Shown here piece after piece: positions 1 to 64,000 of a DNA stretch of 64,000 nt. The number at the start of each line of letters is the position of its first letter. Position 1 is the stretch's first letter. Source of the DNA: Bacteroidia bacterium (GTDB lineage: Bacteria; Bacteroidota; Bacteroidia; CAIKAF01); assembly GCA_030427255.1 (NCBI GenBank), contig JAUHWY010000002.1, positions 186,001 to 250,000 on the forward strand, in the 5' to 3' direction. The translations under genes were made by a program, and so were the position numbers. The notes under the pieces are model-generated. The model ran no database searches and had not been told where the DNA came from. It saw only the letters and a list, made by a program, of their open reading frames with translations.

Positions 1-1
1 C

Positions 2-517
2 ATAAACGTTAGCTATTTGATGGAGCCATTGCCTTCTGATAGTGTAATTCTTTCATGTTCAGACTCTTTGCTATTTAAATTTCCTGAAGCTCTTGTTGTT
101 TTTGACAGTATTGGAAACCATATTAATTCAGAGATTTGGATTAAGGAAAACGAGTCAATTACGGTTTCCTACCTCTATTGTGATAGTGTGCGCTTTTTTA
201 ATTTATTTAAAAAGTCTATGACCGAAGATATTTCAAATGCAATCCTTTCAAATGTTTTCACACCCAATGGTGACGGAATTAATGATTTTTTTCATCCTGT
301 TCCACTACAGTTCCTTAGTACCTCAAGCTTGATCGGGGAATTCTTTATTTTCAATAGGTGGGGTTCTGAACTTTTCCATTCAACCAGCCTTAAGACACCA
401 TGGGAGCCCAAGATGGACGTTCCAGAAGGGACTTACTATTGTGTAGTTATTCTTGGTGACTCTTGTTCTCCCGGTACCCAAACTAGGCTTGTAAAGTCTT
501 TTCAACTGTTCCGTTGA
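2..517 (+). CDS. C-terminal part of a T9SS type B sorted surface protein (5' end outside window)
   Basis: The reading frame is open from base 2 with no stop, so the start lies upstream of the window. The visible end holds the gliding-motility-associated (type B) C-terminal sorting domain: FTPNGDGIND near residue 95, then FFIFNRWGSELFHS and a closing beta-rich stretch ending KSFQLFR. In this family the domain directs export by the type IX secretion system and attachment to the cell surface. What the protein does beyond that cannot be told from the fragment. The DNA is AT-rich compared with most of the window, as is the first 60% of the next gene, which starts 42 bp downstream and carries the same kind of tail. 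Confidence 0.85.
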   Translation: MNVSYLMEPLPSDSVILSCSDSLLFKFPEALVVFDSIGNHINSEIWIKENESITVSYLYCDSVRFFNLFKKSMTEDISNAILSNVFTPNGDGINDFFHPVPLQFLSTSSLIGEFFIFNRWGSELFHSTSLKTPWEPKMDVPEGTYYCVVILGDSCSPGTQTRLVKSFQLFR

Positions 518-542
518 TTGTAATTAAATTGTCTTAAATTTG
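514..542 (+). promoter_or_regulatory. Bacteroidota-type promoter (TTG-N18-TAAATTTG)
   Basis: TTG at 514-516 and TAAATTTG at 535-542 match the Bacteroidota -33/-7 pattern with an 18 bp spacer. The ATG of the next gene lies 17 bp downstream. The -33 box overlaps the stop codon of the preceding gene, so the two surface-protein genes can be transcribed separately. Confidence 0.6.
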
Positions 543-559
543 ATAACCAATTCTAAATC

Positions 560-3364
560 ATGAAAGCTTTGAGATTTTTTGTTCTTTTAATACCATACTT
601 TTTGGGCATTTCTGCACTTGCTCAGAGTGAACGGGTAAACTGGTATTTAGGTGATGCTACAAGTTTAGGCGTTCAATTTCCTTTGCCCAATTATGTTCCT
701 AATGTTACCACAGGTAATGCCGTTCCGATGGGGCGTGAAGGTCGATTTGTTGGCACTCACCCCATCAGTGGAAACCTTTTGTTCTATGGTAATGGCACTG
801 TACTTTACGATGCGTCGGGGATGACTATGACGAATGGCGCGGGGTTATCAGGCAATGTTGGTAATTTTCAGTCGGCTTGGTCTGTTCCAAATCCAGCTAA
901 TTGTGACCAATATTACTATATCTACAATTCCGCGGTTAGAGAAAATGCTCCCGGAGGAGTCTTTTATTCAATTATAGACATGTCAGCACAAGGGAATGGC
1001 ACTCCAGGCAATCCACTTGGCGAAGTTGTAATGGCTCAAAAGGATGTTCCTATTTATCAGCCCTCTTGGGAAGGTTTTACAGTTATTCAAAGTGTTGGTA
1101 ATCATGCATACTGGCTTTTAATAGGAAATGGAAACGGCTCTTCGATTGAGGTATTCAATATTTCTGCTGGAGGTGTTAACTTTTCCAGTTCATTTCCTTT
1201 GCCAGCAGCTTTAGGCGACATAAGAACAATAAGAGCTAATCGATTAGGAACACAAGTTTTCTTGGTTAGTGGTGTTGAGTCTGACCCATCCTATATTATT
1301 GACTTTAATCCTGCTATCGGGGCTCTTTCTAACCCAATCGCTATCCCAGCATTTGGTGCAAGTAACAATTTTTTTGACGGAAATTTGGATGCGGAGTTTT
1401 CATTTGATGGTACTAAAGTGTATGTTTCAAAAATGCGCAACCCAGGCGCAGGGTCGGGTGGGCAGATATATCAAGTTGACTTATCAAATTTAGGAAACCC
1501 ACCCGTAATAGTGTATGATAATATGGGTGGCAATAATGATTTTGTTAGCGGTTTGAGGAGAGGGCCTAACAAGCAAATTTACTTTGTTCACCGGGAGCCG
1601 ACAAATGGGTATCGTTATTTGGGTGTTATCCAAAACCCCAATGCTGCCGGCCTAGCCTGTAACCCACTTTCCTCTGGTATTGATTTGGGCCAAGGGTTCA
1701 ATGAAGAATATTTTGGATTACCTAATTTTTTTCTGGAGAACTTCAAACCTGTTGCAATAACTGATTCAATTATAGTCCCGTGTAATCAAGGTTTTGCGGC
1801 TCAGGTTTCACCACTAATCAATGATTTGGATTCCAACTTTACTGCTTTTTCATTATCCCTTATTGATATTCCTCAAGGGGTTCAAGCTTCAATAAATGGT
1901 ACGCAGGTTGATGTTGTTTTTCCAAATGTTTTCTTAAATCAGGACACTATTTTTTATGAGGTTTGTGACGATCATTGTTTTCAAAAGTGTGACACAGGCT
2001 TTATTGTGTTAGTTCCAATTTCCAATGTTCCTTCGCCTTTTTGGCCTAATGATACAAGTCTTTGTGCTTCCAGCCCATTACCGCTATTTACCCCATTAGC
2101 TAATCAAGGACTTTTACATACTTGGAGCACTGGAGCGACAACTGATACCATATTCGTTTCTAATACTGGTGACTATTCAGTAGAAGTTAACTTGGGCAAT
2201 TGCGTAATTCGGGATACTATTTTTGTAGATATTATATCAATTCCCACCCCCAACCTCGGCCTCAACCGGCTTATCTGCTCCGGTATTCCTCCAATTCTTG
2301 ATGCCACCTGCTCCGGGTGCTCGTACCTTTGGTCAACCGGTTCAACCGCCGGGTCTATTGCCCCAACTCAACCCGGTAATTATTGGGTGCAAGTTACCTC
2401 TCAGTGTGGGGTCGGTTCCGATACCGTGGCTGTTACCTCTTCGGTACAACCCTTTGTGGAACTGGGCCCCGACCGCCTAGTGTGCGATACCGCAGACTTG
2501 TTTATTGATTATTCTTGCCTCGGTTGCTACTACTTGGTGAATGACCAAGCCGCAGATTCATCGCTTACCATCGAAGCCTCAGGAACCTATTGGGTGGAAG
2601 TGGGTAACGATTGTGGTACGGTTTACGATACGGTAACCCTTGTTATGGGAGCCAATGCCGAATTTAATATCCTCGACGATTCCTTGGTTTGCCCAGGTGA
2701 TACCGCTTACCTCACTTCTGCGGGTGCCGTTGCTCCATACACTTGGTCCGATGGGTCGACAGGAGATACCCTTATGATTACCGAACGTGGTTGGTACTCC
2801 CTTACTTGGACCGGCGTATGCGGTGAAACCACCGACTCGGTCTATATTAAACAACTGCTGCCTTCCGAAATAACCCTGGGCGATGACTTTACCGTCTGCG
2901 ATAGTGGATTTGCTCCCATTTATATCGAAAATCTTGGCGATGACGCCGAGTACCTTTGGTGGAATGGTACCACAGGAGATACCGCCTACGTATTTAGAGA
3001 AGATAATTACGTGGTACGCGTGGATTATTGCGAGGATTTTTACACCGACACCATTTTTGTGCGGTATACCGACGAAACAGATGGCCTATTTATTCCCAAC
3101 ACGTTTACTCCTAATGGTGATGGACTCAATGAAATCTTTTACATCCGAGGTTTGGATCCCGCTTGGCTAAGCTTTGAGTTCTTGGTGTTTGACCGGTGGG
3201 GGCAAATTGTGTACCAAACCGATGACCCTCGGAAAGGATGGGAAGGTCTTGATCCTTCCGGTGCCAATAAACTCGACGATGGCTCTTACGTCTACAAGGT
3301 GATTTATACCTCCCCTTGTCGGTCGGAATGGGAATATACCGGAGTCGTTAATATGATTCGTTGA
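560..3364 (+). CDS. Secreted T9SS type B sorted protein with beta-propeller-like N-terminus and Ig/PKD-like repeats
   Basis: This 934-residue protein begins with a clear signal peptide (residues 1-21, ending SALAQ). Residues about 25-400 resemble the propeller-like module of Bacteroidota surface proteins (NLLFYGNGTVLYD motif, paired loops with 'YYYIYN'). Residues about 400-850 are repeated cysteine-containing Ig/PKD-like units (e.g. LCASSPLPLFT, LICSGIPPIL, LVCDTADLF). The last 85 residues are the type B sorting domain with FTPNGDGLNE and FDRWGQIVYQ. It is expected on the cell surface or released; adhesion is a possible role but not shown. Base composition changes sharply near position 2237, at a repeat boundary: AT-rich before, GC-richer after, which suggests a recombinant gene. 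Confidence 0.85.
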   Translation: MKALRFFVLLIPYFLGISALAQSERVNWYLGDATSLGVQFPLPNYVPNVTTGNAVPMGREGRFVGTHPISGNLLFYGNGTVLYDASGMTMTNGAGLSGNVGNFQSAWSVPNPANCDQYYYIYNSAVRENAPGGVFYSIIDMSAQGNGTPGNPLGEVVMAQKDVPIYQPSWEGFTVIQSVGNHAYWLLIGNGNGSSIEVFNISAGGVNFSSSFPLPAALGDIRTIRANRLGTQVFLVSGVESDPSYIIDFNPAIGALSNPIAIPAFGASNNFFDGNLDAEFSFDGTKVYVSKMRNPGAGSGGQIYQVDLSNLGNPPVIVYDNMGGNNDFVSGLRRGPNKQIYFVHREPTNGYRYLGVIQNPNAAGLACNPLSSGIDLGQGFNEEYFGLPNFFLENFKPVAITDSIIVPCNQGFAAQVSPLINDLDSNFTAFSLSLIDIPQGVQASINGTQVDVVFPNVFLNQDTIFYEVCDDHCFQKCDTGFIVLVPISNVPSPFWPNDTSLCASSPLPLFTPLANQGLLHTWSTGATTDTIFVSNTGDYSVEVNLGNCVIRDTIFVDIISIPTPNLGLNRLICSGIPPILDATCSGCSYLWSTGSTAGSIAPTQPGNYWVQVTSQCGVGSDTVAVTSSVQPFVELGPDRLVCDTADLFIDYSCLGCYYLVNDQAADSSLTIEASGTYWVEVGNDCGTVYDTVTLVMGANAEFNILDDSLVCPGDTAYLTSAGAVAPYTWSDGSTGDTLMITERGWYSLTWTGVCGETTDSVYIKQLLPSEITLGDDFTVCDSGFAPIYIENLGDDAEYLWWNGTTGDTAYVFREDNYVVRVDYCEDFYTDTIFVRYTDETDGLFIPNTFTPNGDGLNEIFYIRGLDPAWLSFEFLVFDRWGQIVYQTDDPRKGWEGLDPSGANKLDDGSYVYKVIYTSPCRSEWEYTGVVNMIR

Positions 3365-3389
3365 GAAACCTGAAGGCTTTGTATCTTTG
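3361..3389 (+). promoter_or_regulatory. Bacteroidota-type promoter (TTG-N18-TATCTTTG)
   Basis: TTG at 3361-3363 and TATCTTTG at 3382-3389 are separated by 18 bp. The -33 box overlaps the stop of the surface-protein gene. The start codon of the DUF3127 gene follows 20 bp after the -7 box. Confidence 0.65.
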
Positions 3390-3409
3390 CAGGAAATTCA
3401 ACAGTTTCT

Positions 3410-3796
3410 ATGGAATTAACCGGCACGATTAAACAAGTTCTCCCCCTTCAAAGCGGCGAAGGCCGCAATGGCCCCTGGCGCAAACAAGAGTTTATTCTTC
3501 AAACCGAAGGCCCATACCCCAAAGATGTGTGTATAGCCGTTTGGGGAAATAAAATCGACGGCGCCCCCATTCAGGAAAACCAAAAAGTGCAGGTGTCTTT
3601 TGACGTTGAAAGCCGTGAATATAACGGTCGTTGGTATACCGATGTAAAAGCTTGGAAGGTTCAAGCGGCCGATGCTGCTGCTGCTCCGCCGCCGGCAGCA
3701 AATGCGCCTTCCGGAGCCGCAGCACCTCCATTTCCTGCTGCCCCGCCTCCTCCTCCTATGCCCGGTGGTGGTGGAGAAGACGATTTGCCCTTCTAA
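3410..3796 (+). CDS. DUF3127 protein, OB-fold-like, with SSB-type acidic C-terminal tail
   Basis: The 128-residue protein has a compact N-terminal domain (residues 1-85, MELTGTIKQVLPLQSGEG start, DVCIAVWGNK, VSFDVESREYNGRWYTDVKAWKV) typical of DUF3127, a family found mainly in Bacteroidota and thought to have an OB fold. Residues 88-120 are a low-complexity Ala/Pro/Gly linker. The last residues, GGGGEDDLPF, closely resemble the acidic tip by which single-stranded DNA-binding proteins recruit partners. The arrangement (OB-like domain, flexible linker, acidic tip) is that of SSB. A role in nucleic-acid binding is inferred. It has its own promoter and stands alone; the next gene is convergent. 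Confidence 0.8.
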   Translation: MELTGTIKQVLPLQSGEGRNGPWRKQEFILQTEGPYPKDVCIAVWGNKIDGAPIQENQKVQVSFDVESREYNGRWYTDVKAWKVQAADAAAAPPPAANAPSGAAAPPFPAAPPPPPMPGGGGEDDLPF

Positions 3797-3892
3797 GGCC
3801 ATCTTTCAAAATCCCCCTTTGATTTTCTCTTATAAGGAAATCGCTTGAAAAGGGTCCTTTCTTTCTAGCTTATGGTATTCATACGGAGCTTA

Positions 3893-4030
3893 AGCGGGAG
3901 GGATGGAGCCGATACCCCACAAGCCCAAAGCAAAGACGCCCAAGGGCTTGCCGGGCGGCGCAACGCAAGCCACGGCAAGCATTATGGGCGACTTGCTTTG
4001 GGGTGAGGAGTAAAGGTGAGAGCCCGTCCC
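3893..4030 (-). repeat. Structured intergenic element A (framework-plus-hairpin family)
   Basis: This GC-rich element lies between two convergent genes. Read on the minus strand it has the 5' half GGCTCTC..TTTACTCCTC (GGAGTA on the plus strand at 4007-4012) and the 3' half GGGGTATCGGCTCCATCCCT (TACCCC on the plus strand at 3913-3918), with a variable hairpin between. Its flanks align closely with element B at 17344, and its apical loop resembles those of B and G. No reading frame here looks real. Confidence 0.75.
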
Positions 4031-4047
4031 TATGGGCCCGCCCAAAT

Positions 4048-4272
4048 TCACTCCCCGTATTCTATGATTTCGTTGCCGTCCTTGTCTTTTCTGCTTCCCT
4101 TAGCTTTTAGTTCTATGGTGCCTTTTTGCTTTCGGGGCTGGGACTGGCCTCGGTTTGTGCTGTTGGAGTTGCTGCTTCCTTGGCGGGCTTTAAATAGACG
4201 GATTAGGAATTTTAGGGCATAGTAAATGCCTATCACTAATAAAACGGTACGTGCTATGGCCCAGATTTTCAT
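4048..4272 (-). CDS. DUF4834 family small membrane protein
   Basis: The 74-residue protein has one N-terminal membrane segment (residues about 3-24, IWAIARTVLLVIGIYYALKFLI). A polar, basic cytosolic tail follows, with a Ser/Asn-rich stretch (residues 33-42) and an end GNEIIEYGE. This layout matches DUF4834, a Bacteroidota family of unknown function in which the terminal acidic I-x-Y or E-Y-x-E motif is conserved. It lies 15 bp upstream of carB's 3' end on the same strand, that is, downstream of carB in transcription, and could be co-transcribed with it. The function is unknown. Confidence 0.65.
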   Translation of the reverse strand: MKIWAIARTVLLVIGIYYALKFLIRLFKARQGSSNSNSTNRGQSQPRKQKGTIELKAKGSRKDKDGNEIIEYGE

Positions 4273-4287
4273 GACGCAAAGATAGGC

Positions 4288-7098
4288 TTAGCGACTGAGG
4301 TAGAGGTTTCGTTCGGTGTAGATTTTGGTGAAATACCTGTCGCGCAAGCTGCTGATAAATCGGATTGCTTCTCCCGTGCTTTTCATTTCAGGTCCCAATT
4401 CTTTGTTGACTTTGGGGAATTTATTGAAGCTAAAGACGGGGATTTTTATGGCGTATCCTTCCAACCTTGGTTTGTATTCAAAATCGTTTAGTGTGTGGGT
4501 ACCCAGCATAATTTTAGCTGCCCAATTTACGTAGGGCTGACCGTAAGCCTTGCAAATGAAGGGGACAGTGCGTGAGGCTCTAGGGTTCGCTTCAATGACG
4601 AACACTTCGTCGTCTTTTATGGCAAACTGTATGTTGATTAAGCCTTTAACTCCCATTTCAAGGGCTATTTTTTTGGTGTATTCTTCAATTTTCTCAATCA
4701 CCAAAGCTCCAAGGTTGTAGGGCGGCAGAACGGCATAGGAATCGCCCGAGTGAATTCCGGCAGGTTCAATATGTTGCATAATTCCAAGAATTTGCACTTC
4801 ATTTCCATCGCAAATGGCATCTGCTTCGGCTTCAATAGTACGTTCTAGAAAGTGGTCCAGCAGAATATTGTTTCCTGGAATATCTCTTAGAAGTTCAATT
4901 AAATGCGATTCAAGTTCTTCGTTGTTGAGCACGATTTTCATCTTTTGTCCACCCAGCACGTAGGAGGGGCGCACCAAAAGGGGGAATCCAAGTTCTGCAC
5001 TTAGGGTCAGGGCTTCGTCAATGGTTCTAACCGTGCCAAATTTGGGGTAGGGGATGTTAAGCTCATGCAATAGGCGTGAAAATCGACCTCTGTCTTCTGC
5101 TAAGTCCAAGGAGGCATATCCGGTGCCCAAAATGGGGATGCCGTATCGGTCGAGCTTTTCGGCTAGTTTAAGGGCTGTTTGTCCGCCGAGTTGCACCATA
5201 ACACCAAGGGGTTTTTCGTGGCGAATGATGTCGTATAAATGTTCCCAAAAAACGGGTTCAAAGTAGAGTTTATCTGCGGTATCCGGGTCGGTAGACACCG
5301 TTTCCGGGTTGCAGTTGACCATGATGGCTTCGAAGCCGGCCTCTTTAGCGGCCAACACCCCGTGAACGCAGCAATAATCAAATTCTATGCCCTGTCCAAT
5401 TCGGTTTGGTCCGGCACCTAATATCAATACCTTGGCTTTGTCGGTGGTGGTAGACTCGTTCTCCTCGTCAAAGGTGGAATAGAAGTAGGGGGTAAATGCT
5501 TCAAACTCTGCCGCGCAGGTGTCCACTTGCTTCCACACCCTATGCACTCCATCTTTTTCTCTTTTTGAAAATACTTCGCTTTCTAGGCAATTGGTTAAAT
5601 GAGCAATTTGTCGATCGCCATATCCCTTTTGTTTGGCTCTTCGCAGTAGATCCAAGGGCAAGGTTTCTATGCTGAATTGGGTGAGCTCTTGTTCAAAATC
5701 TACCAAATCCCGGATTTGACTGAGGAACCAAGGGTGAATCTGGGTATGTCGTTGTACCGTAGACAAAGGCAAACCCAGCTTAAATGCATCGTAGATGTGG
5801 AACAGCCGATTCCAAGAAGGGTGGCTTAAGCTTTGTAGGATTTGGTCGCGGTTTCGTAATTCCTTTCCATCGGCACCCAAACCATTTCTGCCAATCTCCA
5901 GGCTTTGACAAGCTTTTTGTAAGGCCTCCTGAAAAGATCGACCAATGCCCATTACTTCGCCTACCGATTTCATTTGAAGACCTAAAGAAGCATCTGCACC
6001 CTTGAATTTGTCAAAATTCCAACGGGGAATTTTGACTATGACATAGTCCAAGGTGGGTTCAAATAAGGCCGAAGTTTTGGTGATTGGGTTTTCCAGTTCG
6101 TCCAAGGTATAACCTATGGCCAGTTTGGTAGCAATGCGCGCAATGGGATAACCGGTTGCTTTGGAGGCCAAAGCCGAGGAGCGGCTAACCCTTGGGTTGA
6201 TTTCTATGGCTACCATTTCTCCGGTTTCGGGGTGAATTGCAAACTGTACGTTACAACCTCCGGCGAAATTCCCAATAGCGCGCATCATGCGAATGGCCAG
6301 ATCGCGCATTTCTTGGTAAAGGGTATCGGGAAGGGTCATTGCAGGTGCTACCGTAATGGAGTCGCCAGTATGAATGCCCATGGGGTCCATATTTTCAATG
6401 GAACAAATAATGACCACATTGTCGTTGGCATCCCGAAGCAATTCCAATTCAAACTCACTCCAACCAAAGATGGACTTTTCAATAAGCACTTCATGAATGG
6501 GGCTGGCATGGAGGCCGTTGTTCAATAAATCGTCGAAGGATTCACGGTCATGCACAAAGGCACCTCCCGTTCCGCCTAAGGTATAAGAGGGTCGAATAAC
6601 CAATGGAAAGCCAATGCGTTGCGCAATATCTTTGCCCTCTAAGAAGGAGTTCGCCGTTTCCGAAGGGGCCACGGGAACCTCTTCTTGGTGCATGAGTTGA
6701 CGAAACAACTCTCGATTTTCTGTTCGATCGATTGCTTCCAAGTCTACGCCAATCAAACGCACGCCAAACTGTTCCCAAATGCCTGCTTCGGCGCATTCCT
6801 TACACAGGTTTAGGGCGGTTTGTCCTCCCATGGTGGGCAGTACTGCATCTATTTGCTCCGACTCCAAAATATCTACAATACTTTCCAGCTCAAGTGGTTT
6901 TAGGAATATTTGGTCTGCAACCACCGGGTCGGTCATAATGGTAGCCGGATTGGAATTGATGAGCAGCACCCTAATGCCTTCTTCTTTGAGGGCGCGTGCC
7001 GCTTGCGTTCCCGAATAGTCGAATTCACAGGCTTGTCCTATAACGATAGGGCCGCTCCCAATAATAAGTACGGACCTTATGGATTGATCTTTTGGCAT
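4288..7098 (-). CDS. carB: Carbamoyl-phosphate synthase large subunit (short form)
   Basis: CarB makes carbamoyl phosphate from bicarbonate, ATP and ammonia passed on from CarA, for arginine and pyrimidine synthesis. The two homologous halves are evident: GPIVIGQACEFDYSGTQA near residue 20 and ILGAGPNRIGQGIEFDYC near residue 560, each followed by an ATP-grasp domain (e.g. RPSYTLGGTGGAFV and RPSYVLGGQKMKIV). The protein is 936 residues and stops just after the second ATP-grasp part, so it lacks the C-terminal allosteric (methylglyoxal synthase-like) domain of the roughly 1070-residue enterobacterial enzyme. I believe this is usual in Bacteroidota. The start MPKDQSIRS is chosen over an ATG 21 bp upstream because it lies at the normal family start. 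No carA is adjacent. Confidence 0.95.
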   Translation of the reverse strand: MPKDQSIRSVLIIGSGPIVIGQACEFDYSGTQAARALKEEGIRVLLINSNPATIMTDPVVADQIFLKPLELESIVDILESEQIDAVLPTMGGQTALNLCKECAEAGIWEQFGVRLIGVDLEAIDRTENRELFRQLMHQEEVPVAPSETANSFLEGKDIAQRIGFPLVIRPSYTLGGTGGAFVHDRESFDDLLNNGLHASPIHEVLIEKSIFGWSEFELELLRDANDNVVIICSIENMDPMGIHTGDSITVAPAMTLPDTLYQEMRDLAIRMMRAIGNFAGGCNVQFAIHPETGEMVAIEINPRVSRSSALASKATGYPIARIATKLAIGYTLDELENPITKTSALFEPTLDYVIVKIPRWNFDKFKGADASLGLQMKSVGEVMGIGRSFQEALQKACQSLEIGRNGLGADGKELRNRDQILQSLSHPSWNRLFHIYDAFKLGLPLSTVQRHTQIHPWFLSQIRDLVDFEQELTQFSIETLPLDLLRRAKQKGYGDRQIAHLTNCLESEVFSKREKDGVHRVWKQVDTCAAEFEAFTPYFYSTFDEENESTTTDKAKVLILGAGPNRIGQGIEFDYCCVHGVLAAKEAGFEAIMVNCNPETVSTDPDTADKLYFEPVFWEHLYDIIRHEKPLGVMVQLGGQTALKLAEKLDRYGIPILGTGYASLDLAEDRGRFSRLLHELNIPYPKFGTVRTIDEALTLSAELGFPLLVRPSYVLGGQKMKIVLNNEELESHLIELLRDIPGNNILLDHFLERTIEAEADAICDGNEVQILGIMQHIEPAGIHSGDSYAVLPPYNLGALVIEKIEEYTKKIALEMGVKGLINIQFAIKDDEVFVIEANPRASRTVPFICKAYGQPYVNWAAKIMLGTHTLNDFEYKPRLEGYAIKIPVFSFNKFPKVNKELGPEMKSTGEAIRFISSLRDRYFTKIYTERNLYLSR

Positions 7099-7116
7099 GT
7101 TGCTTCGGTGTTCCCG

Positions 7117-7124
7117 CAAAGGTA
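7117..7124 (-). promoter_or_regulatory. -7 box TACCTTTG upstream of carB
   Basis: On the minus strand TACCTTTG lies 18 bp upstream of the chosen carB start. I do not see a clean TTG -33 box at the usual distance. The match to the Bacteroidota -7 consensus TAnnTTTG is exact. Confidence 0.45.
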
Positions 7125-7507
7125 CGCAGCCCAGTGCGGATTCGCCATTTTAATCGTTATTTCTTACTTGACCTTTGGCTTCCTTTTGGAGGATATTTGG
7201 CTTATGATAGGGCGCTATATTTATTTTCGGCTGCACGCTTATCAAGTATTGATCCAAGCCCTAGAGTCCGTGTCTTCACGCCATTATGCTTGACACCTCC
7301 GAGTTTTTGTTCTGAGGCTTTTGTTAGGATGTAAACATTCCGCCCTGAGCGCTGCATTGCTCCGAAATGGGGGGCTTCTCCTCAAGCTTGGGAAAGTTGG
7401 GTTTAAAAAATCTCTACATGTAAAAGTGCAAACGGCTGATAATCAGCTGTTTTTCAGGTTGAGAATCTCTACATGGCCATGTAGAGATTGGATAGAGGCC
7501 TGAACTG
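7125..7507. other. Intergenic region between the giant surface-protein gene and carB
   Basis: No credible gene is present. The part nearest the giant gene holds the nested inverted repeats described at 7409-7489. The rest (about 7140-7400) shows no tRNA, riboswitch or repeat that I recognise. Confidence 0.6.
7409..7489 (-). terminator. Nested inverted repeats, probable terminator of the giant surface-protein gene
   Basis: A perfect 26-base palindrome occupies 7464-7489 (half AATCTCTACATG). The same 12-base half-site recurs at 7409-7420. Between them, 7431-7451 is another hairpin (GGCTGAT/ATCAGCT core). On the minus strand the 12-base arms at 7478-7489 and 7409-7420 can pair around the inner hairpin and are followed by a T-run, as a terminator for the gene ending at 7508 would be. 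The palindrome could alternatively be a protein-binding site. Confidence 0.55.
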
Positions 7508-10500
7508 TTATTCGGTGCCGTTGTTGAGCAAGGTTACGTGTCCGCGCAGGTAATGCGGTTCTCCAATTACATCGCGGTAACTTAGGCGGTAGACATACAC
7601 ATCGCTTTTGCAAGCTTCTCCACCTTGATTAAACATGGTGCCGTCCCAACCTTCATCCATTTTTCTGGATTCAAATACTTTCTGTCCCCACCGAGTGAAT
7701 ATTTCCAAGTGAAAGTCGTCAACCAAACGGCCATAGACTTTAAAGAAGGGGTTTACTTGGTCCCCATTGGGTGTAAAAGCATTGGGGATGTATAGGGTGG
7801 TTTCTCCAAAGAAACGAATTTGTTGTTCTGCTGTGTCCATGCAACCAAATTCATTTACGGCAATCTGTAAAATGGTGTGGTAGCCTGTATCTACCTCAGG
7901 GAAAACGTAACCTCCATTGGGGAAGTCAAAGAAATTTCCATCCCCCATATCGTAATATACATAGGTGGCGTTGGTACTTCCATCCAGCATATCTACATGT
8001 GGTTCAATTACGCTAGCTGCTTGGGGACTTATGGTAAAGGCGGCGGTTGGATTGGGATGCACATTTATGGCTTGGCTCATAAACAGGGTGTCGGCACAGC
8101 CACTAATGCTATTGCTTGCAATCAATTGAACATCGTAACTGCCCGGATTGGGGAAAATATAACTTGGTTCAGCGTCGTTAGATCCTCCCCCATCGCTAAA
8201 GTTCCAAGTATAGGTGTTGGCGCCTGTGGACAGGTTAACAAATACCGGAGCAAAAGGTGCACAACCATTAAATGGCTCCAAACGGAAATCTGCGCTTACG
8301 GCGGGGTTTACCGAAATGGTATCCGTAGCAGTGTCTGTACATCCAAAGCTATTGGTTGCCACCAACTGAATAATAAAATTACCTGCTGTGGTATAGTCAA
8401 CTATGGGCTGATTTAGTTGGCTACTTTGACCGTTGCCAAAGGTCCATTGAAACCCTTGCGCTCCCTGACTGGTATTGTTTATCGCCACCTGAATAGGGAA
8501 GGTGCAGGACTGCGTTAAGGGCAATTGGAAATCAGCCGTGGGGTTGGGGTTTACCCAAACAAAGGCTTGTGCAGTATCCGAGCAGCCATAGACATTACTG
8601 GCTACATGAATGATTTGATAGGAACCGGCTTGGAAGGTATGCTGCGCTGTGGGACCAACCCAAGTATTTCCATTGCCAAAGTCCCATGTGTGGAACTGAG
8701 CTGTGCCTGAAGTCTCCGTGAACTGGACAGAAAGTGGTGCGCAGCCTACCGTGTCCGAAAGGAATAAGGAGGCTTGGGGTGTTGCCAAAACCACTACAGG
8801 CAAACTAAAGGTGTCGGTGCATCCCCCAATGGGGTCGGTTCCAATTAGGCTAACCAAATAACTACCTCCTTGTTGATATACATGGCTTGGACTATTTAAA
8901 TTGGAGCTTTGTCCATCGCCAAAGTCCCAAAGGGTATTGCTGAGGTTTTGGCTGGTATTTACAAATTGAAAAACATCGCCACCGCAGAGCGAGTCTTGCA
9001 CGGTGAAGCTAACCTGAGGCTGTCCTCCTACCGTAACTGTAGCAAATGCAGTGTCAAATGAACAGCCGTTGGTTGCGGCCAAGCTCACTTGGTAGCTGCC
9101 TCCTTGGGTGTATACATGACTAGGTGAGGCGGCATTGCTGGTGTTGCCATCTCCAAAATCCCAGCTATAGCTGGTGGCTCCATTGGTAAAGTTGCTGAAC
9201 TGAACAGGTAATGGGGCGCAGCCGTTCTGAGGGTTTGTGTTGAAAAAGGCTTGTATGGTGTTAGGCAATACTCGAACGCTGTCGGTGTGGGTAGAGGTGC
9301 CGCAAGCATTGCTAACCGTAAGGCTGATGATATAGGTGGTGTCTACTAAGCCGGTGTATACAAAGGTATGGCTGCCCGGGTTGGCTTGGTTGGAGCTTGT
9401 GCCGTCTCCAAAATCCCAAAGGTAGCTTGTGGGACCGCCAATGCTGTTTTGAGAAAACTGAACCGGCAGGGGCGAGCATCCCTGACTTATATTCGTGCCA
9501 AACAAAGCTGTAGGCTGGCTGTAAATCCGTACGCTGTCGGTATAGCTGGCGGTTCCGCAGATATTGGTAGCCGTTAAAGTCACCATAAAGGTGGTGTCGA
9601 TGTTTGGACTTCCGGCATACCAAATGGGACTTGGGTTTTCAATGGCAGAATTCATGCCATTACCAAAACTCCAGTTCCAGCCTGCGGCATAAGCGCTGCT
9701 TTGGTTTATAAATTGCACCTGCAAGGGCGCACATCCATTGTTGGGGTTAGGTGTGAATTGTACTTGGGGAGCAGTAATAATCCGGATTGGGTTTTGAACC
9801 GTGTCGTTGCAACCATTCGCACTTGTAGTTATTAAGGTAACCGTATACAATCCGGGGCTGTTATATACATGCACGGGACTGGCCTGTTGAGAGGTGTTTC
9901 CATCTCCAAAATCCCAGAAGTAGCTCGCCCCACCACTGCTTAAATTGTTGAAGGGAACAAATGCGTTTACGCAGGCTAAGGAGTCGTGTAAATTTGCTGC
10001 TGTTGGCATAGGATGAACGGTGGCCACCAAAGTATCTTGGTTCACGCATCCGGTTTGTGGGTCAGCATATTGATAATAAATGGGATGCGCACCTGTGCCT
10101 GCCGAAAGTGGCTGAAATAGCCCATTGGGACTCACTCCAACACCCGACCAGGTACCTCCGCCCGGATTAGCTCCGGTTAGGGTTGTGTTGGGATCCAAAA
10201 GGCAATAATTTACGTTATTACCCGCATTTACTTGAGGCAGAGGATCCACAATTATTTGAAAAGCTGTGGTATCGCCGGGGCAACCTAGCGTAGTTCCGGT
10301 TACTATATAATTTAGGGTCTGAGCTACTCCACCCGAATTGGTAATGGTTTGATTCAAAAGAGCTCCGGTTCCTGAAGCAGCACCTTGTATGCCCGGGTTA
10401 TTACCTGTGTATTGGTAGGCAATTGCGGCTCCTTGAACATTCGAACTGAAGTTTACGGCAGCTGCTTGACCACTACAAATGGTTTGTGTTTGTGGGTTGG

Positions 10501-13500
10501 CAGCAATTTGTACTACCGGAGCTATTTGAACAGGAACTTGGATGGGAGCTCCTGTGCAACCCCCTGCACTTGGGGTTACCGAATAGCTTAGGTTTTGTGC
10601 CGTGTTGCCTGTGTTTTGTAATACATCGGTAATGCTATCTCCACTGCCTGCCTGAGCACCGGTAATTTGCGGGTTATTGGAAACGGCCCATTGATACTGA
10701 GTATTGTTCACCGTGCTGCTTAGGCCTGAGTTTACGGCCTGACCTGAACAAATTTGTACCGGGTTAGGCAGAGCCGAGGCCACAGGAATGGGTTGTACGG
10801 TTACATTTACCGTTTGACTTTGTCCCGGACAACCCTGATAGGTGGGGGTGATTTGATAGCTAACTTGGGCAGGATTTAGCCCATTGTATTGTAAGTTTTG
10901 GTTGATTTGGTTTCCCGTTCCATTTAGAGCACCGCCTACATTGCCTGGGTTGCTTACTACCCAACTAAATTGCGTTCCCTGAAGATTGCTGCTTAATTGA
11001 ATTTGGGTACTACTGCCTGAGCAAAGTTGGCTTGGACCGGGGTTCACCGTCATTTGAGGTAAAGGAGTGATATTTACCGTACCTGTTATTGCTTGTCCAA
11101 CACAACCTTGAAGGCTGGGTGTAATTTCATAAGTTACTATGCCGGCATTAGGGCCGGGGTTTGTGAGCACTTGAACAATAGAGTCGCCACTGCCTCCAAT
11201 TGCGCCAAAATTTCCACCATTCAGTACCGTCCAATTGTATTGCGTTCCGGGCAAGCTGCCGGTAATAACCAAAAGGGTGGAGTCTTGACTACAAATGGTT
11301 GAAAGGCTTGGATTCACATTTGCCGTAGGTTCAGGCAGGATCGTAATTGTCATGGTATCGGCAGGGCCTGTACAATTTTGAACTGTGGCCTCAACGATGA
11401 TTTGCCCACTTAGACTTCCCGGACCAAAATTAATGGGGGCATTCCAACTTCCTATGGAACCTGTGCCGCTAGCCGCTAATCCTATGGCCGGATTTGAGTT
11501 GGTCCATTGAAAGCTGCCACCAGCCGGATTACTTACAAAATTGGTGGGTGCCAATGCTTGTCCCGAACAGACCGTTTGGTTGGCAAGACCTGAAACCACA
11601 GGTAAAGGACGCACGCTAACCTGAATTTGAATCGGCAGTCCGGGACATCCATTGGCGCTTGGCGTTACTGTATATTGCTGTATTTGAGTACTGTTGCTAT
11701 TGTTAAATAAACTGTCGTTGATGCTGGAACCGGTTCCGTTTTGGCCTCCCTGAATTTGAGGGTTATTCCCGGCAACCCATTGATAGGATGTGCCACTAAC
11801 TTGTCCATTTAATGCCACAGAAAAGGCTTGTCCGGAACAAATGCTTTGGCTTAAGGGATTGGCGGTAACATCGGGGGTGGGATGCACCACAATTTGAGCA
11901 GAATCTATCTGACCCGGGCAGCCCATAAAACTTGCTGTTCCAAATATCCAAACGGTATCTGTAGAAGTGAGACTATTGCTTAGGGTAAAGCTTGCCACGT
12001 TGCCGTTTCCGGAACCCGGAATCCCTCCCAAACCACCAGGCACCAAGGAAGTCCATTGGAAGCTTGCATTTGGCGTACTGCTGCTCCACTGAATGGAGCC
12101 GCTTAGGCTGTCTGCGCAAATGGTCTGTGCTTGAGGACTAACCTGAATAGACGCTGTTGGGTGTACATAAATCCTTACAGTATCTTGACTTCCTGCACAG
12201 CCCAAGCGATCGGCTTGTACGATATAGTCTACCCAGCCTGTGGTTGTTTGGCTGTTGGTAAGGGTTTGTGTAGGAATGGAACCTGTGCCGGAGGCAATAT
12301 GCCCACTAATTCCTGCCGAAGCCTGACTTTGCCAGGTGAAAGTTACATTGTTCAGGCTTGATCCGGGATTAATGGCCTGTGTGGAATTGCCATTACAAAT
12401 GGTATCGTCGCTTGGTAGCTGCAAGTCGGGCAAAGGGTTGACCGTAATTTGATAGTTCGCCGCCGGACCGGTACAGCCGTTGGCCGTAGCACTTACATTA
12501 TAATTCAAAGTGCCTGTGTTTAACCCCACCGTTTGAGGCGCCATTACAGGCAAGCTATCTGTTCCGTTGGCAGGAATGCCGGGTTGTACTTGGTTGTTAC
12601 TTGCCAGAGAAAAAGAAAAACTGCTTCCGGGCACTTGAGAAGTAAAAGGAACCAACTGGGTAGCCTGTCCCGAACACACTGTTTGACTCAAAGGGGTGTT
12701 GGTAACCTGGGGTGTCGGGAAAACGGTTACCGTAAAGGTGTCTGTAGCGCCTACACAGCCTTGTTGACTTGGGCTAACCCAAACGGTATCTACAAAGGGA
12801 GTAGATCCTGCATTTACCGAGCTGGCAAAAGCGGGTAAATTCCCTGTTCCGCTTCCTTGGATACCCGTTTGATTGCTGCTGCTGGTCCACGCATAAACGG
12901 CACCTCCGGGTTGCGAGGCAAAAGGGGCCGGACTAACATTGCTTTGGGCACAGGCAGTTATGTCTGCATAGGGCGTCATTACTGGGGCAAAAAGTACTTG
13001 TGCTGTGGCTTGCACTGCAGGTCCTTGACAGCCTCCTACATCGGGCACAATGGTATAACTTAGCGTAGCGTTGTTGCCACTTAGGTTGGTTACTACTTGC
13101 TGAATGGTGTCTCCATTTCCATTAGAAGCACCACCTACATTTCCGGGATTGCTCACCGTCCAATTGAAATTGGTGCCGGGAACATTTGCCGTGGCTACAA
13201 TCAATACGGTGTCTCCGGAGCAAAGAATTTGTGCACTTGGGTTCACCTGAGCCGTAGGGTAGGGGTTTACCGTAATGGAATACACCAATGGAGTTCCCAC
13301 ACATTGGGCATTGGGGCTTACTGCGCTAACTTGATAGTTTATGGTTTGAACCGTTAGGCCGGTGTTGTTTAAAGTCATGGAAGGCAAATTCCCATTGCCG
13401 CTTACCTGAGCTCCGGTGATATTGCCCGGAGGACCTGAGTTCCATTGAAAGCTTGCACCAGGGGTATTGCTGCTAAACACAACCGCTTGACTAGTTTGGC

Positions 13501-16500
13501 CTGCACAAATGCTTTGGTTGCCGGGGTTGGCCATCACGTCCGGGTTACCCTCTACCTGAACCGTGTAATTTACCGGGGTGCCCGCACAACCATTTACCGT
13601 TGGTGTAATGGTATACGTAACGGTGCCCGGAGTGGTTTGGCTGTTGGTTAACACGTCTGCCGGTAAGTTGCCTGTTCCGTTTGGGGTATTTCCACCAATG
13701 CCTGCAGTTGCCGTGGAAGTCCAATTAAATGTGGTTCCGGGTATGGCAGAACTTGGAGTTACTACCTGCATGGCAGTCCCTGGACAAATGGTTTGACCCG
13801 CAGGTAAAATCACATTTGGTAATGCCTGAACGGTTATGGTGTAGGTTTGGCTTGGACCGGGGCAACCTCCCACTTGTGGCGTTACGGTATACTGCACGAT
13901 TCCATTGGTGAACCCTGTGGTGCTAAGTGTTTGCGCACCCAAGGTGTCTGTTCCGGACGTTAGGCCGGGTGGATTTACACCTGTTTGGCTGCTTAAATTC
14001 CATTGATAGGTGGTGTTTGGAATGTTGCTCTGCCAGGCTTGATCCGTTGTTAAACTTCCTGAGCATACGGTTTGGCTCAGTGGATTGGTGGTTAGCTGCG
14101 GGGTGGGTTGCACTTGAACCAAAAAGGTGTCCGTTAAGCCTGAACATCCATTCAAAAATGGACTTACCATTACGGTGTCTGTTAAAACTCCGGGCCCTGC
14201 ATTGGGTGGTGTGGTCCAACCGGAAATATTGCCTGAGCCACCAACACCAAGACCGGTTTGATTGCTTGTGCTTTGCCATTGAAAGGTCACTCCACCCGGT
14301 TGTGCCGTAAAGCCAATGGCCGGTGCAGCTGTTTGAGCACACAAGCTTTGGTCGGCAACAGGAGTAATTACCGGGGCCGGGTCTACAGTAACCGTAATGG
14401 TAATGGGGTTCCCTGGACAGGTGTTGTTGGTTGGGGTAATGGTGTACTGTACGGTTTGAACCGAAGTACTTAGGTTCTGAATTACCTGAACAATGCTATC
14501 CCCCTGACCCGCTTGCATGCCTGTCAATTGTGGATTGGCTGAAACGGTCCATTGAAAGGTAGTTGCCGGAAACGTGGAGCTTAATTGAACCAAAAGGCTG
14601 TCACCCGAGCAAATCCGAGGAGCCATTGGCAGCGCCTGTATATCCGGTATGGGATGTACCGTAATGCTAGCTTGTTGACTATCTGCTGCGCAAGCACCCG
14701 GTGGATCGTCCGTAGTAAGGGTTAGTTGCAATGGGCCGGTAAACCCGGTGGCAGGAACAAAAACGGTATGGGTGTCGGTAGCTGTCGGAATAAAGGAGCC
14801 AGGCGCTGAGCTTGTCCATAATGCCGAAGAAGCAGCTCCACTAAACCCTCCTTGAAGTACTACAGAGTCTCCCTCGCAAATATCGGCTAGGGGACCCGTA
14901 TTTGCCTGAGCATGCAAGTCTACAGTAATGTCCAAGGTGTCGGTCACCGCAGGACAAGGACCAATGGGGTCGTCGCTGGTAATTACCAATTGTAGGGGAC
15001 CGGTATACCCTAATGGTGGAATAAAGTTGGGACCTAACTGGTTTGGCGAAGGACTAAAGCTGCCCGTTGGCACTGCTGTCCAGCTTCCGGTGGTGGCACT
15101 TCCCCCCGCTACCCCATTTAAAGGAATGGGAGTGTCCATACAGGCATTGAAGTCTGGTCCTGCAGAAATGGTGGCCGGTAAACTTATGACCACCTGCACC
15201 GTATCGCTGTTGGTTCCGCATTCGTTAGTTGCGGCTAAGCTTACCGGATGGGAGCCGGTAGAGTTAAATTGCAATGGGCCCGGATTGGCTTGGTTGCTGG
15301 TTGAAGGACTTGCAGCAGGCATGCTCCAAACAAAAGTTGGTGCGTTTTGCCCATAACAGGCATTCACAGAATCTTGAATGCTGACTACCGCTGTTTGACA
15401 AGCAGGAGTCGGTGGGCTCAAGTCAACAAAAGGGGGCGATTTGGCCAAAAAGGTCTTGGTAACTGTATCTGCCGGGCAGCGGCTGGAGTCCGCCGGAGTT
15501 AAAATGGGATTGTTAATCAACTGTATGGTATACAATCCCGGATTCTGAAAGGTAAACGAAGGACTGGTCGAAAGCGAATCCCCTGAGGCAAAGGTGAAGG
15601 CCCCGGTTTGACCACAACCTGCCGGGTCGCTTTGACTCACCCTCCAAAGGTATTGCTCCGTTCCGCAGGTGGTAGGCGGAGTAATATTGGTGGCCTGCAC
15701 AGTGTAAGGAACACAGCCGATGGTATCGCTCAAATTAAAATCGGCTTGGTTTGCCGGGTTAACGCAAATGGTTTGAATCATGGAATCAGGCCCACAACCG
15801 TTGCCCGCCATTAGTTGTACTTGGTAAATACCCGATTGGCTAAACTGAACATCTAGTTGGGTACTTCCTGTGGTCCAAAGGGAAGCATCGTAACTCTGCC
15901 CCGTAAAGCCAAAGTCATTTCCTGTATTGCCATTAACTACATTCCATCCGGTATTTGGCGTTATGGTCCAAACAATAGGCGAAGTAGAATCACAGCCCGA
16001 TATAGTAACATCAATTCCATATTGGGTTTGATCGAAAAAACTCACCAAAGCATTGGTGCAGACAGAGGTGTCAGATGCTGCAAAGTCTACTTGATTCCAA
16101 CTAGATGCATAAATAGGAGCTACGGAAACGCTCGAACTGCCGCAGGCATTGTCGGCCGTAATGGTGCCTTGAAAGGCATTTTGGTAGGAACCCTGATTGG
16201 TCTGCGCAATTACCGAACAAGAGGTAGAAAGAAAATTATGCGTGTAGCTGCTGGGTGGTGGGTGTTGAAAAATAACCGGCGTTGATCCGTCGTTAAAACT
16301 CAAGGTGTATTGCGTGCCGGGCGTATTGTTGCTGAAGTTGGAAATAGGAAAGGTAATGGAGTCGGGCAAACAGAAAGAACTGGTGCCGGGGTTGGTAAAG
16401 CCAATTGCCGGCGAAGAGCCAACAAACACGTTGTAACTTACCGTGTCAATACATGCTCCGTCCGTCACCGTTACCTGCAACACATAGGTGCCTTGATTGT

Positions 16501-17038
16501 AAAGCTTGGGCTGAGTGGTCCAAGAACCATTAATAACCGTGTTGGGCGAACCGTCGCCCCAATTAATGGTGGTAGTGGCATGGGGGCTGGCGCCGGTGAT
16601 GTTGTTGGACAAAATAATTCCCGCTGAAGGGCTGTTTACGCATCGCGTATGGTAATTTACCCCTTGAAAGGTTACTTGATTTACTCCTCCTCCAATGTTT
16701 ACCGCCGCGTTTGGATTGGTGATGGCCACAACCAGGGTATCTGTGCTGCTTCCTCCCGGGCCATTTACCGTAAGAGAAACTATTGTATTGCTATTGAAAC
16801 TTACGCTGTGTGGCCCTTGACCGGTTGCAGTTCCGGGAGTGCCCGTGCCAAAATTCCAAGTCCAAGCATTGGGCGTTCCACCGGAAGCGTCCGAAAAGCC
16901 TACAGGCGTGCCGGAACAAACGAACAAGGTATCGTTGTGCGTTGACCCGTCGGATTGAATAATGGCCTGACTCCACAGGGGGAAAGCCATCATCCAAGCG
17001 GTAACAAAAGTCAGGTATGTGGGAATGAACCTTGACAT
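7508..17038 (-). CDS. Giant T9SS type B sorted surface protein of PKD and PKD-like repeats
   Basis: At 3176 residues this is by far the largest gene in the window. A signal peptide (about 1-23, ending PLWSQA) is followed by PKD-type domains, then roughly 16 PKD-like repeats of about 95 residues across residues about 800-2250. Each repeat opens with a cysteine motif such as SQTVCSGQ, NQSICAGQ or DDTICNGN and ends with a second cysteine in GCxGxP-like turns, so disulfides within repeats are plausible. Residues about 2330-3080 hold some nine classical PKD domains (WDFGDGNTS, WDFGDGTSS, WTFGNGQSS). The C-terminus is the type B sorting domain (IPNAFTPNGDQVNPFF, FTRWGQKVFES). Such proteins are surface-exposed and often implicated in adhesion or gliding. 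It is monocistronic, and no catalytic domain is visible. Confidence 0.9.
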   Translation of the reverse strand: MSRFIPTYLTFVTAWMMAFPLWSQAIIQSDGSTHNDTLFVCSGTPVGFSDASGGTPNAWTWNFGTGTPGTATGQGPHSVSFNSNTIVSLTVNGPGGSSTDTLVVAITNPNAAVNIGGGVNQVTFQGVNYHTRCVNSPSAGIILSNNITGASPHATTTINWGDGSPNTVINGSWTTQPKLYNQGTYVLQVTVTDGACIDTVSYNVFVGSSPAIGFTNPGTSSFCLPDSITFPISNFSNNTPGTQYTLSFNDGSTPVIFQHPPPSSYTHNFLSTSCSVIAQTNQGSYQNAFQGTITADNACGSSSVSVAPIYASSWNQVDFAASDTSVCTNALVSFFDQTQYGIDVTISGCDSTSPIVWTITPNTGWNVVNGNTGNDFGFTGQSYDASLWTTGSTQLDVQFSQSGIYQVQLMAGNGCGPDSMIQTICVNPANQADFNLSDTIGCVPYTVQATNITPPTTCGTEQYLWRVSQSDPAGCGQTGAFTFASGDSLSTSPSFTFQNPGLYTIQLINNPILTPADSSRCPADTVTKTFLAKSPPFVDLSPPTPACQTAVVSIQDSVNACYGQNAPTFVWSMPAASPSTSNQANPGPLQFNSTGSHPVSLAATNECGTNSDTVQVVISLPATISAGPDFNACMDTPIPLNGVAGGSATTGSWTAVPTGSFSPSPNQLGPNFIPPLGYTGPLQLVITSDDPIGPCPAVTDTLDITVDLHAQANTGPLADICEGDSVVLQGGFSGAASSALWTSSAPGSFIPTATDTHTVFVPATGFTGPLQLTLTTDDPPGACAADSQQASITVHPIPDIQALPMAPRICSGDSLLVQLSSTFPATTFQWTVSANPQLTGMQAGQGDSIVQVIQNLSTSVQTVQYTITPTNNTCPGNPITITVTVDPAPVITPVADQSLCAQTAAPAIGFTAQPGGVTFQWQSTSNQTGLGVGGSGNISGWTTPPNAGPGVLTDTVMVSPFLNGCSGLTDTFLVQVQPTPQLTTNPLSQTVCSGSLTTDQAWQSNIPNTTYQWNLSSQTGVNPPGLTSGTDTLGAQTLSTTGFTNGIVQYTVTPQVGGCPGPSQTYTITVQALPNVILPAGQTICPGTAMQVVTPSSAIPGTTFNWTSTATAGIGGNTPNGTGNLPADVLTNSQTTPGTVTYTITPTVNGCAGTPVNYTVQVEGNPDVMANPGNQSICAGQTSQAVVFSSNTPGASFQWNSGPPGNITGAQVSGNGNLPSMTLNNTGLTVQTINYQVSAVSPNAQCVGTPLVYSITVNPYPTAQVNPSAQILCSGDTVLIVATANVPGTNFNWTVSNPGNVGGASNGNGDTIQQVVTNLSGNNATLSYTIVPDVGGCQGPAVQATAQVLFAPVMTPYADITACAQSNVSPAPFASQPGGAVYAWTSSSNQTGIQGSGTGNLPAFASSVNAGSTPFVDTVWVSPSQQGCVGATDTFTVTVFPTPQVTNTPLSQTVCSGQATQLVPFTSQVPGSSFSFSLASNNQVQPGIPANGTDSLPVMAPQTVGLNTGTLNYNVSATANGCTGPAANYQITVNPLPDLQLPSDDTICNGNSTQAINPGSSLNNVTFTWQSQASAGISGHIASGTGSIPTQTLTNSQTTTGWVDYIVQADRLGCAGSQDTVRIYVHPTASIQVSPQAQTICADSLSGSIQWSSSTPNASFQWTSLVPGGLGGIPGSGNGNVASFTLSNSLTSTDTVWIFGTASFMGCPGQIDSAQIVVHPTPDVTANPLSQSICSGQAFSVALNGQVSGTSYQWVAGNNPQIQGGQNGTGSSINDSLFNNSNSTQIQQYTVTPSANGCPGLPIQIQVSVRPLPVVSGLANQTVCSGQALAPTNFVSNPAGGSFQWTNSNPAIGLAASGTGSIGSWNAPINFGPGSLSGQIIVEATVQNCTGPADTMTITILPEPTANVNPSLSTICSQDSTLLVITGSLPGTQYNWTVLNGGNFGAIGGSGDSIVQVLTNPGPNAGIVTYEITPSLQGCVGQAITGTVNITPLPQMTVNPGPSQLCSGSSTQIQLSSNLQGTQFSWVVSNPGNVGGALNGTGNQINQNLQYNGLNPAQVSYQITPTYQGCPGQSQTVNVTVQPIPVASALPNPVQICSGQAVNSGLSSTVNNTQYQWAVSNNPQITGAQAGSGDSITDVLQNTGNTAQNLSYSVTPSAGGCTGAPIQVPVQIAPVVQIAANPQTQTICSGQAAAVNFSSNVQGAAIAYQYTGNNPGIQGAASGTGALLNQTITNSGGVAQTLNYIVTGTTLGCPGDTTAFQIIVDPLPQVNAGNNVNYCLLDPNTTLTGANPGGGTWSGVGVSPNGLFQPLSAGTGAHPIYYQYADPQTGCVNQDTLVATVHPMPTAANLHDSLACVNAFVPFNNLSSGGASYFWDFGDGNTSQQASPVHVYNSPGLYTVTLITTSANGCNDTVQNPIRIITAPQVQFTPNPNNGCAPLQVQFINQSSAYAAGWNWSFGNGMNSAIENPSPIWYAGSPNIDTTFMVTLTATNICGTASYTDSVRIYSQPTALFGTNISQGCSPLPVQFSQNSIGGPTSYLWDFGDGTSSNQANPGSHTFVYTGLVDTTYIISLTVSNACGTSTHTDSVRVLPNTIQAFFNTNPQNGCAPLPVQFSNFTNGATSYSWDFGDGNTSNAASPSHVYTQGGSYQVSLAATNGCSFDTAFATVTVGGQPQVSFTVQDSLCGGDVFQFVNTSQNLSNTLWDFGDGQSSNLNSPSHVYQQGGSYLVSLIGTDPIGGCTDTFSLPVVVLATPQASLFLSDTVGCAPLSVQFTETSGTAQFHTWDFGNGNTWVGPTAQHTFQAGSYQIIHVASNVYGCSDTAQAFVWVNPNPTADFQLPLTQSCTFPIQVAINNTSQGAQGFQWTFGNGQSSQLNQPIVDYTTAGNFIIQLVATNSFGCTDTATDTISVNPAVSADFRLEPFNGCAPFAPVFVNLSTGANTYTWNFSDGGGSNDAEPSYIFPNPGSYDVQLIASNSISGCADTLFMSQAINVHPNPTAAFTISPQAASVIEPHVDMLDGSTNATYVYYDMGDGNFFDFPNGGYVFPEVDTGYHTILQIAVNEFGCMDTAEQQIRFFGETTLYIPNAFTPNGDQVNPFFKVYGRLVDDFHLEIFTRWGQKVFESRKMDEGWDGTMFNQGGEACKSDVYVYRLSYRDVIGEPHYLRGHVTLLNNGTE

Positions 17039-17729
17039 GTTTTGGCGGTTGTGCTTCTTGATTCGAATACTAAGTTAAACACTTCATTTAATAAATGGAA
17101 ATAGCATTTCAATCGATTCCGGTGTTTGAAGGGACTATTTGAATACTAGTTGAAACTATTAAGAACAAGGCTTTGTTGAAAACCCTGTAAATAGCTGTAT
17201 TAAAAAGTCTTAATCCTTTGAGTTCAACTGAGGGTGAAGGAAAAAAAAGAATATTATTTTTTCCCCAAAGCGAAAGAATTCCGGCTAAAAAGGGTGAAAT
17301 ACTCAATAGGAGCATTCTTTTACTCATGGCCGCACCCGGAAATCCGGGTCGGGCTGTCGGCTTTACTCCTCGCCCCAAAACAGGTCGCCCATAGGCCAAG
17401 GAGGGGCTTGCTGCGCTCCGCCCTCCTAGGCCTTGGCCGTCACTGCTTTGGGGCTGTGGGGTACCGCCTCCATCCCTTGCGGTGCGCTCCGTAGCGCATG
17501 TATCGATATGCCGGAACCTAGAAAATTTCAAGGTATTTCTTACCTGATTTCGCTGCAAAGATACAAAGCGCCCGCGGGCAATCCGATAGCCAACCGAAGG
17601 TAGAAAGCCATTTGGCCTTGGAGGGCAGCGGCTCCGCCTCAAGCGGAGACCCTGTACCGACTTAGGCCAAAGGCTTGAACCAAGGTTGCTAAAGGGGCGC
17701 ACGCGAATTGGCGCCCAAAACTTTTCTAG
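17039..17729. other. Long intergenic region upstream of the giant gene
   Basis: No credible gene lies in these 691 bases. A long open frame on the minus strand (17109-17702) has no family resemblance, and it crosses the structured element at 17344-17481. Bases 17040-17330 are AT-rich and may hold the promoter and leader of the giant gene, but I see no clear TAnnTTTG box there. Confidence 0.6.
17344..17481 (+). repeat. Structured intergenic element B
   Basis: This is the clearest member of the element family. The 5' half is GGGCTGTCGGCTTTACTCCTC, with TACTCC at 17364-17369; the 3' half is GGGGTACCGCCTCCATCCCT, with GGGGTA at 17458-17463. Next inside, CCCCAAAACAG pairs with CTGCTTTGGGG. A hairpin arm GGCCAAGGAGGG / CCCTCCTAGGCC carries the loop GCTTGCTGCGCTCCG, which is identical to the loop of element G. 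It lies 3' of the carbonic anhydrase gene. Confidence 0.8.
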
Positions 17730-18257
17730 TCAGACTTTTGGATACCAGCCGGCATACATAGGATAGCGATCTGCAGTCCCGGAAATTAAACGCTCCCTTT
17801 CTTCCGTGCTTACTTTTCGTATGGGCCGTGCCGGGATTCCCGCATACAAGGTGTTCTTTTCCAGAATTTTACCCTCTGAAACTAAGGCTCCCGCTCCAAT
17901 GATGCAGCCGGAAGGTACCACAGCATGATCCATAACGATAGCTCCCATCCCTATCAATACTTCATCCTCGATGGTGCAGCCGTGGATTAAAGCTCTATGT
18001 CCAATGGATACTCGGTGGCCCACCTCGGTGGCCGCTTTTTGGTAGGTGGCATGGATTATTGCGCCGTCTTGAATGTTTACTTCGTCTCCCATGCGAATGC
18101 GGTGCACGTCGCCCCGAATAACGGCCTGAAACCAAACCGTGCAGCGATTTCCTAAAAGTACATCGCCCACTATGGTGGCGTTTGGGGCAATCCAGCAGTC
18201 GCTTCCCCACACAGGGCTTTGGCCCTTAACAGGCAATATGAGTGGTTTTTGGTTCAT
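17730..18257 (-). CDS. Gamma-class carbonic anhydrase family protein (left-handed beta-helix)
   Basis: The 175-residue protein consists of hexapeptide repeats of the left-handed beta-helix fold (e.g. IVGDVLLGNRCTVWF, VIRGDVHRIRMGDEVNIQDGAIIHA, VSIGHRALIHGC). The three histidines expected to hold the metal in gamma-carbonic anhydrases fit IIHA and IGHRALIHG. Members hydrate CO2 or act as acyl/metal-binding relatives (YrdA/PaaY type), so activity is not certain. The start MNQKPLIL at 18257 forms an ATGA overlap with the rsmG stop, which supports it over upstream ATGs and indicates translational coupling. It is the last gene of the glycosyltransferase-sigma-rsmG operon. Confidence 0.85.
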   Translation of the reverse strand: MNQKPLILPVKGQSPVWGSDCWIAPNATIVGDVLLGNRCTVWFQAVIRGDVHRIRMGDEVNIQDGAIIHATYQKAATEVGHRVSIGHRALIHGCTIEDEVLIGMGAIVMDHAVVPSGCIIGAGALVSEGKILEKNTLYAGIPARPIRKVSTEERERLISGTADRYPMYAGWYPKV

Positions 18258-18907
18258 GGTATCTGCGCTTGGTGTGCGGCCAAGGGAATGTGCCATAGGG
18301 TTTTCTCTAAAAACCAATCCATGCCCAAGTGTTCGTGAAGCAGGTGGCGATGAGGTTTTTGCTGGAAACCGGAAAACAAAGGCTCCGGTTCGGGGCCTTT
18401 AAAATACCAAATTCCGGCCTGTTCAGCCGTGGATTTTTGGTGCAAAAGGTGCCTCACTTGGCGATAAAAATCAAACAATGGGCGTACTGCACGGCCTGTA
18501 ACATAATCGCCTTTTTCGCGAAGATGCTCCGCTCTGCTATGTACGGTGCGGACGTTTTGTAAGTCTGCGGCCTCTGCTGCGGCTTCGGCCACCCGTAGCT
18601 TTTTGCCTATGGAGTCTACCAAAACAAATTCCGTTTCCGGAAAAGCAATGGCCAGAGGAATGCCGGGAAAGCCGCCGCCTGTGCCAATGTCAAAACAGCG
18701 ACTTCCGGGACTGAACGCCACTAATTTGGCTAAGCAAAAGCTATGGGCCGCATGGTGTACATCAATGGCATCGATGTCTTTTCGAGAGATGACATTGATT
18801 TTTTGATTCCAATCCAAATAGGCTTCCTTGGCTGCTTGCCACTGATTTATTTGTTGATCCGTTAAAAAGGGGAACCACCGCCTCCAGTCTATGCCCGGGT
18901 TTTCCAT
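18254..18907 (-). CDS. rsmG: 16S rRNA (guanine(527)-N(7))-methyltransferase
   Basis: RsmG methylates G527 of 16S rRNA using S-adenosylmethionine. The 217-residue length is normal. The SAM-binding loop is clear (CFDIGTGGGFPGIPLAIAFP, about residues 91-110), followed by the conserved VDSIGKKLRVAEAAAEAADL and VTGRAVRPLFDFY. The N-terminus (INQWQAAKEAYLDWNQKINVISRKD) matches the family's WNxxxNVISRKD signature. It overlaps the carbonic anhydrase gene by four bases and begins one base after the sigma-factor stop, in a compact operon. Confidence 0.95.
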   Translation of the reverse strand: MENPGIDWRRWFPFLTDQQINQWQAAKEAYLDWNQKINVISRKDIDAIDVHHAAHSFCLAKLVAFSPGSRCFDIGTGGGFPGIPLAIAFPETEFVLVDSIGKKLRVAEAAAEAADLQNVRTVHSRAEHLREKGDYVTGRAVRPLFDFYRQVRHLLHQKSTAEQAGIWYFKGPEPEPLFSGFQQKPHRHLLHEHLGMDWFLEKTLWHIPLAAHQAQIP

Positions 18908-18908
18908 A

Positions 18909-19514
18909 TTAAAATCGGTTCTTTTTTCCCTTTAAAATATTGTATAATAACTCTTTGGCTCTAAAAAGCTGGGCTTTTACGGTTCCAATGGGAATGTTGA
19001 GCTCGTCGGCAATTTCTTCATAGCTGAACTCCTCAAAATAGCGGAGCTCAATAAGTCGTTTGTATCGTGGCTTTAGCGTGGAAACGACTTCTCGAAGGTT
19101 ATTTTTCTTTTGGGTTTTAATGAGCTCTTCTTCGGGGTCGGGTCGAAAATCGCGAACTTCCAAATTCAGCTCGTCTCCGTCTTTGTTGGTGAATGGGTTG
19201 TCCAGACTGGTGGTAGACACCCTTTTTTTACGGATATAGTCTATGCCGTTGTTGGTGGCAATGCGGTAAAGCCAAGTAGAAAAGGCATAGCTAGGTTTGT
19301 AGTTGTGCAGGTTTTTAAAGGCCTTGCCAAAAGACTCAATCATTAAATCTTCGGCGTCGTCTTTGTTATGCACCATTTTAAGGAACATAAAATAGATGGA
19401 CTCGCGGTAGCGTTCCATAAGCTCTGCAAAGGCTGTTTGGTCGTCTTCGTCCACAGCTTTGCGCACCAATTGGTAGTCGTCTTTTGCCCGATCCGAAAAA
19501 TTTTCTAGTCCCAT
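18909..19514 (-). CDS. ECF-type RNA polymerase sigma factor
   Basis: The 201-residue protein (from MGLENFSDRAK) has sigma region 2 (DAEDLMIESFGKAFKNL, FSTWLYRIATNNGIDYIRKKR) and region 4 (LIELRYFEEFSYEEIADELNIPIGTVKAQLFRAKELL). A linker of about 35 charged residues separates them. It should direct RNA polymerase to an alternative set of promoters. No anti-sigma factor or FecR-like gene is next to it, so control may be at the level of its own transcription. The start at 19514 lies inside the end of the glycosyltransferase gene (10 bp overlap), which suggests coupling. In Bacteroidota a closely related, widely conserved sigma factor of this kind occurs near housekeeping genes. Confidence 0.9.
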   Translation of the reverse strand: MGLENFSDRAKDDYQLVRKAVDEDDQTAFAELMERYRESIYFMFLKMVHNKDDAEDLMIESFGKAFKNLHNYKPSYAFSTWLYRIATNNGIDYIRKKRVSTTSLDNPFTNKDGDELNLEVRDFRPDPEEELIKTQKKNNLREVVSTLKPRYKRLIELRYFEEFSYEEIADELNIPIGTVKAQLFRAKELLYNILKGKKNRF

Positions 19515-20593
19515 GTTTTTCCTCTGCCCACACCTTGAGTAATCCAAAGTATAGGATGTACGAAAATATAAATTAAATCTGCAGCAATTAGCCAAAAGGC
19601 TTGCTTAGCATTTCCGGTGCGCAAAGACCATACCACTGCTGCGGCTGCATGACAAAGCCAGGCCAAAAGAGTCATAATGGCAGCGGCCGGAGCAAGAAGA
19701 TTAGCTACAGACAAAAGAGCGGCAGGGTATGCCAACAGACGTAGCAACAAATAGCTTACATGAAGCGCTTTAATTCCCTTAGGGTAATGCGGCGCAGTGC
19801 TCCAATGTCTGCGTTTTTGCTCCGCCCAATCCAAAAGGCCAAGGGGAGCATCGCTTAAGGTTTGGGTGGATGGGGCTACAGACCATGCTTTGGCCGCAAC
19901 GGTTTTCCAAAGGTAAAATAGAGACAAATCGTCGTCGCCACTTTGCAAGCCCTCCACTTGGCTCTTTAGGAGTGCTTCTATGCCTTCTTTTTTAGGACAG
20001 GCCATATTTCTACCCACGGCCATGCTGCCTATGCCAAATGAGGCAAGGCTCAGGTACTGCCTGGCAATTATCCAAGCGTCTGCAACCACAAATTTACTGC
20101 ATAGGTCCGGTCTAGTCCGGTAGGCTCCGTAACCCAAAAAAAGGGTGGGCATTTCTCCAAAGCACGACAAAAGGGCAGCCAAACTATGGCTTGTGGCAGG
20201 CCGGCAGTCTGCATCGCTAAGGTATAGTTGCTTGTGTTGAGCCGCTTTCATTCCCTCCAACAGCGCTTTTCTCTTTCCTAGCCCTGTTTTTTCGCTTAAA
20301 TGAACCAGTCGAATGCGGGAATCTTCGGCTGCCATTTTTTGCAAATAGCTTAAGCTTTGGTCGGTAGAGGCATCGTCCACCAAAACAAATTCCACGGGAA
20401 CCGTCAAGCTTTGTTGGTTTAGCCAAAGGGGAAGATTGTTTTGCCAGTGGCTTAGTGCGTTTCGGCCGCAAATAACCACCGACAGCCCGGGGCATTGCCC
20501 GGGGCTATTCCGATTCCGGTAAAGGAATACAGGCAGCAGGCCAAGCATCCATGCCAAAGCCCAAAGTGCAACCAAGTAGGAAATCAAGTCCAT
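19505..20593 (-). CDS. Family 2 glycosyltransferase, membrane-bound
   Basis: The 362-residue protein starts with a membrane segment (MDLISYLVALWALAWMLGLLPVFLY). A GT2 (GT-A) catalytic domain follows: LSVVICGRNA, FVLVDDASTDQS, LYLSDADCRP (the DxD-like metal site) and QSGDDDLSLF, an acidic motif where the catalytic base is expected. Three or four hydrophobic segments fill the C-terminal 100 residues. It probably transfers sugar to a lipid or polysaccharide precursor on the inner face of the cytoplasmic membrane; donor and acceptor cannot be told. Starting at residue MDLIS leaves a 36 bp divergent gap from tgt, whereas longer starts would overlap tgt. It is the first gene of the minus-strand operon. 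Confidence 0.85.
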   Translation of the reverse strand: MDLISYLVALWALAWMLGLLPVFLYRNRNSPGQCPGLSVVICGRNALSHWQNNLPLWLNQQSLTVPVEFVLVDDASTDQSLSYLQKMAAEDSRIRLVHLSEKTGLGKRKALLEGMKAAQHKQLYLSDADCRPATSHSLAALLSCFGEMPTLFLGYGAYRTRPDLCSKFVVADAWIIARQYLSLASFGIGSMAVGRNMACPKKEGIEALLKSQVEGLQSGDDDLSLFYLWKTVAAKAWSVAPSTQTLSDAPLGLLDWAEQKRRHWSTAPHYPKGIKALHVSYLLLRLLAYPAALLSVANLLAPAAAIMTLLAWLCHAAAAVVWSLRTGNAKQAFWLIAADLIYIFVHPILWITQGVGRGKTWD

Positions 20594-20629
20594 AGATATT
20601 GCCGAAATTTGCGGACTTTTGCTGAGAAT

Positions 20630-21766
20630 ATGCACCGATTCGACATAGAAAATACAGATTCCTCTTCTTCGGCAAGGGCAGGAAGCCTGCATACAGGCCG
20701 AGGAACCATCCAAACACCCGTCTTTATGCCGGTGGGTACCTTAGGTACCGTTAAGGCGGTGCACCAAAGGGAACTCAAAGAGGATTTGGATGCCAAAATC
20801 ATTTTGGGGAATACCTACCATCTGTATTTAAGGCCGGGAATTGACATTTTAAAGGAAGCCGGTGGATTGCATGGATTCATGGGCTGGGATAGGGCCATAC
20901 TCACAGATTCGGGAGGCTTTCAAATTTTTTCGCTTTCCGATATCCGAAAGCTTACTCCGGAGGGAGCTACATTTCGTTCGCACATCGATGGGTCTAAGCA
21001 TGTATTTACTCCGGAATCGGTCATGGATATTCAACGAGCTATCGGAGCAGACATCATTATGGCCTTTGACGAATGCCCACCGCATCCTTGCACCGAAGAC
21101 TATGCCTCCAAAAGCTTAAAGCTTACCAACGATTGGTTGGACCGGTGTTTTGCCCGATTCAATCAAACCGAACCTTTGTACGGAAAACACCAAGCCCTTT
21201 TTCCAATTGTTCAGGGCAGTGTTTATCCGCACCTAAGGGTGGCTTCTGCGGAATATATTGCTGCCTTAGACCAATTAGAAGGCGTGGCTATAGGTGGTCT
21301 CTCGGTTGGAGAACCAGCCGAGGATATGTATGCCATGGTAGATTTGGTCAACGGCATTTTACCCAAAGACAAGCCTCGCTACTTAATGGGCGTGGGCACT
21401 CCAATTAACTTGTTGGAGAACATTGCTTTGGGTATAGATATGTTTGATTGTGTAATGCCTGCCCGGAATGGTAGAAACGGCATGTTGTTCACTTGGGAAG
21501 GCATTATAAATATTAAAAACAAAAAGTGGGAGCGAGATTTTGAGCCATTAGACCCCCACGGTAAGGTGTATGTAGATGCGCATTACAACAAAGCTTATTT
21601 AAGGCATTTGTTTGCTTCAAACGAACGGTTGGCGGCGCAGATTGCTACCTTGCACAACCTGGGTTTTTATTTGGACTTGATGCGCCAAGCACGGAGTCAT
21701 ATCTTGCAAGGTGATTTTTCTGTTTGGAAAGATCAGCAAGTTCAAAAGCTGGGTCAACGCCTATAG
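20630..21766 (+). CDS. tgt: tRNA-guanine transglycosylase (queuosine pathway), zinc-site cysteines absent
   Basis: Tgt swaps guanine-34 for a 7-deazaguanine precursor of queuosine in certain tRNAs. The 378-residue protein has the catalytic regions LTDSGGFQIFSLSD and FDCVMPARNGRNG (the latter with the nucleophilic Asp), and VQGSVYPHLR. The expected zinc-binding CxCxxC of well-studied enzymes is replaced by DPHGKVYVDAHY, although the later His in TLHNL remains. I recall the same loss in other Bacteroidota Tgt sequences. The start MHRFDIEN gives the family's normal N-terminus. The permease gene begins one base after its stop, so the two are probably co-transcribed. Confidence 0.93.
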   Translation: MHRFDIENTDSSSSARAGSLHTGRGTIQTPVFMPVGTLGTVKAVHQRELKEDLDAKIILGNTYHLYLRPGIDILKEAGGLHGFMGWDRAILTDSGGFQIFSLSDIRKLTPEGATFRSHIDGSKHVFTPESVMDIQRAIGADIIMAFDECPPHPCTEDYASKSLKLTNDWLDRCFARFNQTEPLYGKHQALFPIVQGSVYPHLRVASAEYIAALDQLEGVAIGGLSVGEPAEDMYAMVDLVNGILPKDKPRYLMGVGTPINLLENIALGIDMFDCVMPARNGRNGMLFTWEGIINIKNKKWERDFEPLDPHGKVYVDAHYNKAYLRHLFASNERLAAQIATLHNLGFYLDLMRQARSHILQGDFSVWKDQQVQKLGQRL

Positions 21767-21767
21767 C

Positions 21768-22859
21768 ATGCGCTTTTTCTCCAAAATCGACCGGTACATT
21801 ATCCGGAATTTTTTGCTCACCTTTTTGGTGGCCATCAGCCTTATTATTGCCATAACCGTGGTGTTCGACTTTTCGGAGAAAATCGATGGCTTCATGGGTA
21901 AATACGGCAAAATTCCTACGCTTGGAGAAGTGATATTCGACTATTATTTCAACTTCATTCCCTATTTCGTTAATCTGTTTAGCCCACTCTTTGTCTTTAT
22001 TTCGGTCATTTACTTTACCAGCCGAATGGCCTACCGGCTCGAGATTATTTCCATTATTACCACCGGTTGGAGTTATACTAGGTTGCTTTGGCCATTTATT
22101 TTGGCTTCAACAGTGGTGGCAGCTATGAGCTACGGATTAACCAACTTGGTGATTCCAAAGGCCAACGAAGGACGACTGGAATTTGAAAATACCTACTTTA
22201 GAAAGGGAGGAGTTAGTTCGGGCGACGAGCACATAGCGCTGGGAAACCAACGTTTTGTCTATGCCGAGTCGTTTAATATTTCGCAGAACCTTGCGCTTAA
22301 ATTTTGCTTTACCCAAAAAGAGGGCTTGCGTTTGGTATACCGCATTCAGGCCCATGAAGCACGCTACGATTCTCTCCGCAATGTATGGACCCTACGCCAA
22401 TACTTGGCCCGTCATATTGGTCCGGAAGGTGAGCGCATTCGCCAAGGGGAATCCATGGATACCACACTTGACGTAAAACCTGCCGATTTTATCCGTAATG
22501 TAAAAATTGTGGAGACAATGAGCAACAAGGAGCTCGCTGATTTTATTGAGTTTCAACGGTCAAGAGGGTCAAACTTTTTGCCCTATTTTCTAATTGAAAA
22601 GTTCGGAAGGTCAGCAAATCCCATTGCTGCCATCATTCTTACTTTAATTGCTGTTCCCATCAGTGCCCGAAAGGTACGGGGGGGCATTGGATTGCAACTT
22701 GCTTTTGGCGTAGCTTTGGCCTTTGCCTATGTGTTCTTGCAAAAGGTGACCGTTAGTTTTGCGCTCAATGGTGTGATTTCACCCTGGCTTGGGGTTTGGC
22801 TTCCCAACTTTATTTATGTGGTCATCGCTTTTATTTTGGCTAAATTTGCTCAACGTTGA
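21768..22859 (+). CDS. LptF/LptG family permease (YjgP/YjgQ)
   Basis: This 363-residue protein matches LptF/LptG, the membrane subunits of the ABC transporter that extracts lipopolysaccharide from the inner membrane. It opens with IDRYIIRNFLLTFLVAISLIIAITVVFDF, the family's first membrane helix, and has further helices near residues 50-80 and 95-120. A periplasmic beta-jellyroll-like middle (about 135-260) and three C-terminal helices follow (IAAIILTLIAVPISARKVRGGIG). The second permease is not in the window, as is common in Bacteroidota, where the two are unlinked. It lies directly after tgt and is followed by accA. Confidence 0.9.
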   Translation: MRFFSKIDRYIIRNFLLTFLVAISLIIAITVVFDFSEKIDGFMGKYGKIPTLGEVIFDYYFNFIPYFVNLFSPLFVFISVIYFTSRMAYRLEIISIITTGWSYTRLLWPFILASTVVAAMSYGLTNLVIPKANEGRLEFENTYFRKGGVSSGDEHIALGNQRFVYAESFNISQNLALKFCFTQKEGLRLVYRIQAHEARYDSLRNVWTLRQYLARHIGPEGERIRQGESMDTTLDVKPADFIRNVKIVETMSNKELADFIEFQRSRGSNFLPYFLIEKFGRSANPIAAIILTLIAVPISARKVRGGIGLQLAFGVALAFAYVFLQKVTVSFALNGVISPWLGVWLPNFIYVVIAFILAKFAQR

Positions 22860-22868
22860 TTGAACGTT

Positions 22869-23822
22869 ATGAATTATTTGGATTTTGAACAACCTCTTCA
22901 GGAATTGGAAGAGGAACTGGAAAAGATAAAAGCCTCTGCAGAAAAGGCTCAAGTGGATATGAATCCCAGCATTGCTGAGCTGGAAGAAAAGATTCAAGAA
23001 ACCACTCGCCAAATTTTCTCTAAGCTTAGCCCTTGGCAAAAGGTGCAGTTGAGTCGGCATCCCGACCGGCCCTATACCTTGGCCTACATGCAAGCCATTA
23101 CGGAAGGGCGATTTATTGAACTGCACGGCGACCGCAACGTAAAAGACGATAAAGCCATGGTTGGCGGTTTGGGTACTATTGGTCATTTCAATTGCATGAT
23201 GATTGGCCAACAAAAAGGCATCAATACCAAAATGCGTCAATACCGAAACTTTGGAATGGCCAACCCCGAGGGTTACCGAAAGGCCCTGAGGCTTATGCGC
23301 ACAGCCGAAAAATTCGGCCTGCCTGTGGTTTGCCTTATCGATACTCCGGGGGCTTTTCCCGGCATCGAAGCCGAAGAGCGCGGTCAGGGCGAAGCCATTG
23401 CCCGAAACCTTATCGAAATGTTCCAACTCAAAGTGCCCATTGTATGCATTGTGATTGGGGAAGGCGCTTCCGGTGGGGCCTTGGGAATCGGCATAGGCGA
23501 TAAGGTGTTTATGATGGAAAATACCTGGTACTCGGTAATCTCTCCAGAATCCTGCTCCTCCATTCTGTGGCGCAGTTGGGAGCAAAAAGAGCAAGCCGCT
23601 CAGGCCCTAAAGCTTACCGCCGACGACATGCTCCGCCTCAAACTCATCGATGGAATCATTGAAGAACCTTTGGGTGGTGCCCACAGAAACCACCAAGGCG
23701 CCTTCGAAGCTGTCAAGGCTACCTTGCTCGAGCATTTGCCCAAGCTGCTAAAAATGAGTTCCGAACGCCGAATTAAGCAACGCATTGCAAAATTTGAATC
23801 CATGGGAGTTTACCATGAGTGA
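22869..23822 (+). CDS. accA: Acetyl-CoA carboxylase carboxyltransferase subunit alpha
   Basis: AccA with AccD moves the carboxyl group from carboxybiotin to acetyl-CoA, giving malonyl-CoA for fatty acid synthesis. The 317-residue protein has the expected N-terminal helical part ([17 protein letters not shown]) and the crotonase-like core ([57 protein letters not shown]). An in-frame TTG lies nine bases upstream, but ATG at 22869 gives the usual family start (MNYLDFE). Its last eight bases overlap the start of the next gene, so they are likely coupled. Confidence 0.96.
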
Positions 23823-24714
23823 TTTTTTGACCTTCGATCCCAAAGATCTGCCCGTGCCCAAATTGCACGGTCTCATGCTCGGTGGTGTGGCGCCAAGACC
23901 CATTGCCTTTGCCTCTACCGTTGACCGCGATGGAAATCCCAATTTGAGCCCCTACAGCTTTTTTAATGTATTCGGCTCCAATCCTCCTTTGGCTATTTTT
24001 TCGCCCGCTAGAAGGGTGCGTGACAATACCACCAAAGATACCCTGCGCAATGCTCAGGAAACCGGAGAAGTGGTCATCCATACCGTCTCTTACGATATGG
24101 TACAGCAAGTTTCTCTGTCCAGCGGGGAATATGCTTCCGGCATTAACGAATTTATTAAGGCCGGATTTAGCCCCGTGCCTTCCCTAAAGGTTGCGCCACC
24201 CAGGGTTAAGGAATCTCCCTTTCACATGGAATGTAAGGTTAGGGAAATCATTCAAACCGGAAGCTCCGGAGGCGCAGGAAACCTCATTATTTGTGAAGTG
24301 GTTCTAATCCACATTCATAGCAGGGTGTTGGATGCTAAAGAGGCCATCGACCCTTTTAAACTGGATGCTGTGGCCAGAGCCGGCGGCAACTGGTACGTTC
24401 GAGCGCAAGGAGAAGCTCTTTTCGAAGTGCCCAAACCTACAGGCAAAGGGGGCGTTGGTATAGATGCCCTTCCTGACTCTATAAAAAACTCAAAGCTGCT
24501 CACCGGAAACGATTTGGGACAATTGGGTAATCTGCCCGAACTCCCTTCGCCGGAGCGCTGCCGTGAAATGTACCAAAGCCCTGAACTTCAGTCCTTCCTG
24601 CAAGAGCATTCCCAAGATTTTTCCGCAGAACACTTGGCCAAATTGCTTTTGGACCAGTACCGACCGCTAGATGCCTTTGCCTTGTTAATGGTCCACACGA
24701 ACTCCAAGCTATGA
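23815..24714 (+). CDS. Flavin reductase family protein (FMN-binding split-barrel)
   Basis: The 299-residue protein has the FMN-binding split-barrel fold of flavin reductase-like proteins: [40 protein letters not shown] in residues about 22-61, then [24 protein letters not shown]. Bacteroidota have a conserved version of this length with a C-terminal helical extension, here about residues 215-299. Substrate and cofactor partners are unknown. The start at 23815 overlaps the accA stop by eight bases. It overlaps the DUF4286 gene by four bases at its other end. Confidence 0.85.
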
Positions 24715-25037
24715 TTGTATACAACGTAACCGTTCATGTGCAAGAACAAGTAGAAAATGCTTGGTTGGATTACATGCTGGGAGAGCATTTGGCAGATGTG
24801 CTTGCCACCGGGTGTTTTCTCGATGCCCGACTCAGCAAATTACTGCTCGATGAACCTCAAGGGGGAATTACCTACAGCGTGCAGTACACCGCGCACGATC
24901 AAGAAAGTTTGGATCGCTACCAAAGTGAGTTCGCCCAAAAGCTTCAAGCCGACCATGTGGCGCGCTTTGGAGAGCAATGCTTGGCCTTTAGAACGAGCAT
25001 GCAAGTAATTGCCCATATTCCAGCTTCGAACCCTTAA
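24711..25037 (+). CDS. DUF4286 family protein
   Basis: This 108-residue protein begins [22 protein letters not shown], close to the DUF4286 pattern (M-I-x-Y-N-V-T), and ends with a segment like FGEQCLAFRTSMQVI. The family has a ferredoxin-like alpha/beta fold and unknown function, and is widespread in Bacteroidota. Its ATG overlaps the flavin reductase stop (ATGA), which suggests that both are translated from one message. The DinB-like gene starts nine bases after it. Confidence 0.8.
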   Translation: MIVYNVTVHVQEQVENAWLDYMLGEHLADVLATGCFLDARLSKLLLDEPQGGITYSVQYTAHDQESLDRYQSEFAQKLQADHVARFGEQCLAFRTSMQVIAHIPASNP

Positions 25038-25046
25038 ATCATTTTT

Positions 25047-25538
25047 ATGTCCGAACAAGAAGTACTCACCCTTTTGCTCAGTCAAACCAGAGAGCAAACG
25101 TTAAATTACTTCCATAAAATCCCAACCAATCAACTGCACGGTAGGCTGAGCCTTGAGGGAAAGCCCTTAAACTCTCCCTTTTGGATTTTAGCCCACTTAG
25201 CCGTGAGCAGCAATTTCTTATTGTTGCATGCCACCGGCGGCGACAGGCTAAAACTGCCTTGGGCCCGTCAGTTTGGTTTGGGTAGCACGGTACCTGCGCC
25301 CGAAGAATGCCCTCCATTGCAAGAAGTCCTCGACGCCCTAGCCGAAATTCAGACCAGAGCACTTGCGCATATCGCCGCAATGAGCAGCGAGGAACTGAGC
25401 TTGCCCACCACCACCGGCACAGCCTTTGGCGGAGAGGACACCCGACGCCACATCATTGGCCACTGCATACGCCATGAGGCAAGCCACGCCGGTCATCTGG
25501 CCTGGTTAGCAAAAGCTTGGGGCGCTGCCCTAATCTAA
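25047..25538 (+). CDS. DinB family (DUF664-like) four-helix protein
   Basis: The 163-residue protein looks like the DinB/YfiT four-helix bundle. It has a histidine in WILAHLAVSSNFLL (about residue 50) and a cluster near the end, HIIGHCIRHEASHAGHLAWLAKA, where the family's metal-binding His residues sit. Family members include thiol-dependent transferases and many uncharacterised proteins, so no activity can be assigned. It is the last gene of the tgt-accA run. Its stop overlaps the stop of the convergent beta-barrel gene by four bases. Confidence 0.7.
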   Translation: MSEQEVLTLLLSQTREQTLNYFHKIPTNQLHGRLSLEGKPLNSPFWILAHLAVSSNFLLLHATGGDRLKLPWARQFGLGSTVPAPEECPPLQEVLDALAEIQTRALAHIAAMSSEELSLPTTTGTAFGGEDTRRHIIGHCIRHEASHAGHLAWLAKAWGAALI

Positions 25539-26086
25539 AAAGAGTATCCGGCTCCCAAACGAAAGCTTGGAAGCACCGGAACATTCCCGGAATTGCCATA
25601 GGTCGCAATGCCTATGCCGCCCATAAAGGTAAAACCACGACCCTCTAAAGGTTGTAGCCTGTAACCTATATAAAACAGCTCTGCTGCTGAGCTAAACATT
25701 ACTGACCGTTGGGTAAGGAATGTGCCTGGGCCTTGTAGCGAAGTAATTGTGTTTCCAAAAGCTGTGGCCGACATAGATAGCTCCAATTTACCCCGCTTTT
25801 TCCCCAACAAAAGGGAGGGGGTCACCGAAAGCGCAAAGCCATAATCGTCCTGATGGTTGCCTTCTCTTGAAAGAAAGGTATATTTTGTCGTACCTATACT
25901 GCCGCCAAGCCATAATTGCACTCCCGGCACTTCCAACAATCGGTATTGATATTGAAGCCCCAAACCGGCCGGCACTATGCCGCCCATTAGGCTGTGCCGC
26001 GGCCCCACAGGATGTATGGGATCATTGCTTTGCGCCATCGAAGGTAAACTGCACATCAACAAGAGGAAAAGAATAATAGGTCGCAT
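25535..26086 (-). CDS. Outer-membrane beta-barrel-like protein of unknown function
   Basis: The 183-residue protein starts with a signal peptide (MRPIILFLLLMCSLPSMAQ). The remainder is rich in alternating hydrophobic and polar beta-strand segments with Gly and aromatic residues, and it ends in Phe (LPSFRLGAGYSF), typical of outer-membrane barrels. I do not recognise a specific family. The start is chosen at the signal peptide; an upstream ATG adds 26 residues that do not look like a secretion signal. The minus strand just upstream has TATCTTTA with TTG about 21 bp before it, a near match to the promoter consensus. Its 3' end overlaps the convergent DinB-like gene. Confidence 0.7.
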   Translation of the reverse strand: MRPIILFLLLMCSLPSMAQSNDPIHPVGPRHSLMGGIVPAGLGLQYQYRLLEVPGVQLWLGGSIGTTKYTFLSREGNHQDDYGFALSVTPSLLLGKKRGKLELSMSATAFGNTITSLQGPGTFLTQRSVMFSSAAELFYIGYRLQPLEGRGFTFMGGIGIATYGNSGNVPVLPSFRLGAGYSF

Positions 26087-26401
26087 AATTAGTTTTTGTA
26101 CTTTAAAGATACAAAATCGCAGCCATTGGTTGCAAGCACCCCCATTTTTAATCCATAACTTCAACCCAAATACGATTTTTTTTTGAGGGAAGGGCCTATG
26201 AACAGGCTAAACCAGCTTAGGGTAGAAGCATGTTTAAAATTTGGGCGCCTATCCCGCTTTCGGCGGTAGTCCTCGTTCGGGGGCTTATTGGCCATAGCCC
26301 GCCGGAGCGTTCGCATGCGCTCCACGTCCACCGCGCTTGGCCAAAAAAGCCCCCGCCCTGTGGGCTACCTGCCTCTATCGGGGGCGCAGTGCTCCGAACG
26401 C
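26087..26401. other. Intergenic region between the beta-barrel gene and ychF
   Basis: The 315 bases hold the presumed promoter of the beta-barrel gene next to 26086 and the structured element C (26243-26388). I see no gene. Confidence 0.6.
26243..26388 (+). repeat. Structured intergenic element C
   Basis: The 5' half contains CTTTCGGCGGTAGTCCTCG (TAGTCC at 26267-26272) and the 3' half GTGGGCTACCTGCCTCTATC (GGGCTA at 26362-26367). Within it GGGGGCTT (26279-26286) pairs with AAGCCCCC (26347-26354). The apex carries GGAGCG..GCGCTCC. Its outer halves align best with element F. It lies just 3' of ychF. Confidence 0.75.
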
Positions 26402-27502
26402 TTAAACGTTAAATCGGAAATGCATTACGTCGCCGTCCTGCACCGTATATTCCTTGCCTTCTACCCGCAATTTCCCCTGTTCCTTAGCTGCGGTTTCTGA
26501 GCCCAGTCTATCGTAATCTTCAAAGGCAATTACCTCGGCACGAATAAAGCCTTTTTCAAAATCGGAGTGAATTACACCGGCCGCTTGCGGAGCAGACATG
26601 CCCTTGCGAATGGTCCAAGCGCGCACTTCTTTTTCTCCGGCGGTAAAATAGGTTTGCAATTCGAGCAAGTGGTAGGCCTCTCGAATCAATTGGGCTACAC
26701 CCGGCTCCTTTAAGCCTAAGTCTTCCAAAAACATTTGCCGTTCCTCGGGGTCATCCAAGCCGGCAATTTCTGCTTCAATACCTACGGCAATAACCAAAAT
26801 GGAGGCACCTTCACCGGCTACGGCAGTTTTTACCGCTTCGCTGTGGGTGTTTCCAGTGGTGGCGCTTGCTTCGTCTACATTGCACACATACAGCACCGGT
26901 TTGGCGGTGAGCAAAAACAACTCCTTTAAAAAAACCGATTGCTCTTCGCTAACTTCCAGGCTGCGGGCAGATTTACCTTGGCTTAAATGGTCTTTTAAAC
27001 TGAGGTACAGTTCGTGTTTCTTTTTGGCATCCTTATCGCTGCCAATTTTTGCCATTTTTTCGACCCTGGAGATTTGTTTTTCAACCGTTTCTAAATCTTT
27101 AAGCTGCAATTCGGTATCAATAATCTCTTTGTCGCGCACGGGGTTAACTGATCCGTCTACATGGGTTACGTTGTCATCGTCAAAACAGCGAAGCACATGC
27201 AAAATGGCGTCGCATTCGCGGATATTGCCTAGAAATTTGTTTCCCAAACCTTCGCCTTCCGAAGCGCCTTTTACCAAACCGGCAATATCTACTATTTCTA
27301 CCGTGGCAGGCACCAACTGTTGGGGTTTTACCAAATCGGCCAAACGTTGAAGTCTGGGGTCAGGAACCTGAATGGTACCCACATTGGGTTCAATGGTGCA
27401 AAATGGAAAATTGGCGGCCTGCGCCTTGGCGTTGCTTAAGCAATTGAAGAGGGTAGATTTGCCCACATTTGGGAGTCCCACTATTCCACATTTTAGCGCC
27501 AT
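26402..27502 (-). CDS. ychF: YchF/Obg-like ATPase
   Basis: YchF is a universally conserved P-loop protein of the Obg/TRAFAC class that prefers ATP; it binds ribosomes and has been linked to oxidative stress responses. The 366-residue length is normal. The P-loop is GLPNVGKST (residues 8-16), the switch region is VEIVDIAGLVKGASEGEGLGNKFL, and the C-terminal TGS domain is evident (VRAWTIRKGMSAPQAAGVIHSDFEKGFIRAEV, ending GDVMHFRFNV). It is preceded by a -7 box at 27546-27553 and appears to be a single gene. Confidence 0.96.
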   Translation of the reverse strand: MALKCGIVGLPNVGKSTLFNCLSNAKAQAANFPFCTIEPNVGTIQVPDPRLQRLADLVKPQQLVPATVEIVDIAGLVKGASEGEGLGNKFLGNIRECDAILHVLRCFDDDNVTHVDGSVNPVRDKEIIDTELQLKDLETVEKQISRVEKMAKIGSDKDAKKKHELYLSLKDHLSQGKSARSLEVSEEQSVFLKELFLLTAKPVLYVCNVDEASATTGNTHSEAVKTAVAGEGASILVIAVGIEAEIAGLDDPEERQMFLEDLGLKEPGVAQLIREAYHLLELQTYFTAGEKEVRAWTIRKGMSAPQAAGVIHSDFEKGFIRAEVIAFEDYDRLGSETAAKEQGKLRVEGKEYTVQDGDVMHFRFNV

Positions 27503-27545
27503 ATCGTTTGGTTTGTTTTAGAGATTAAATGCCCTATTAAGCCGG

Positions 27546-27553
27546 CAAATATA
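27546..27553 (-). promoter_or_regulatory. -7 box TATATTTG upstream of ychF
   Basis: On the minus strand TATATTTG matches TAnnTTTG exactly and lies about 43 bp upstream of the ychF ATG. No clean -33 TTG is visible. Confidence 0.45.
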
Positions 27554-27607
27554 GAACATCGCAGGGGTTATTAAAGGGGGCTATAATTTTGGAAAGTCCT
27601 AAGGAGC

Positions 27608-28165
27608 TTATTTTTTTGGGAACTTCATGCGGTAATCGGCATGGACTTGTCCTTTGCTTATGCGTTCCAATTTGCTCTTGAGCATTTTTTTACGCAATGG
27701 ACCCAAGTGGTCGGTAAACAGGATGCCCTCCAAATGGTCGTATTCATGTTGAATAATCCGTGCCGCCATGCCCTCAAACCAAGCTTCTTGGGGCTCAAAC
27801 TTTTCGTTGTCCCAAGCCAACAAAACTCGGGGTTTGCGTTGCACGTCTTCGCGTATGCCGGGAATGCTTAAGCAGCCTTCGTTAAAGGCCCATTCTTTGC
27901 CTTCTTCTTCCAAAATTTCCGGGTTAATAAACACATGTTTAAAGTGTTCCATTTCCGGGTCTTCGTCTGCGAAGCTGCTGCCGTCCACAACAAAAAGCCT
28001 TATGGATGCACCCACTTGGGGAGCCGCAAGTCCTACACCGCTGGCTTGATACATAGTATCCCACATATTTTGGATGAACTCCGACAAATTGGGGTGCTCG
28101 GGTTCAATTTCTCGGGTAGGTCGGCGCAAGCTTAAATCGCCATAGGCCACAATGGGTAAAATCAT
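27608..28165 (-). CDS. def: Peptide deformylase
   Basis: Def removes the formyl group from the N-terminal methionine of new proteins. All three family motifs are present in the 185-residue protein: GVGLAAPQVG (about residues 43-52), EGCLSIPG (about 95-102) and QHEYDHLEG (about 139-147). The Cys of the second and the two His of the third bind the catalytic metal. It overlaps the ruvX stop by four bases (ATGA), so it is translated from the ruvX message. Confidence 0.97.
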   Translation of the reverse strand: MILPIVAYGDLSLRRPTREIEPEHPNLSEFIQNMWDTMYQASGVGLAAPQVGASIRLFVVDGSSFADEDPEMEHFKHVFINPEILEEEGKEWAFNEGCLSIPGIREDVQRKPRVLLAWDNEKFEPQEAWFEGMAARIIQHEYDHLEGILFTDHLGPLRKKMLKSKLERISKGQVHADYRMKFPKK

Positions 28166-28581
28166 AGAGCGGTGGTTTGGTTTTGCAGAAATCGTTGCAA
28201 AATATGGACAGCAGAAACTTTGTCAATAAGCCCTTTTTCTCTTCGTTTTTTGGGGCTGGTTCCAGCTTGGATAAGTGTGTTCAGGGCTTGTTTGGAGCTG
28301 AAGGCTTCATCTTCCAAAAAAATGGGCAAATTGGGAAAGGCCGATTGTATTTTTTTTTGGGTATCTAAAACCAAGGCAGTGGCGTCGGTGGCTTCGCCTT
28401 GGTGGTTCAGAGGAAAACCTAATACCAAGCCTTTAACTTTTTCTTGTTCGAGGTAATTTTGGAGCCAGGGAAGGACCTTGGGGGTTTCCAAAGTGGTGAG
28501 TGCTTGGGCAAACATACCTAAAGGATCGGTTACGGCTACACCGGTTCGTTTGCTTCCCATGTCAAAGGCCAGATACCTCAT
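28162..28581 (-). CDS. ruvX: RuvX/YqgF family putative Holliday junction resolvase / pre-16S rRNA nuclease
   Basis: The 139-residue protein has the RNase H-like fold of the YqgF family. The first catalytic Asp is in YLAFDMGSKRTGVAVTD (about residue 6), LVLGFPLNHQGEA follows near residue 55, and FLEDEAFSSKQA near residue 90. Family members process the 5' end of 16S rRNA; a role in recombination has also been proposed. The chosen start (MRYLAFD) lies only four bases after a -7 box, so the mRNA may be almost leaderless. It is followed by the overlapping def gene. Confidence 0.9.
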   Translation of the reverse strand: MRYLAFDMGSKRTGVAVTDPLGMFAQALTTLETPKVLPWLQNYLEQEKVKGLVLGFPLNHQGEATDATALVLDTQKKIQSAFPNLPIFLEDEAFSSKQALNTLIQAGTSPKKRREKGLIDKVSAVHILQRFLQNQTTAL

Positions 28582-28585
28582 GGTG

Positions 28586-28593
28586 CAAAAATA
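28586..28593 (-). promoter_or_regulatory. -7 box TATTTTTG directly upstream of ruvX
   Basis: The box ends four bases before the ruvX ATG. With transcription usually starting about 7 bases after this box in Bacteroidota, the message would start at or inside the start codon. The site may therefore give a leaderless mRNA, or the real start may be slightly downstream. Confidence 0.4.
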
Positions 28594-28691
28594 CAAAAAG
28601 GGAGTGTTGAAGCCTAGTAGATTAGCTTTGTTGGACTGTTTTGGTACAAAAATTGCCTTAAAGTAAGAGAGGGGTTTGCGTGTGGGCGGGG

Positions 28692-28827
28692 CCCGGATGG
28701 AGGAGCATAGCTGACTGCAGGCGCACCGTGCTGCGGCACCGAGCGAGGAGGCCCCCGTTAATTAACGGGGGACCCCGGAGCCGGTAGCCGCAGCCGGTGG
28801 GCCAAAGGCACTATGCCCGAGAGCCGG
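28692..28827 (-). repeat. Structured intergenic element D with a perfect 20-base palindrome
   Basis: On the minus strand the halves are GGCTCTCGGGCATAG and CTATGCTCCTCCATCCGGG; on the plus strand GCATAG (28705-28710) and CTATGC (28811-28816) pair perfectly. Inside, 28752-28771 is a perfect 20-base palindrome with centre GTTAATTAAC and five G/C pairs at each end. The element lies 3' of dacB. Confidence 0.7.
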
Positions 28828-28845
28828 AAAGCCCCCCAAAAAAGC

Positions 28846-30282
28846 CTAATAAGTTTCGTACAGCAATTGAAACAGGGCTTCGAGTTCTCTTCGGGCTTGA
28901 GCCGATTCGGTGTCGAAATGGTTGATTATGGCGGCCAAGGCATATTGTTTGCCTGATTTTGCGGTGAGGTATCCGGCGTAGGCGCGCACACGTTCCATGG
29001 AGCCGCTCTTGGCGCGTAAGTTGCCTTTGAGCCCATCGCTGTTGAAACTGCTTAGGGTGCCACGGCTTCCGGCTAATGGAAGGCTTTCGTAATAACGCTC
29101 AAACCAGGGCTTTTGGGACATGTGGCATAAAAATCGGGTTAAAAAATCGGGGCTTAGTCCGTTGAGTCGGCTGAGTCCGGAGCCGTCAACCGGGTAAATG
29201 CCTCCCGTGTGTGGCATTTGCTGCGCAATCCATTGCAAAAGCCCCTCCAAACCGCTTTTTCCTCCTCTTTCCTTGGCGTTTTTGGGGCTTAATGCCCAGA
29301 GCAGTTGTTCCGCAAAAAGGTTGTTGCTAAAGGTGTTGGTTACCGTTACCAGCTCATACAGAGGAGGGGATTTCCAGGTGCCCAGCAAGCGTGCTTTTTC
29401 GCGGTATTGGACTTCGGAAGGAAGTATGTTGTAAAAGCCACAGCTTATCCCTTTGTTTTGTAGGCCTAATTGCAGCTGATATAGGGCAAATAGGGGAGGG
29501 TTGGGGACGGAAGCCCGCACCACAAAATCGTTTTTGTTGGGTGGAATGCTTCCTCTAACTATTCGATTTTCTTGGTTTTGTGCACCAAATACCCAGGCCT
29601 CATCTCCCGAACCCGGAGGTCCTGCGGTGACCAAAGACTCAAAACGGCAATCGGGTACTTTGGGATACACGGACAAAAGTTTGGCCGGACTTCCGGGGGC
29701 ATAGGATTGAAAGTGCAGGTCGGTACGGTTGTCGGCGAAACAAAGACCGGAATTTGGGCATCCAAAATAATTGCCTAGGTCGGCCCAAACCCAAGTGTCC
29801 GGATTGCCTTGGGTGGAGAAGTTTCCAAGGTCTGCGTAGATGGCTTCCAGTCGGGACACCTTGTTTTGAAGTAGCCAGGCATGTATTTCCCGTAGTATTT
29901 TATCGGGGTTGGTTTGTCCAAACCAGGTTGATCCGAGGCTGGGGTCTCCGGCGGCTTCAATCACCAAAGAGGGCTGGGCTCCGGCCTCTCCGGGCAGCAA
30001 CCAAAATTGAGTTTCGAAGCGGAAATCGGGGCCCAAAACATCCATTGCTGCGGCCGTAGTGATGAGTTTTTGCACGGAGGCGGGTGTGTAGTAGGCTTCT
30101 GAGCGCCATTCGACTACCCTTTCTTCGCTTTGAACATGTCTGAGCGAAAGTCCAAAAGATGCACCGGCCATTCCCTCTCGTTGAGCGAATTTTTTTAAGT
30201 ACATTGTAAGCTCATCGGCAGACTGTGCCTGCGCAAGAATAGGAGTACACAGCCACATGGCAATGAAAAATCTCAATAGCAT
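28846..30282 (-). CDS. dacB: D-alanyl-D-alanine carboxypeptidase/endopeptidase, PBP4 type
   Basis: This class C low-molecular-weight penicillin-binding protein trims or cuts peptidoglycan cross-links in the periplasm. The 478-residue protein has a signal peptide (ending LAQAQ, residue 20) and the active-site motif SVQK with catalytic Ser69. The SxN-type motif is in VDGSGLSRLN near residue 370, and KSGS near residue 430. The middle holds the inserted domains typical of PBP4 (length about 477 in E. coli). It begins close to the divergent WD40 gene, so the promoters must be short or overlap the coding ends. Confidence 0.93.
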   Translation of the reverse strand: MLLRFFIAMWLCTPILAQAQSADELTMYLKKFAQREGMAGASFGLSLRHVQSEERVVEWRSEAYYTPASVQKLITTAAAMDVLGPDFRFETQFWLLPGEAGAQPSLVIEAAGDPSLGSTWFGQTNPDKILREIHAWLLQNKVSRLEAIYADLGNFSTQGNPDTWVWADLGNYFGCPNSGLCFADNRTDLHFQSYAPGSPAKLLSVYPKVPDCRFESLVTAGPPGSGDEAWVFGAQNQENRIVRGSIPPNKNDFVVRASVPNPPLFALYQLQLGLQNKGISCGFYNILPSEVQYREKARLLGTWKSPPLYELVTVTNTFSNNLFAEQLLWALSPKNAKERGGKSGLEGLLQWIAQQMPHTGGIYPVDGSGLSRLNGLSPDFLTRFLCHMSQKPWFERYYESLPLAGSRGTLSSFNSDGLKGNLRAKSGSMERVRAYAGYLTAKSGKQYALAAIINHFDTESAQARRELEALFQLLYETY

Positions 30283-30307
30283 CTTTAGTCGGTTTGGTCA
30301 GGCAAAA

Positions 30308-31735
30308 ATGGTCAACAATTGTCAAAAGGCAGTTTTAATTGTTGTTTTTGTTTGGCCCTGCCTCGGTTTTCTTTGGGGGCAAGTACCTCCATTTGAGTTG
30401 GACACGGTGTTGCATGCGCACCGAAAAAGGGGGGCCACAGAGGTAGAGCAATGGATAGGTTTGCCCGGTGGAGTGCAAGCTTTGTCGGCAGATAATAAGG
30501 GCCGCATGGTAGTTTGGGATTGGCCCTCTTTGGAGCAGAACCAATGGCTGGAGGAACACCAAACGGGAATCAACGCTTTGGTTGTTGCTCCGGGTGGAGC
30601 GAGTATATTTTCTGCCGATGGATCGGGACGCATTCGAGAGTTTAGGTATCCGGGCATGCTTTTGCTCAAAGCCTTTATTGCCTCCTTTGATGTGGTTTGC
30701 TATGTGAATTTTAATCCCAAACATGCCAGTTTGCTCATTGCCGGATACCACAGCAATTTGAGGGAAACTTCGGATGGTTTGGTTCGGGTGGGTAATCCCG
30801 ACCGCATGCGGGATATCCGTCGATTGGCGGCCTCCAAGTTTTATCCCAACGGGTACAGCTACGGAATAACGGATGCTTGGCTGGATGCCACAAAGCAAGA
30901 GGTGTGGTATGCCGATGGTTTTCAAATTTTTGTTCGGTCTTTGCCGGAAGGGAAATTGCTTCGAACCTACCTTTCTCCAACCGTTAGCAACAACCTCTTG
31001 GTCAGTGGAAATCAATTGTATGTTTGGGCTTCGGGGACGGTGCATCGCTGGCCCATAGATGCTCCGGGAGAGATGCCGGCGGCTTCACGTTTGTTGTATC
31101 CTACCGAGCTTGGCTATTGCCGATTGTTTAAGGCGCCCGGCAAGCCTTGGTTAATAACCGGAGATGTTCAAGGAAAAGTATATGTGCTTCATGCAGATGA
31201 TTTACGGGTTTTGGCCGAATGGAAAGCCCATGAAGGTGGGGTGCGATCTTTATGGATGCCGGCAGATGAGCAAGCTTTGGTAACTACAGGTTTGGATGGA
31301 TTAATAAAAATTTGGCGACCCAAAGAGGAGCTTTTGGTTCTGGAGGACAGTACGGTGGGGGAAGAAAAGGAAAACCAGGTGGTTTTGTTGCCTAAAGGCC
31401 TGGTGGAGCAGCGGCCGTGGCCGGCAATGGATGTGCCGGAGGGTACTTTTAACCTGAATTTGAGAGATGCCCAACAGGTGGACGGAGATAGTGTTTCGGT
31501 GTATTTGAACGACACCTTATGGATGGGGGATGTGGCCATAACAGGGCAAGGGATTTCTGCGGAATTGACCTTAAAAAAAGGCACCTACCGATTGGGGTTG
31601 GTGCCTTTGAATGAAGGTGAGGTTGCGCCGAATACGGCGGTTTTGTTGTTGACAGGTCCAAAGGAATTCAGGTCACGCCAGGTGATGCGGTCCAGCCCCG
31701 GTGAGGTGCTGGTTTGGGAACTTAGGGTGGAGTGA
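30308..31735 (+). CDS. Secreted WD40-repeat protein with C-terminal beta-sandwich
   Basis: The 475-residue protein (from MVNNCQKA) starts with a hydrophobic export signal (AVLIVVFVWPCLGFLWGQ). WD40-like blades follow through residue about 360, e.g. QALSADNKGRMVVWDWPSL, ALVVAPGGASIFSADGSGRIREF and SLWMPADEQALVTTGLDGLIKIWRP. The last 110 residues form a domain with the pattern DGDSVSVYLND and APNTAVLLLTG, which recurs at the C-termini of Bacteroidota secreted proteins. An upstream in-frame ATG at 30257 would overlap dacB. The function is unknown; the protein is probably periplasmic or outer-membrane associated. Confidence 0.7.
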   Translation: MVNNCQKAVLIVVFVWPCLGFLWGQVPPFELDTVLHAHRKRGATEVEQWIGLPGGVQALSADNKGRMVVWDWPSLEQNQWLEEHQTGINALVVAPGGASIFSADGSGRIREFRYPGMLLLKAFIASFDVVCYVNFNPKHASLLIAGYHSNLRETSDGLVRVGNPDRMRDIRRLAASKFYPNGYSYGITDAWLDATKQEVWYADGFQIFVRSLPEGKLLRTYLSPTVSNNLLVSGNQLYVWASGTVHRWPIDAPGEMPAASRLLYPTELGYCRLFKAPGKPWLITGDVQGKVYVLHADDLRVLAEWKAHEGGVRSLWMPADEQALVTTGLDGLIKIWRPKEELLVLEDSTVGEEKENQVVLLPKGLVEQRPWPAMDVPEGTFNLNLRDAQQVDGDSVSVYLNDTLWMGDVAITGQGISAELTLKKGTYRLGLVPLNEGEVAPNTAVLLLTGPKEFRSRQVMRSSPGEVLVWELRVE

Positions 31736-31745
31736 CCTTAGAGCT

Positions 31746-32255
31746 TTAGGCTTCTACCTTAATGGTGTCTAGCGGATTGCCTTCGGTATCTACCCAGTTG
31801 TACATGCCCCAGAAAGTACGGTTGAGTTTTTCGCCTTTGTGGTTCTTTTTAATTCCTGTAAGTTCTCCTTTTCTTTTGTAGTTGCTGAGAACCACAGCCA
31901 AATATTTCTCGAATTTTTCGTCGTCCTTGACCAATTTTGGGTATTTTTTGCTTATGATTTCGCTGAGTTCCCGGCTGTCCATGAAGCGTTTTTGTTTGCC
32001 AAGCAAGTTAACTACGGCATAAATGAGGCTTCCTTTTCTCTTTTTGGAAAGCTTTCTCCGAGGAACTTTTGCAGCCGGCTTTTTGGGGGCAGCTACTGCG
32101 GTGGCTGCACTTTCGGAGGCCGCAATTGTAGGTTCTGTTTGGGGAGTAGGGGAATTGTCTAAGCCTTGCAAAACACTTTTTAGTGCGCTTAACTCTTGCT
32201 CGCGCTTTTCAATTTCTTTGCTTAACAGGGCTTTAAAAACTGAAGAATCGTTCAT
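31746..32255 (-). CDS. Putative winged-helix protein with N-terminal coiled coil
   Basis: The 169-residue protein has a charged helical N-terminus (residues 8-30, LLSKEIEKREQELSALKSVLQGL) likely to form a coiled coil. A low-complexity Ala/Pro/Lys linker (about 33-75) follows. The C-terminal domain GSLIYAVVNLLGKQKRFMDSRELSEIISKKYPKL...AVVLSNYKRKGELTGIKK looks like a winged helix of the HARE-HTH kind. DNA or protein binding is therefore plausible but not shown. It ends 11 bp from the convergent WD40 gene. I do not recognise a named family. Confidence 0.6.
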   Translation of the reverse strand: MNDSSVFKALLSKEIEKREQELSALKSVLQGLDNSPTPQTEPTIAASESAATAVAAPKKPAAKVPRRKLSKKRKGSLIYAVVNLLGKQKRFMDSRELSEIISKKYPKLVKDDEKFEKYLAVVLSNYKRKGELTGIKKNHKGEKLNRTFWGMYNWVDTEGNPLDTIKVEA

Positions 32256-32367
32256 GAATCATAATTTGTGGCAAAGCAACAACAAAAATTTATAAAATGA
32301 AATAGAAAGAATCTACGAATGTCTATTTTTAAAATAAATAACAGAACAACCTCGGATTAAAATACAG

Positions 32368-33357
32368 GTGAAAAGGTTCCTTTTTATACTACGGCTGCTG
32401 CTTTTTGGATTTCTAATTACTTTTTTAGAGCCCATTAGTTATTTTATGCATTTGGCACAGGGAAACCTTGAGCTCATGGTATCTTCCAAACCGTTTGCTG
32501 AGGTTCCCTTGGCTTATAAAAAGCAGTTGTCTCAAGTACCGGGTGCACTGAGTTTTGCTAAGGATAGCTTAGGGCTTGATCCCGGAAGAGCGTACAGTAC
32601 CTATTTGCACCACGAAAGTCCTTTGTTGTATGTGGTGAGCGGTTCTAAGGCCTTTTCTCTCCAAAGGCTGGAATGGCACTATCCGATTTTAGGAAGTTTG
32701 GGGTATAAAGGTTTTTTTTATCTCTCTGAGGCCGAAAGGGAGGCCGGTATATGGCGAAAGAGGGGCTATTCTGTTGCTGTTCGACCCGTAAATGCATGGT
32801 CTACCTTGGGTTTCTTGCCGGACCCGGTCACTACCTATATGCTTAACCAAAGGCCCGGAGTTTTATACGAAATCCTGTTTCATGAAATCACCCATCAGCA
32901 TGTTTATGTCCCCGGAAACGATGCTTTTAATGAAAATTTAGCGCAGCATGTGGGGCAAGAAGCGGCAAAACGCTACTTAAATTTTTTGGGGGATTCAACC
33001 GCAATGAAGGCCTATCAAGCGCATTTGAATCGTCAAAATTTGCGGCAGGTTTTTATGGATTTTATGGTGCAAAAGACCATAGGCTTTTATGCCTTTTTAG
33101 CGGGAATTAGGCCTCATCGAACCGAAGCTGAAATGCTACGCAACATGTGGTTTGACTTTTGGTTTGTACAAGCCTCAGCCTATGAGGATCTGGGAGAAAT
33201 GCAATGGCTTAAAGAGGCCGGTAAAGTCAATGCACGTCTTGTTGTTTACCAGCAGTACCATCAAGATGCTGGCAGGTTTAAAACAGACTTAAACCATACA
33301 CATAGGGGTGATTTAAAGCGTCAAATTCAGTCCTTTATTGAAACTTACGGCAAGTGA
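32368..33357 (+). CDS. Putative aminopeptidase (PF10023-like metalloprotease)
   Basis: The 329-residue protein has an N-terminal hydrophobic segment (residues 3-27). The pattern of the putative aminopeptidase family follows: LGYKGFFYLSEAEREAG, VRPVNAWSTLGFLPDPVTTYML, and the metal site FHEITHQHVYVPGNDAFNENLAQHVG with His172, Glu173, His176 and a downstream Asn-Glu. It should be a membrane-anchored zinc peptidase; the substrate is unknown. The first codon is GTG at 32368. Its stop lies two bases from the stop of the convergent RND exporter gene. Confidence 0.8.
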   Translation: MKRFLFILRLLLFGFLITFLEPISYFMHLAQGNLELMVSSKPFAEVPLAYKKQLSQVPGALSFAKDSLGLDPGRAYSTYLHHESPLLYVVSGSKAFSLQRLEWHYPILGSLGYKGFFYLSEAEREAGIWRKRGYSVAVRPVNAWSTLGFLPDPVTTYMLNQRPGVLYEILFHEITHQHVYVPGNDAFNENLAQHVGQEAAKRYLNFLGDSTAMKAYQAHLNRQNLRQVFMDFMVQKTIGFYAFLAGIRPHRTEAEMLRNMWFDFWFVQASAYEDLGEMQWLKEAGKVNARLVVYQQYHQDAGRFKTDLNHTHRGDLKRQIQSFIETYGK

Positions 33358-33359
33358 GT

Positions 33360-35396
33360 TTAACTCTTGTTTCCTACTGCTTTCAATAGCAATGGCAGCA
33401 GCCATTGGTCTACCAACCAGGCCAAAGCCATTCCGCACCACATAAAGAGACAAAACTGAGCACTGGTTTGTAAAGAAGACCAGGCCAAAGGCAACAAGCC
33501 TATGCCAAGGGTTAGGCTGCTTAGGTACATGGCTCTGCTTTTTTGTAAGAGGGCACGTTTCCAAGCGCTTTTGGGGTAACCGTCTCTTTTTTGGGCTTTG
33601 TACGAAACCATAAGATGCAAAGAATCGTCGGAGGCCAAACCGGAAACCACCACCAAAGCTACCAGTAAGGCTAAGTTGAGGGGTAAGCCAAGCAATCCTG
33701 CAAGACCTGCCAATGCTGCCGGGGGTAATACATTACTGGACCAAGCCAAACTACCGTTTTTAAAGCCGAAAGCAACAACAAAAAGCAGCCAAAGGCCAAC
33801 AAAACTCAAGGGCAAACTGTAGGTTAAACCTTTAATGAGGTCTGAAGCATGGCTTGGGCCATCAAAAAATAAGCCTTGTGGCATAGGTAGTTTGCCGCTG
33901 TTAAGGTCGTTTAATGCGGCGGTGCCTCGGGCCGGTCCCGGAGCTAACCAAAACCAATGGTGCTCATTTTTTAAAGGATGTCCCAATTGTTTTTCCAATC
34001 GCTCAAGGTAGCCTGGCACCAGCGTTTGTTCTTTCGGGCTTAGGGGACTTAATGTGCGGCTTCCCCAAGGGCTTTTCCCAAGTTGCTGTGAGGCAAGCCT
34101 TAGGGCATCTAGTGGACTCCAAAGCGGGCCCAAAGTAAAATGGCTTTGAAGTTCTCGTTCCATGGACTCCAAAGAACGTAAACAGCCTGAATCTTGTATG
34201 CAATCAGCATCAGGGGCTTGGGTAGAAAACAAGTAGGGAATGGTTCCTCCTATGCGTTGCTCAAACCACTGTTCTTCCTCCTTTAATGATTGGTTAGAAT
34301 AGAGTTCTTTATGCCAGCTTAGATCGGTTTTAAGAAAAAAGAGTCCGATACTTAGGGTCGGTAAAAGGAGCAAAGGCCACCAGCCTACCCATTTTAGTGC
34401 AGGAGCCTGTCTTCGAAAGGTAGCTTTATTGGAAAAAAACTTAGGGGCTAAAAAAAAGCCGATACAAAGGGTTTGTAGGCCAAGGCCCAGGGCCGTCCAA
34501 AACCCAAAACTTTGAACCATAGGGACCGGCGCTGTTGTTAATGCTAAGAGGGCTATAATACTGCTTGCGCCGGATAGCCATAAGCCTCGTAAATCAGTGT
34601 GTCCGCTCTTTTTTTTAGCATTTAAAAGGTGCCAACATTGACTTATGCCCAAGGCCAATATTAAGGCTGGAGAAAGCGCCAAAAGCAAATGAATAGGCGG
34701 GCCAAAAACAGAAAGAAGTCCAAGCCAAGCGCAAAGGCCGGCAAGCAGAGCCAGCGCAATGTACCCCACCATGCGCAGCGGTCGAATAAACCTCCAACAA
34801 AAAATCAAAAGCAAGCCAAGGCCTATAAACGCTAGCCTAAGAGCGTCGGTTTTTAGCGCTTTAAAAAAATGATGTTGCCAAACACTTTTTCCTATGGCTT
34901 TTAAACCGGGCTCTATTTTTTTAAGGGCGACTAAAGCCTTATAAATGTGTTCGTGTTTTTCTTGAGAGAGTCCTTCTTGGGGTTTGGCCAAATACAACCA
35001 AGAGCTGTCCCTGTAATCAAATACACGGCGGTCCACCAAGAAGTGGCTTGCCACTTTGGGGGGAGGATACTTTTCATGGGGTTTCAGCGCACTTTTTTGA
35101 GCACTCAAAGGGCCAAGGCCCCATGGAAGTTTGAGGTTGCTCAGCGAAAAAACCGAGTCTGTGTGAGGTAATGCCTGCAGCATGGCTTCCAAATCGGACC
35201 TTTCTCCTTGGATATCTCTTTCCCGAATACCTAAAAGCAACCAGCCTTCGCTTAATCCTGAATGCGCTTGAACTCTATTTCCAAATACGTTTTTGGCAAT
35301 ATCGTAATCAAAGCTCAGCCAAAAGGCTCCTATGCCCCCTGATAAGAAGCAAACCATCATTAGCCAACCAAACCTTTGTTGCCAAGCCATGCCCAA
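33360..35396 (-). CDS. RND superfamily exporter (MMPL-like)
   Basis: The 678-residue protein has the duplicated layout of MMPL/RND exporters. There is an N-terminal helix (about 10-28), a periplasmic domain (about 30-185) and a first helix bundle (about 185-330, e.g. LLALSPALILALGISQCWHLL). After a second helix near 345 come a second periplasmic domain (about 360-520) and a C-terminal bundle (LLGLPLNLALLVALVVVSGLASDDSLHLMVSY, with the intramembrane acidic residues expected for proton coupling). It is shorter than typical multidrug RND pumps, as usual for lipid- or hopanoid-type exporters. The cargo is unknown; no adaptor protein lies next to it. Confidence 0.85.
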   Translation of the reverse strand: MGMAWQQRFGWLMMVCFLSGGIGAFWLSFDYDIAKNVFGNRVQAHSGLSEGWLLLGIRERDIQGERSDLEAMLQALPHTDSVFSLSNLKLPWGLGPLSAQKSALKPHEKYPPPKVASHFLVDRRVFDYRDSSWLYLAKPQEGLSQEKHEHIYKALVALKKIEPGLKAIGKSVWQHHFFKALKTDALRLAFIGLGLLLIFCWRFIRPLRMVGYIALALLAGLCAWLGLLSVFGPPIHLLLALSPALILALGISQCWHLLNAKKKSGHTDLRGLWLSGASSIIALLALTTAPVPMVQSFGFWTALGLGLQTLCIGFFLAPKFFSNKATFRRQAPALKWVGWWPLLLLPTLSIGLFFLKTDLSWHKELYSNQSLKEEEQWFEQRIGGTIPYLFSTQAPDADCIQDSGCLRSLESMERELQSHFTLGPLWSPLDALRLASQQLGKSPWGSRTLSPLSPKEQTLVPGYLERLEKQLGHPLKNEHHWFWLAPGPARGTAALNDLNSGKLPMPQGLFFDGPSHASDLIKGLTYSLPLSFVGLWLLFVVAFGFKNGSLAWSSNVLPPAALAGLAGLLGLPLNLALLVALVVVSGLASDDSLHLMVSYKAQKRDGYPKSAWKRALLQKSRAMYLSSLTLGIGLLPLAWSSLQTSAQFCLFMWCGMALAWLVDQWLLPLLLKAVGNKS

Positions 35397-35558
35397 AGGT
35401 CGTTATTTTGCTTGGCCTCAGCTTTATTTTTTGCGGCCTATATTTCTTGTTTTGCAAGGCATTTTCGTGGATTATCGGATATTTGTAAGATGTCTGTTGA
35501 GAATAAGCTCTTTCAGTCATGCATCATAAATTATTTTAATATTTAGGAAACATAACTC

Positions 35559-36305
35559 ATGGGAATACTCGAAGGAAAATTTGCATTTGTAAGCGGGGCA
35601 TCTCGAGGAATTGGCCGCGCCATTGCCTTAACTTTAGCCGAGGAGGGCGCTCACGTAGCCTTTACCTACCGCTCATCTAAGGATGCTGCCGAGGCTTTGC
35701 GTTTGGAATTGGAAAGCAAGGGTGTGCAAGCCTTATGTTTTGCTTGCGATGCGGCTTCTTTCTCTCAAACCGAAGAAGTAGTAGGTAAAATTTTGGAGGC
35801 ATTTGGACGGCTGGATGTTGTGGTAAACAATGCGGGTATTACCCGCGACAACTTACTCATGCGCATGTCGGAAGAGAGCTTTGATGAGGTTATCCAGAAT
35901 AATTTAAAGTCGGTTTTTAATGTTACTAAGGCGGTGCAACGCACCCTGCTTAAGCAACGGAGTGGTTCCATTATAAATATATCTTCTGTAGTAGGCAAAG
36001 GAGGGAATCCGGGACAGGCCAACTATGCCGCATCAAAAGCCGGTATGAACGGCTTTACTCAATCGGTTGCTAAAGAGCTTGGCTCCCGAAATATCCGTTG
36101 CAATGCCATAGCACCCGGCTTTATTGAAACCGAAATGACAGCCGAGCTGGATGCCGCCCAAAAAGAACAATGGTTGCAGCATATTCCTCTCAAACGAGGT
36201 GGAACACCGCATGATGTAGCTCGCTTGGTTGTGTTTTTGGCCTCCGATGACTCATCCTACATTACCGGTCAGGTGATTAATGTTTGTGGCGGTATGCAAA
36301 TTTAA
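35559..36305 (+). CDS. fabG: 3-oxoacyl-[acyl-carrier-protein] reductase
   Basis: FabG reduces 3-ketoacyl-ACP with NADPH in fatty acid elongation. The 248-residue protein has the cofactor loop SGASRGIGRA (about residues 12-21), NNAGITRDNLLMRM, SSVVGKGGNPGQANYAASKAG with Tyr156 and Lys160, and the PGFIETEMT region, all as in FabG rather than a generic short-chain dehydrogenase. It ends with GQVINVCGGMQI. The VWA gene follows nine bases later on the same strand. Confidence 0.92.
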   Translation: MGILEGKFAFVSGASRGIGRAIALTLAEEGAHVAFTYRSSKDAAEALRLELESKGVQALCFACDAASFSQTEEVVGKILEAFGRLDVVVNNAGITRDNLLMRMSEESFDEVIQNNLKSVFNVTKAVQRTLLKQRSGSIINISSVVGKGGNPGQANYAASKAGMNGFTQSVAKELGSRNIRCNAIAPGFIETEMTAELDAAQKEQWLQHIPLKRGGTPHDVARLVVFLASDDSSYITGQVINVCGGMQI

Positions 36306-36314
36306 GCCCTAAAC

Positions 36315-38381
36315 ATGCAACTTAGTCTGGCATATCCTTGGTGGTTCGTTCCTGCTTGCCTTGCTCTTGGCTTGGTTTATGCCTGGCTAACCTATGGTTT
36401 TTCTTCGCCTTTCTCCAAGCCCAAGCGTTTAGGCCTTGGCTTACTCAGGACTTTGGCAGTTTCCTTACTCGCTTTTTTACTTCTGGAACCCGTTTTGAGG
36501 CGCCAGTTAGAGGTGGACGATAAACCACAATTTGTTGTTCTTAGTGATGTTTCTGCATCTATGGGGGCTCATCCTCAGGGGGATGCATATCGCGCCTGGC
36601 TTAACGACTCTCTTAGCCCTTGGTTAAACTCCATGGAAGAGACCTATCAAACCCATTGGCTTAGCTTTGACAGAGAAGTGCTGCCGGGAAAAAGTCCCGC
36701 CTCGCTGCAAGGCAATCAAACCAACCTTTCGGCTGCATTAGAAGCGGTTTCTCTGCGTTTTGCCAACCAATCTGTAGCGGCGGTGCTGCTCCTGTCGGAT
36801 GGTATTGTGAACCAGGGAATGGACCCCACATTTAAAGCACTTGATTTTCCATTTCCTTTGTATACCATGCCTTTAGGAGATACCACACGCTTTGCAGATG
36901 CACGTGTAGTAGACATTAGGCACAACGAAATCGCATACCTTGGCAATACTTTTCCCGTGGAGGTGTTCTTAGAAGCCGATCGGCTTGCCGGAGAAACCCT
37001 CCAAATACGTTTGCTTAAGGCTGGAGCACTGGTGGAGGAAAGTTCATGGAAGGTGAATGGCACACGCGATGCCTTTCGTCTGGAATATACACCCGAAGCC
37101 AAAAATGTAGGCTTGCAAAGGTATTCGGTGGAAGTGAGCCTTAGCGATTCGGATAAGCTCCCGGCCAACAATACCGAAGATTTTGTGGTGGAGGTTATTG
37201 ATAGCCGACAAAAAGTGCTTATCGTGGGCGCAGCACCACATCCTGATTTGGGTGCCTTGGCTCAGGCATTGGGGCAAAGTGCAGACCTTGAGGTAGAAAC
37301 AAGCATGTTTGAGGAGGTAGATCCCACAGGACTGAAAAAGTACAGCTTGGTGATACTACACAACTTGCCTAATAAAAATCCGGGTTGGTTGAGTAAGCTC
37401 AAAGCATTGGGTATCCCCGCTTGGTTTATTCTAGGGAGCCAAACACAATTGGAGGCATTTAATTCCTTGGAAACCCTGCTTCGCATTACCGGAAGCAATG
37501 CCGAACCGGACTTGGTTACCGGCCTTATGACTCCAAATTTCCGAAGTTTTCAGCCGGAAGCGGACTGGGAGCCTGCCGACTGGCCTCCCTTGTTGAGTCC
37601 CTACGGAAATTATCAGGCACTCCCACCCACCGAAGTGTTTATGCAACGAAAAGTTGGGAGAGTCAACACCGGTCAACTGCTTTGGGGCTTTGCCTCCCTA
37701 AATGATTGGAAGCATGCTGTGTTGGCGGGTGAAGGTTTATGGCGTTGGCGCTTGCATTATTACAAAAATCACAACAGCTTTTCCGGTTTCGATGCAACAC
37801 TCCGCAAAGCAGTCCAGTGGCTGGCCTTGCGTGAGGACAAAAGCCGTTTTCGTGTACGCACCAAAGCTAAGTTTGCCTCAGACCAAAATGTCCGTTTCTT
37901 TGCAGAGGTATATGACGAGGCATTGGAGCCTTTGCCCAACCAGCAACTGGCCTTGGAGTTAACCCATGAGTCAGGTGCCAATTACAGTTTCTATTTTAAT
38001 GCCTCAGCACAAGGGTACAGCTTAGATGCAGGATTGCTTCCTCAAGGGATTTACCAGTGGAAGGCCATCTGGGAAGGCCAAGCCGAGGTCAAGCCTAGGA
38101 CGGGTAGCATTCAGGTAATCTCGTCTAAACAAGAAATCTCCGACCTCCGAACACGTCTTCATGTGCTCCAAACTCTTAGCCAATCCACCGGAGGAAAAAT
38201 GTTGGCCTTTGGCGATACCAAAGGCTTGGAAAAGCTGCTGTCAGAAACCCCTACCTCTGCTACGGTAATACGAAAAGAACTGCAATTGGACCCCTTGCTT
38301 GATGCCTTGTGGTGGCTTTTGCTTATTGCCGGTTTGTTGCTTGCCGAATGGGTGCTGCGTAAGTACTTCGGTCGCATTTAA
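36315..38381 (+). CDS. Membrane protein with von Willebrand factor A domain
   Basis: The 688-residue protein has two N-terminal helices (about 5-28 and 41-61) and then a VWA-like domain. Its metal-site motif is DVSASMG (Asp78, Ser80, Ser82), with LLSDGIVNQG near residue 160. The middle (about 195-300) looks like an extracytoplasmic beta-domain. Residues about 300-450 resemble the glutamine amidotransferase-like module found in related BatA-type membrane proteins (KVLIVGAAPHPDLGALAQAL). A final helix (LLDALWWLLLIAGLLLAEWVL) sits near the C-terminus. The function is unknown. It lies 3' of fabG with a short gap. Confidence 0.75.
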   Translation: MQLSLAYPWWFVPACLALGLVYAWLTYGFSSPFSKPKRLGLGLLRTLAVSLLAFLLLEPVLRRQLEVDDKPQFVVLSDVSASMGAHPQGDAYRAWLNDSLSPWLNSMEETYQTHWLSFDREVLPGKSPASLQGNQTNLSAALEAVSLRFANQSVAAVLLLSDGIVNQGMDPTFKALDFPFPLYTMPLGDTTRFADARVVDIRHNEIAYLGNTFPVEVFLEADRLAGETLQIRLLKAGALVEESSWKVNGTRDAFRLEYTPEAKNVGLQRYSVEVSLSDSDKLPANNTEDFVVEVIDSRQKVLIVGAAPHPDLGALAQALGQSADLEVETSMFEEVDPTGLKKYSLVILHNLPNKNPGWLSKLKALGIPAWFILGSQTQLEAFNSLETLLRITGSNAEPDLVTGLMTPNFRSFQPEADWEPADWPPLLSPYGNYQALPPTEVFMQRKVGRVNTGQLLWGFASLNDWKHAVLAGEGLWRWRLHYYKNHNSFSGFDATLRKAVQWLALREDKSRFRVRTKAKFASDQNVRFFAEVYDEALEPLPNQQLALELTHESGANYSFYFNASAQGYSLDAGLLPQGIYQWKAIWEGQAEVKPRTGSIQVISSKQEISDLRTRLHVLQTLSQSTGGKMLAFGDTKGLEKLLSETPTSATVIRKELQLDPLLDALWWLLLIAGLLLAEWVLRKYFGRI

Positions 38382-38453
38382 CCCACTGCCTAATGGGCAT
38401 GATTCTTTCCCCAATTCCGATTGGGCCAATTCCTTTTAAGCTACTGCATTCAT

Positions 38454-38461
38454 TACCTTTG
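38454..38461 (+). promoter_or_regulatory. -7 box TACCTTTG upstream of gltX
   Basis: TACCTTTG lies 18 bp before the gltX ATG. The closest TTG is 30 bp further upstream, beyond the usual spacing, so only the -7 box is convincing. Confidence 0.45.
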
Positions 38462-38479
38462 CCCAAATTTTGACCAATT

Positions 38480-40003
38480 ATGTCTTCTGATATTCGCGTT
38501 CGATTTGCCCCAAGCCCTACAGGTCCACTCCATATTGGCGGTGTCCGTACTGCATTGTACAACTATTTGTTTGCTAAAAAGCATGGGGGAACCTTTGTGT
38601 TACGCATTGAGGATACCGACCAAACCCGCTACGTGCCGGGAGCCGAAGCTTACATTATGGAAGCTTTACGTTGGATTGGCATGGAATGGGACGAAGGCCC
38701 CGAGAAAGGAGGACCTTACGGCCCTTATCGGCAGTCGGAACGCAAAGAAATATATGCTCAGTTTGCCCAAAAAATGATTGACGAAGGTACCGCTTACTAT
38801 GCCTTCGATTCTGCTGAGGAATTGGAAGACATGCGAAACCGCATGAAAAAAGGAGGAAATCCCACTTGGCAATACAATCATATTACCCGGGTACACATGA
38901 AAAACTCCTTTACCTTGCCTGCCGACGAGGTGCAAAGAAGACTTCAGGCAGGGGACCCTTACGTGATCCGACTTAATGTCCCACGCAACCAAGAAATTAG
39001 GGTAGAAGACATCGTGCGCGGGGTGGTAGTTGTAAAATCGGACCATGTAGACGATAAAGTGCTGTTCAAAAGCGACGGTATGCCTACCTATCACTTGGCA
39101 AATGTAGTAGACGACTACTCCATGAAAATCACACACGTTATACGCGGTGAAGAGTGGTTGCCTTCGGCTCCTTTGCATGTGTTACTCTACAAAGCGTTGG
39201 GCTGGGAAAAGGCCATGCCCCGTTTTGCGCATTTGCCGCTGATTCTCAAACCTGAAGGAAACGGAAAACTTTCCAAACGCGACGGCGATCGCCTCGGCTT
39301 TCCGGTTTTCCCTATTGAATGGAAAGGCCAAGACGGCGAAACCGCTTCCGGTTACCGCGAAAATGGCTGGTTTCCCCAAGCAGTGGTTAACCTCATGGCG
39401 CTTTTAGGCTGGCATCCTTCCGACAATACCGAGGTGTTTTCTATGGAGGAGCTTATACAAGCCTTTGCTTTGGAGCGCGTTTCTAAAGCCGGAGCCAAGT
39501 TTGATTTAGAAAAGGCCCGCTGGTTCAACCAGTATTACCTGCGTCAAACATCCCCTGCAATTTTGGCTGATATGCTTGCCAACGAAGTAGATACCTCTAA
39601 AGGACGAAGCTACCTCGAAAAGGCCATAGCCCTAGTTCAAGACCGACCCACTTTTGTTCCTGAGCTTAAAGAGGACCTTAGGTACCTGCTCTCTGCTCCC
39701 CAAAGCCTCGATGAGCAAATTCTTGCCAAAAAGTGGAAAAGCGACAGCCAAGAAAAGGTAGAAGCCATTATTCAGCTCCTTAACGAAACCGATTGGCAAA
39801 GCCCGGATGCCCTCAAGCAAGCCACCAAGGACTTCCTTGAGGCCAAAGGCTGGGGCTTCGGATCAGTTATGCCGCTCGTGCGCTTACTCCTCACCGGCAG
39901 CATGGCCGGCCCCGACCTGTTTGATATGATGGACCTTTTTGGCAAACAAGAAACCATAAATCGACTGGAACAAGGTCTTGGAATGGTAAAAGCAAAAAAA
40001 TGA
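38480..40003 (+). CDS. gltX: Glutamyl-tRNA synthetase
   Basis: GltX charges tRNA-Glu. The 507-residue class I enzyme has the HIGH motif in FAPSPTGPLHIGGVR near residue 17 and the KMSKS counterpart KLSKRDGD near residue 262. GAKFDLEKARWFNQYYL and a helical anticodon-binding C-terminus follow. The length is normal for the phylum. Its stop overlaps the folB start by four bases, so folB is likely translated from the same message. Confidence 0.96.
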   Translation: MSSDIRVRFAPSPTGPLHIGGVRTALYNYLFAKKHGGTFVLRIEDTDQTRYVPGAEAYIMEALRWIGMEWDEGPEKGGPYGPYRQSERKEIYAQFAQKMIDEGTAYYAFDSAEELEDMRNRMKKGGNPTWQYNHITRVHMKNSFTLPADEVQRRLQAGDPYVIRLNVPRNQEIRVEDIVRGVVVVKSDHVDDKVLFKSDGMPTYHLANVVDDYSMKITHVIRGEEWLPSAPLHVLLYKALGWEKAMPRFAHLPLILKPEGNGKLSKRDGDRLGFPVFPIEWKGQDGETASGYRENGWFPQAVVNLMALLGWHPSDNTEVFSMEELIQAFALERVSKAGAKFDLEKARWFNQYYLRQTSPAILADMLANEVDTSKGRSYLEKAIALVQDRPTFVPELKEDLRYLLSAPQSLDEQILAKKWKSDSQEKVEAIIQLLNETDWQSPDALKQATKDFLEAKGWGFGSVMPLVRLLLTGSMAGPDLFDMMDLFGKQETINRLEQGLGMVKAKK

Positions 40004-40356
40004 ACTGTTCCATTGAGCTGAACGGAATGCGGTTTTATGCCTACCATGGGGTGTATGACTCTGAACAACACATTGGGCAGTGGTTTTTGGTCGATTTGCG
40101 CTTGGTCTGGTCCGCAAGCCCCGATGACTTAGCCTCCGATCGGCTTGAAAAAACCCTCAATTATGAAATTGCTCGTGAAATTATTGCCCGGCAAATGGAG
40201 CAAAAATCTCGATTGCTGGAGCATGTGGCGTGGCGCATTCAGAAGGCCTTGAACCAATCTTACCCTCAAATTTCTGCAGGTCAAATCCGCATTTCAAAAC
40301 AACATCCCCCTTTCGATAGTTACCTAAAGGACGTAACTGTTCAGCTAGATTTTTAA
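40000..40356 (+). CDS. folB: Dihydroneopterin aldolase
   Basis: FolB acts in folate synthesis, converting dihydroneopterin to 6-hydroxymethyl-dihydropterin. The 118-residue protein matches the family: MRFYAYHGVYDSEQHIGQWFLVDL near the start (with the conserved YHG), a central LNYEIAREII and SRLLEHVAWRI with the Glu that binds pterin, and ISKQHPP in the last third. It overlaps gltX by four bases (ATGA) and is followed five bases later by the CWC gene. Confidence 0.93.
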   Translation: MNCSIELNGMRFYAYHGVYDSEQHIGQWFLVDLRLVWSASPDDLASDRLEKTLNYEIAREIIARQMEQKSRLLEHVAWRIQKALNQSYPQISAGQIRISKQHPPFDSYLKDVTVQLDF

Positions 40357-40360
40357 TTGC

Positions 40361-40552
40361 GTGGAGTTTAAACCTACACATGGAGCAAAAATTTGTGCCA
40401 GATGCAAGCAACGATTCGTATGCGACGAGTCGGTCGGTTGTTGGTGTGAATCGGTACAGGTGCCCCGCGAAGCCCTCTCCATCCTCCGCAAAAAGTATGT
40501 CGATTGCCTCTGTAAATCTTGTTTGCAATCCTTTAACCTTCGATCCAATTGA
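40361..40552 (+). CDS. Small cysteine-rich CWC family protein
   Basis: The 63-residue protein starts at GTG and fits the Cys-rich CWC pattern: CARCKQRFVCDESVGCWC near residues 12-29, and YVDCLCKSCL near 46-55. The paired cysteines suggest a zinc-binding knuckle. The family is small, found mostly in Bacteroidota and Proteobacteria, and its function is unknown. The gene follows folB by five bases, so it is probably in the gltX-folB unit. Confidence 0.75.
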   Translation: MEFKPTHGAKICARCKQRFVCDESVGCWCESVQVPREALSILRKKYVDCLCKSCLQSFNLRSN

Positions 40553-40557
40553 TTTTT

Positions 40558-40704
40558 TGGGCGGCTAATCCGTCTCCGGCTCCAAATCCTCGGTTGCCTG
40601 CCTGCTTTGGCTAAGCGGTGCGTGGGCTCGCTACCACTCCGCCTCCGCCCGCCAAGCCAAAGCGGCAGCCATCCTCCGGGTTTTTCACCTCCACCGGGCC
40701 GCTT
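40558..40704 (+). repeat. Structured intergenic element E
   Basis: This is the most diverged member. The 5' half is CCGTCTCCGGCTCCAAATCCTC (AAATCC at 40584-40589) and the 3' half GGGTTTTTCACCTCCACCGGG (GGGTTT at 40678-40683). The pairing positions have changed together with the other copies. A hairpin arm pairs GCTTTGGCT with AGCCAAAGC. It lies between convergent genes, 3' of the CWC gene. Confidence 0.6.
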
Positions 40705-40744
40705 ATGCTCCAAAGTGAACTACACAAAACACAAATGCCGGATA

Positions 40745-41959
40745 TTAGCCGCTGGTTTCTTTCCTTTCCGCTTCCACAACCCTATCTATAGCCTCTAAAA
40801 TCAAGCCGCATATCTTTTTAATTTCTTTTTCGGTCATGATTAAAGGAGGGGCAATGCGCAAACTTTTCGCATTAAATAAAAACCAATCGCTTACCACACC
40901 AAGCTTTAAACACTGCTCAATCACCTTAAAATTGAAGGCCTCCCGCTCAAATTCCAGAGATAAAAGCAAACCCCTGCCAAACACTCCTTGAATTTTTGAA
41001 TGGTTTAGGTAATGCCTAAAAGCAGCTTCCTTTGCAACGGCTTGTTCTCCCAGGCCCTCCTTGGCAATGAATTTTAACCCGGCCAAACCTGCTGCACAGC
41101 TTAAAGGGTGACCGCCAAAGGTGGTTAAATGCCCCAAAATAGGAGCGTGGCTAAAATGCCGCATCAATTGGGGCGAAGAAATCAAGGCGCCTATAGGCAT
41201 TCCTCCTCCCAAAGCTTTAGCGCTGAGTACCATGTCCGGAACAAAACCCAAAGTGCTTGTCGAAAACATAGGACCGGTGCGGCCTAGCCCCGTTTGGATT
41301 TCATCCAAAACCAACAGAGTGCCCGTTTCTCGGCAGCGCGCGCAAAGGGCGTTTAAAAACTCTTGCGAAACGGGGCGGGTGCCTGCTTCAGCCCTTACTG
41401 TTTCAAAGAATACGGCAGCCGTTGACTGGTCTATTTGCTGCAAACTTTCTTTTTGTTCGTAATGTAAGGTAGTGATCCCCGGAAGCAAAGGCCGGTAGGC
41501 TCCTCTAAAGTATTCGCTTCCCATAAGGCTAAGGGCACCTTGAGACGACCCATGGTAGGCCTCATGAAAGGCTGCAATTTTGGGTCTCCCCGTGGCTCTT
41601 TTGGCCAATTTCATAGCCGCTTCCGTAGCCTCAGTTCCCGAGTTAACAAAATAAACACAGTCTAAGGGGGGCGGTAAAAACTCAGAAAGCTTTTTAGCAA
41701 AAAGTACCTGAGGGCCTTGTACCATTTCCCCGTAAACCATAACATGCGAGAATTTTCGCAATTGCTTTTTTATGGCTTGCTGTATTATCGGGTGTGCATG
41801 CCCCAAGCTACATACCGAAATACCCCCAATTAAATCGTAAAGCCATCGGCCCTGTACATCTTTCAACCGCACTCCCCGCGCAGCTACCACTTCTAGTCCC
41901 ATGGGCGCAGGACTGGTTTGTGCCAAATGCCTTAAGAAATCTCCGCGATGTGAATACAT
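40745..41959 (-). CDS. Class III pyridoxal phosphate-dependent aminotransferase
   Basis: The 404-residue protein matches class III aminotransferases such as acetylornithine or 4-aminobutyrate aminotransferase. It has FVNSGTEATEAAMKLAKRATGR (about 105-124), VLDEIQTGLGRTG (about 217-229) and the PLP lysine, Lys248, in LSAKALGGGMPIG. The substrate cannot be assigned: the sequence lacks the features that would point clearly to ArgD, and no arginine genes are next to it. It is convergent with the folB-CWC unit and divergent from the Lon-N gene. Confidence 0.85.
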   Translation of the reverse strand: MYSHRGDFLRHLAQTSPAPMGLEVVAARGVRLKDVQGRWLYDLIGGISVCSLGHAHPIIQQAIKKQLRKFSHVMVYGEMVQGPQVLFAKKLSEFLPPPLDCVYFVNSGTEATEAAMKLAKRATGRPKIAAFHEAYHGSSQGALSLMGSEYFRGAYRPLLPGITTLHYEQKESLQQIDQSTAAVFFETVRAEAGTRPVSQEFLNALCARCRETGTLLVLDEIQTGLGRTGPMFSTSTLGFVPDMVLSAKALGGGMPIGALISSPQLMRHFSHAPILGHLTTFGGHPLSCAAGLAGLKFIAKEGLGEQAVAKEAAFRHYLNHSKIQGVFGRGLLLSLEFEREAFNFKVIEQCLKLGVVSDWFLFNAKSLRIAPPLIMTEKEIKKICGLILEAIDRVVEAERKETSG

Positions 41960-42034
41960 AGTGCAAAGGTGCGTATTCTAACAATTCCCCAATTCTTAAA
42001 CAATTTTGGTGTTGCAAGGTTCTTGTCTCTGTGT

Positions 42035-42712
42035 ATGGAACATTCTAATCAACAGGAAGATGCCTTTTTCCTGCCGCTTTTTCCTCTTCATGTGGTGGTT
42101 TTTCCGGGAGAGGTGTTCAATCTTCACATTTTTGAGCAACGCTACAAGCAACTGGTGCATTATGTGAAAGAGGGCAATGGCTTGTTTGGAGTCCTACCTG
42201 TGTTGTCTAAGCGTCCATCTGAATTTTTAACCATTGTGAAACTGAATTCCATATACCGTACGTATCCGGACGGTGCTATGGATATTCGCACACAGGGGAT
42301 GCAAGTGGTGCGTTTACTAAGCTTTGACCAAAAGACAGATACCTTTATTTTCCCCACCGGAGTGGTTACGGCCAAGCATGATTTGCACTTGGGTTTAGAG
42401 CAGTCCACCGCAGTTCCGGAAGTCTGGCAACGGTTCCGAGCGTCCTTGTTTGAGCTGAGTCATCATTTAGGAGTAACGCGAAACTTCATACCTTCGGAAA
42501 ACCATTTTGCGGTTTTTAAGGTGGTTCACTATTTAGGCTTTTCGCCGGAACAAGAGTACGAATTGCTTTTTTGCAGCAATGAAACAGAGCGTATGCTTTT
42601 GGTTATGAAAATGTTGCAAAAGGTGCTCCCCGATGTCAAGCACAAAGAAGAAATGCGCCACCGAATTTCCCTAAATGGTCATTTTAAAGAGTTAAAATCA
42701 CCGGAATTTTAA
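42035..42712 (+). CDS. Lon N-terminal (substrate-binding) domain protein
   Basis: The 225-residue protein resembles the stand-alone N-terminal LON domain: LPLFPLHVVVFPGEVFNLHIFEQRYKQLVHYV (about residues 10-41), then EGNGLFGVLPVLSK and MDIRTQGMQVVRLLSF. There is no protease or ATPase domain. Related stand-alone proteins exist widely, with unknown function; peptide binding is inferred from Lon. ATG at 42035 matches the usual family start. It precedes the M61 peptidase gene by nine bases. Confidence 0.8.
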   Translation: MEHSNQQEDAFFLPLFPLHVVVFPGEVFNLHIFEQRYKQLVHYVKEGNGLFGVLPVLSKRPSEFLTIVKLNSIYRTYPDGAMDIRTQGMQVVRLLSFDQKTDTFIFPTGVVTAKHDLHLGLEQSTAVPEVWQRFRASLFELSHHLGVTRNFIPSENHFAVFKVVHYLGFSPEQEYELLFCSNETERMLLVMKMLQKVLPDVKHKEEMRHRISLNGHFKELKSPEF

Positions 42713-42720
42713 TTAAGAAC

Positions 42721-44574
42721 ATGACTTCATTGGTTTCATTTTCTACCCTTAGTCTTTTAGGTCTTTTGGGTGCCTCTTCTATCCATGCCCTGGATACCTT
42801 GGCTGTAGATTTGCATATGAATCAAACGCCCGACGACCGTGTTCGGGTGGTATGGCACCTACCCAATTCCATGCAAGGCCAGCAAAGATTTAGAATGCCG
42901 GCTGTGGTTCCCGGAACTTACAGCGTGTATAATTTTGGCCGCTTTGTTAAAGACCTTCGTGCTTATCGGGGAGCCAAACCCGAGACCCCGGAACAGGAAG
43001 ATCAGAATACTTGGCTCTTAAAAGATTCAGAAAGCATCGACTCATTGGTATACTGGGTAGACGATACTTTTGACGATACCAATTACCAAAATTGGGTTTT
43101 TGAGCCTGCAGGAACCAATTTCGAAGAAGGGAAAAATTTCTTACTGAATTTCCATGGGCTGGTCGGCTATGTCGAAGGGTTTCAACACCAAATGCCCTAC
43201 GTGGTAGATTGCCGAGTACCCACAGATTTCAGGGTGGCTACCGGTCTCGAAATTATAGACAATACCCCCGGCCGGGTGCGGCTTTCCGCCCAAAACTACC
43301 ATCAACTGGTAGATGGACCCGCTATGTTTTGCAAACCCGATATGGTAACCAAAAGCTTGGGAAGCGCAGAAGTTACCGTAGCCGTTTACAATCCATCCGG
43401 AAGAATTAGTGCCGAGAAAATTATGGGCGTGGTTTCTCCTGTTATGGAAGCTATATATAGCTATTTGGGTGACAGCCTGCCCGTGGATAAGTATGCCTTT
43501 ATCTTTTATCTGGTCGATCAAATGAGGTCTCCCGGTGCCGGTGCTTTAGAGCATGGAAACTCTTCGGTGTATTACTTGCCGGTGCTCACAGAGTCCATGC
43601 TTCTAAACATGGTTCGAGACGTGGCGGCCCATGAGTTTTTTCATATCGTTACGCCCTTGAACCTGCATTCCGAAGACATTCATTATTTCGATTACCACGC
43701 CCCTACCATGAGTAAGCATTTGTGGCTTTACGAAGGGGGAACGGAATACTCCAGTGGATTAGTTCAAGTGCGGCATGGCCTTATGGATGGAACCGCATTT
43801 CTGGATTGGCTAACGGAAAAGGTAGTTGGAGCTGCTGCCTACACCGACAAACTTGCGTTTACAGAACTTTCTGAGGGCTGTTTGGACGAGCACAAAGAGG
43901 AGTACGGAAACGTGTATCAAAAAGGAGCCTTAATTAATGCCTGTTTGGATTTGGTGCTTAGGCACAAAGGAGGCAATGTACAGTTTGGATATCCTGACCT
44001 TATTGAGCAAATGTCCAAAATGTATGGACCAAACCGGCCCTTCCCTGACGATTCCTTGTTCATCTTGATTCGATCCCTAGGCCACGAACATGCTGCGGAT
44101 TTTTTGGAAAGGCATGTGGCGGGACCTGCGCCTTTGCCCTTAAAAGAAATTTTTGACTGGGTTGGCGTAGATTTTAGAAACCGAGATACATTAATGGTGC
44201 GCGACTTAGGTTTTGATATAAAGCGGCTCCTGTACGATGGCTCTGCGCAAGCCTATTATGTGAGCAGCAGCAGCGATGTTACCGAATTGGGAAAAAAGCT
44301 TGGCATAAAAGAGGGTACCTATATTCTCGAAGTTGGAGGTATTTCCCTGAAAAACAAAGAAGATTTAGCGAAGCTGAAAAAGGAGCGCCTCGCTTTTGCC
44401 TTAGACAAACCTTTGGATATTCGGCTGGGCAAACAAAAGAAGTCCGGTATGAAATCCAAGCAAAAGACCTTGAAACCCGGAGCAGTCGCTTGGGTTTCCG
44501 GTATTGAATTTGTGCGCCGGAGCAACCCAACCCAAGCTCAGGAAACCCTTTGGAAAGCATGGCTAAACCTTTAA
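42721..44574 (+). CDS. M61 family metallopeptidase (glycyl aminopeptidase-like) with PDZ-like end
   Basis: The 617-residue exported peptidase has a signal peptide (ending SIHAL). A beta-sandwich N-terminal domain (MPAVVPGTYSVYNFGRFVKDLRA) is followed by the zinc site HEFFHIVTPLN (His304, Glu305, His308) and a third-ligand region YEGGTEYSSG. The C-terminal 110 residues resemble a PDZ domain (EGTYILEVGGISLKN). It should hydrolyse peptides in the periplasm. It lies nine bases after the Lon-N gene and overlaps the MazG-like gene by 16 bases. Confidence 0.9.
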   Translation: MTSLVSFSTLSLLGLLGASSIHALDTLAVDLHMNQTPDDRVRVVWHLPNSMQGQQRFRMPAVVPGTYSVYNFGRFVKDLRAYRGAKPETPEQEDQNTWLLKDSESIDSLVYWVDDTFDDTNYQNWVFEPAGTNFEEGKNFLLNFHGLVGYVEGFQHQMPYVVDCRVPTDFRVATGLEIIDNTPGRVRLSAQNYHQLVDGPAMFCKPDMVTKSLGSAEVTVAVYNPSGRISAEKIMGVVSPVMEAIYSYLGDSLPVDKYAFIFYLVDQMRSPGAGALEHGNSSVYYLPVLTESMLLNMVRDVAAHEFFHIVTPLNLHSEDIHYFDYHAPTMSKHLWLYEGGTEYSSGLVQVRHGLMDGTAFLDWLTEKVVGAAAYTDKLAFTELSEGCLDEHKEEYGNVYQKGALINACLDLVLRHKGGNVQFGYPDLIEQMSKMYGPNRPFPDDSLFILIRSLGHEHAADFLERHVAGPAPLPLKEIFDWVGVDFRNRDTLMVRDLGFDIKRLLYDGSAQAYYVSSSSDVTELGKKLGIKEGTYILEVGGISLKNKEDLAKLKKERLAFALDKPLDIRLGKQKKSGMKSKQKTLKPGAVAWVSGIEFVRRSNPTQAQETLWKAWLNL

Positions 44575-44990
44575 AAACCCTTCGCTTTTTAGGCGAAAAA
44601 GTAGCGGAGTTTCACACGGCCTTCCTCATTGGCAATAAAAGCAATCCCGACTTGCTTTCTTTGCAGGAGGCTACCTTGAGGTACACCCTAATGAGGGAAG
44701 AAAACGAGGAATACCTTGAGGCTTGCCGAAAAGAAGACTTAGAAGGGATTGCAGATGCACTGGGCGATCAACTTTATGTTTTGCTGGGAACGGCCCTAAG
44801 GCACGGCCTTATGGAGCGTTTGGATTCCATCTTTTTGGAAATTCATCGCTCCAATATGTCCAAACTGGATGCTCAGGGTCGGCCCATTTTTAGAGAGGAT
44901 GGGAAAGTTCTGAAAAGCAAAGAGTGGTCTCCTCCTAATTTAGCACCTTTTCTCAAAGAGGCCGGGGATGAGGAGTCTAGTCATGGATGA
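44559..44990 (+). CDS. MazG-like nucleotide pyrophosphohydrolase
   Basis: The 143-residue protein has the all-helical MazG/HisE layout: TLRYTLMREENEEYLEACRKEDLEGIADALGDQLYVLLGTA, with the metal-binding Glu pairs and E-x-x-D of the EExxE...ExxD type. It probably hydrolyses a nucleoside triphosphate to its monophosphate; a house-cleaning role is possible but untested. ATG at 44559 is chosen because it gives the expected short helical N-terminus. It overlaps both neighbours (16 bases with M61, eight with the TIGR02757 gene), which indicates coupled expression. Confidence 0.85.
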   Translation: MAKPLKTLRFLGEKVAEFHTAFLIGNKSNPDLLSLQEATLRYTLMREENEEYLEACRKEDLEGIADALGDQLYVLLGTALRHGLMERLDSIFLEIHRSNMSKLDAQGRPIFREDGKVLKSKEWSPPNLAPFLKEAGDEESSHG

Positions 44991-45753
44991 GCCCGGTCTG
45001 AAAGATTGGTTAGAGGTCAAGTTTAAGCAATTTGCCTCTCCCGACTTTATAGCTACCGACCCTATTTCTATTCCGCATCAGTTTAAGGCCAAAGAGGACC
45101 GAGAAATAGCAGGCTTTTTGACCGCAACGTTGAGCTGGGGCCAACGCCCGACGATTTTAAAAAATGCCCAACTGTTGTTGGATTGGATGGATAATGCTCC
45201 ACACGATTTTATCCTACACCATACTCAGGCAGATTTGAAGCCATTTTCCTCCTTTGTTCATAGGACCTTTAATGGCACCGATTGCTTGTTTTTCCTTAGC
45301 TGTTTACGGCAGCTTTACACAAGGTATGGATGCTTGGAACAGGTTTTTTTACAAGCCCAAGAGGGCGAAGAAGAGGATTTGGGACCGGTATGGTTTAGGT
45401 TTAGAAGGCTGTTTTGCGGTGAGCGGGAGCCGGGGCGCACCGGAAAGCATTTGCCAAATCCCTTAAAGGGGGCTGCTGCCAAACGTTGGAACATGTGGTT
45501 GCGCTGGATGGTTCGTCCGGCCATCGAAGGTGTTGACTTTGGAATTTGGAAAAAGGTTAGCCCGGCTTGCTTACATCTTCCCTTAGACTTGCACTCGGGC
45601 AAAACAGCTCGAACCTTGGGTTTGCTGCATCGAAAACAAGACGATTGGAAGGCTGTTCGTGAACTAACCTTGACCTTAAGGCATTTTGACCCTGCCGACC
45701 CTTGCAAATATGACTACGCTTTATACGGAGCAGGGGTTTTTGAACGTTTCTAA
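44983..45753 (+). CDS. TIGR02757 (DUF2400) family protein
   Basis: The 256-residue protein from MDEPGLKDW matches the TIGR02757 family: DREIAGFLTATLSWGQRPTILKNA near residues 35-56, SPACLHLPLDLHSGKTARTLGLL near residue 190, and RHFDPADPCKYDYALYGAG at the end. The family is helical, possibly related to base-excision DNA glycosylases (HhH-GPD), with unknown function. It is the last gene of the Lon-N/M61/MazG run; the earlier ATG at 44968 would overlap the upstream gene further. Confidence 0.8.
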   Translation: MDEPGLKDWLEVKFKQFASPDFIATDPISIPHQFKAKEDREIAGFLTATLSWGQRPTILKNAQLLLDWMDNAPHDFILHHTQADLKPFSSFVHRTFNGTDCLFFLSCLRQLYTRYGCLEQVFLQAQEGEEEDLGPVWFRFRRLFCGEREPGRTGKHLPNPLKGAAAKRWNMWLRWMVRPAIEGVDFGIWKKVSPACLHLPLDLHSGKTARTLGLLHRKQDDWKAVRELTLTLRHFDPADPCKYDYALYGAGVFERF

Positions 45754-45800
45754 TAGGGGTTGTTAAGTGCTGCTTGTTGAAAATAACCATTAGCAAAGCG

Positions 45801-45829
45801 TTGAAGCCTGATAAATGCCCTTACTTTTG
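45801..45829 (+). promoter_or_regulatory. Bacteroidota-type promoter (TTG-N18-TACTTTTG)
   Basis: TTG at 45801-45803 and TACTTTTG at 45822-45829 are separated by 18 bp, and the ftsK ATG follows 22 bp later. The match is good at both boxes. Confidence 0.65.
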
Positions 45830-45851
45830 ATAGGAATACCCTGTCCCCCTT

Positions 45852-48419
45852 ATGGCGGCCAAAGAGAAGAAAAGAAAGCAAACTCCCCAGAACGTTTTTC
45901 GGGATGCTCCCGAAGAAGAAGCGAAGCCAAAAGCCAAGGCTCCACGCTCAAAAGGTAGCGCCCTAAAATTGCGTCGCCCGACTTTTCTTAAAAGGTTTTG
46001 GTCAAACAGTTCCAATCGAAAGCTTAGCGGCCTTGCACTACTCGTTTTCTCTGCTTTTTTGTTTACTGCCTGCTTTGAATACCTAAGGCATTGGAAGTTT
46101 GACCAGTCGGTACTTCATCATGGTGCAGATATGGCCGAACCGCCCAGAAACAGCTTGGGTTTTTTTGGAGCTTGGCTGGCCCACCAGTGTATGTTTTACG
46201 GTTTTGGTTGGTCCTTTTTCTTGATATTCCCCCCCTTATGGCGCACAGCCCTTAGGTGGTTTACTCAAAGACCTTTGGCTTGGTTTTCTTTGCCCTCCAG
46301 CCGGTTTGTTTTTGGTATGGTTTGGCTATCGGCAGTTTTGGGACTTTTGGTGCCCGGTTTGCAAAATGGTTTAGCTGCAGGGGCTTTGGGATTAAAAATC
46401 ACTCACTTTTTCTCTTTGTATGTGGGTAGCTTAGGTACCGGCCTTTTGCTCTTGGCCTCTGCTCTGGCCTATGTGGTTTTGTACGAACCTATAGTGGCTC
46501 GATGGCTCTGGAGGTCGGCTCAAAAAGTGGGAGAAGAGATACCTGATGAAGAAGAAAGTGCTCCTCCGCCCGAAGTATATACCCACCGAAGTGCCATTCC
46601 CGAGGATTCCACCGAAGATGAGGCACATTCAGCAGAAGATATCGAAGTGTCCGAGGACGATTTGCTGGTAAGGGATGTGGCTCCTAAGGAAGAAGCTGTG
46701 GCGGAATCTCCTACTGCTGAGGGAGAAGGGGATGAAGAGCCTCAGGAGGAGGCGTTTAGCCCTCAGGAGGGAGATACGGTTTCTTTTGAAGTACCTAAAG
46801 CCCCTCCAAAAGCTCCAAAACCTGATCCCGAAGAGGACTTAACCATGGAAGTGGAAGTTGCAGAGGCCCAAGACGAAGTGGCAGATCTGAGCGTGGAAGG
46901 AAATCCTAGACAAGGGTTAGATACAAGCTATGATCCCACCTTAGATTTGAGTGGTTTTAAATTTCCACCGCTTGATTTGTTGGTAGACCATGGAAATTCG
47001 GAGCTAAAAGTGGATCAGGAAGAGCTCGAAGCCAATAAAAACCGAATTGTAGAAACGCTGCGCAACTACGGGGTAGAAATTGCGAAAATTAAAGCTACTA
47101 TTGGGCCTACGGTTACCCTATACGAAATAGTGCCGGCTCCGGGGGTGCGCATTTCAAAAATCAAAAACCTGGAAGACGATATTGCCCTGAGTTTGGCAGC
47201 TCATGGCATTCGAATTATTGCTCCTATTCCCGGAAAAGGAACCATTGGCATTGAGGTGCCCAATTCTAACCGCGCTGTGGTGGGGATGCGCAAGGTTATG
47301 CAAAGCGAAAAATTTGCCCAAACCCGATTCGATTTACCCATTGCTTTGGGTCGTACCATTTCCAACGAGGTTTATGTAGCCGATTTGGCAAAAATGCCCC
47401 ACCTGTTGGTTGCCGGTGCTACCGGCCAAGGTAAGTCGGTTGGAATTAATGCACTGCTTGTTTCCCTCTTGTACAAACGTCATCCTTCGGAGCTTAAGTT
47501 TGTGATGGTAGATCCTAAAAAGGTGGAACTTACCCTGTATGGCATTATTGAAAAGCACTACTTAGCAAAATTGCCCGACGAGGAAGAGCCCATTATTACG
47601 GACACCAAAAAAGTAATTCACACCTTGAATTCCTTGTGTATTGAGATGGACAACCGCTACGAGCTGCTTAAGACAGCCAAAGTCCGGAACCTAAAGGAAT
47701 ACAACAGTAAGTTTAAGTCCAGAAAATTGAACCCCGAGGAGGGGCATCGCTTTTTGCCCTATATCGTTTTGGTTATAGACGAATTTGCCGATTTGATTAT
47801 GACGGCAGGAAAGGAAGTGGAAATGCCCATTGCCCGAATTGCGCAGTTGGCAAGGGCCGTGGGAATTCACCTTATTATTGCTACCCAGCGGCCTTCGGTA
47901 AACATTATTACCGGAACCATTAAGGCAAACTTCCCGGCTCGTTTGGCATTTAGGGTTTCTTCTAAGGTAGATTCGCGTACCATTTTGGATGCCGGAGGGG
48001 CAGAACAGCTGATTGGGCAAGGAGATATGTTGCTTTCTTTGGGTAGCGACTTGGTACGTTTGCAATGTCCTTTTGTAGATACCCCTGAGGTTGAAGATAT
48101 TGTCCGTTTTATTGGGGAGCAACGAGGCTACCCGGAGGCCTTCTTATTGCCGGAATATGAAGGCGATGAAGAAAGTGCCAAGGGAGGCTTAGACCCATCG
48201 GAGAAAGATAGCTTGTTTAACGAGGCTGCTACCATTATTGTGCAGAGCCAACAGGGAAGTGCCTCCTTACTGCAGCGCAAGTTAAACATTGGATATAATC
48301 GGGCGGGAAGGCTCATTGACCAAATGGAAGCTGTAGGCATTGTAGGGCCAAATAGGGGAAGTAAACCCAGAGAAGTACTCATTAAAGATGAGGCCAGTTT
48401 AGATATTTATTTGGATTGA
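45852..48419 (+). CDS. ftsK: DNA translocase FtsK/SpoIIIE
   Basis: FtsK pumps DNA at the division septum to separate chromosome ends. The 855-residue protein has a basic N-terminus, then four membrane segments between about 60 and 215 (e.g. LSGLALLVFSAFLFTACFEYL). An acidic Glu/Pro-rich linker (about 225-345) leads to the motor: Walker A GATGQGKS (about 523-530) and Walker B IVLVIDEFADLI (about 639-646). The gamma winged-helix domain closes the protein (LLQRKLNIGYNRAGRLIDQMEAVGIVG). It has its own promoter and is followed by lolA, an arrangement common in Bacteroidota. Confidence 0.96.
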   Translation: MAAKEKKRKQTPQNVFRDAPEEEAKPKAKAPRSKGSALKLRRPTFLKRFWSNSSNRKLSGLALLVFSAFLFTACFEYLRHWKFDQSVLHHGADMAEPPRNSLGFFGAWLAHQCMFYGFGWSFFLIFPPLWRTALRWFTQRPLAWFSLPSSRFVFGMVWLSAVLGLLVPGLQNGLAAGALGLKITHFFSLYVGSLGTGLLLLASALAYVVLYEPIVARWLWRSAQKVGEEIPDEEESAPPPEVYTHRSAIPEDSTEDEAHSAEDIEVSEDDLLVRDVAPKEEAVAESPTAEGEGDEEPQEEAFSPQEGDTVSFEVPKAPPKAPKPDPEEDLTMEVEVAEAQDEVADLSVEGNPRQGLDTSYDPTLDLSGFKFPPLDLLVDHGNSELKVDQEELEANKNRIVETLRNYGVEIAKIKATIGPTVTLYEIVPAPGVRISKIKNLEDDIALSLAAHGIRIIAPIPGKGTIGIEVPNSNRAVVGMRKVMQSEKFAQTRFDLPIALGRTISNEVYVADLAKMPHLLVAGATGQGKSVGINALLVSLLYKRHPSELKFVMVDPKKVELTLYGIIEKHYLAKLPDEEEPIITDTKKVIHTLNSLCIEMDNRYELLKTAKVRNLKEYNSKFKSRKLNPEEGHRFLPYIVLVIDEFADLIMTAGKEVEMPIARIAQLARAVGIHLIIATQRPSVNIITGTIKANFPARLAFRVSSKVDSRTILDAGGAEQLIGQGDMLLSLGSDLVRLQCPFVDTPEVEDIVRFIGEQRGYPEAFLLPEYEGDEESAKGGLDPSEKDSLFNEAATIIVQSQQGSASLLQRKLNIGYNRAGRLIDQMEAVGIVGPNRGSKPREVLIKDEASLDIYLD

Positions 48420-48458
48420 ATCTGGGGGAGCGTTTGCCCTTGGAGGTGGAACTTTGCG

Positions 48459-48600
48459 GCAAGGATTGCAGCGGTAGCCCACAGTTTCAAGGCCTTGGTA
48501 TTTGCGGCTTGCCGGGAGCGACCATAGGAAGCTCCCCGGAAAGCCTGCAAAACCCGGCCTTGAAACGAGGACTACAAGCGAAAAGCCTGCTCGGCCGCCC
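48459..48600 (-). repeat. Structured intergenic element F
   Basis: On the minus strand the 5' half is GGCTTTTCGCTTGTAGTCCTC and the 3' half GTGGGCTACCGCTGCAATCC (GGACTA at 48569-48574 and TAGCCC at 48475-48480 on the plus strand). An 11 bp perfect stem, GTTTCAAGGCC at 48484-48494 with its complement at 48556-48566, opens the variable arm, which continues as a long imperfect hairpin. It lies 3' of ftsK and upstream of lolA. Confidence 0.75.
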
Positions 48601-48630
48601 AATCCAATATTCATGCATCTAATTTGTCTT

Positions 48631-48664
48631 TTGAATCGCTTTTCGATCAAAGACCTTACCTTTG
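48631..48664 (+). promoter_or_regulatory. Probable promoter of lolA (TTG-N23-TACCTTTG)
   Basis: TACCTTTG at 48657-48664 matches the -7 consensus, and TTG at 48631-48633 lies 23 bp upstream, at the long end of the usual spacing. The chosen lolA start is 37 bp downstream. Confidence 0.4.
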
Positions 48665-48701
48665 GAACGCTCTTTGTACTATGCAAAACAAATACGACAA
48701 G

Positions 48702-49349
48702 ATGAAGTACCTGGTATATATGGTGGTAGGGATGTGGAGCTTTTTTGGGTTTCTTGCGGAAGCTCAGAATGTTGGAGAAGCAAAGGCCCTGTTGGATAAG
48801 TTGAGTGAGAAGACTAAATCTTACGAAACGGTAGAGGTGGCATTTAGCTTTTTAGTGACCAACAAAGAGCAAGACATTCGCGAAGAACGCAAGGGCAAGC
48901 TTAAAATGAAAGGCGAAAAGTATGTCCTGGAAATGGACAGTTTGCTCATTGTTTGCAATGGAAAGCAAGTGACCAGTTACAGTCGGGAAATGAATGAGGC
49001 TCAGGTGATTCCTGTAGATGAGCTGGATGAGGACGCGCTTACCCCTGAATCTATGTTTACTATTTATGAGGAAGGGTTTAAGTCTCGAATTCGCGAAGAA
49101 AAAGTTGAGGATGGACGGAAAATCACCGTGGTGGACTTGTATCCTTTAGAACCCAAGGAAAAGGATTATACCATTGTGCGCTTGGATATTGACGAAGAAA
49201 AGTTGCGGATTACCCGCGCCGTGGTGATTGGTAAGAATGGCACCTTATACATTTACACCATTCATCAGTTTAAGCCAAACGCTCCTTTGAGCGAAGCGGA
49301 ATTTGAATTTAATGAAGCCGATTTTCCGGGAGTTACCATTATAGAGTAA
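48702..49349 (+). CDS. lolA: Outer-membrane lipoprotein carrier protein LolA-like
   Basis: LolA ferries lipoproteins across the periplasm. The 215-residue protein has a signal peptide (MKYLVYMVVGMWSFFGFLAEAQ) and the LolA-type beta-rich body: AKALLDKLSEKTKSYETVEVAFSFLV, then GKLKMKGEKYVLEMDSLLIVCNGKQVTSYSREMNEAQVI. The C-terminal strand is LSEAEFEFNEADFPGVTIIE. The start is chosen at the signal peptide; ATG at 48681 is possible and adds seven residues. It lies downstream of ftsK as in many Bacteroidota, separated by element F and a promoter-like -7 box. Confidence 0.88.
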   Translation: MKYLVYMVVGMWSFFGFLAEAQNVGEAKALLDKLSEKTKSYETVEVAFSFLVTNKEQDIREERKGKLKMKGEKYVLEMDSLLIVCNGKQVTSYSREMNEAQVIPVDELDEDALTPESMFTIYEEGFKSRIREEKVEDGRKITVVDLYPLEPKEKDYTIVRLDIDEEKLRITRAVVIGKNGTLYIYTIHQFKPNAPLSEAEFEFNEADFPGVTIIE

Positions 49350-49354
49350 ACAAA

Positions 49355-49966
49355 CTAACGGATGTTAAGGCTGAAATTCTTTTGACCTTCCAACATACCT
49401 TCCAGCTGATCTCCTGCCTCTACTTTACCTACCCCTGCCGGGGTGCCCGTAAAGATAAGGTCGCCTATTTTAAGCATAAAGTATTGGGAAATCTCCTCCA
49501 CAAGGGCCGGTATGGAAAAGAGCATATCTCCGGTAAAGCCATCCTGTACGGGTAAGCCGTTTTTCAGCAATTGAAAGCGAAGGGATTGCAAATCGCCAAA
49601 GCTTTCTGCCGGAAGTAAGTCGCCTACAAAAGCAGCGCCGTCAAATGCCTTGGCTTTTTCCCACGGGAGTCCTTTGGACTTAAGTTCTTGTTGCAGGTCG
49701 CGTGCGGTAAAGTCAATACCCAAGCCAATGCTATGGATGTAACGATGGGCAAATTTTTTTTGGATGTGTTTTCCGGCACGGCCAATGCGAAGCACGAGTT
49801 CACATTCGTAGTGAATGTCATTAGAGAAAGCGGGAATAATAAAAGGGTTGTTTTTGGGAACAAGTGCCGAATCGGGTTTAAGGAACAACACCGGTTCTTT
49901 GGGCAGTTCATTGCCTAATTCGGCAGCGTGAAGGCCGTAATTTCTGCCAACGCAAATAATTTTCAT
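49355..49966 (-). CDS. Fumarylacetoacetate hydrolase (FAH) family protein
   Basis: The 203-residue protein contains the FAH fold motifs: KIICVGRNYGLHAAELGNELPKEPVLFLKPDSALV at the start, HYECELVLRIGRAGKHI with the metal-binding Glu residues, IDFTARDLQQELKSKGLPWEKAKAFDG, and IFTGTPAGVGKVEAGD near the end. FAH proteins cleave C-C bonds of beta-diketo acids or decarboxylate oxaloacetate. Bacteroidota carry a short version with no assigned substrate. It lies downstream of the NSS transporter and MetS-like genes on the same strand and may be co-transcribed. Confidence 0.88.
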   Translation of the reverse strand: MKIICVGRNYGLHAAELGNELPKEPVLFLKPDSALVPKNNPFIIPAFSNDIHYECELVLRIGRAGKHIQKKFAHRYIHSIGLGIDFTARDLQQELKSKGLPWEKAKAFDGAAFVGDLLPAESFGDLQSLRFQLLKNGLPVQDGFTGDMLFSIPALVEEISQYFMLKIGDLIFTGTPAGVGKVEAGDQLEGMLEGQKNFSLNIR

Positions 49967-49985
49967 AGCTGCAACATATAATCGC

Positions 49986-50120
49986 TTATGCTTCTTCGCT
50001 TTCGTCGTCTGCCTGTTCGGCTTTTGGTGGCGTCTTAAGAACTTTTCGCGAAAAATAAATCAAAAGAGAAATTACGGTACCGTGGGTAAGCACCATGGTA
50101 ATCAATGCTGAAGTATTCAT
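49986..50120 (-). CDS. MetS-like NSS transporter small subunit (44 residues)
   Basis: This short gene encodes 44 residues. One membrane segment (MNTSALITMVLTHGTVISLLIYFSRKVL) is followed by a charged tail ending DESEEA. Its ATG overlaps the stop of the upstream sodium-dependent transporter (ATGA). Size, single helix, acidic tail and position match MetS, the small subunit that pairs with MetP for methionine/alanine uptake in Corynebacterium, and MetS-like proteins are annotated in Bacteroidota. The function as a transporter partner is inferred from this context. Confidence 0.75.
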   Translation of the reverse strand: MNTSALITMVLTHGTVISLLIYFSRKVLKTPPKAEQADDESEEA

Positions 50121-52099
50121 GCGCGTCCTTCTTTTTTGCGTTTGAGGTAGGCCATGTAGACCAAAAATGCGATGCCACTAAACAGAATTACCAGCAGGGT
50201 TCGCCCAATATTGGCCAACATAATTTGTTGTTCAATCAACTGGATTTGATCCGTGTGGTTTTCGCGGGCTTTTAGGTCTTCCCGGCTTTCGCCCAGTTGG
50301 GCCATAGCTTCTTTATGCAATTGAATGCGTTGGTGTTGAGCACCATTCATTACACGTTTGATAAGGCTTTCGTTGTCTAAGTTCCAACCTTTACCACTGA
50401 TGAGGTTGTTGAACTCCAGTCCCCAGTCCTGGTAGTCGTTGAGGCGGTAATTTTCTTTGGTTAGGCCGGTTTCTGAGGTTTCAATCCAGCCTCTAAAGTC
50501 TTTGATTCCGGGGAACAAGGCTTTAAAATCGTTCTTTGACATTTCTCCTTGCACCGAGTTTCCTTTGACTTTTATGTCTACAAAACCGGCTTCCTGCATT
50601 TGGTTCTGCAAGAATTCTTGCTTGGATGGGTCCTTTATATCTGCTTTGACCACCGTAATGGAAGGTGGGGTTATAAGGGAACCCACAAAAACAAACAGGA
50701 GGAGAAGTGGGGTAATGTATTTTAAGATGTATTTAAAAATGCCGGGGATGCGCATGTCGGCGCCTCGGTTGATTTCTTTCCAACCTTTGTTGATTCCAAA
50801 TACCCAAGCAAATAAGATAGCTTCTGCCAAGGCAAATACGACCAAACTTACGGTGCCGGCCCAATAGTCGTACTCATCAAAAATGGGTTGAGCCAAAAAG
50901 GAAATTTTTCCGTTTTCGTCGTAGCCACTCACATAGCCCAGCACGGTAGGCAGACCAAAGAGCAGAATGATAAGGCCAAAGCTCCAAGCGGCCACCTTAT
51001 GGGGCAGTTTAAATTCGTCTTTTACGAAGCCAATCCAAGGGGTGCCCATGGCCAGGGATGAGGTGATTCCGGCAAAGAACAAGAGGCCAAACCAGAGTAC
51101 TCCGGCAATTTTGGCCAAGACTAAACCCCATTGCTGGAACAAGAAGGGCATGGTTTGAAAGGCCATGCCAAAACCTGCGTTGTCCAATACCCAGTCGATG
51201 CCCAAGTACCCTGCTGCAATAGGAATAACAATAAGGCTTCCCAAGACTACTTCAACAAATTCGTTGGCAAAGCCTGAGGTGGTAGCATTGAGTGCAATGT
51301 CGTCTTTGGAGCGTACATAACTGGCGTAGCAGTGAATGGTGCCCATACCTAAGGAAAGGGTAAAGAAAATTTGCCCGGCGGCAGCCAACCAGACTTTAGG
51401 ATTGGCAAGGGAGTCAAATTGGGGAGTCCATAAGAAATTGATGCCCTCCCAAGCGTTGGCCTCGGGGTATTCGGGGCTTGCGGCACTGGTGCCTAAGGTG
51501 AGCCCTCGGATGGCCAAAAGTGCCCCAAAGCCAATGAGCATGGGTACTCCAATTTTGGCGACTTTTTCAACGCCTGAAAGCCCTTTGGAGAGAATATAGG
51601 TATTGAGTACTAAGCAAATCACAAAGAAAATTACTCCTTCGAAGGGAATGCCGGTGGTGGATTTGCTAACGTCTATGTAGCGTAAAAAGAAATAGGAGGT
51701 ATCGGCCTGACTTACTCCGGTAAAGGTGTCGCCAATAGAATGAAACACATAGGAAAGTGTCCAAGATTCGATGTAGCAGTAATAGGAGGCAACGGCAATA
51801 TTGGTAAAGATGCCAAAGACGCCAAAGTATTTCCAAAGCCTTTTGCGGCCAAGGGTGTCAAAGATGAATGGGGTAGAGTGGTTGCCCATTTTGCCGCCGA
51901 ATCGACCCATGCCCCATTCCATCCAGAGGAGCGGGATGCCCATAAGAAGGAAACAAATGAGGTATGGAATAATAAACGCTCCGCCGCCATTATTTACGGC
52001 TTGGACGGGAAAGCGCAGAAAATTGCCTAGACCTACGGCATTTCCTGCCATAGCCAAAATTAATCCTACGCGTGAGCCCCATTGTTCTTGTTTGGCCAT
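50117..52099 (-). CDS. Sodium-dependent neurotransmitter symporter (NSS) family transporter, MetP-like
   Basis: The 660-residue protein has the NSS/SNF signature at its N-terminus: WGSRVGLILAMAGNAVGLGNFLRFPVQAVNNGGGAFIIPYL (helix 1, unwound GNAVGLGN sodium/substrate site). About 12 membrane segments lie within residues 1-480 and one near 625-645. An unusual soluble insert of about 130 residues (about 490-620, KADIKDPSKQEFLQNQMQEAG) separates the last segments. It should take up an amino acid with sodium. The ATGA-overlapping MetS-like gene makes methionine or alanine uptake plausible. Confidence 0.88.
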   Translation of the reverse strand: MAKQEQWGSRVGLILAMAGNAVGLGNFLRFPVQAVNNGGGAFIIPYLICFLLMGIPLLWMEWGMGRFGGKMGNHSTPFIFDTLGRKRLWKYFGVFGIFTNIAVASYYCYIESWTLSYVFHSIGDTFTGVSQADTSYFFLRYIDVSKSTTGIPFEGVIFFVICLVLNTYILSKGLSGVEKVAKIGVPMLIGFGALLAIRGLTLGTSAASPEYPEANAWEGINFLWTPQFDSLANPKVWLAAAGQIFFTLSLGMGTIHCYASYVRSKDDIALNATTSGFANEFVEVVLGSLIVIPIAAGYLGIDWVLDNAGFGMAFQTMPFLFQQWGLVLAKIAGVLWFGLLFFAGITSSLAMGTPWIGFVKDEFKLPHKVAAWSFGLIILLFGLPTVLGYVSGYDENGKISFLAQPIFDEYDYWAGTVSLVVFALAEAILFAWVFGINKGWKEINRGADMRIPGIFKYILKYITPLLLLFVFVGSLITPPSITVVKADIKDPSKQEFLQNQMQEAGFVDIKVKGNSVQGEMSKNDFKALFPGIKDFRGWIETSETGLTKENYRLNDYQDWGLEFNNLISGKGWNLDNESLIKRVMNGAQHQRIQLHKEAMAQLGESREDLKARENHTDQIQLIEQQIMLANIGRTLLVILFSGIAFLVYMAYLKRKKEGRA

Positions 52100-52175
52100 A
52101 GAGTGCTAATCTTTAGGTTGCAATAGCCGAAGATACAATTCTTGAAGAAGACCCAAAGGCCAAAACGAGGAAGGA

Positions 52176-53093
52176 TTATAAGGTTTGTTGGGAAATGCTC
52201 AGCATTTGCTCCTGCACAATGGCCAAGCCTTCCTCCAATTTATGCGGGGCATAGCCCAGCTCTTTTTGGGCTTTTTCGATAACCAAACCTGTGCGGGGCG
52301 GGCGTTTTGCCGGTTGGTTTAAGCTGGAAGAATCGGTGCGGCTTAAGGTGTCTGTGCTTAGTCCAAAAAAGGCGGCGATGCGCTGGACCATGTCAAAGAC
52401 GCTCATGATTTCGGGGCCGGAGATATGGAAAACACCGCAAGGCTGCCTTTGGGCTGCGGCAATACAGGCATCGGCCAAGTCTTCGGCTAGGGTTGGGGAG
52501 CGGAATTGGTCATCGACTACCCGAATTTCTTTCTTTTCTTTCAAGGATTGGTGTGCCCAAAGTACGATGTTGCTGCGGCTCATGCGGTGGGTTAATCCAT
52601 AAACCAAGCCGGTGCGAATGATGCACCAAGGGTGTTCGAGTTGCATTACAACCTTTTCGCCTTCCCATTTGCTGTGGCCATACACACTAATGGGTTTGGG
52701 CTGGGCTGCTTCGTCGTAAGGGCCACCTTCTCCGTCAAAAATAAAGTCAGTGCTTACATGAACCAGATAAATGCCAAACCTTTGGCAAGCCTCGCACAGG
52801 TGCTTAACGGCATCTACATTGGCTCTTTGGCAAGCCTCCTGTTCGGTTTCGCATAAGTCCACCTGCGTCATGGCAGCGGTGTGAATAATGGTGTCCGGTC
52901 GTTCTTTTTCGAGCAAATCGAGTACGGCTTGCCTGTCCTCAATATCCAAACTTTGATAGTTGAGTGCGGGCAGTTCCTCTCCTCTCCAAACTCCTCTCCC
53001 TGTGGCCAAAAGTTTGTGTTCGGGTTGGTCGATAAGCTTAGCTACCAGTTTTTGTCCAAGTAAGCCATTGGCACCGGTTACCAAAATTTTCAT
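52176..53093 (-). CDS. Short-chain (extended) dehydrogenase, RmlD/dTDP-4-dehydrorhamnose reductase-like
   Basis: The 305-residue protein has an NAD(P)-binding start MKILVTGANGLLGQKLV, ALNYQSLDIEDRQAVLDLLEKERPDTIIHTAAMTQVD, and VHVSTDFIFDGEGGPYDE with YGHSKWEGE (the catalytic Tyr-x-x-x-Lys, here Y-G-H-S-K). This is the RmlD-type extended SDR pattern. No other dTDP-rhamnose genes are present, so a role in a sugar pathway cannot be concluded. The ATG at 53093 is five codons inside the longer frame, right before the Rossmann motif. Confidence 0.8.
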   Translation of the reverse strand: MKILVTGANGLLGQKLVAKLIDQPEHKLLATGRGVWRGEELPALNYQSLDIEDRQAVLDLLEKERPDTIIHTAAMTQVDLCETEQEACQRANVDAVKHLCEACQRFGIYLVHVSTDFIFDGEGGPYDEAAQPKPISVYGHSKWEGEKVVMQLEHPWCIIRTGLVYGLTHRMSRSNIVLWAHQSLKEKKEIRVVDDQFRSPTLAEDLADACIAAAQRQPCGVFHISGPEIMSVFDMVQRIAAFFGLSTDTLSRTDSSSLNQPAKRPPRTGLVIEKAQKELGYAPHKLEEGLAIVQEQMLSISQQTL

Positions 53094-53282
53094 GCACAAT
53101 ATTAGCACCTTTTGCCCAAAAACAGGCCTTTTTTATGGTTGTAATTCGATTAAATTATCCCTGTTTTCTAATGTATGGGACTGCAGTTTGCAGGATATTC
53201 TGCCCCTGGTTCCATGCCGACTCTAGCGTCATGATTGCTTTATGGCCCTATTTTAGAGCAAACATCTGTTGCATAGGAAGGG

Positions 53283-54548
53283 TCAGGATCCAAAAACCAA
53301 ATGTTTGCCTAAAGCACAATCCAAACAGGCTTTTTTTTGGCACGCCCGTTCGTAGCGTTCCAAAGCTGCCTGACTGTCCATGGCATGGCGCATAGGCAAG
53401 CCGGAACCTTTCCACAATCGAGTGATTCTGTTGTTTTCCGATGGCAATTGGGCCAACCAATCCAATACCTGTTGATGGGCGAAACCTTGGTTTCTTAGTT
53501 CGGCACGCAAAAACAGAATGGGGGCAATGCCGTTGATAAGGGTTCCGTGCCAAGCATGGTTTGACTGTCCTGAAGTTCTGGTTTGCCTTGGCTTAGCAAA
53601 ATGGTAATGCTTTTGCCAGTAATCCGGCAGGGCTTGACTCCATGTGGCTGCTAAAATTTCGGGTGCCTGTTTTTGCAAAAGCTCCGTTAAAGGTTGCACC
53701 TGTTGTGCCATTACTGCTAAACGTGCCAACTTAAGGGTTGGCCAAGCCGATGGGCGTACTCCACCAAATTTCCATAGATAGGAAGGAAGCGGTTGGTCAG
53801 GCAGGGCGTGAACCAAGGCTTGGTGTGTTTTTGCGAGTGTTTGGGCGTAGCTATCCTGAGCCCTGAGCAAGCCTGCCTGCCCAAAGAGCAGGGCAAGTAA
53901 TTTTTCTTGGTCAAACCGCCAACGGGTTAGGAATTTCCAGGGCAAGGCTCTGCCCAAGAGTTGAAAAGGCAGGCCGTTTAATCCTTGTCCTTGAGCTCGG
54001 AGAATGGACTCCCAAAGCAATTGTTCCCAATTGTGGTGGAGCACTTCCAAGCGTTCCTTCCAAGTTTGCGCTTTATGGCGCAGGCGTTGAAGCACCCATT
54101 GCTCGGTCCACAGGTCGTTGGGAAGAGATTGCAAAGGAAAGAAGGGCCGGCAGGCCAAGCTATGCAGGTTGTGGGTTAAGTCTTGATGCTTTTGAAGCCA
54201 AGCTTGGGGCAAGCGCTGGTGCAATTCAAATACCGGCAAGGTTCGGCCTTGTTGGGTTACCGCCTCTCGGTCGTTTTGGTATACCACATGCAACAACACG
54301 TTGTTGTACATGGGATCGTTTTGGTGCCCATGGCGGAACCAATCGGAAGCTTTTACGTGGATTTCGACTTGTCCTGACCATTCCAGCCCATCGATACGTA
54401 GCCGGGCATTGTTAAAATCGGGTCCGGCATGGATGTTTAGGTGTCCCGGATGTAAAATTTCCAAGGGTTTTCCTTGCAGCGTCTGCAGTTCTTGTCCCGT
54501 CCAAGGGTTTACATACCAAGCGTAGTGTAGCAATTTTTCCTGAAGCAT
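53283..54548 (-). CDS. DUF2851 family protein
   Basis: The 421-residue protein matches DUF2851, a Bacteroidota family of unknown function: MLQEKLLHYAWYVNPWTG at the start, PLEILHPGHLNIHAGPDFNNARLRIDGLEWSGQVEIHVKASDWFRHGH near residues 25-75, and NNVLLHVVYQND. The C-terminus has three closely spaced cysteines (CQKKACLDCALG) that could bind metal. Two in-frame ATGs begin it; I chose 54548. It is divergent from parC with element H in the gap. Confidence 0.8.
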   Translation of the reverse strand: MLQEKLLHYAWYVNPWTGQELQTLQGKPLEILHPGHLNIHAGPDFNNARLRIDGLEWSGQVEIHVKASDWFRHGHQNDPMYNNVLLHVVYQNDREAVTQQGRTLPVFELHQRLPQAWLQKHQDLTHNLHSLACRPFFPLQSLPNDLWTEQWVLQRLRHKAQTWKERLEVLHHNWEQLLWESILRAQGQGLNGLPFQLLGRALPWKFLTRWRFDQEKLLALLFGQAGLLRAQDSYAQTLAKTHQALVHALPDQPLPSYLWKFGGVRPSAWPTLKLARLAVMAQQVQPLTELLQKQAPEILAATWSQALPDYWQKHYHFAKPRQTRTSGQSNHAWHGTLINGIAPILFLRAELRNQGFAHQQVLDWLAQLPSENNRITRLWKGSGLPMRHAMDSQAALERYERACQKKACLDCALGKHLVFGS

Positions 54549-54669
54549 AAGCACAGCGTTTTAAGCTCCAAATGCTTCGGGAATTCCCCGGGGGACGGGG
54601 AAGCCAAGAGGAGACCACAAAAATACGGAATTCCCTTTTTGGGTCAAATAGCTCCGAAGAATCATGCCG

Positions 54670-54806
54670 CCCGGATGGAAGCAGGTACCGTGTTTTGGGC
54701 GAAGGCCTGGCACCGCCTGCTTTTGCGGGCGACCGGAGGAAGCCCCGTGAAAAGTAGTGCGGTGACGGCCTGAGCACAGAAGACGTACCGCAGACAGCCG
54801 GATAGG
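54670..54806 (-). repeat. Structured intergenic element H
   Basis: On the minus strand the halves read GGCTGTCTGCGGTACGTCTTC and GGTACCTGCTTCCATCCGGG. GGTAC (54684-54688) and GTACC (54785-54789) can pair. The arm between pairs CACCGC with GCGGTG and GCTTTT with AAAAGT. Outside it, 54575-54660 holds a second inverted repeat (GGGAATTCC/GGAATTCCC, enclosed by CTTCGG/CCGAAG). It lies between divergent genes, unlike most other copies. Confidence 0.65.
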
Positions 54807-54923
54807 CGACTTTTGGGCTATGCACTAGCAGAGAATGGAGGCCAAGAGGCTTTCTTTAAGTGAATTTTGGAACCTTACAACGCCGTGCGGCCCTAATAAA
54901 GCCCAACAAACCACTTCACTTGT

Positions 54924-54931
54924 TATATTTG
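54924..54931 (+). promoter_or_regulatory. -7 box TATATTTG just upstream of parC
   Basis: The box ends seven bases before the parC ATG, so transcription would start at about the A of ATG and the message would be leaderless. No TTG lies at the standard -33 distance. Confidence 0.45.
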
Positions 54932-54938
54932 CAGGTCA

Positions 54939-57530
54939 ATGGATACTCAGGATACTTCATCTTCCTTGCCGCAGGGAACTCCGGAACAGCAAAAGCAGTC
55001 GGGGATTTCGGGTATGTACGAAACCTATTTCCTTGATTACGCCTCCTATGTAATTTTGGAAAGAGCCGTACCTGCTCTGGAAGACGGCCTAAAGCCGGTG
55101 CAGCGACGCATTCTGCATTCGATGATGGAGCTGGAGGACGGCAGGTACAACAAGGTGGCCAATGTTATTGGCAATACCATGAAATATCATCCCCATGGCG
55201 ATGCATCCATCACCGATGCCATGGTGCAAATAGGTCAAAAAGAACTGTTGATTGACACCCAAGGAAACTGGGGAAATATTCTTACCGGCGACAGTGCAGC
55301 GGCTTCCAGGTATATAGAAGCGCGATTGACGCCTTTTGCCAAGGAAGTAGTATTTAATCCAAAAACCACCGAATGGAACTTAAGTTACGACGGCAGGAAT
55401 AAAGAACCGGTGACCTTACCGGTGAAATTCCCTTTGCTGCTGGCTCAGGGGGTGGAAGGGATTGCTGTGGGTTTGGCCTGCAAAATCATGCCCCACAATT
55501 TTGTGGAGCTTTTGGATGCCAGTATTGCGGTGTTGAAGGGCAAACCCATTGAGTTGTTTCCTGATTTCCCCTCCGGAGGCATGGCCGATTTTAGCAAATA
55601 CAACAACGGATTAAGGGGAGGGAAAATTCGTGTACGTGCCAAAATTACCATTCAAGACCAGCGGACCTTGTCGGTGCAGGAAATTCCTTTTGGAACTACC
55701 ACGGGCAGCTTAATTGACTCCATATTATCGGCCAACGAAAAAGGCAAGATTAAGATTAAAAAGGTTGAGGACAATACTGCAGAGCATGTAGAAATCCTGA
55801 TTCATTTGCCGGCGGGTACTTCGCCCGATCAAACCTTGGACGCCTTGTATGCTTTTACCGATTGTGAAGTAAGCATTTCGCCCAATGCCTGTGTGATTTA
55901 CAACAACAAGCCCGTCTTTTTGCCTGTAGAAGAGATTTTGGAGCGCAATACCGAGCACACCAAAAGTTTGCTCGAGCAAGAATTACAGATTCGTGAAAAA
56001 GAGCTGCAAGAAGACATTCTATATACCAGTCTAGAGAAAATTTTTATTGAACATAGAATTTACCGGGATATTGAGGAGTGTGAAACCTGGGAGGCCATTT
56101 TGGAAACCATTGATGCCGGTTTAGCACCCTTTAAGCCTCAATTTTACAGGGAAATTACCAAAGACGATTTGGTGAAGCTCACCGAAATCCGAATTAAACG
56201 GATTTCTAAATTTGACGGCTTTAAGGCCGATGAGAAGCTCCGAAAACTGGAAGAAGAGCTGAACGAGGTGCGCAACCATTTGGCGCATTTGGTAGACTAT
56301 GCTATTGCTTGGTATAGCAACCTTAAAAAGAAGTACGGAAGCGGAAAAGAGCGTAAAACCGAAATCCGTTCTTTTGAGTCCATTGAGGCTACCAAAGTGG
56401 TGGCACGTACCGAGAAACTTTACTTGGATAAAGAAAACGGCTTTGCCGGCTACGGCTTAAAAGGCGCAGCGTTTGTTTCTGAATGTTCCGATATCGACGA
56501 CCTTATTGTTTTCCGAAACGACGGCACCCTGCTCATAACCAAAGTGGCAGATAAAGTGTATGTCGGTAAAGGAATTATGCATTTGGCGGTGTGGAACCGC
56601 GACGATCAGCGAACGGTATATCATTTGCTGTACCGGGAAGGCCGTGCCGGAGCTACCTACATGAAACGCTTTCAGGTAACTTCTGCTACCCGCGACAAAG
56701 AATACCAACTCATTAGCGAAAAGCCGGGGAGCCAGGTGCTTTACTTTTCCGTGAATCCCAATGGGGAGTCGGAGCAACTCACCATTTACCTAAAACCACG
56801 CCCCAAACTGAGGAAGCAGGTCTTTGACTTGGATTTGGGTAGCTTGGCCGTGAAAAACCGAAACGCCAAAGGCAATCAAGTAAGCAAATATGCGATTCGA
56901 AGAATTGTTTCCAAGGCTAGAGGAGAGTCCACCCTTGGGGCGCTTAAGTTTTGGTTTGATGAAGAAACACGCCGCTTGAATGCCGATGAAAGAGGTCGGT
57001 TCTTGGGCGAGTTTAGAGCGGGCGACCGCTTGTTGGAAGTTACTCGAGAAGGGTATTACCGCATGGTAAAACCCGACCTGAGTTTGCATTTTGAAGACAA
57101 CGCGCTGTTTATAGGGAAACTAAAACAAGGACAAAGTGCCACCTTGGTTTATTTTGACGGGGAAAAGAAGCTATACATGGTAAAGCGTTTCCGACCCGAA
57201 ACAGAAGATAAGCCTACCTTGGTTATTACCGACCACAAGGATTCCAGAGCCGAGGCCTTTGCCGTGGATGCCAAACCGGTATTGGAGGTAGATTATATTT
57301 GGGGGCCTAGAAAGGAAAAGCGCAGTATGCTCCTAGAGCCTGCAGAAATGGTGGCTGTCCGGGGCGAAAAAGCCAAAGGAAATCGATTGCCGGAGCAGCA
57401 AATAAAGAAATTTCAATGGCGCGAGCCTTTGCCCGTTCCTGAAGAGGAAGAAGAAACTCACCAAGAGACCTCGGAACCGCCCGGTGAGGATAAAATCATT
57501 GATTTAGACGACGAGCCCAAGCTTTTTTAA
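54939..57530 (+). CDS. parC: DNA topoisomerase IV subunit A
   Basis: The A subunit cuts and rejoins DNA to separate daughter chromosomes. The 863-residue protein has the breakage-reunion core: ERAVPALEDGLKPVQRRIL, KYHPHGDASITDAMVQ (about residues 92-107), GNWGNILTGDSAAASRYIEARL with active-site Tyr125, then a coiled region and C-terminal beta-pinwheel blades. A Glu-rich end (PEEEEETHQE) follows. No parE is adjacent. A distinction from GyrA rests on the Bacteroidota-type sequence and the lack of a clear GyrA box, so a GyrA label is not fully excluded. Confidence 0.88.
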   Translation: MDTQDTSSSLPQGTPEQQKQSGISGMYETYFLDYASYVILERAVPALEDGLKPVQRRILHSMMELEDGRYNKVANVIGNTMKYHPHGDASITDAMVQIGQKELLIDTQGNWGNILTGDSAAASRYIEARLTPFAKEVVFNPKTTEWNLSYDGRNKEPVTLPVKFPLLLAQGVEGIAVGLACKIMPHNFVELLDASIAVLKGKPIELFPDFPSGGMADFSKYNNGLRGGKIRVRAKITIQDQRTLSVQEIPFGTTTGSLIDSILSANEKGKIKIKKVEDNTAEHVEILIHLPAGTSPDQTLDALYAFTDCEVSISPNACVIYNNKPVFLPVEEILERNTEHTKSLLEQELQIREKELQEDILYTSLEKIFIEHRIYRDIEECETWEAILETIDAGLAPFKPQFYREITKDDLVKLTEIRIKRISKFDGFKADEKLRKLEEELNEVRNHLAHLVDYAIAWYSNLKKKYGSGKERKTEIRSFESIEATKVVARTEKLYLDKENGFAGYGLKGAAFVSECSDIDDLIVFRNDGTLLITKVADKVYVGKGIMHLAVWNRDDQRTVYHLLYREGRAGATYMKRFQVTSATRDKEYQLISEKPGSQVLYFSVNPNGESEQLTIYLKPRPKLRKQVFDLDLGSLAVKNRNAKGNQVSKYAIRRIVSKARGESTLGALKFWFDEETRRLNADERGRFLGEFRAGDRLLEVTREGYYRMVKPDLSLHFEDNALFIGKLKQGQSATLVYFDGEKKLYMVKRFRPETEDKPTLVITDHKDSRAEAFAVDAKPVLEVDYIWGPRKEKRSMLLEPAEMVAVRGEKAKGNRLPEQQIKKFQWREPLPVPEEEEETHQETSEPPGEDKIIDLDDEPKLF

Positions 57531-58192
57531 GGCATTGACCCAAAACGTTCCAAATCGTTGGATTCATAAAAGTAAATGCCTTTGCTTCGGTCAGTGCCTA
57601 AATGCATCATGGCACGAGCCACCGTTTCGGCTTCAATGGCGCGGTATTTTTGCCAACGCCCTCTAAGTAAGGGTCTAAAAATTCGGAGCATAAACTTACC
57701 CAGGTGCTCGGCCCAACGTTTTTCCTTTCGTTCCCCCAACAGCAAAGAGGGCCTCACCACTACCTTTCGGGGGATGTCTAACCGAATAAACCTGCTTTCC
57801 ATATCGCCTTTGGCCTTGCGGTAAAAATTCAAGGCCGCCGAGGAAGCGCCCAGCGAAGAAAGCACCACGGCAGAGTGCACGAACAATTGGCAGCGCTTGG
57901 CAATGGCAATAGTGAGTTCAACATCTACCGCCCTAAAAGCGGCTACAGACCCGGCCTTACGGATGGTTGTGCCTAAGCACAAATAGGCTTCTTCGGCGGC
58001 AATTTCCTCTCCCCATTCCTCTACAGCCTCAAAATCCAAAACAAGCTGCTTTAGCTTAGGGTGCTGCAGTTCCAATGGCGATCGAACCACCGCAATAACC
58101 TCTGTGTGGGCAGGAGACTCCAATAAGAGGCTCAATAGTTTACCTCCGGTTAGCCCTGCGGCTCCCACCACCAATGCCCGATTTTGATTCAT
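57527..58192 (-). CDS. NAD(P)-binding oxidoreductase, TIP30/HTATIP2-like
   Basis: The 221-residue protein is an atypical SDR: ALVVGAAGLTGGKLLSLLLESP at the start (Rossmann loop), YLCLGTTIRKAGSVAAFRAVDVELTIAIAKRC, and ALNFYRKAKGDMESRFIRL, where a Tyr-x-x-x-Lys equivalent (YRKAK) sits. It resembles the TIP30 group of short SDRs. Cofactor use and substrate are unknown. It overlaps the parC stop by four bases in convergent orientation. Confidence 0.75.
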   Translation of the reverse strand: MNQNRALVVGAAGLTGGKLLSLLLESPAHTEVIAVVRSPLELQHPKLKQLVLDFEAVEEWGEEIAAEEAYLCLGTTIRKAGSVAAFRAVDVELTIAIAKRCQLFVHSAVVLSSLGASSAALNFYRKAKGDMESRFIRLDIPRKVVVRPSLLLGERKEKRWAEHLGKFMLRIFRPLLRGRWQKYRAIEAETVARAMMHLGTDRSKGIYFYESNDLERFGSMP

Positions 58193-58263
58193 GTATGACG
58201 ATTTATGGTTAATTTGCGCCCGAATTCACGCCCCCTTTTTAGGGCTGTAAATCTAATGAACCT

Positions 58264-59334
58264 ATGGCTCAATTTTATCCTTTATCTGTAGTCAACAAAA
58301 TTCGCGAAACCGAAGACGCCATCTCTATTTCGTTTCAAATACCCCAAGACCTTAAATCTACCTTTGCCTATACCCACGGTCAGTACCTAACCCTTCGCAT
58401 GAATATTGGCGGCGAAGAGGTGCGTCGCGCCTACAGCCTGTGCAGTGCACCAAGGCAAGACGACAACCTCACCGTTACGGTTAAGCGGGTAGAGGGTGGA
58501 CGCATGTCTACCCACCTGAATGCGCATTTGCAAATTGGCCAAACCATAGAAGTAATGCCTCCCGAAGGTCGGTTTTTCATTCCCATCGATCCCTCGGCCG
58601 AACGCCATTACGTTCTGGTGGCCGGCGGAAGCGGAATCACACCCATGATGAGCATTCTGCGCACCGTTTTGGTGGAAGAACCCAAGTCTAAAGTGAGCTT
58701 AATTTACGCCAATAGAAATGCGCAAAGCATCATTTTTGCGCAAAAAATTCAAGAGTTGCAGCAGAGCTATGGCGACCGACTGCAAGTACAGCACTTTTTG
58801 GACGATGATTTTGGGTCCAACCAAGCCGAAAAAGGCCCTTTAACCGCCCCCGTTTTGGCCGAAACCCTAAAACGACTGGTTCCGGACAACAGCCAAACGC
58901 ATTATTTCCTTTGCGGTCCCGGCGGCATGATGGAGCAAGCCAAATTGGGCTTCGAATCTTTGAATATTAGTCCGGAAAGAATTCATATTGAATACTTTAC
59001 TGCACCTGTAAGCGGAGGCGCCACCCAAACCGCTCCCAAGCCCGAGGCGCCGGCTCAAGGCAGCAAAGTCATTATTTCTTTGTACGGCGAAACCCACGAG
59101 GTTCAAATTAACGACCAAACCACCATCCTCAAAGCGGCCACCAAAGCAGGCTTGGATGCGCCCTTCAGTTGCGAGGCCGGCATTTGCAGCACCTGCATGG
59201 CCAAAGTCCTCGAAGGCTCCGCCGTAATGGACGAAAACAACATCCTTAGCCAAGACGAGGTGAACGAAGGCTATATCCTTACCTGTCAGTCGCATCCTAC
59301 CGCACCTGTGGTGCGCATTGAGTACATCGATTGA
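58264..59334 (+). CDS. Ferredoxin-NAD(P) reductase-like protein with 2Fe-2S domain (PaaE-type)
   Basis: The 356-residue protein joins an FAD domain (RRAYSLCSAPR near residue 60), an NAD(P)-binding domain (GGSGITPMMSILR, HYFLCGPGGMMEQA) and a C-terminal plant-type 2Fe-2S domain with Cys303, Cys308, Cys311 and Cys341. This order matches PaaE and related reductases that feed electrons to oxygenases. No oxygenase genes flank it, so a general electron transfer role is equally possible. A proline/alanine-rich hinge (TAPKPEAPAQG) separates the two halves. Confidence 0.88.
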   Translation: MAQFYPLSVVNKIRETEDAISISFQIPQDLKSTFAYTHGQYLTLRMNIGGEEVRRAYSLCSAPRQDDNLTVTVKRVEGGRMSTHLNAHLQIGQTIEVMPPEGRFFIPIDPSAERHYVLVAGGSGITPMMSILRTVLVEEPKSKVSLIYANRNAQSIIFAQKIQELQQSYGDRLQVQHFLDDDFGSNQAEKGPLTAPVLAETLKRLVPDNSQTHYFLCGPGGMMEQAKLGFESLNISPERIHIEYFTAPVSGGATQTAPKPEAPAQGSKVIISLYGETHEVQINDQTTILKAATKAGLDAPFSCEAGICSTCMAKVLEGSAVMDENNILSQDEVNEGYILTCQSHPTAPVVRIEYID

Positions 59335-59354
59335 TTATGTTTTTGGGGCACAAC

Positions 59355-59481
59355 CGGGCTGTCTCTGCTGGTCCTCAGTGCCAAGCTAAGGATCTGCTGG
59401 CCTGCGGGGGCTTGCTGCGCTCCGCCTCCTTCGGCCGGCAGCTCCTAAGCTTGGCACTTCCGGGCCATCCGTTCCATCCCT
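59355..59481 (+). repeat. Structured intergenic element G
   Basis: The halves are CGGGCTGTC..TGGTCCTC (TGGTCC at 59369-59374) and CGGGCCATCCGTTCCATCCCT (GGGCCA at 59462-59467). Between them a long stem (AGTGCCAAGCT with AGCTTGGCACT, then CTGC..GGCC with GGCC..GCAG) carries the same loop as element B (GCTTGCTGCGCTCCG). It lies 3' of the ferredoxin reductase gene. Confidence 0.75.
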
Positions 59482-59513
59482 GTGCCATGCCCAAATTGTA
59501 GTGCACTTGTTTT

Positions 59514-60023
59514 ATGGAACCTATCGATAGCGCCAGCCTTTCTTTGGCCCTGAATCGGGTAAAAGAAGAAGTACAGCCTTTTCGAAAGTTTTTGAAGCAA
59601 TTCTCTTCCAAGCAACTCGACCCTTTGGTTGCTCAGCTGTACCAAAAAACGGCTCAAGAAGTAGACTGCCTTTCCTGCGGGGCTTGCTGTAGAAGTTTGG
59701 AGCCGGAATTAGGCCCTGAGGACAGCATGCGCTTAGCCAAGTTGGAGTCCATGTCCTTAGACGATTTTTTGGAAAAGAGGACAGACTTAAGTCATAGAGG
59801 CAGAAGGTTTCTAAAAGCCCGTCCCTGTCCCTACCTGGAGGGGAATTGCTGCACCGTGTACAGCAAACGGCCGGCTTCTTGCCAAGATTATCCCCATTTG
59901 GATGCCCCCCATTTTAGGTTTCGTAAACAGGTTTGGGAACAATACCGCCTGTGTCCTATTGTTTTTAGGACAGTAGAACAGCTAAAAAGGGCCTTGGACT
60001 TTCCCGGGAAATCCTTAGAATAG
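59514..60023 (+). CDS. YkgJ family cysteine cluster protein
   Basis: The 169-residue protein has the cysteine cluster of YkgJ (CxxCxxCC) proteins: CLSCGACCRSL near residue 53, CPYLEGNCCTVYSKRPASCQDYP near residue 105, and a late CPIVF. These cysteines probably bind an iron-sulfur cluster or zinc. The function is unknown. It is followed by the convergent 2OG oxygenase gene, overlapping its stop by nine bases. Confidence 0.8.
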   Translation: MEPIDSASLSLALNRVKEEVQPFRKFLKQFSSKQLDPLVAQLYQKTAQEVDCLSCGACCRSLEPELGPEDSMRLAKLESMSLDDFLEKRTDLSHRGRRFLKARPCPYLEGNCCTVYSKRPASCQDYPHLDAPHFRFRKQVWEQYRLCPIVFRTVEQLKRALDFPGKSLE

Positions 60024-60641
60024 CTTCAATTCATTTAAAAACCATCCGGTTACGCTTTTGCGTTCCCTTAGTGCCGGCCTAACTTCATGCCATAATTCGG
60101 AGAGAAAAAATACCAGCGTACCCTCTTCGGGCATAACTTCAATGTTTCCCGAATCGCTGTAAATCAGCAGGCTGCCACCTTGGTCTGCATGCCACATTTC
60201 GTTCAAATACAGCACCGTACTAAGGATTCGGGTGTCGTCGCCTTTAAACCGATCTTGGTGTTTTTTATACCCGGCTCCCGGAGGGTAAACGGTAAAATGT
60301 GCTTCCAAATCTCGAATACCAAGCAGGCAATGTTGGTTCAAAAGCGACGCACTTGCCTCCATGAGCGGAAAGTAAAGCTTGTCGGTGCTTTTTAATGACT
60401 CTTGTTCCAGCCAAAGAATATAGTCGCCGCGAATTTCACTGCGTCTGGTTTTTTCTTCGCCTTGACCAATGGCGGCCGGTTTTAATTGGCGCTTATCCCA
60501 AAGGGTCTCTAGAGCCTCACTTAAGGGGCGGGTTTCCTCCTTGGGAAGCCATTGAGGCAGTATGGCATAACCTTGGTTGGTTATCATTTCGCAAAAGCCT
60601 GTATTCAGTAACCTTTGCGAAAAATCGCATGGAATGAGCAT
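60015..60641 (-). CDS. 2-oxoglutarate/Fe(II)-dependent oxygenase (prolyl hydroxylase-like)
   Basis: The 208-residue protein has the double-stranded beta-helix iron site: KKHQDRFKGDDTRILSTVLYLNE with His128 and Asp130, and LSELWHEVRPALRERKSVTGWF with His185 and Arg191 or Arg193 for 2-oxoglutarate. This is the SM-20/P4H type pattern. Its substrate may be a protein, but nothing here shows which. A second start at Met19 is possible. The 3' end overlaps the YkgJ gene. Confidence 0.85.
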   Translation of the reverse strand: MLIPCDFSQRLLNTGFCEMITNQGYAILPQWLPKEETRPLSEALETLWDKRQLKPAAIGQGEEKTRRSEIRGDYILWLEQESLKSTDKLYFPLMEASASLLNQHCLLGIRDLEAHFTVYPPGAGYKKHQDRFKGDDTRILSTVLYLNEMWHADQGGSLLIYSDSGNIEVMPEEGTLVFFLSELWHEVRPALRERKSVTGWFLNELKLF

Positions 60642-60815
60642 GGCTCTAATACGGAAAGTAGGCCTTTGGGTTTCGTTTGTTCAAAAAAATACGTTCCGGC
60701 AAGCAAGGCGGGGATTGGATAAGGATTATTGATAATCTAATAGTACATTAGCAAGAAGGGCCAAAAAGTGAAATACTGTCAGTTTAGGGTACAACGGCTA
60801 AAAAAATAGGAGCAC

Positions 60816-61445
60816 ATGCATCCGGTAGAGCATTGGATTAAAGAGGGCGAACATCAAAGGCAAGACTTTAAGTTTTTGGTGTCCGATAGCCGAAAAATAG
60901 CCCGTACGCTTTGTGCTTTTGCTAATACCGATGGCGGGCGATTGTTGATAGGTGTTAAAGACAATGGGAAAATCTCCGGTATTCGTTCCGATGAGGAGAT
61001 ATATATGATAGACACTGCTGCAAAATACTTTACGGAGCCTAAAGTGGAGTTTCACGCCAAAGCACACCGGGTGCAAGGCAAAGTGGTGCTGCAGGTAGAG
61101 GTTTCCGCTTCTTCCCAAAGGCCACACCGAATAAAACAGGAGGACGGAACTTGGGTCTCTTATTTGAGAATAGATGACGAAGATTGCTTGAGCGACAAAG
61201 TGGTTCGGCACCTCTGGAAATTTGCTCAAGATCCCAGGCCGGTCGTGCTGGCCTTTACCGAAATTGAGCAAGAACTTTTACGTTTTTTGCAGGAGAATCC
61301 GTTCATTACACCTCGTAGGTTTAGTCGACTGGCGGGTATTCCCTTATACAAAGCGGTTCAAATTATGGCCAAATTGACCTCTTGGGGTGTATTGGCCTTT
61401 AGGTCAAGCCGGAACGGTTTGGTGTATGTGCTTAGCGATACCTAA
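60816..61445 (+). CDS. AlbA_2/Schlafen-type DNA-binding domain protein with C-terminal helix-turn-helix
   Basis: The 209-residue protein carries an AlbA_2-type domain ([47 protein letters not shown], about residues 10-55, and [21 protein letters not shown] near 108). A short C-terminal winged-helix-like part follows ([31 protein letters not shown], about 163-193). It may be a transcription regulator or have a defence-related role, as in the larger Schlafen-like AAA proteins, but the ATPase part is absent. It has 174 bp of non-coding sequence upstream and a purine-rich GGAG before the ATG. Confidence 0.7.
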
Positions 61446-61484
61446 GCTTAATGCGAATTCAGGTATTAGGCAACACAATTGCTT

Positions 61485-61513
61485 TGCGGAACAATGCAAA
61501 GCAACTATCTTTG
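61485..61513 (+). promoter_or_regulatory. Bacteroidota-type promoter upstream of sucD (TTTG-N17-TATCTTTG)
   Basis: TTTG at 61485-61488 and TATCTTTG at 61506-61513 are separated by 17 bp; the sucD ATG is 20 bp further. Both boxes fit well. Confidence 0.6.
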
Positions 61514-61533
61514 GGCATCAAAAAAATATCTCC

Positions 61534-62412
61534 ATGAGTGTACTGGTAAATAAACATTCGAAAATCATTGTACAAGGATTCACCGGCAATGAGGGAACCT
61601 TTCACGCCACCCAAATGCTGGAATACGGCACTCAAGTAGTGGGAGGAGTGACTCCCGGCAAAGGTGGTACCACACACTTGGAGAAACCGGTGTTTAATAC
61701 CGTTTCTGATGCGGTTAAGGCCACTGGAGCAAATGTCTCTATCATTTTTGTTCCGCCGGCATTTGCTGCCGATGCCATTATGGAAGCGGCTGATGCAGGC
61801 ATAGAAGTGATTGTTTGCATCACGGAGGGCATTCCTACCTCCGATATGATTGAGGTGAAAAATTATTTAAGTCAACGCAGTGCAAGGTTGGTTGGGCCCA
61901 ACTGTCCCGGGGTAATCACTGCCGATGAGGCCAAAGTGGGTATCATGCCCGGTTTTGTCTTTAAAAAGGGAAACATTGGCATCGTTTCTAAATCTGGAAC
62001 CTTGACTTACGAAGCAGCCGATCAAGTGGTGAAAGCCGGCTTAGGCATTACCACAGCCATTGGAATTGGAGGAGACCCCATCATTGGTACCACCACCAAA
62101 GAGGCCGTTGAATTGTTGATGAACGATCCTGAAACCGACGGGATTATTATGATTGGCGAGATTGGCGGTTCTATGGAAGCCGAAGCAGCAGAATGGGTTA
62201 AGTCCCATGCTACCAAACCTGTGGTTGGCTTTATTGCAGGTCAAACCGCACCTCCCGGACGCCGAATGGGGCATGCCGGAGCTATTGTAGGTGGAGCGGA
62301 CGATACTGCCGAAGCCAAAATGAAAATCATGGCCGCTTGCGGAATCCATGTGGTAAGTTCACCGGCCGATATTGGTAAAAAAATGGCTGAAGTCCTACAG
62401 GTGAAAGCTTAA
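61534..62412 (+). CDS. sucD: Succinate-CoA ligase (ADP-forming) subunit alpha
   Basis: SucD with SucC converts succinyl-CoA to succinate in the citric acid cycle, making ATP or GTP. The 292-residue protein has [23 protein letters not shown] at the CoA-binding start, GPNCPGVI near residue 125, and the phosphorylated His247 in [13 protein letters not shown]. It has its own promoter; no sucC lies beside it, which is usual in Bacteroidota. ATG at 61534 is the family start; an in-frame extension upstream overlaps the AlbA_2 gene and does not look coding. Confidence 0.95.
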
Positions 62413-62430
62413 ACATCTTGGACTTCTAAA

Positions 62431-62460
62431 TTGTTAGATGTTCGTAATTTCTTATTTTTG
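62431..62460 (+). promoter_or_regulatory. Bacteroidota-type promoter (TTG-N19-TATTTTTG)
   Basis: TTG at 62431-62433 and TATTTTTG at 62453-62460 have a 19 bp spacer, and the protease ATG follows 20 bp later. The region also has a weak inverted repeat (AACATCT/AGATGTT), possibly the end of sucD transcription. Confidence 0.6.
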
Positions 62461-62480
62461 GTAAAACAAAGCCAGTTTAC

Positions 62481-64000
62481 ATGAGAGCTCTTTATTCTGC
62501 ATTATTTGCACTCGTTCTTACATTTTCTACTGCAATTTCCGCCCAAAACGTTCATCCGGACTATTGGGATGGACAGATTTATCTGAAACTGTTGAAATAC
62601 CCGGATTTGGGTGGTTTTCAAGAAAATGTGCCGCTAAGCGAAGCGGAATTTCTTAGCCCAAATACCATCAACACCTATGGAATACAAAGGTTGCGCAAGC
62701 CTTTTTACCGGGCAAAAACCACCGACGTATCTCATATTTACCAGCTTTATTTTTCCGAAGGGCAAAAAATAGAATCGCTCATTAAGGAGTTAGAGGCGCT
62801 CCCTTTTGTTGAGTATGCAGAGGCTGTGCCCATTATGCGTCCTACGCTAACTCCCAACGATATAGGTCCTGCCTCCGGTTCCGGCGACCAATGGTTTTTG
62901 TACAATATTCAAGCAGAAAATGCCTGGAACTTATCTGTAGGCTCTTCCAATATTATAGTGGCTATTGTAGATGATGCCGTTAAGGTAGACCACCCGGATT
63001 TGGCTCCTGCTTTGTGGACCAACCCGGGAGAAATCCCCAACAACAATATTGACGACGACAACAACGGTTACGTAGATGACGTAAGTGGTTTTGATGTTGC
63101 CGATAATGACAACAACCCCATGCCGCACGTGTCCAACCAAAGTCATGGAACGCACGTTGCCGGTTGTGCTGGGGCTGCCACCGACAACAATATTGGCGTG
63201 GCTTCCATTGGTTGGGGTATTTCATTGTTGCCGGTAAGGTCAAGCAACCAAGTACAGACCATCACCGACGGGTATTCCGGAGTTATTTACGCTGCGGATG
63301 CTGGTGCGCATGTAATTAACATGTCTTGGGGAGGTTCCGGCGGAGGACAAACCGGTCAAAACATTATTGATTACGCTAGAAATGCGGGTTGTATTCCTGT
63401 GGCTGCTGCCGGGAATAACAATTCAACTTCCGTGTTTTACCCTGCAGGTTACAACGGTGTGATTACTGTAGCAGCAACGTCAACCTCCGACCAAAAAGCT
63501 TCTTTTTCTAATTACGGCAACTGGATCGATATATCTTCACCCGGTACCGGGATCCGTGCTACGTATATTGGCAACAACATGTCCAATACCTATGCTGATT
63601 TGCAAGGTACATCCATGGCTTCCCCTATTGTTGCCGGATTATGCGGTCTTATGTTGTCGCTCAACCCCAACATGACCCAGCAACAAGTAGAAAACTGCTT
63701 GTATTCCACCGCAGACCCTGTAACCTCTAATCAAAACCAAATGGGTGCAGGTCGCATAAATGCCTTTGCAGCTATGCAGTGTGTTGCGGCAACTATAAAC
63801 ACCCCACCGGTTTCTGATATTGGATCAGACGCTTCTCAGGCCTGTCCCGGTGGAACTATTCAATTCTTTGGCAGCAGTACGGCAGGTATTGCCAATAGCT
63901 ACAGCTGGACATTCCAAGGAGGTACGCCTGCCACCTCCTCAGCACAAAACCCTGTGGTAAGTTATCCCGCTGCCGGCAATTACGACGTTACCTTAATTAC
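62481..64000 (+). CDS. Secreted subtilisin-like (S8) serine protease, 3' end outside window
   Basis: The reading frame stays open from ATG 62481 to the window end (506 codons). It begins with a signal peptide (MRALYSALFALVLTFSTAISAQ) and a propeptide-like stretch to about residue 135. The S8 domain shows the full catalytic triad: Asp164 in IVAIVDDAVKVDHPDL, His222 in SHGTHVAG and Ser378 in GTSMASPIVAG. After residue about 435 a PKD domain begins (SYSWTFQGGTPATSSAQNPVVSYPAAGNYDVTLI). It is probably extracellular and, given the family, may end in a T9SS sorting domain. Confidence 0.9.
   Translation, partial: MRALYSALFALVLTFSTAISAQNVHPDYWDGQIYLKLLKYPDLGGFQENVPLSEAEFLSPNTINTYGIQRLRKPFYRAKTTDVSHIYQLYFSEGQKIESLIKELEALPFVEYAEAVPIMRPTLTPNDIGPASGSGDQWFLYNIQAENAWNLSVGSSNIIVAIVDDAVKVDHPDLAPALWTNPGEIPNNNIDDDNNGYVDDVSGFDVADNDNNPMPHVSNQSHGTHVAGCAGAATDNNIGVASIGWGISLLPVRSSNQVQTITDGYSGVIYAADAGAHVINMSWGGSGGGQTGQNIIDYARNAGCIPVAAAGNNNSTSVFYPAGYNGVITVAATSTSDQKASFSNYGNWIDISSPGTGIRATYIGNNMSNTYADLQGTSMASPIVAGLCGLMLSLNPNMTQQQVENCLYSTADPVTSNQNQMGAGRINAFAAMQCVAATINTPPVSDIGSDASQACPGGTIQFFGSSTAGIANSYSWTFQGGTPATSSAQNPVVSYPAAGNYDVTLI

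Follow-up and report, generated by a model that had tools for sequence, protein, structure and literature searches.

The REP/BIME repeats associated with TnpA-REP (RAYT) are dispersed intergenic palindromes with genome-wide copies, which sometimes lie beside Y1 genes and are presumed to be recognised in folded, single-stranded form; the REP unit is 20-40 nt long. ERIC/IRU and other palindromic MITE-like repeats are imperfect intergenic palindromes of about 130-150 bp, and they occur in many copies. For Bacteroidetes, Quentin et al. 2018 (PMC6006769) mention 'atypical secondary structures' adjoining Y1 genes of subclass 2.6, and no REP are reported for subclass 1.2 (PMC6006769). The attC sites of integrons vary in sequence and have a variable terminal structure, with a bottom-strand fold in which unpaired bases are kept (PMC2727003).

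The hairpin element described here shares with REP/BIME the dispersed intergenic palindromes, the genome-wide copies, the occasional position beside Y1 genes and the presumed reading as a folded single strand. It is, however, about 80-160 nt long and contains several covarying helices, and no GT[AG]G or CGTC foot is conserved at its 5′ end, which sets it apart from the GTAG/CGTC-tagged REP. No transposase gene lies between its hairpin ends, and it is not an IS200/IS605 element, because its cores of 75-96 nt are too short for a transposase. Size, imperfect palindrome, intergenic site and high copy number are as in ERIC/IRU, from which the element is set apart, by description, by its modular cores and by alternative base pairs common to genera. 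The 'atypical' structures may be related to it; the Y1 genes near the element look by motif like subclass 1.2 or 2.4, not 2.6. The features of attC named above are shared, but no integron integrase was found in the ten genomes searched, and the element has no gene cassettes and is scattered singly between genes.

The window, i.e. the whole stretch of 64,000 nt of a Bacteroidia bacterium that was analysed, contains eight copies, A to H. The interval 26243-26388, for which the earlier note had described an inner framework helix with paired base changes, is copy C of a dispersed hairpin element of about 150 nt with natural limits at about 26240-26389; this copy lies beside ychF. The complete element (26240-26389, + strand) scored 78.3 bits with R1, a covariance model built from copies A-H and one further copy of the own genome. 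The other copies are A (3892-4046, − strand, 56.0 bits), B (17325-17484, +, 50.6 bits), D (28686-28840, −, two pieces of 19.5 and 15.2 bits), E (40556-40704, +, 47.2 bits), F (48454-48603, −, 60.2 bits), H (54664-54814, −, 36.4 bits) and G (59342-59488, +, 57.5 bits), the diverged copy D having the lowest model score. The quoted helix variants, i.e. TAGTCC/GGGCTA in C and F, TACTCC/GGGGTA in A and B, TGGTCC/GGGCCA in G and AAATCC/GGGTTT in E, together with GCATAG/CTATGC in D and GGTAC/GTACC in H, were read directly in the sequences exactly as written. A CHU_C domain (type IX secretion) is also encoded in the window, in agreement with Bacteroidota.

The element is present in at least about 50 copies between genes of its own genome, and relatives carry copies too. 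In the own genome (G000, 3.22 Mb), where 150 of 825 candidates were scored, at least 94 matches to R1 had E≤1, and 53 complete copies of 141-163 nt were extracted, in addition to fragments and one short form; R2, a model of the framework only, performed poorer than R1 in genome searches. Among 80 genomes drawn from the class, matches at E≤0.001 occurred in at least 22, a lower bound set by strict filters. Several families of the class have shorter forms, about 80-115 nt long, with the pattern GGGCGTGCCC..GGGTCGGGCT..AAGTCCTCG..TGTGGGCTT..ATCCCTCACGC. The only short form among the sampled own-genome copies (88 nt, locus L019) adjoins a cobalamin riboswitch (RF00174, 100 bits, L019 1662-1843). 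A plasmid and phage search with one short-form element gave no match, and a literature search covering few subscription papers found no account of this hairpin family. Another dispersed repeat, whose ends resemble GAGACCG(T/C)TGACACGTTGT, is inserted within several copies or right next to them; in the own genome this repeat was located at L046 (184-478), L054 (about 482), L058 (about 615) and L060 (about 491), and also downstream of L057 and L042. The L057 flank that holds it has at least 20 matching places in G004, a genome of the same genus.

The framework of the element (P1, P2, P3 and inner stem) is fixed, with short helices set apart by conserved mismatches and loops. In the orientation of copy C as shown, here called the top strand, the outer end consists of TTTGG, the 5-bp helix P1 (GCGCC at 26245-26249 with GGCGC at 26383-26387), a bulge of 2-5 nt on the 5′ side, and the 4-bp helix P2 (CCCG at 26253-26256 with CGGG at 26379-26382), which stacks directly on P1 along the 3′ side; copies A and B have a small extra hairpin at the bulge. 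In the internal loop between P2 and P3, conserved GCTNTC faces CNNCAT and holds two more covarying pairs. P3, the inner framework helix of the earlier note, is formed by TAGTCC (26267-26272) and GGGCTA (26362-26367), and its best-supported register has three pairs (TAG/CTA) and two pairs (TC/GG), separated by a G that bulges from the 3′ arm, not six continuous pairs. Inside P3 lies a 3x3 loop, in which CTC faces TGT or TCC, followed by the inner stem and the variable core hairpin (26278-26355; inverted repeat I1 with arms at 26278-26306 and 26327-26355). The core, inner stem included, is 75-96 nt long and terminates in a hairpin. The flanks are T-rich at the 5′ side, and the 3′ side repeatedly shows a tail similar to ATTCTTCCAAA or GCTCCG. 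Helix sequences vary freely but in a paired fashion, and loop sequences are conserved.

Covariation was assessed on 47 distinct own-genome copies, whose 5′ and 3′ halves were aligned separately and by sequence alone, since the alignment should not be fitted to a structure. The null followed the idea behind R-scape: every column was evolved in simulation on a FastTree phylogeny, with as many changes as that column had; this is an approximation for repeat copies, because they are not strictly independent lineages. In the first run, 14 of 3655 column pairs lay above all 91375 null values, and with 800 simulated alignments 13 pairs had E<0.05 (10 of them E<0.01). Of the 13, eleven join antiparallel Watson-Crick partners, located in P1 (5′-7/3′-40 and 5′-9/3′-38, E≤0.005), P2 (5′-16/3′-35, E=0.0012, base-paired in 47 of 47 copies), the loop pair, P3 (5′-29/3′-23 and 5′-31/3′-21, E=0.0012) and the inner stem; two (5′-14 and 5′-16 with 3′-36) are register neighbours inside P2. 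Besides the helix first noticed, at least three others covary in the rod of about 150 nt. In alignment A3, 87.6% of cells pair vs 62.7% in shuffles, 242 cells changed on both sides vs 86, and the covariation score was 0.555 vs 0.145; a shift of the 3′ half by 1-3 columns lowered pairing to 35-53% and destroyed the signal. Among the 28 candidates that a regex scan of other genera returned, the P3 triplets were exactly complementary in 20 (AAG/CTT 10, TAG/CTA 7, TAC/GTA 3) vs 6.4 in shuffles (maximum 14 in 5000), the remaining eight being judged by inspection mostly false or misplaced pattern matches. The arms of each stem change jointly, so it is the folded shape, not the sequence, that is kept.

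The close relative G004 belongs to the same genus as the own genome and shares about 91% DNA identity with it over the ychF region. In 30 orthologous pairs, a set leaning towards copies that R1 detects in both genomes, median identity was 0.966 in the element vs 0.848 in the flanking 240 bp, and the element exceeded its flanks in 28 of 30 pairs (Wilcoxon p=2e-6); copy C is 97% identical to its orthologue. Ten further copies without an R1 partner, checked via joined flanks, were all filled by about 150 bp. All of the about 41 sites with two testable flanks, L018/L104 included, were filled in both genomes and none was empty; therefore the comparison gives no direct evidence of mobility, and the combination of filled and empty orthologous sites that defines a MITE was not found between G000 and G004. 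At the ychF loci of G001, G002, G003 and G005 there was no R1 match, and the flanks were too diverged to define an empty site. One core swap excluded, the changes in predicted pairs between orthologues comprised 8 single changes that keep and 51 that break pairing, as well as 13 compensated and 3 uncompensated double changes, with 2.4 doubles expected under independence. Over this evolutionary distance, then, single breaks can persist, and compensated changes clearly exceed expectation. Paired sites changed at a rate of 3.0% and unpaired sites at 7.5%. Covariation beyond the tree null, loops conserved across genera and orthologous copies that differ less than their flanks clearly indicate that the helix is constrained, as the earlier note had argued for RNA or extruded DNA.

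The two strands can be told apart by transition mismatches, as a G.T corresponds to an A.C on the opposite strand. With the top strand folded, the orthologue comparison gave 31 A.C and 8 G.T, and with the bottom strand folded 30 G.T and 6 A.C. The asymmetry was similar when G.T pairs were forbidden in the fold, and the folding program is therefore not its source. Static 1x1 mismatches, the conserved P3 T.G left out, numbered about 10 G.T vs 26 A.C on the top strand, and predicted energy was lower for the bottom strand in 20 of 30 copies. In paralogue helices P1-P4 both kinds were about equal (16 G.T, 19 A.C), and the conserved T.G pair of P3, which is G.T on the top and A.C on the bottom strand, is contrary to a bottom-strand reading. 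A mutational strand bias may also lie behind the asymmetry, though element orientation is mixed. The balance favours folding of the bottom strand, the reverse complement of copy C as shown, and hence a single strand (RNA or ssDNA). A symmetric cruciform, one way to take the extruded DNA of the earlier note, is not favoured, because orthologues tolerate mismatches that are G.T on the bottom and not on the top strand (30:6).

Our tentative preference is for a REP-like intergenic DNA element whose bottom strand folds when single-stranded and is recognised as a fold by a protein, the copies being static and held by purifying selection; we regard this account as quite possible. Folding would probably take place in replication, and the protein would recognise both the shape and the bases in the loops, as is the case for REP or IS200/IS605 ends with HUH (Y1) single-strand transposases. 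The family could then be seen as an 'atypical REP' whose copies now stay put under purifying selection on the fold, with template switching or conversion, between arms and between copies, helping to keep the arms complementary and swapping cores.

Nine Y1 genes have an element within about 500 bp: L006, L007 and L355 in G000, L354 in G002 (a low-scoring, disrupted copy), L193 in G063, L197 in G056, L191 in G029, L192 in G067 and L203 in G059. The gene was on the 3′ side of the element in all nine (two-sided probability about 0.004 if sides were random). By a rough estimate, about two Y1 neighbours are expected by chance over all genomes, mostly in G000 and G056, and proximity is weak evidence in G000 because elements are very dense there. 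In 80 kb of unselected sequence per genome, the number of elements was 0 in G029, G067 and G063, 6 in G056 and 1 in G059. Read from the catalytic motif and not from a tree, the Y1 proteins at L006, L007, L191, L192, L193, L197 and L203 are like subclass 1.2 of PMC6006769, least clearly so for L007, and those at L354 and L355 like subclass 2.4. An obligate link to subclass 1.2 genes was rejected, as only one of 80 Y1 loci picked by protein similarity alone had an element; G009, G024 and G030 carry elements and gave no PF01797 match. The element is possibly a substrate of HUH (Y1) transposases, in an association that is not obligate.

Y1 transposases with the motif Y..NQ..(H/R)H (subclass 1.2-like) themselves have short palindromes next to them, often on either side, that differ from locus to locus, such as CGCTCCTACGGAGCT and CCCCGAAGGGGTCG; these were seen at L005 (1370-2210), L006 (1150-1370), L007 (1325-1350 and 1840-1870), L191, L192, L193, L197 and L203. 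At L354 (2174-2261), the 5′ framework of a degenerate copy is broken by a GAGACGCACAATTGTGCGTCTC palindrome, and similar palindromes lie just outside this copy, near the subclass 2.4-like Y1 gene.

Somewhat unlikely in our estimate is that the bottom-strand transcript acts as a structured RNA, either a small RNA or an mRNA-borne element of processing, stability or regulation. Strong helix covariation and tolerance of G.T on one strand are what RNA would be expected to display, and the predicted energies point to the same strand, but the conserved P3 pair would be A.C in such a transcript, and G.T makes up only about 1-2% of paired cells when one conserved pair is left out. Element orientation is random relative to genes: the 41 copies with two callable neighbours lay between tandem genes on the bottom (12) or top strand (11), convergent genes (10) or divergent genes (8), as expected without preference, which speaks against an mRNA-borne role, and a cis-acting mRNA element was rejected as the main reading on this ground. 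Gaps between element and gene are short (medians 54 and 96 bp). An intrinsic terminator was rejected as well, since on the top strand the T-run is located upstream, which is the wrong polarity, and no Rfam covariance model matched the element at either gathering or relaxed threshold.

Unlikely, too, is a mutational origin with little selection on the fold, in which the arms stay complementary through template switching at quasipalindromes and through conversion between copies. Template switching at palindromes is a described process that can yield simultaneous paired changes (PMC8794818), and paired change is for this reason not all credited to selection. Whole cores have been exchanged: between the orthologues L055/L100, about 40 nt on each outer side are nearly identical and the core of about 75 nt is replaced, and at L018/L104 a core is likewise replaced between near-identical outer parts. 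Within the genome, framework and core identity are weakly linked (r=0.23), near-identical cores occurring in different frameworks; L055 and L058 have a common core (0.79) and differing frameworks (0.56), and L014 and L016 a common framework (0.95) and differing cores (0.59). Compensated changes are clustered in copies B, L033 and L025, some of them adjacent or in blocks, and G.U intermediates are scarce in P1-P3. Copying between arms and between copies may therefore supply part of the covariation. Such copying should, however, remove mismatches, but particular mismatches and loops persist within and across genera, which is the main argument that the fold is recognised; moreover, entire elements are better conserved than their flanks, and the strand asymmetry is not predicted by copying.

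More doubtful still is a broader version, in which the elements would be class-wide chromosomal single-strand fold sites, fixed and better conserved than neighbouring DNA, whose inner hairpin module is swapped by a dedicated strand-specific enzyme. An attC-like site, at which a tyrosine recombinase would exchange cores on the folded bottom-strand hairpin, is highly improbable: the folded bottom strand, the bulges, the variable hairpin at the tip and the exchange of cores recall the attC form (PMC2727003), but no integron integrase (TIGR02249) lay above the curated cut-off in any of 10 genomes, the exchanged part is a non-coding hairpin, and no attC boxes were seen by eye. In a separate observation, G000 and G004 contain many fragments of about 60 aa, often with stops, that match only the C-terminal end of the TIGR02249 tyrosine recombinase model (positions about 250-315), among others at C42:35164-35355, C5:6400-6576 and C44:18462-18653 of G000; one in G004 is about 300 bp away from one of the dispersed repeats with GAGACCG(T/C) ends.

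Palindromes between genes are usually regarded as remnants of decaying transposons. In this case, covariation, the asymmetry between strands and the conservation of orthologues together suggest a one-strand fold kept at many sites and in several families of the class, in a hairpin family without an Rfam model. The family is a tractable natural data set for weighing selection on a fold vs upkeep of palindromes by template switching, and, for the Y1 proteins that are uncharacterised in these bacteria, the element is a concrete candidate substrate.
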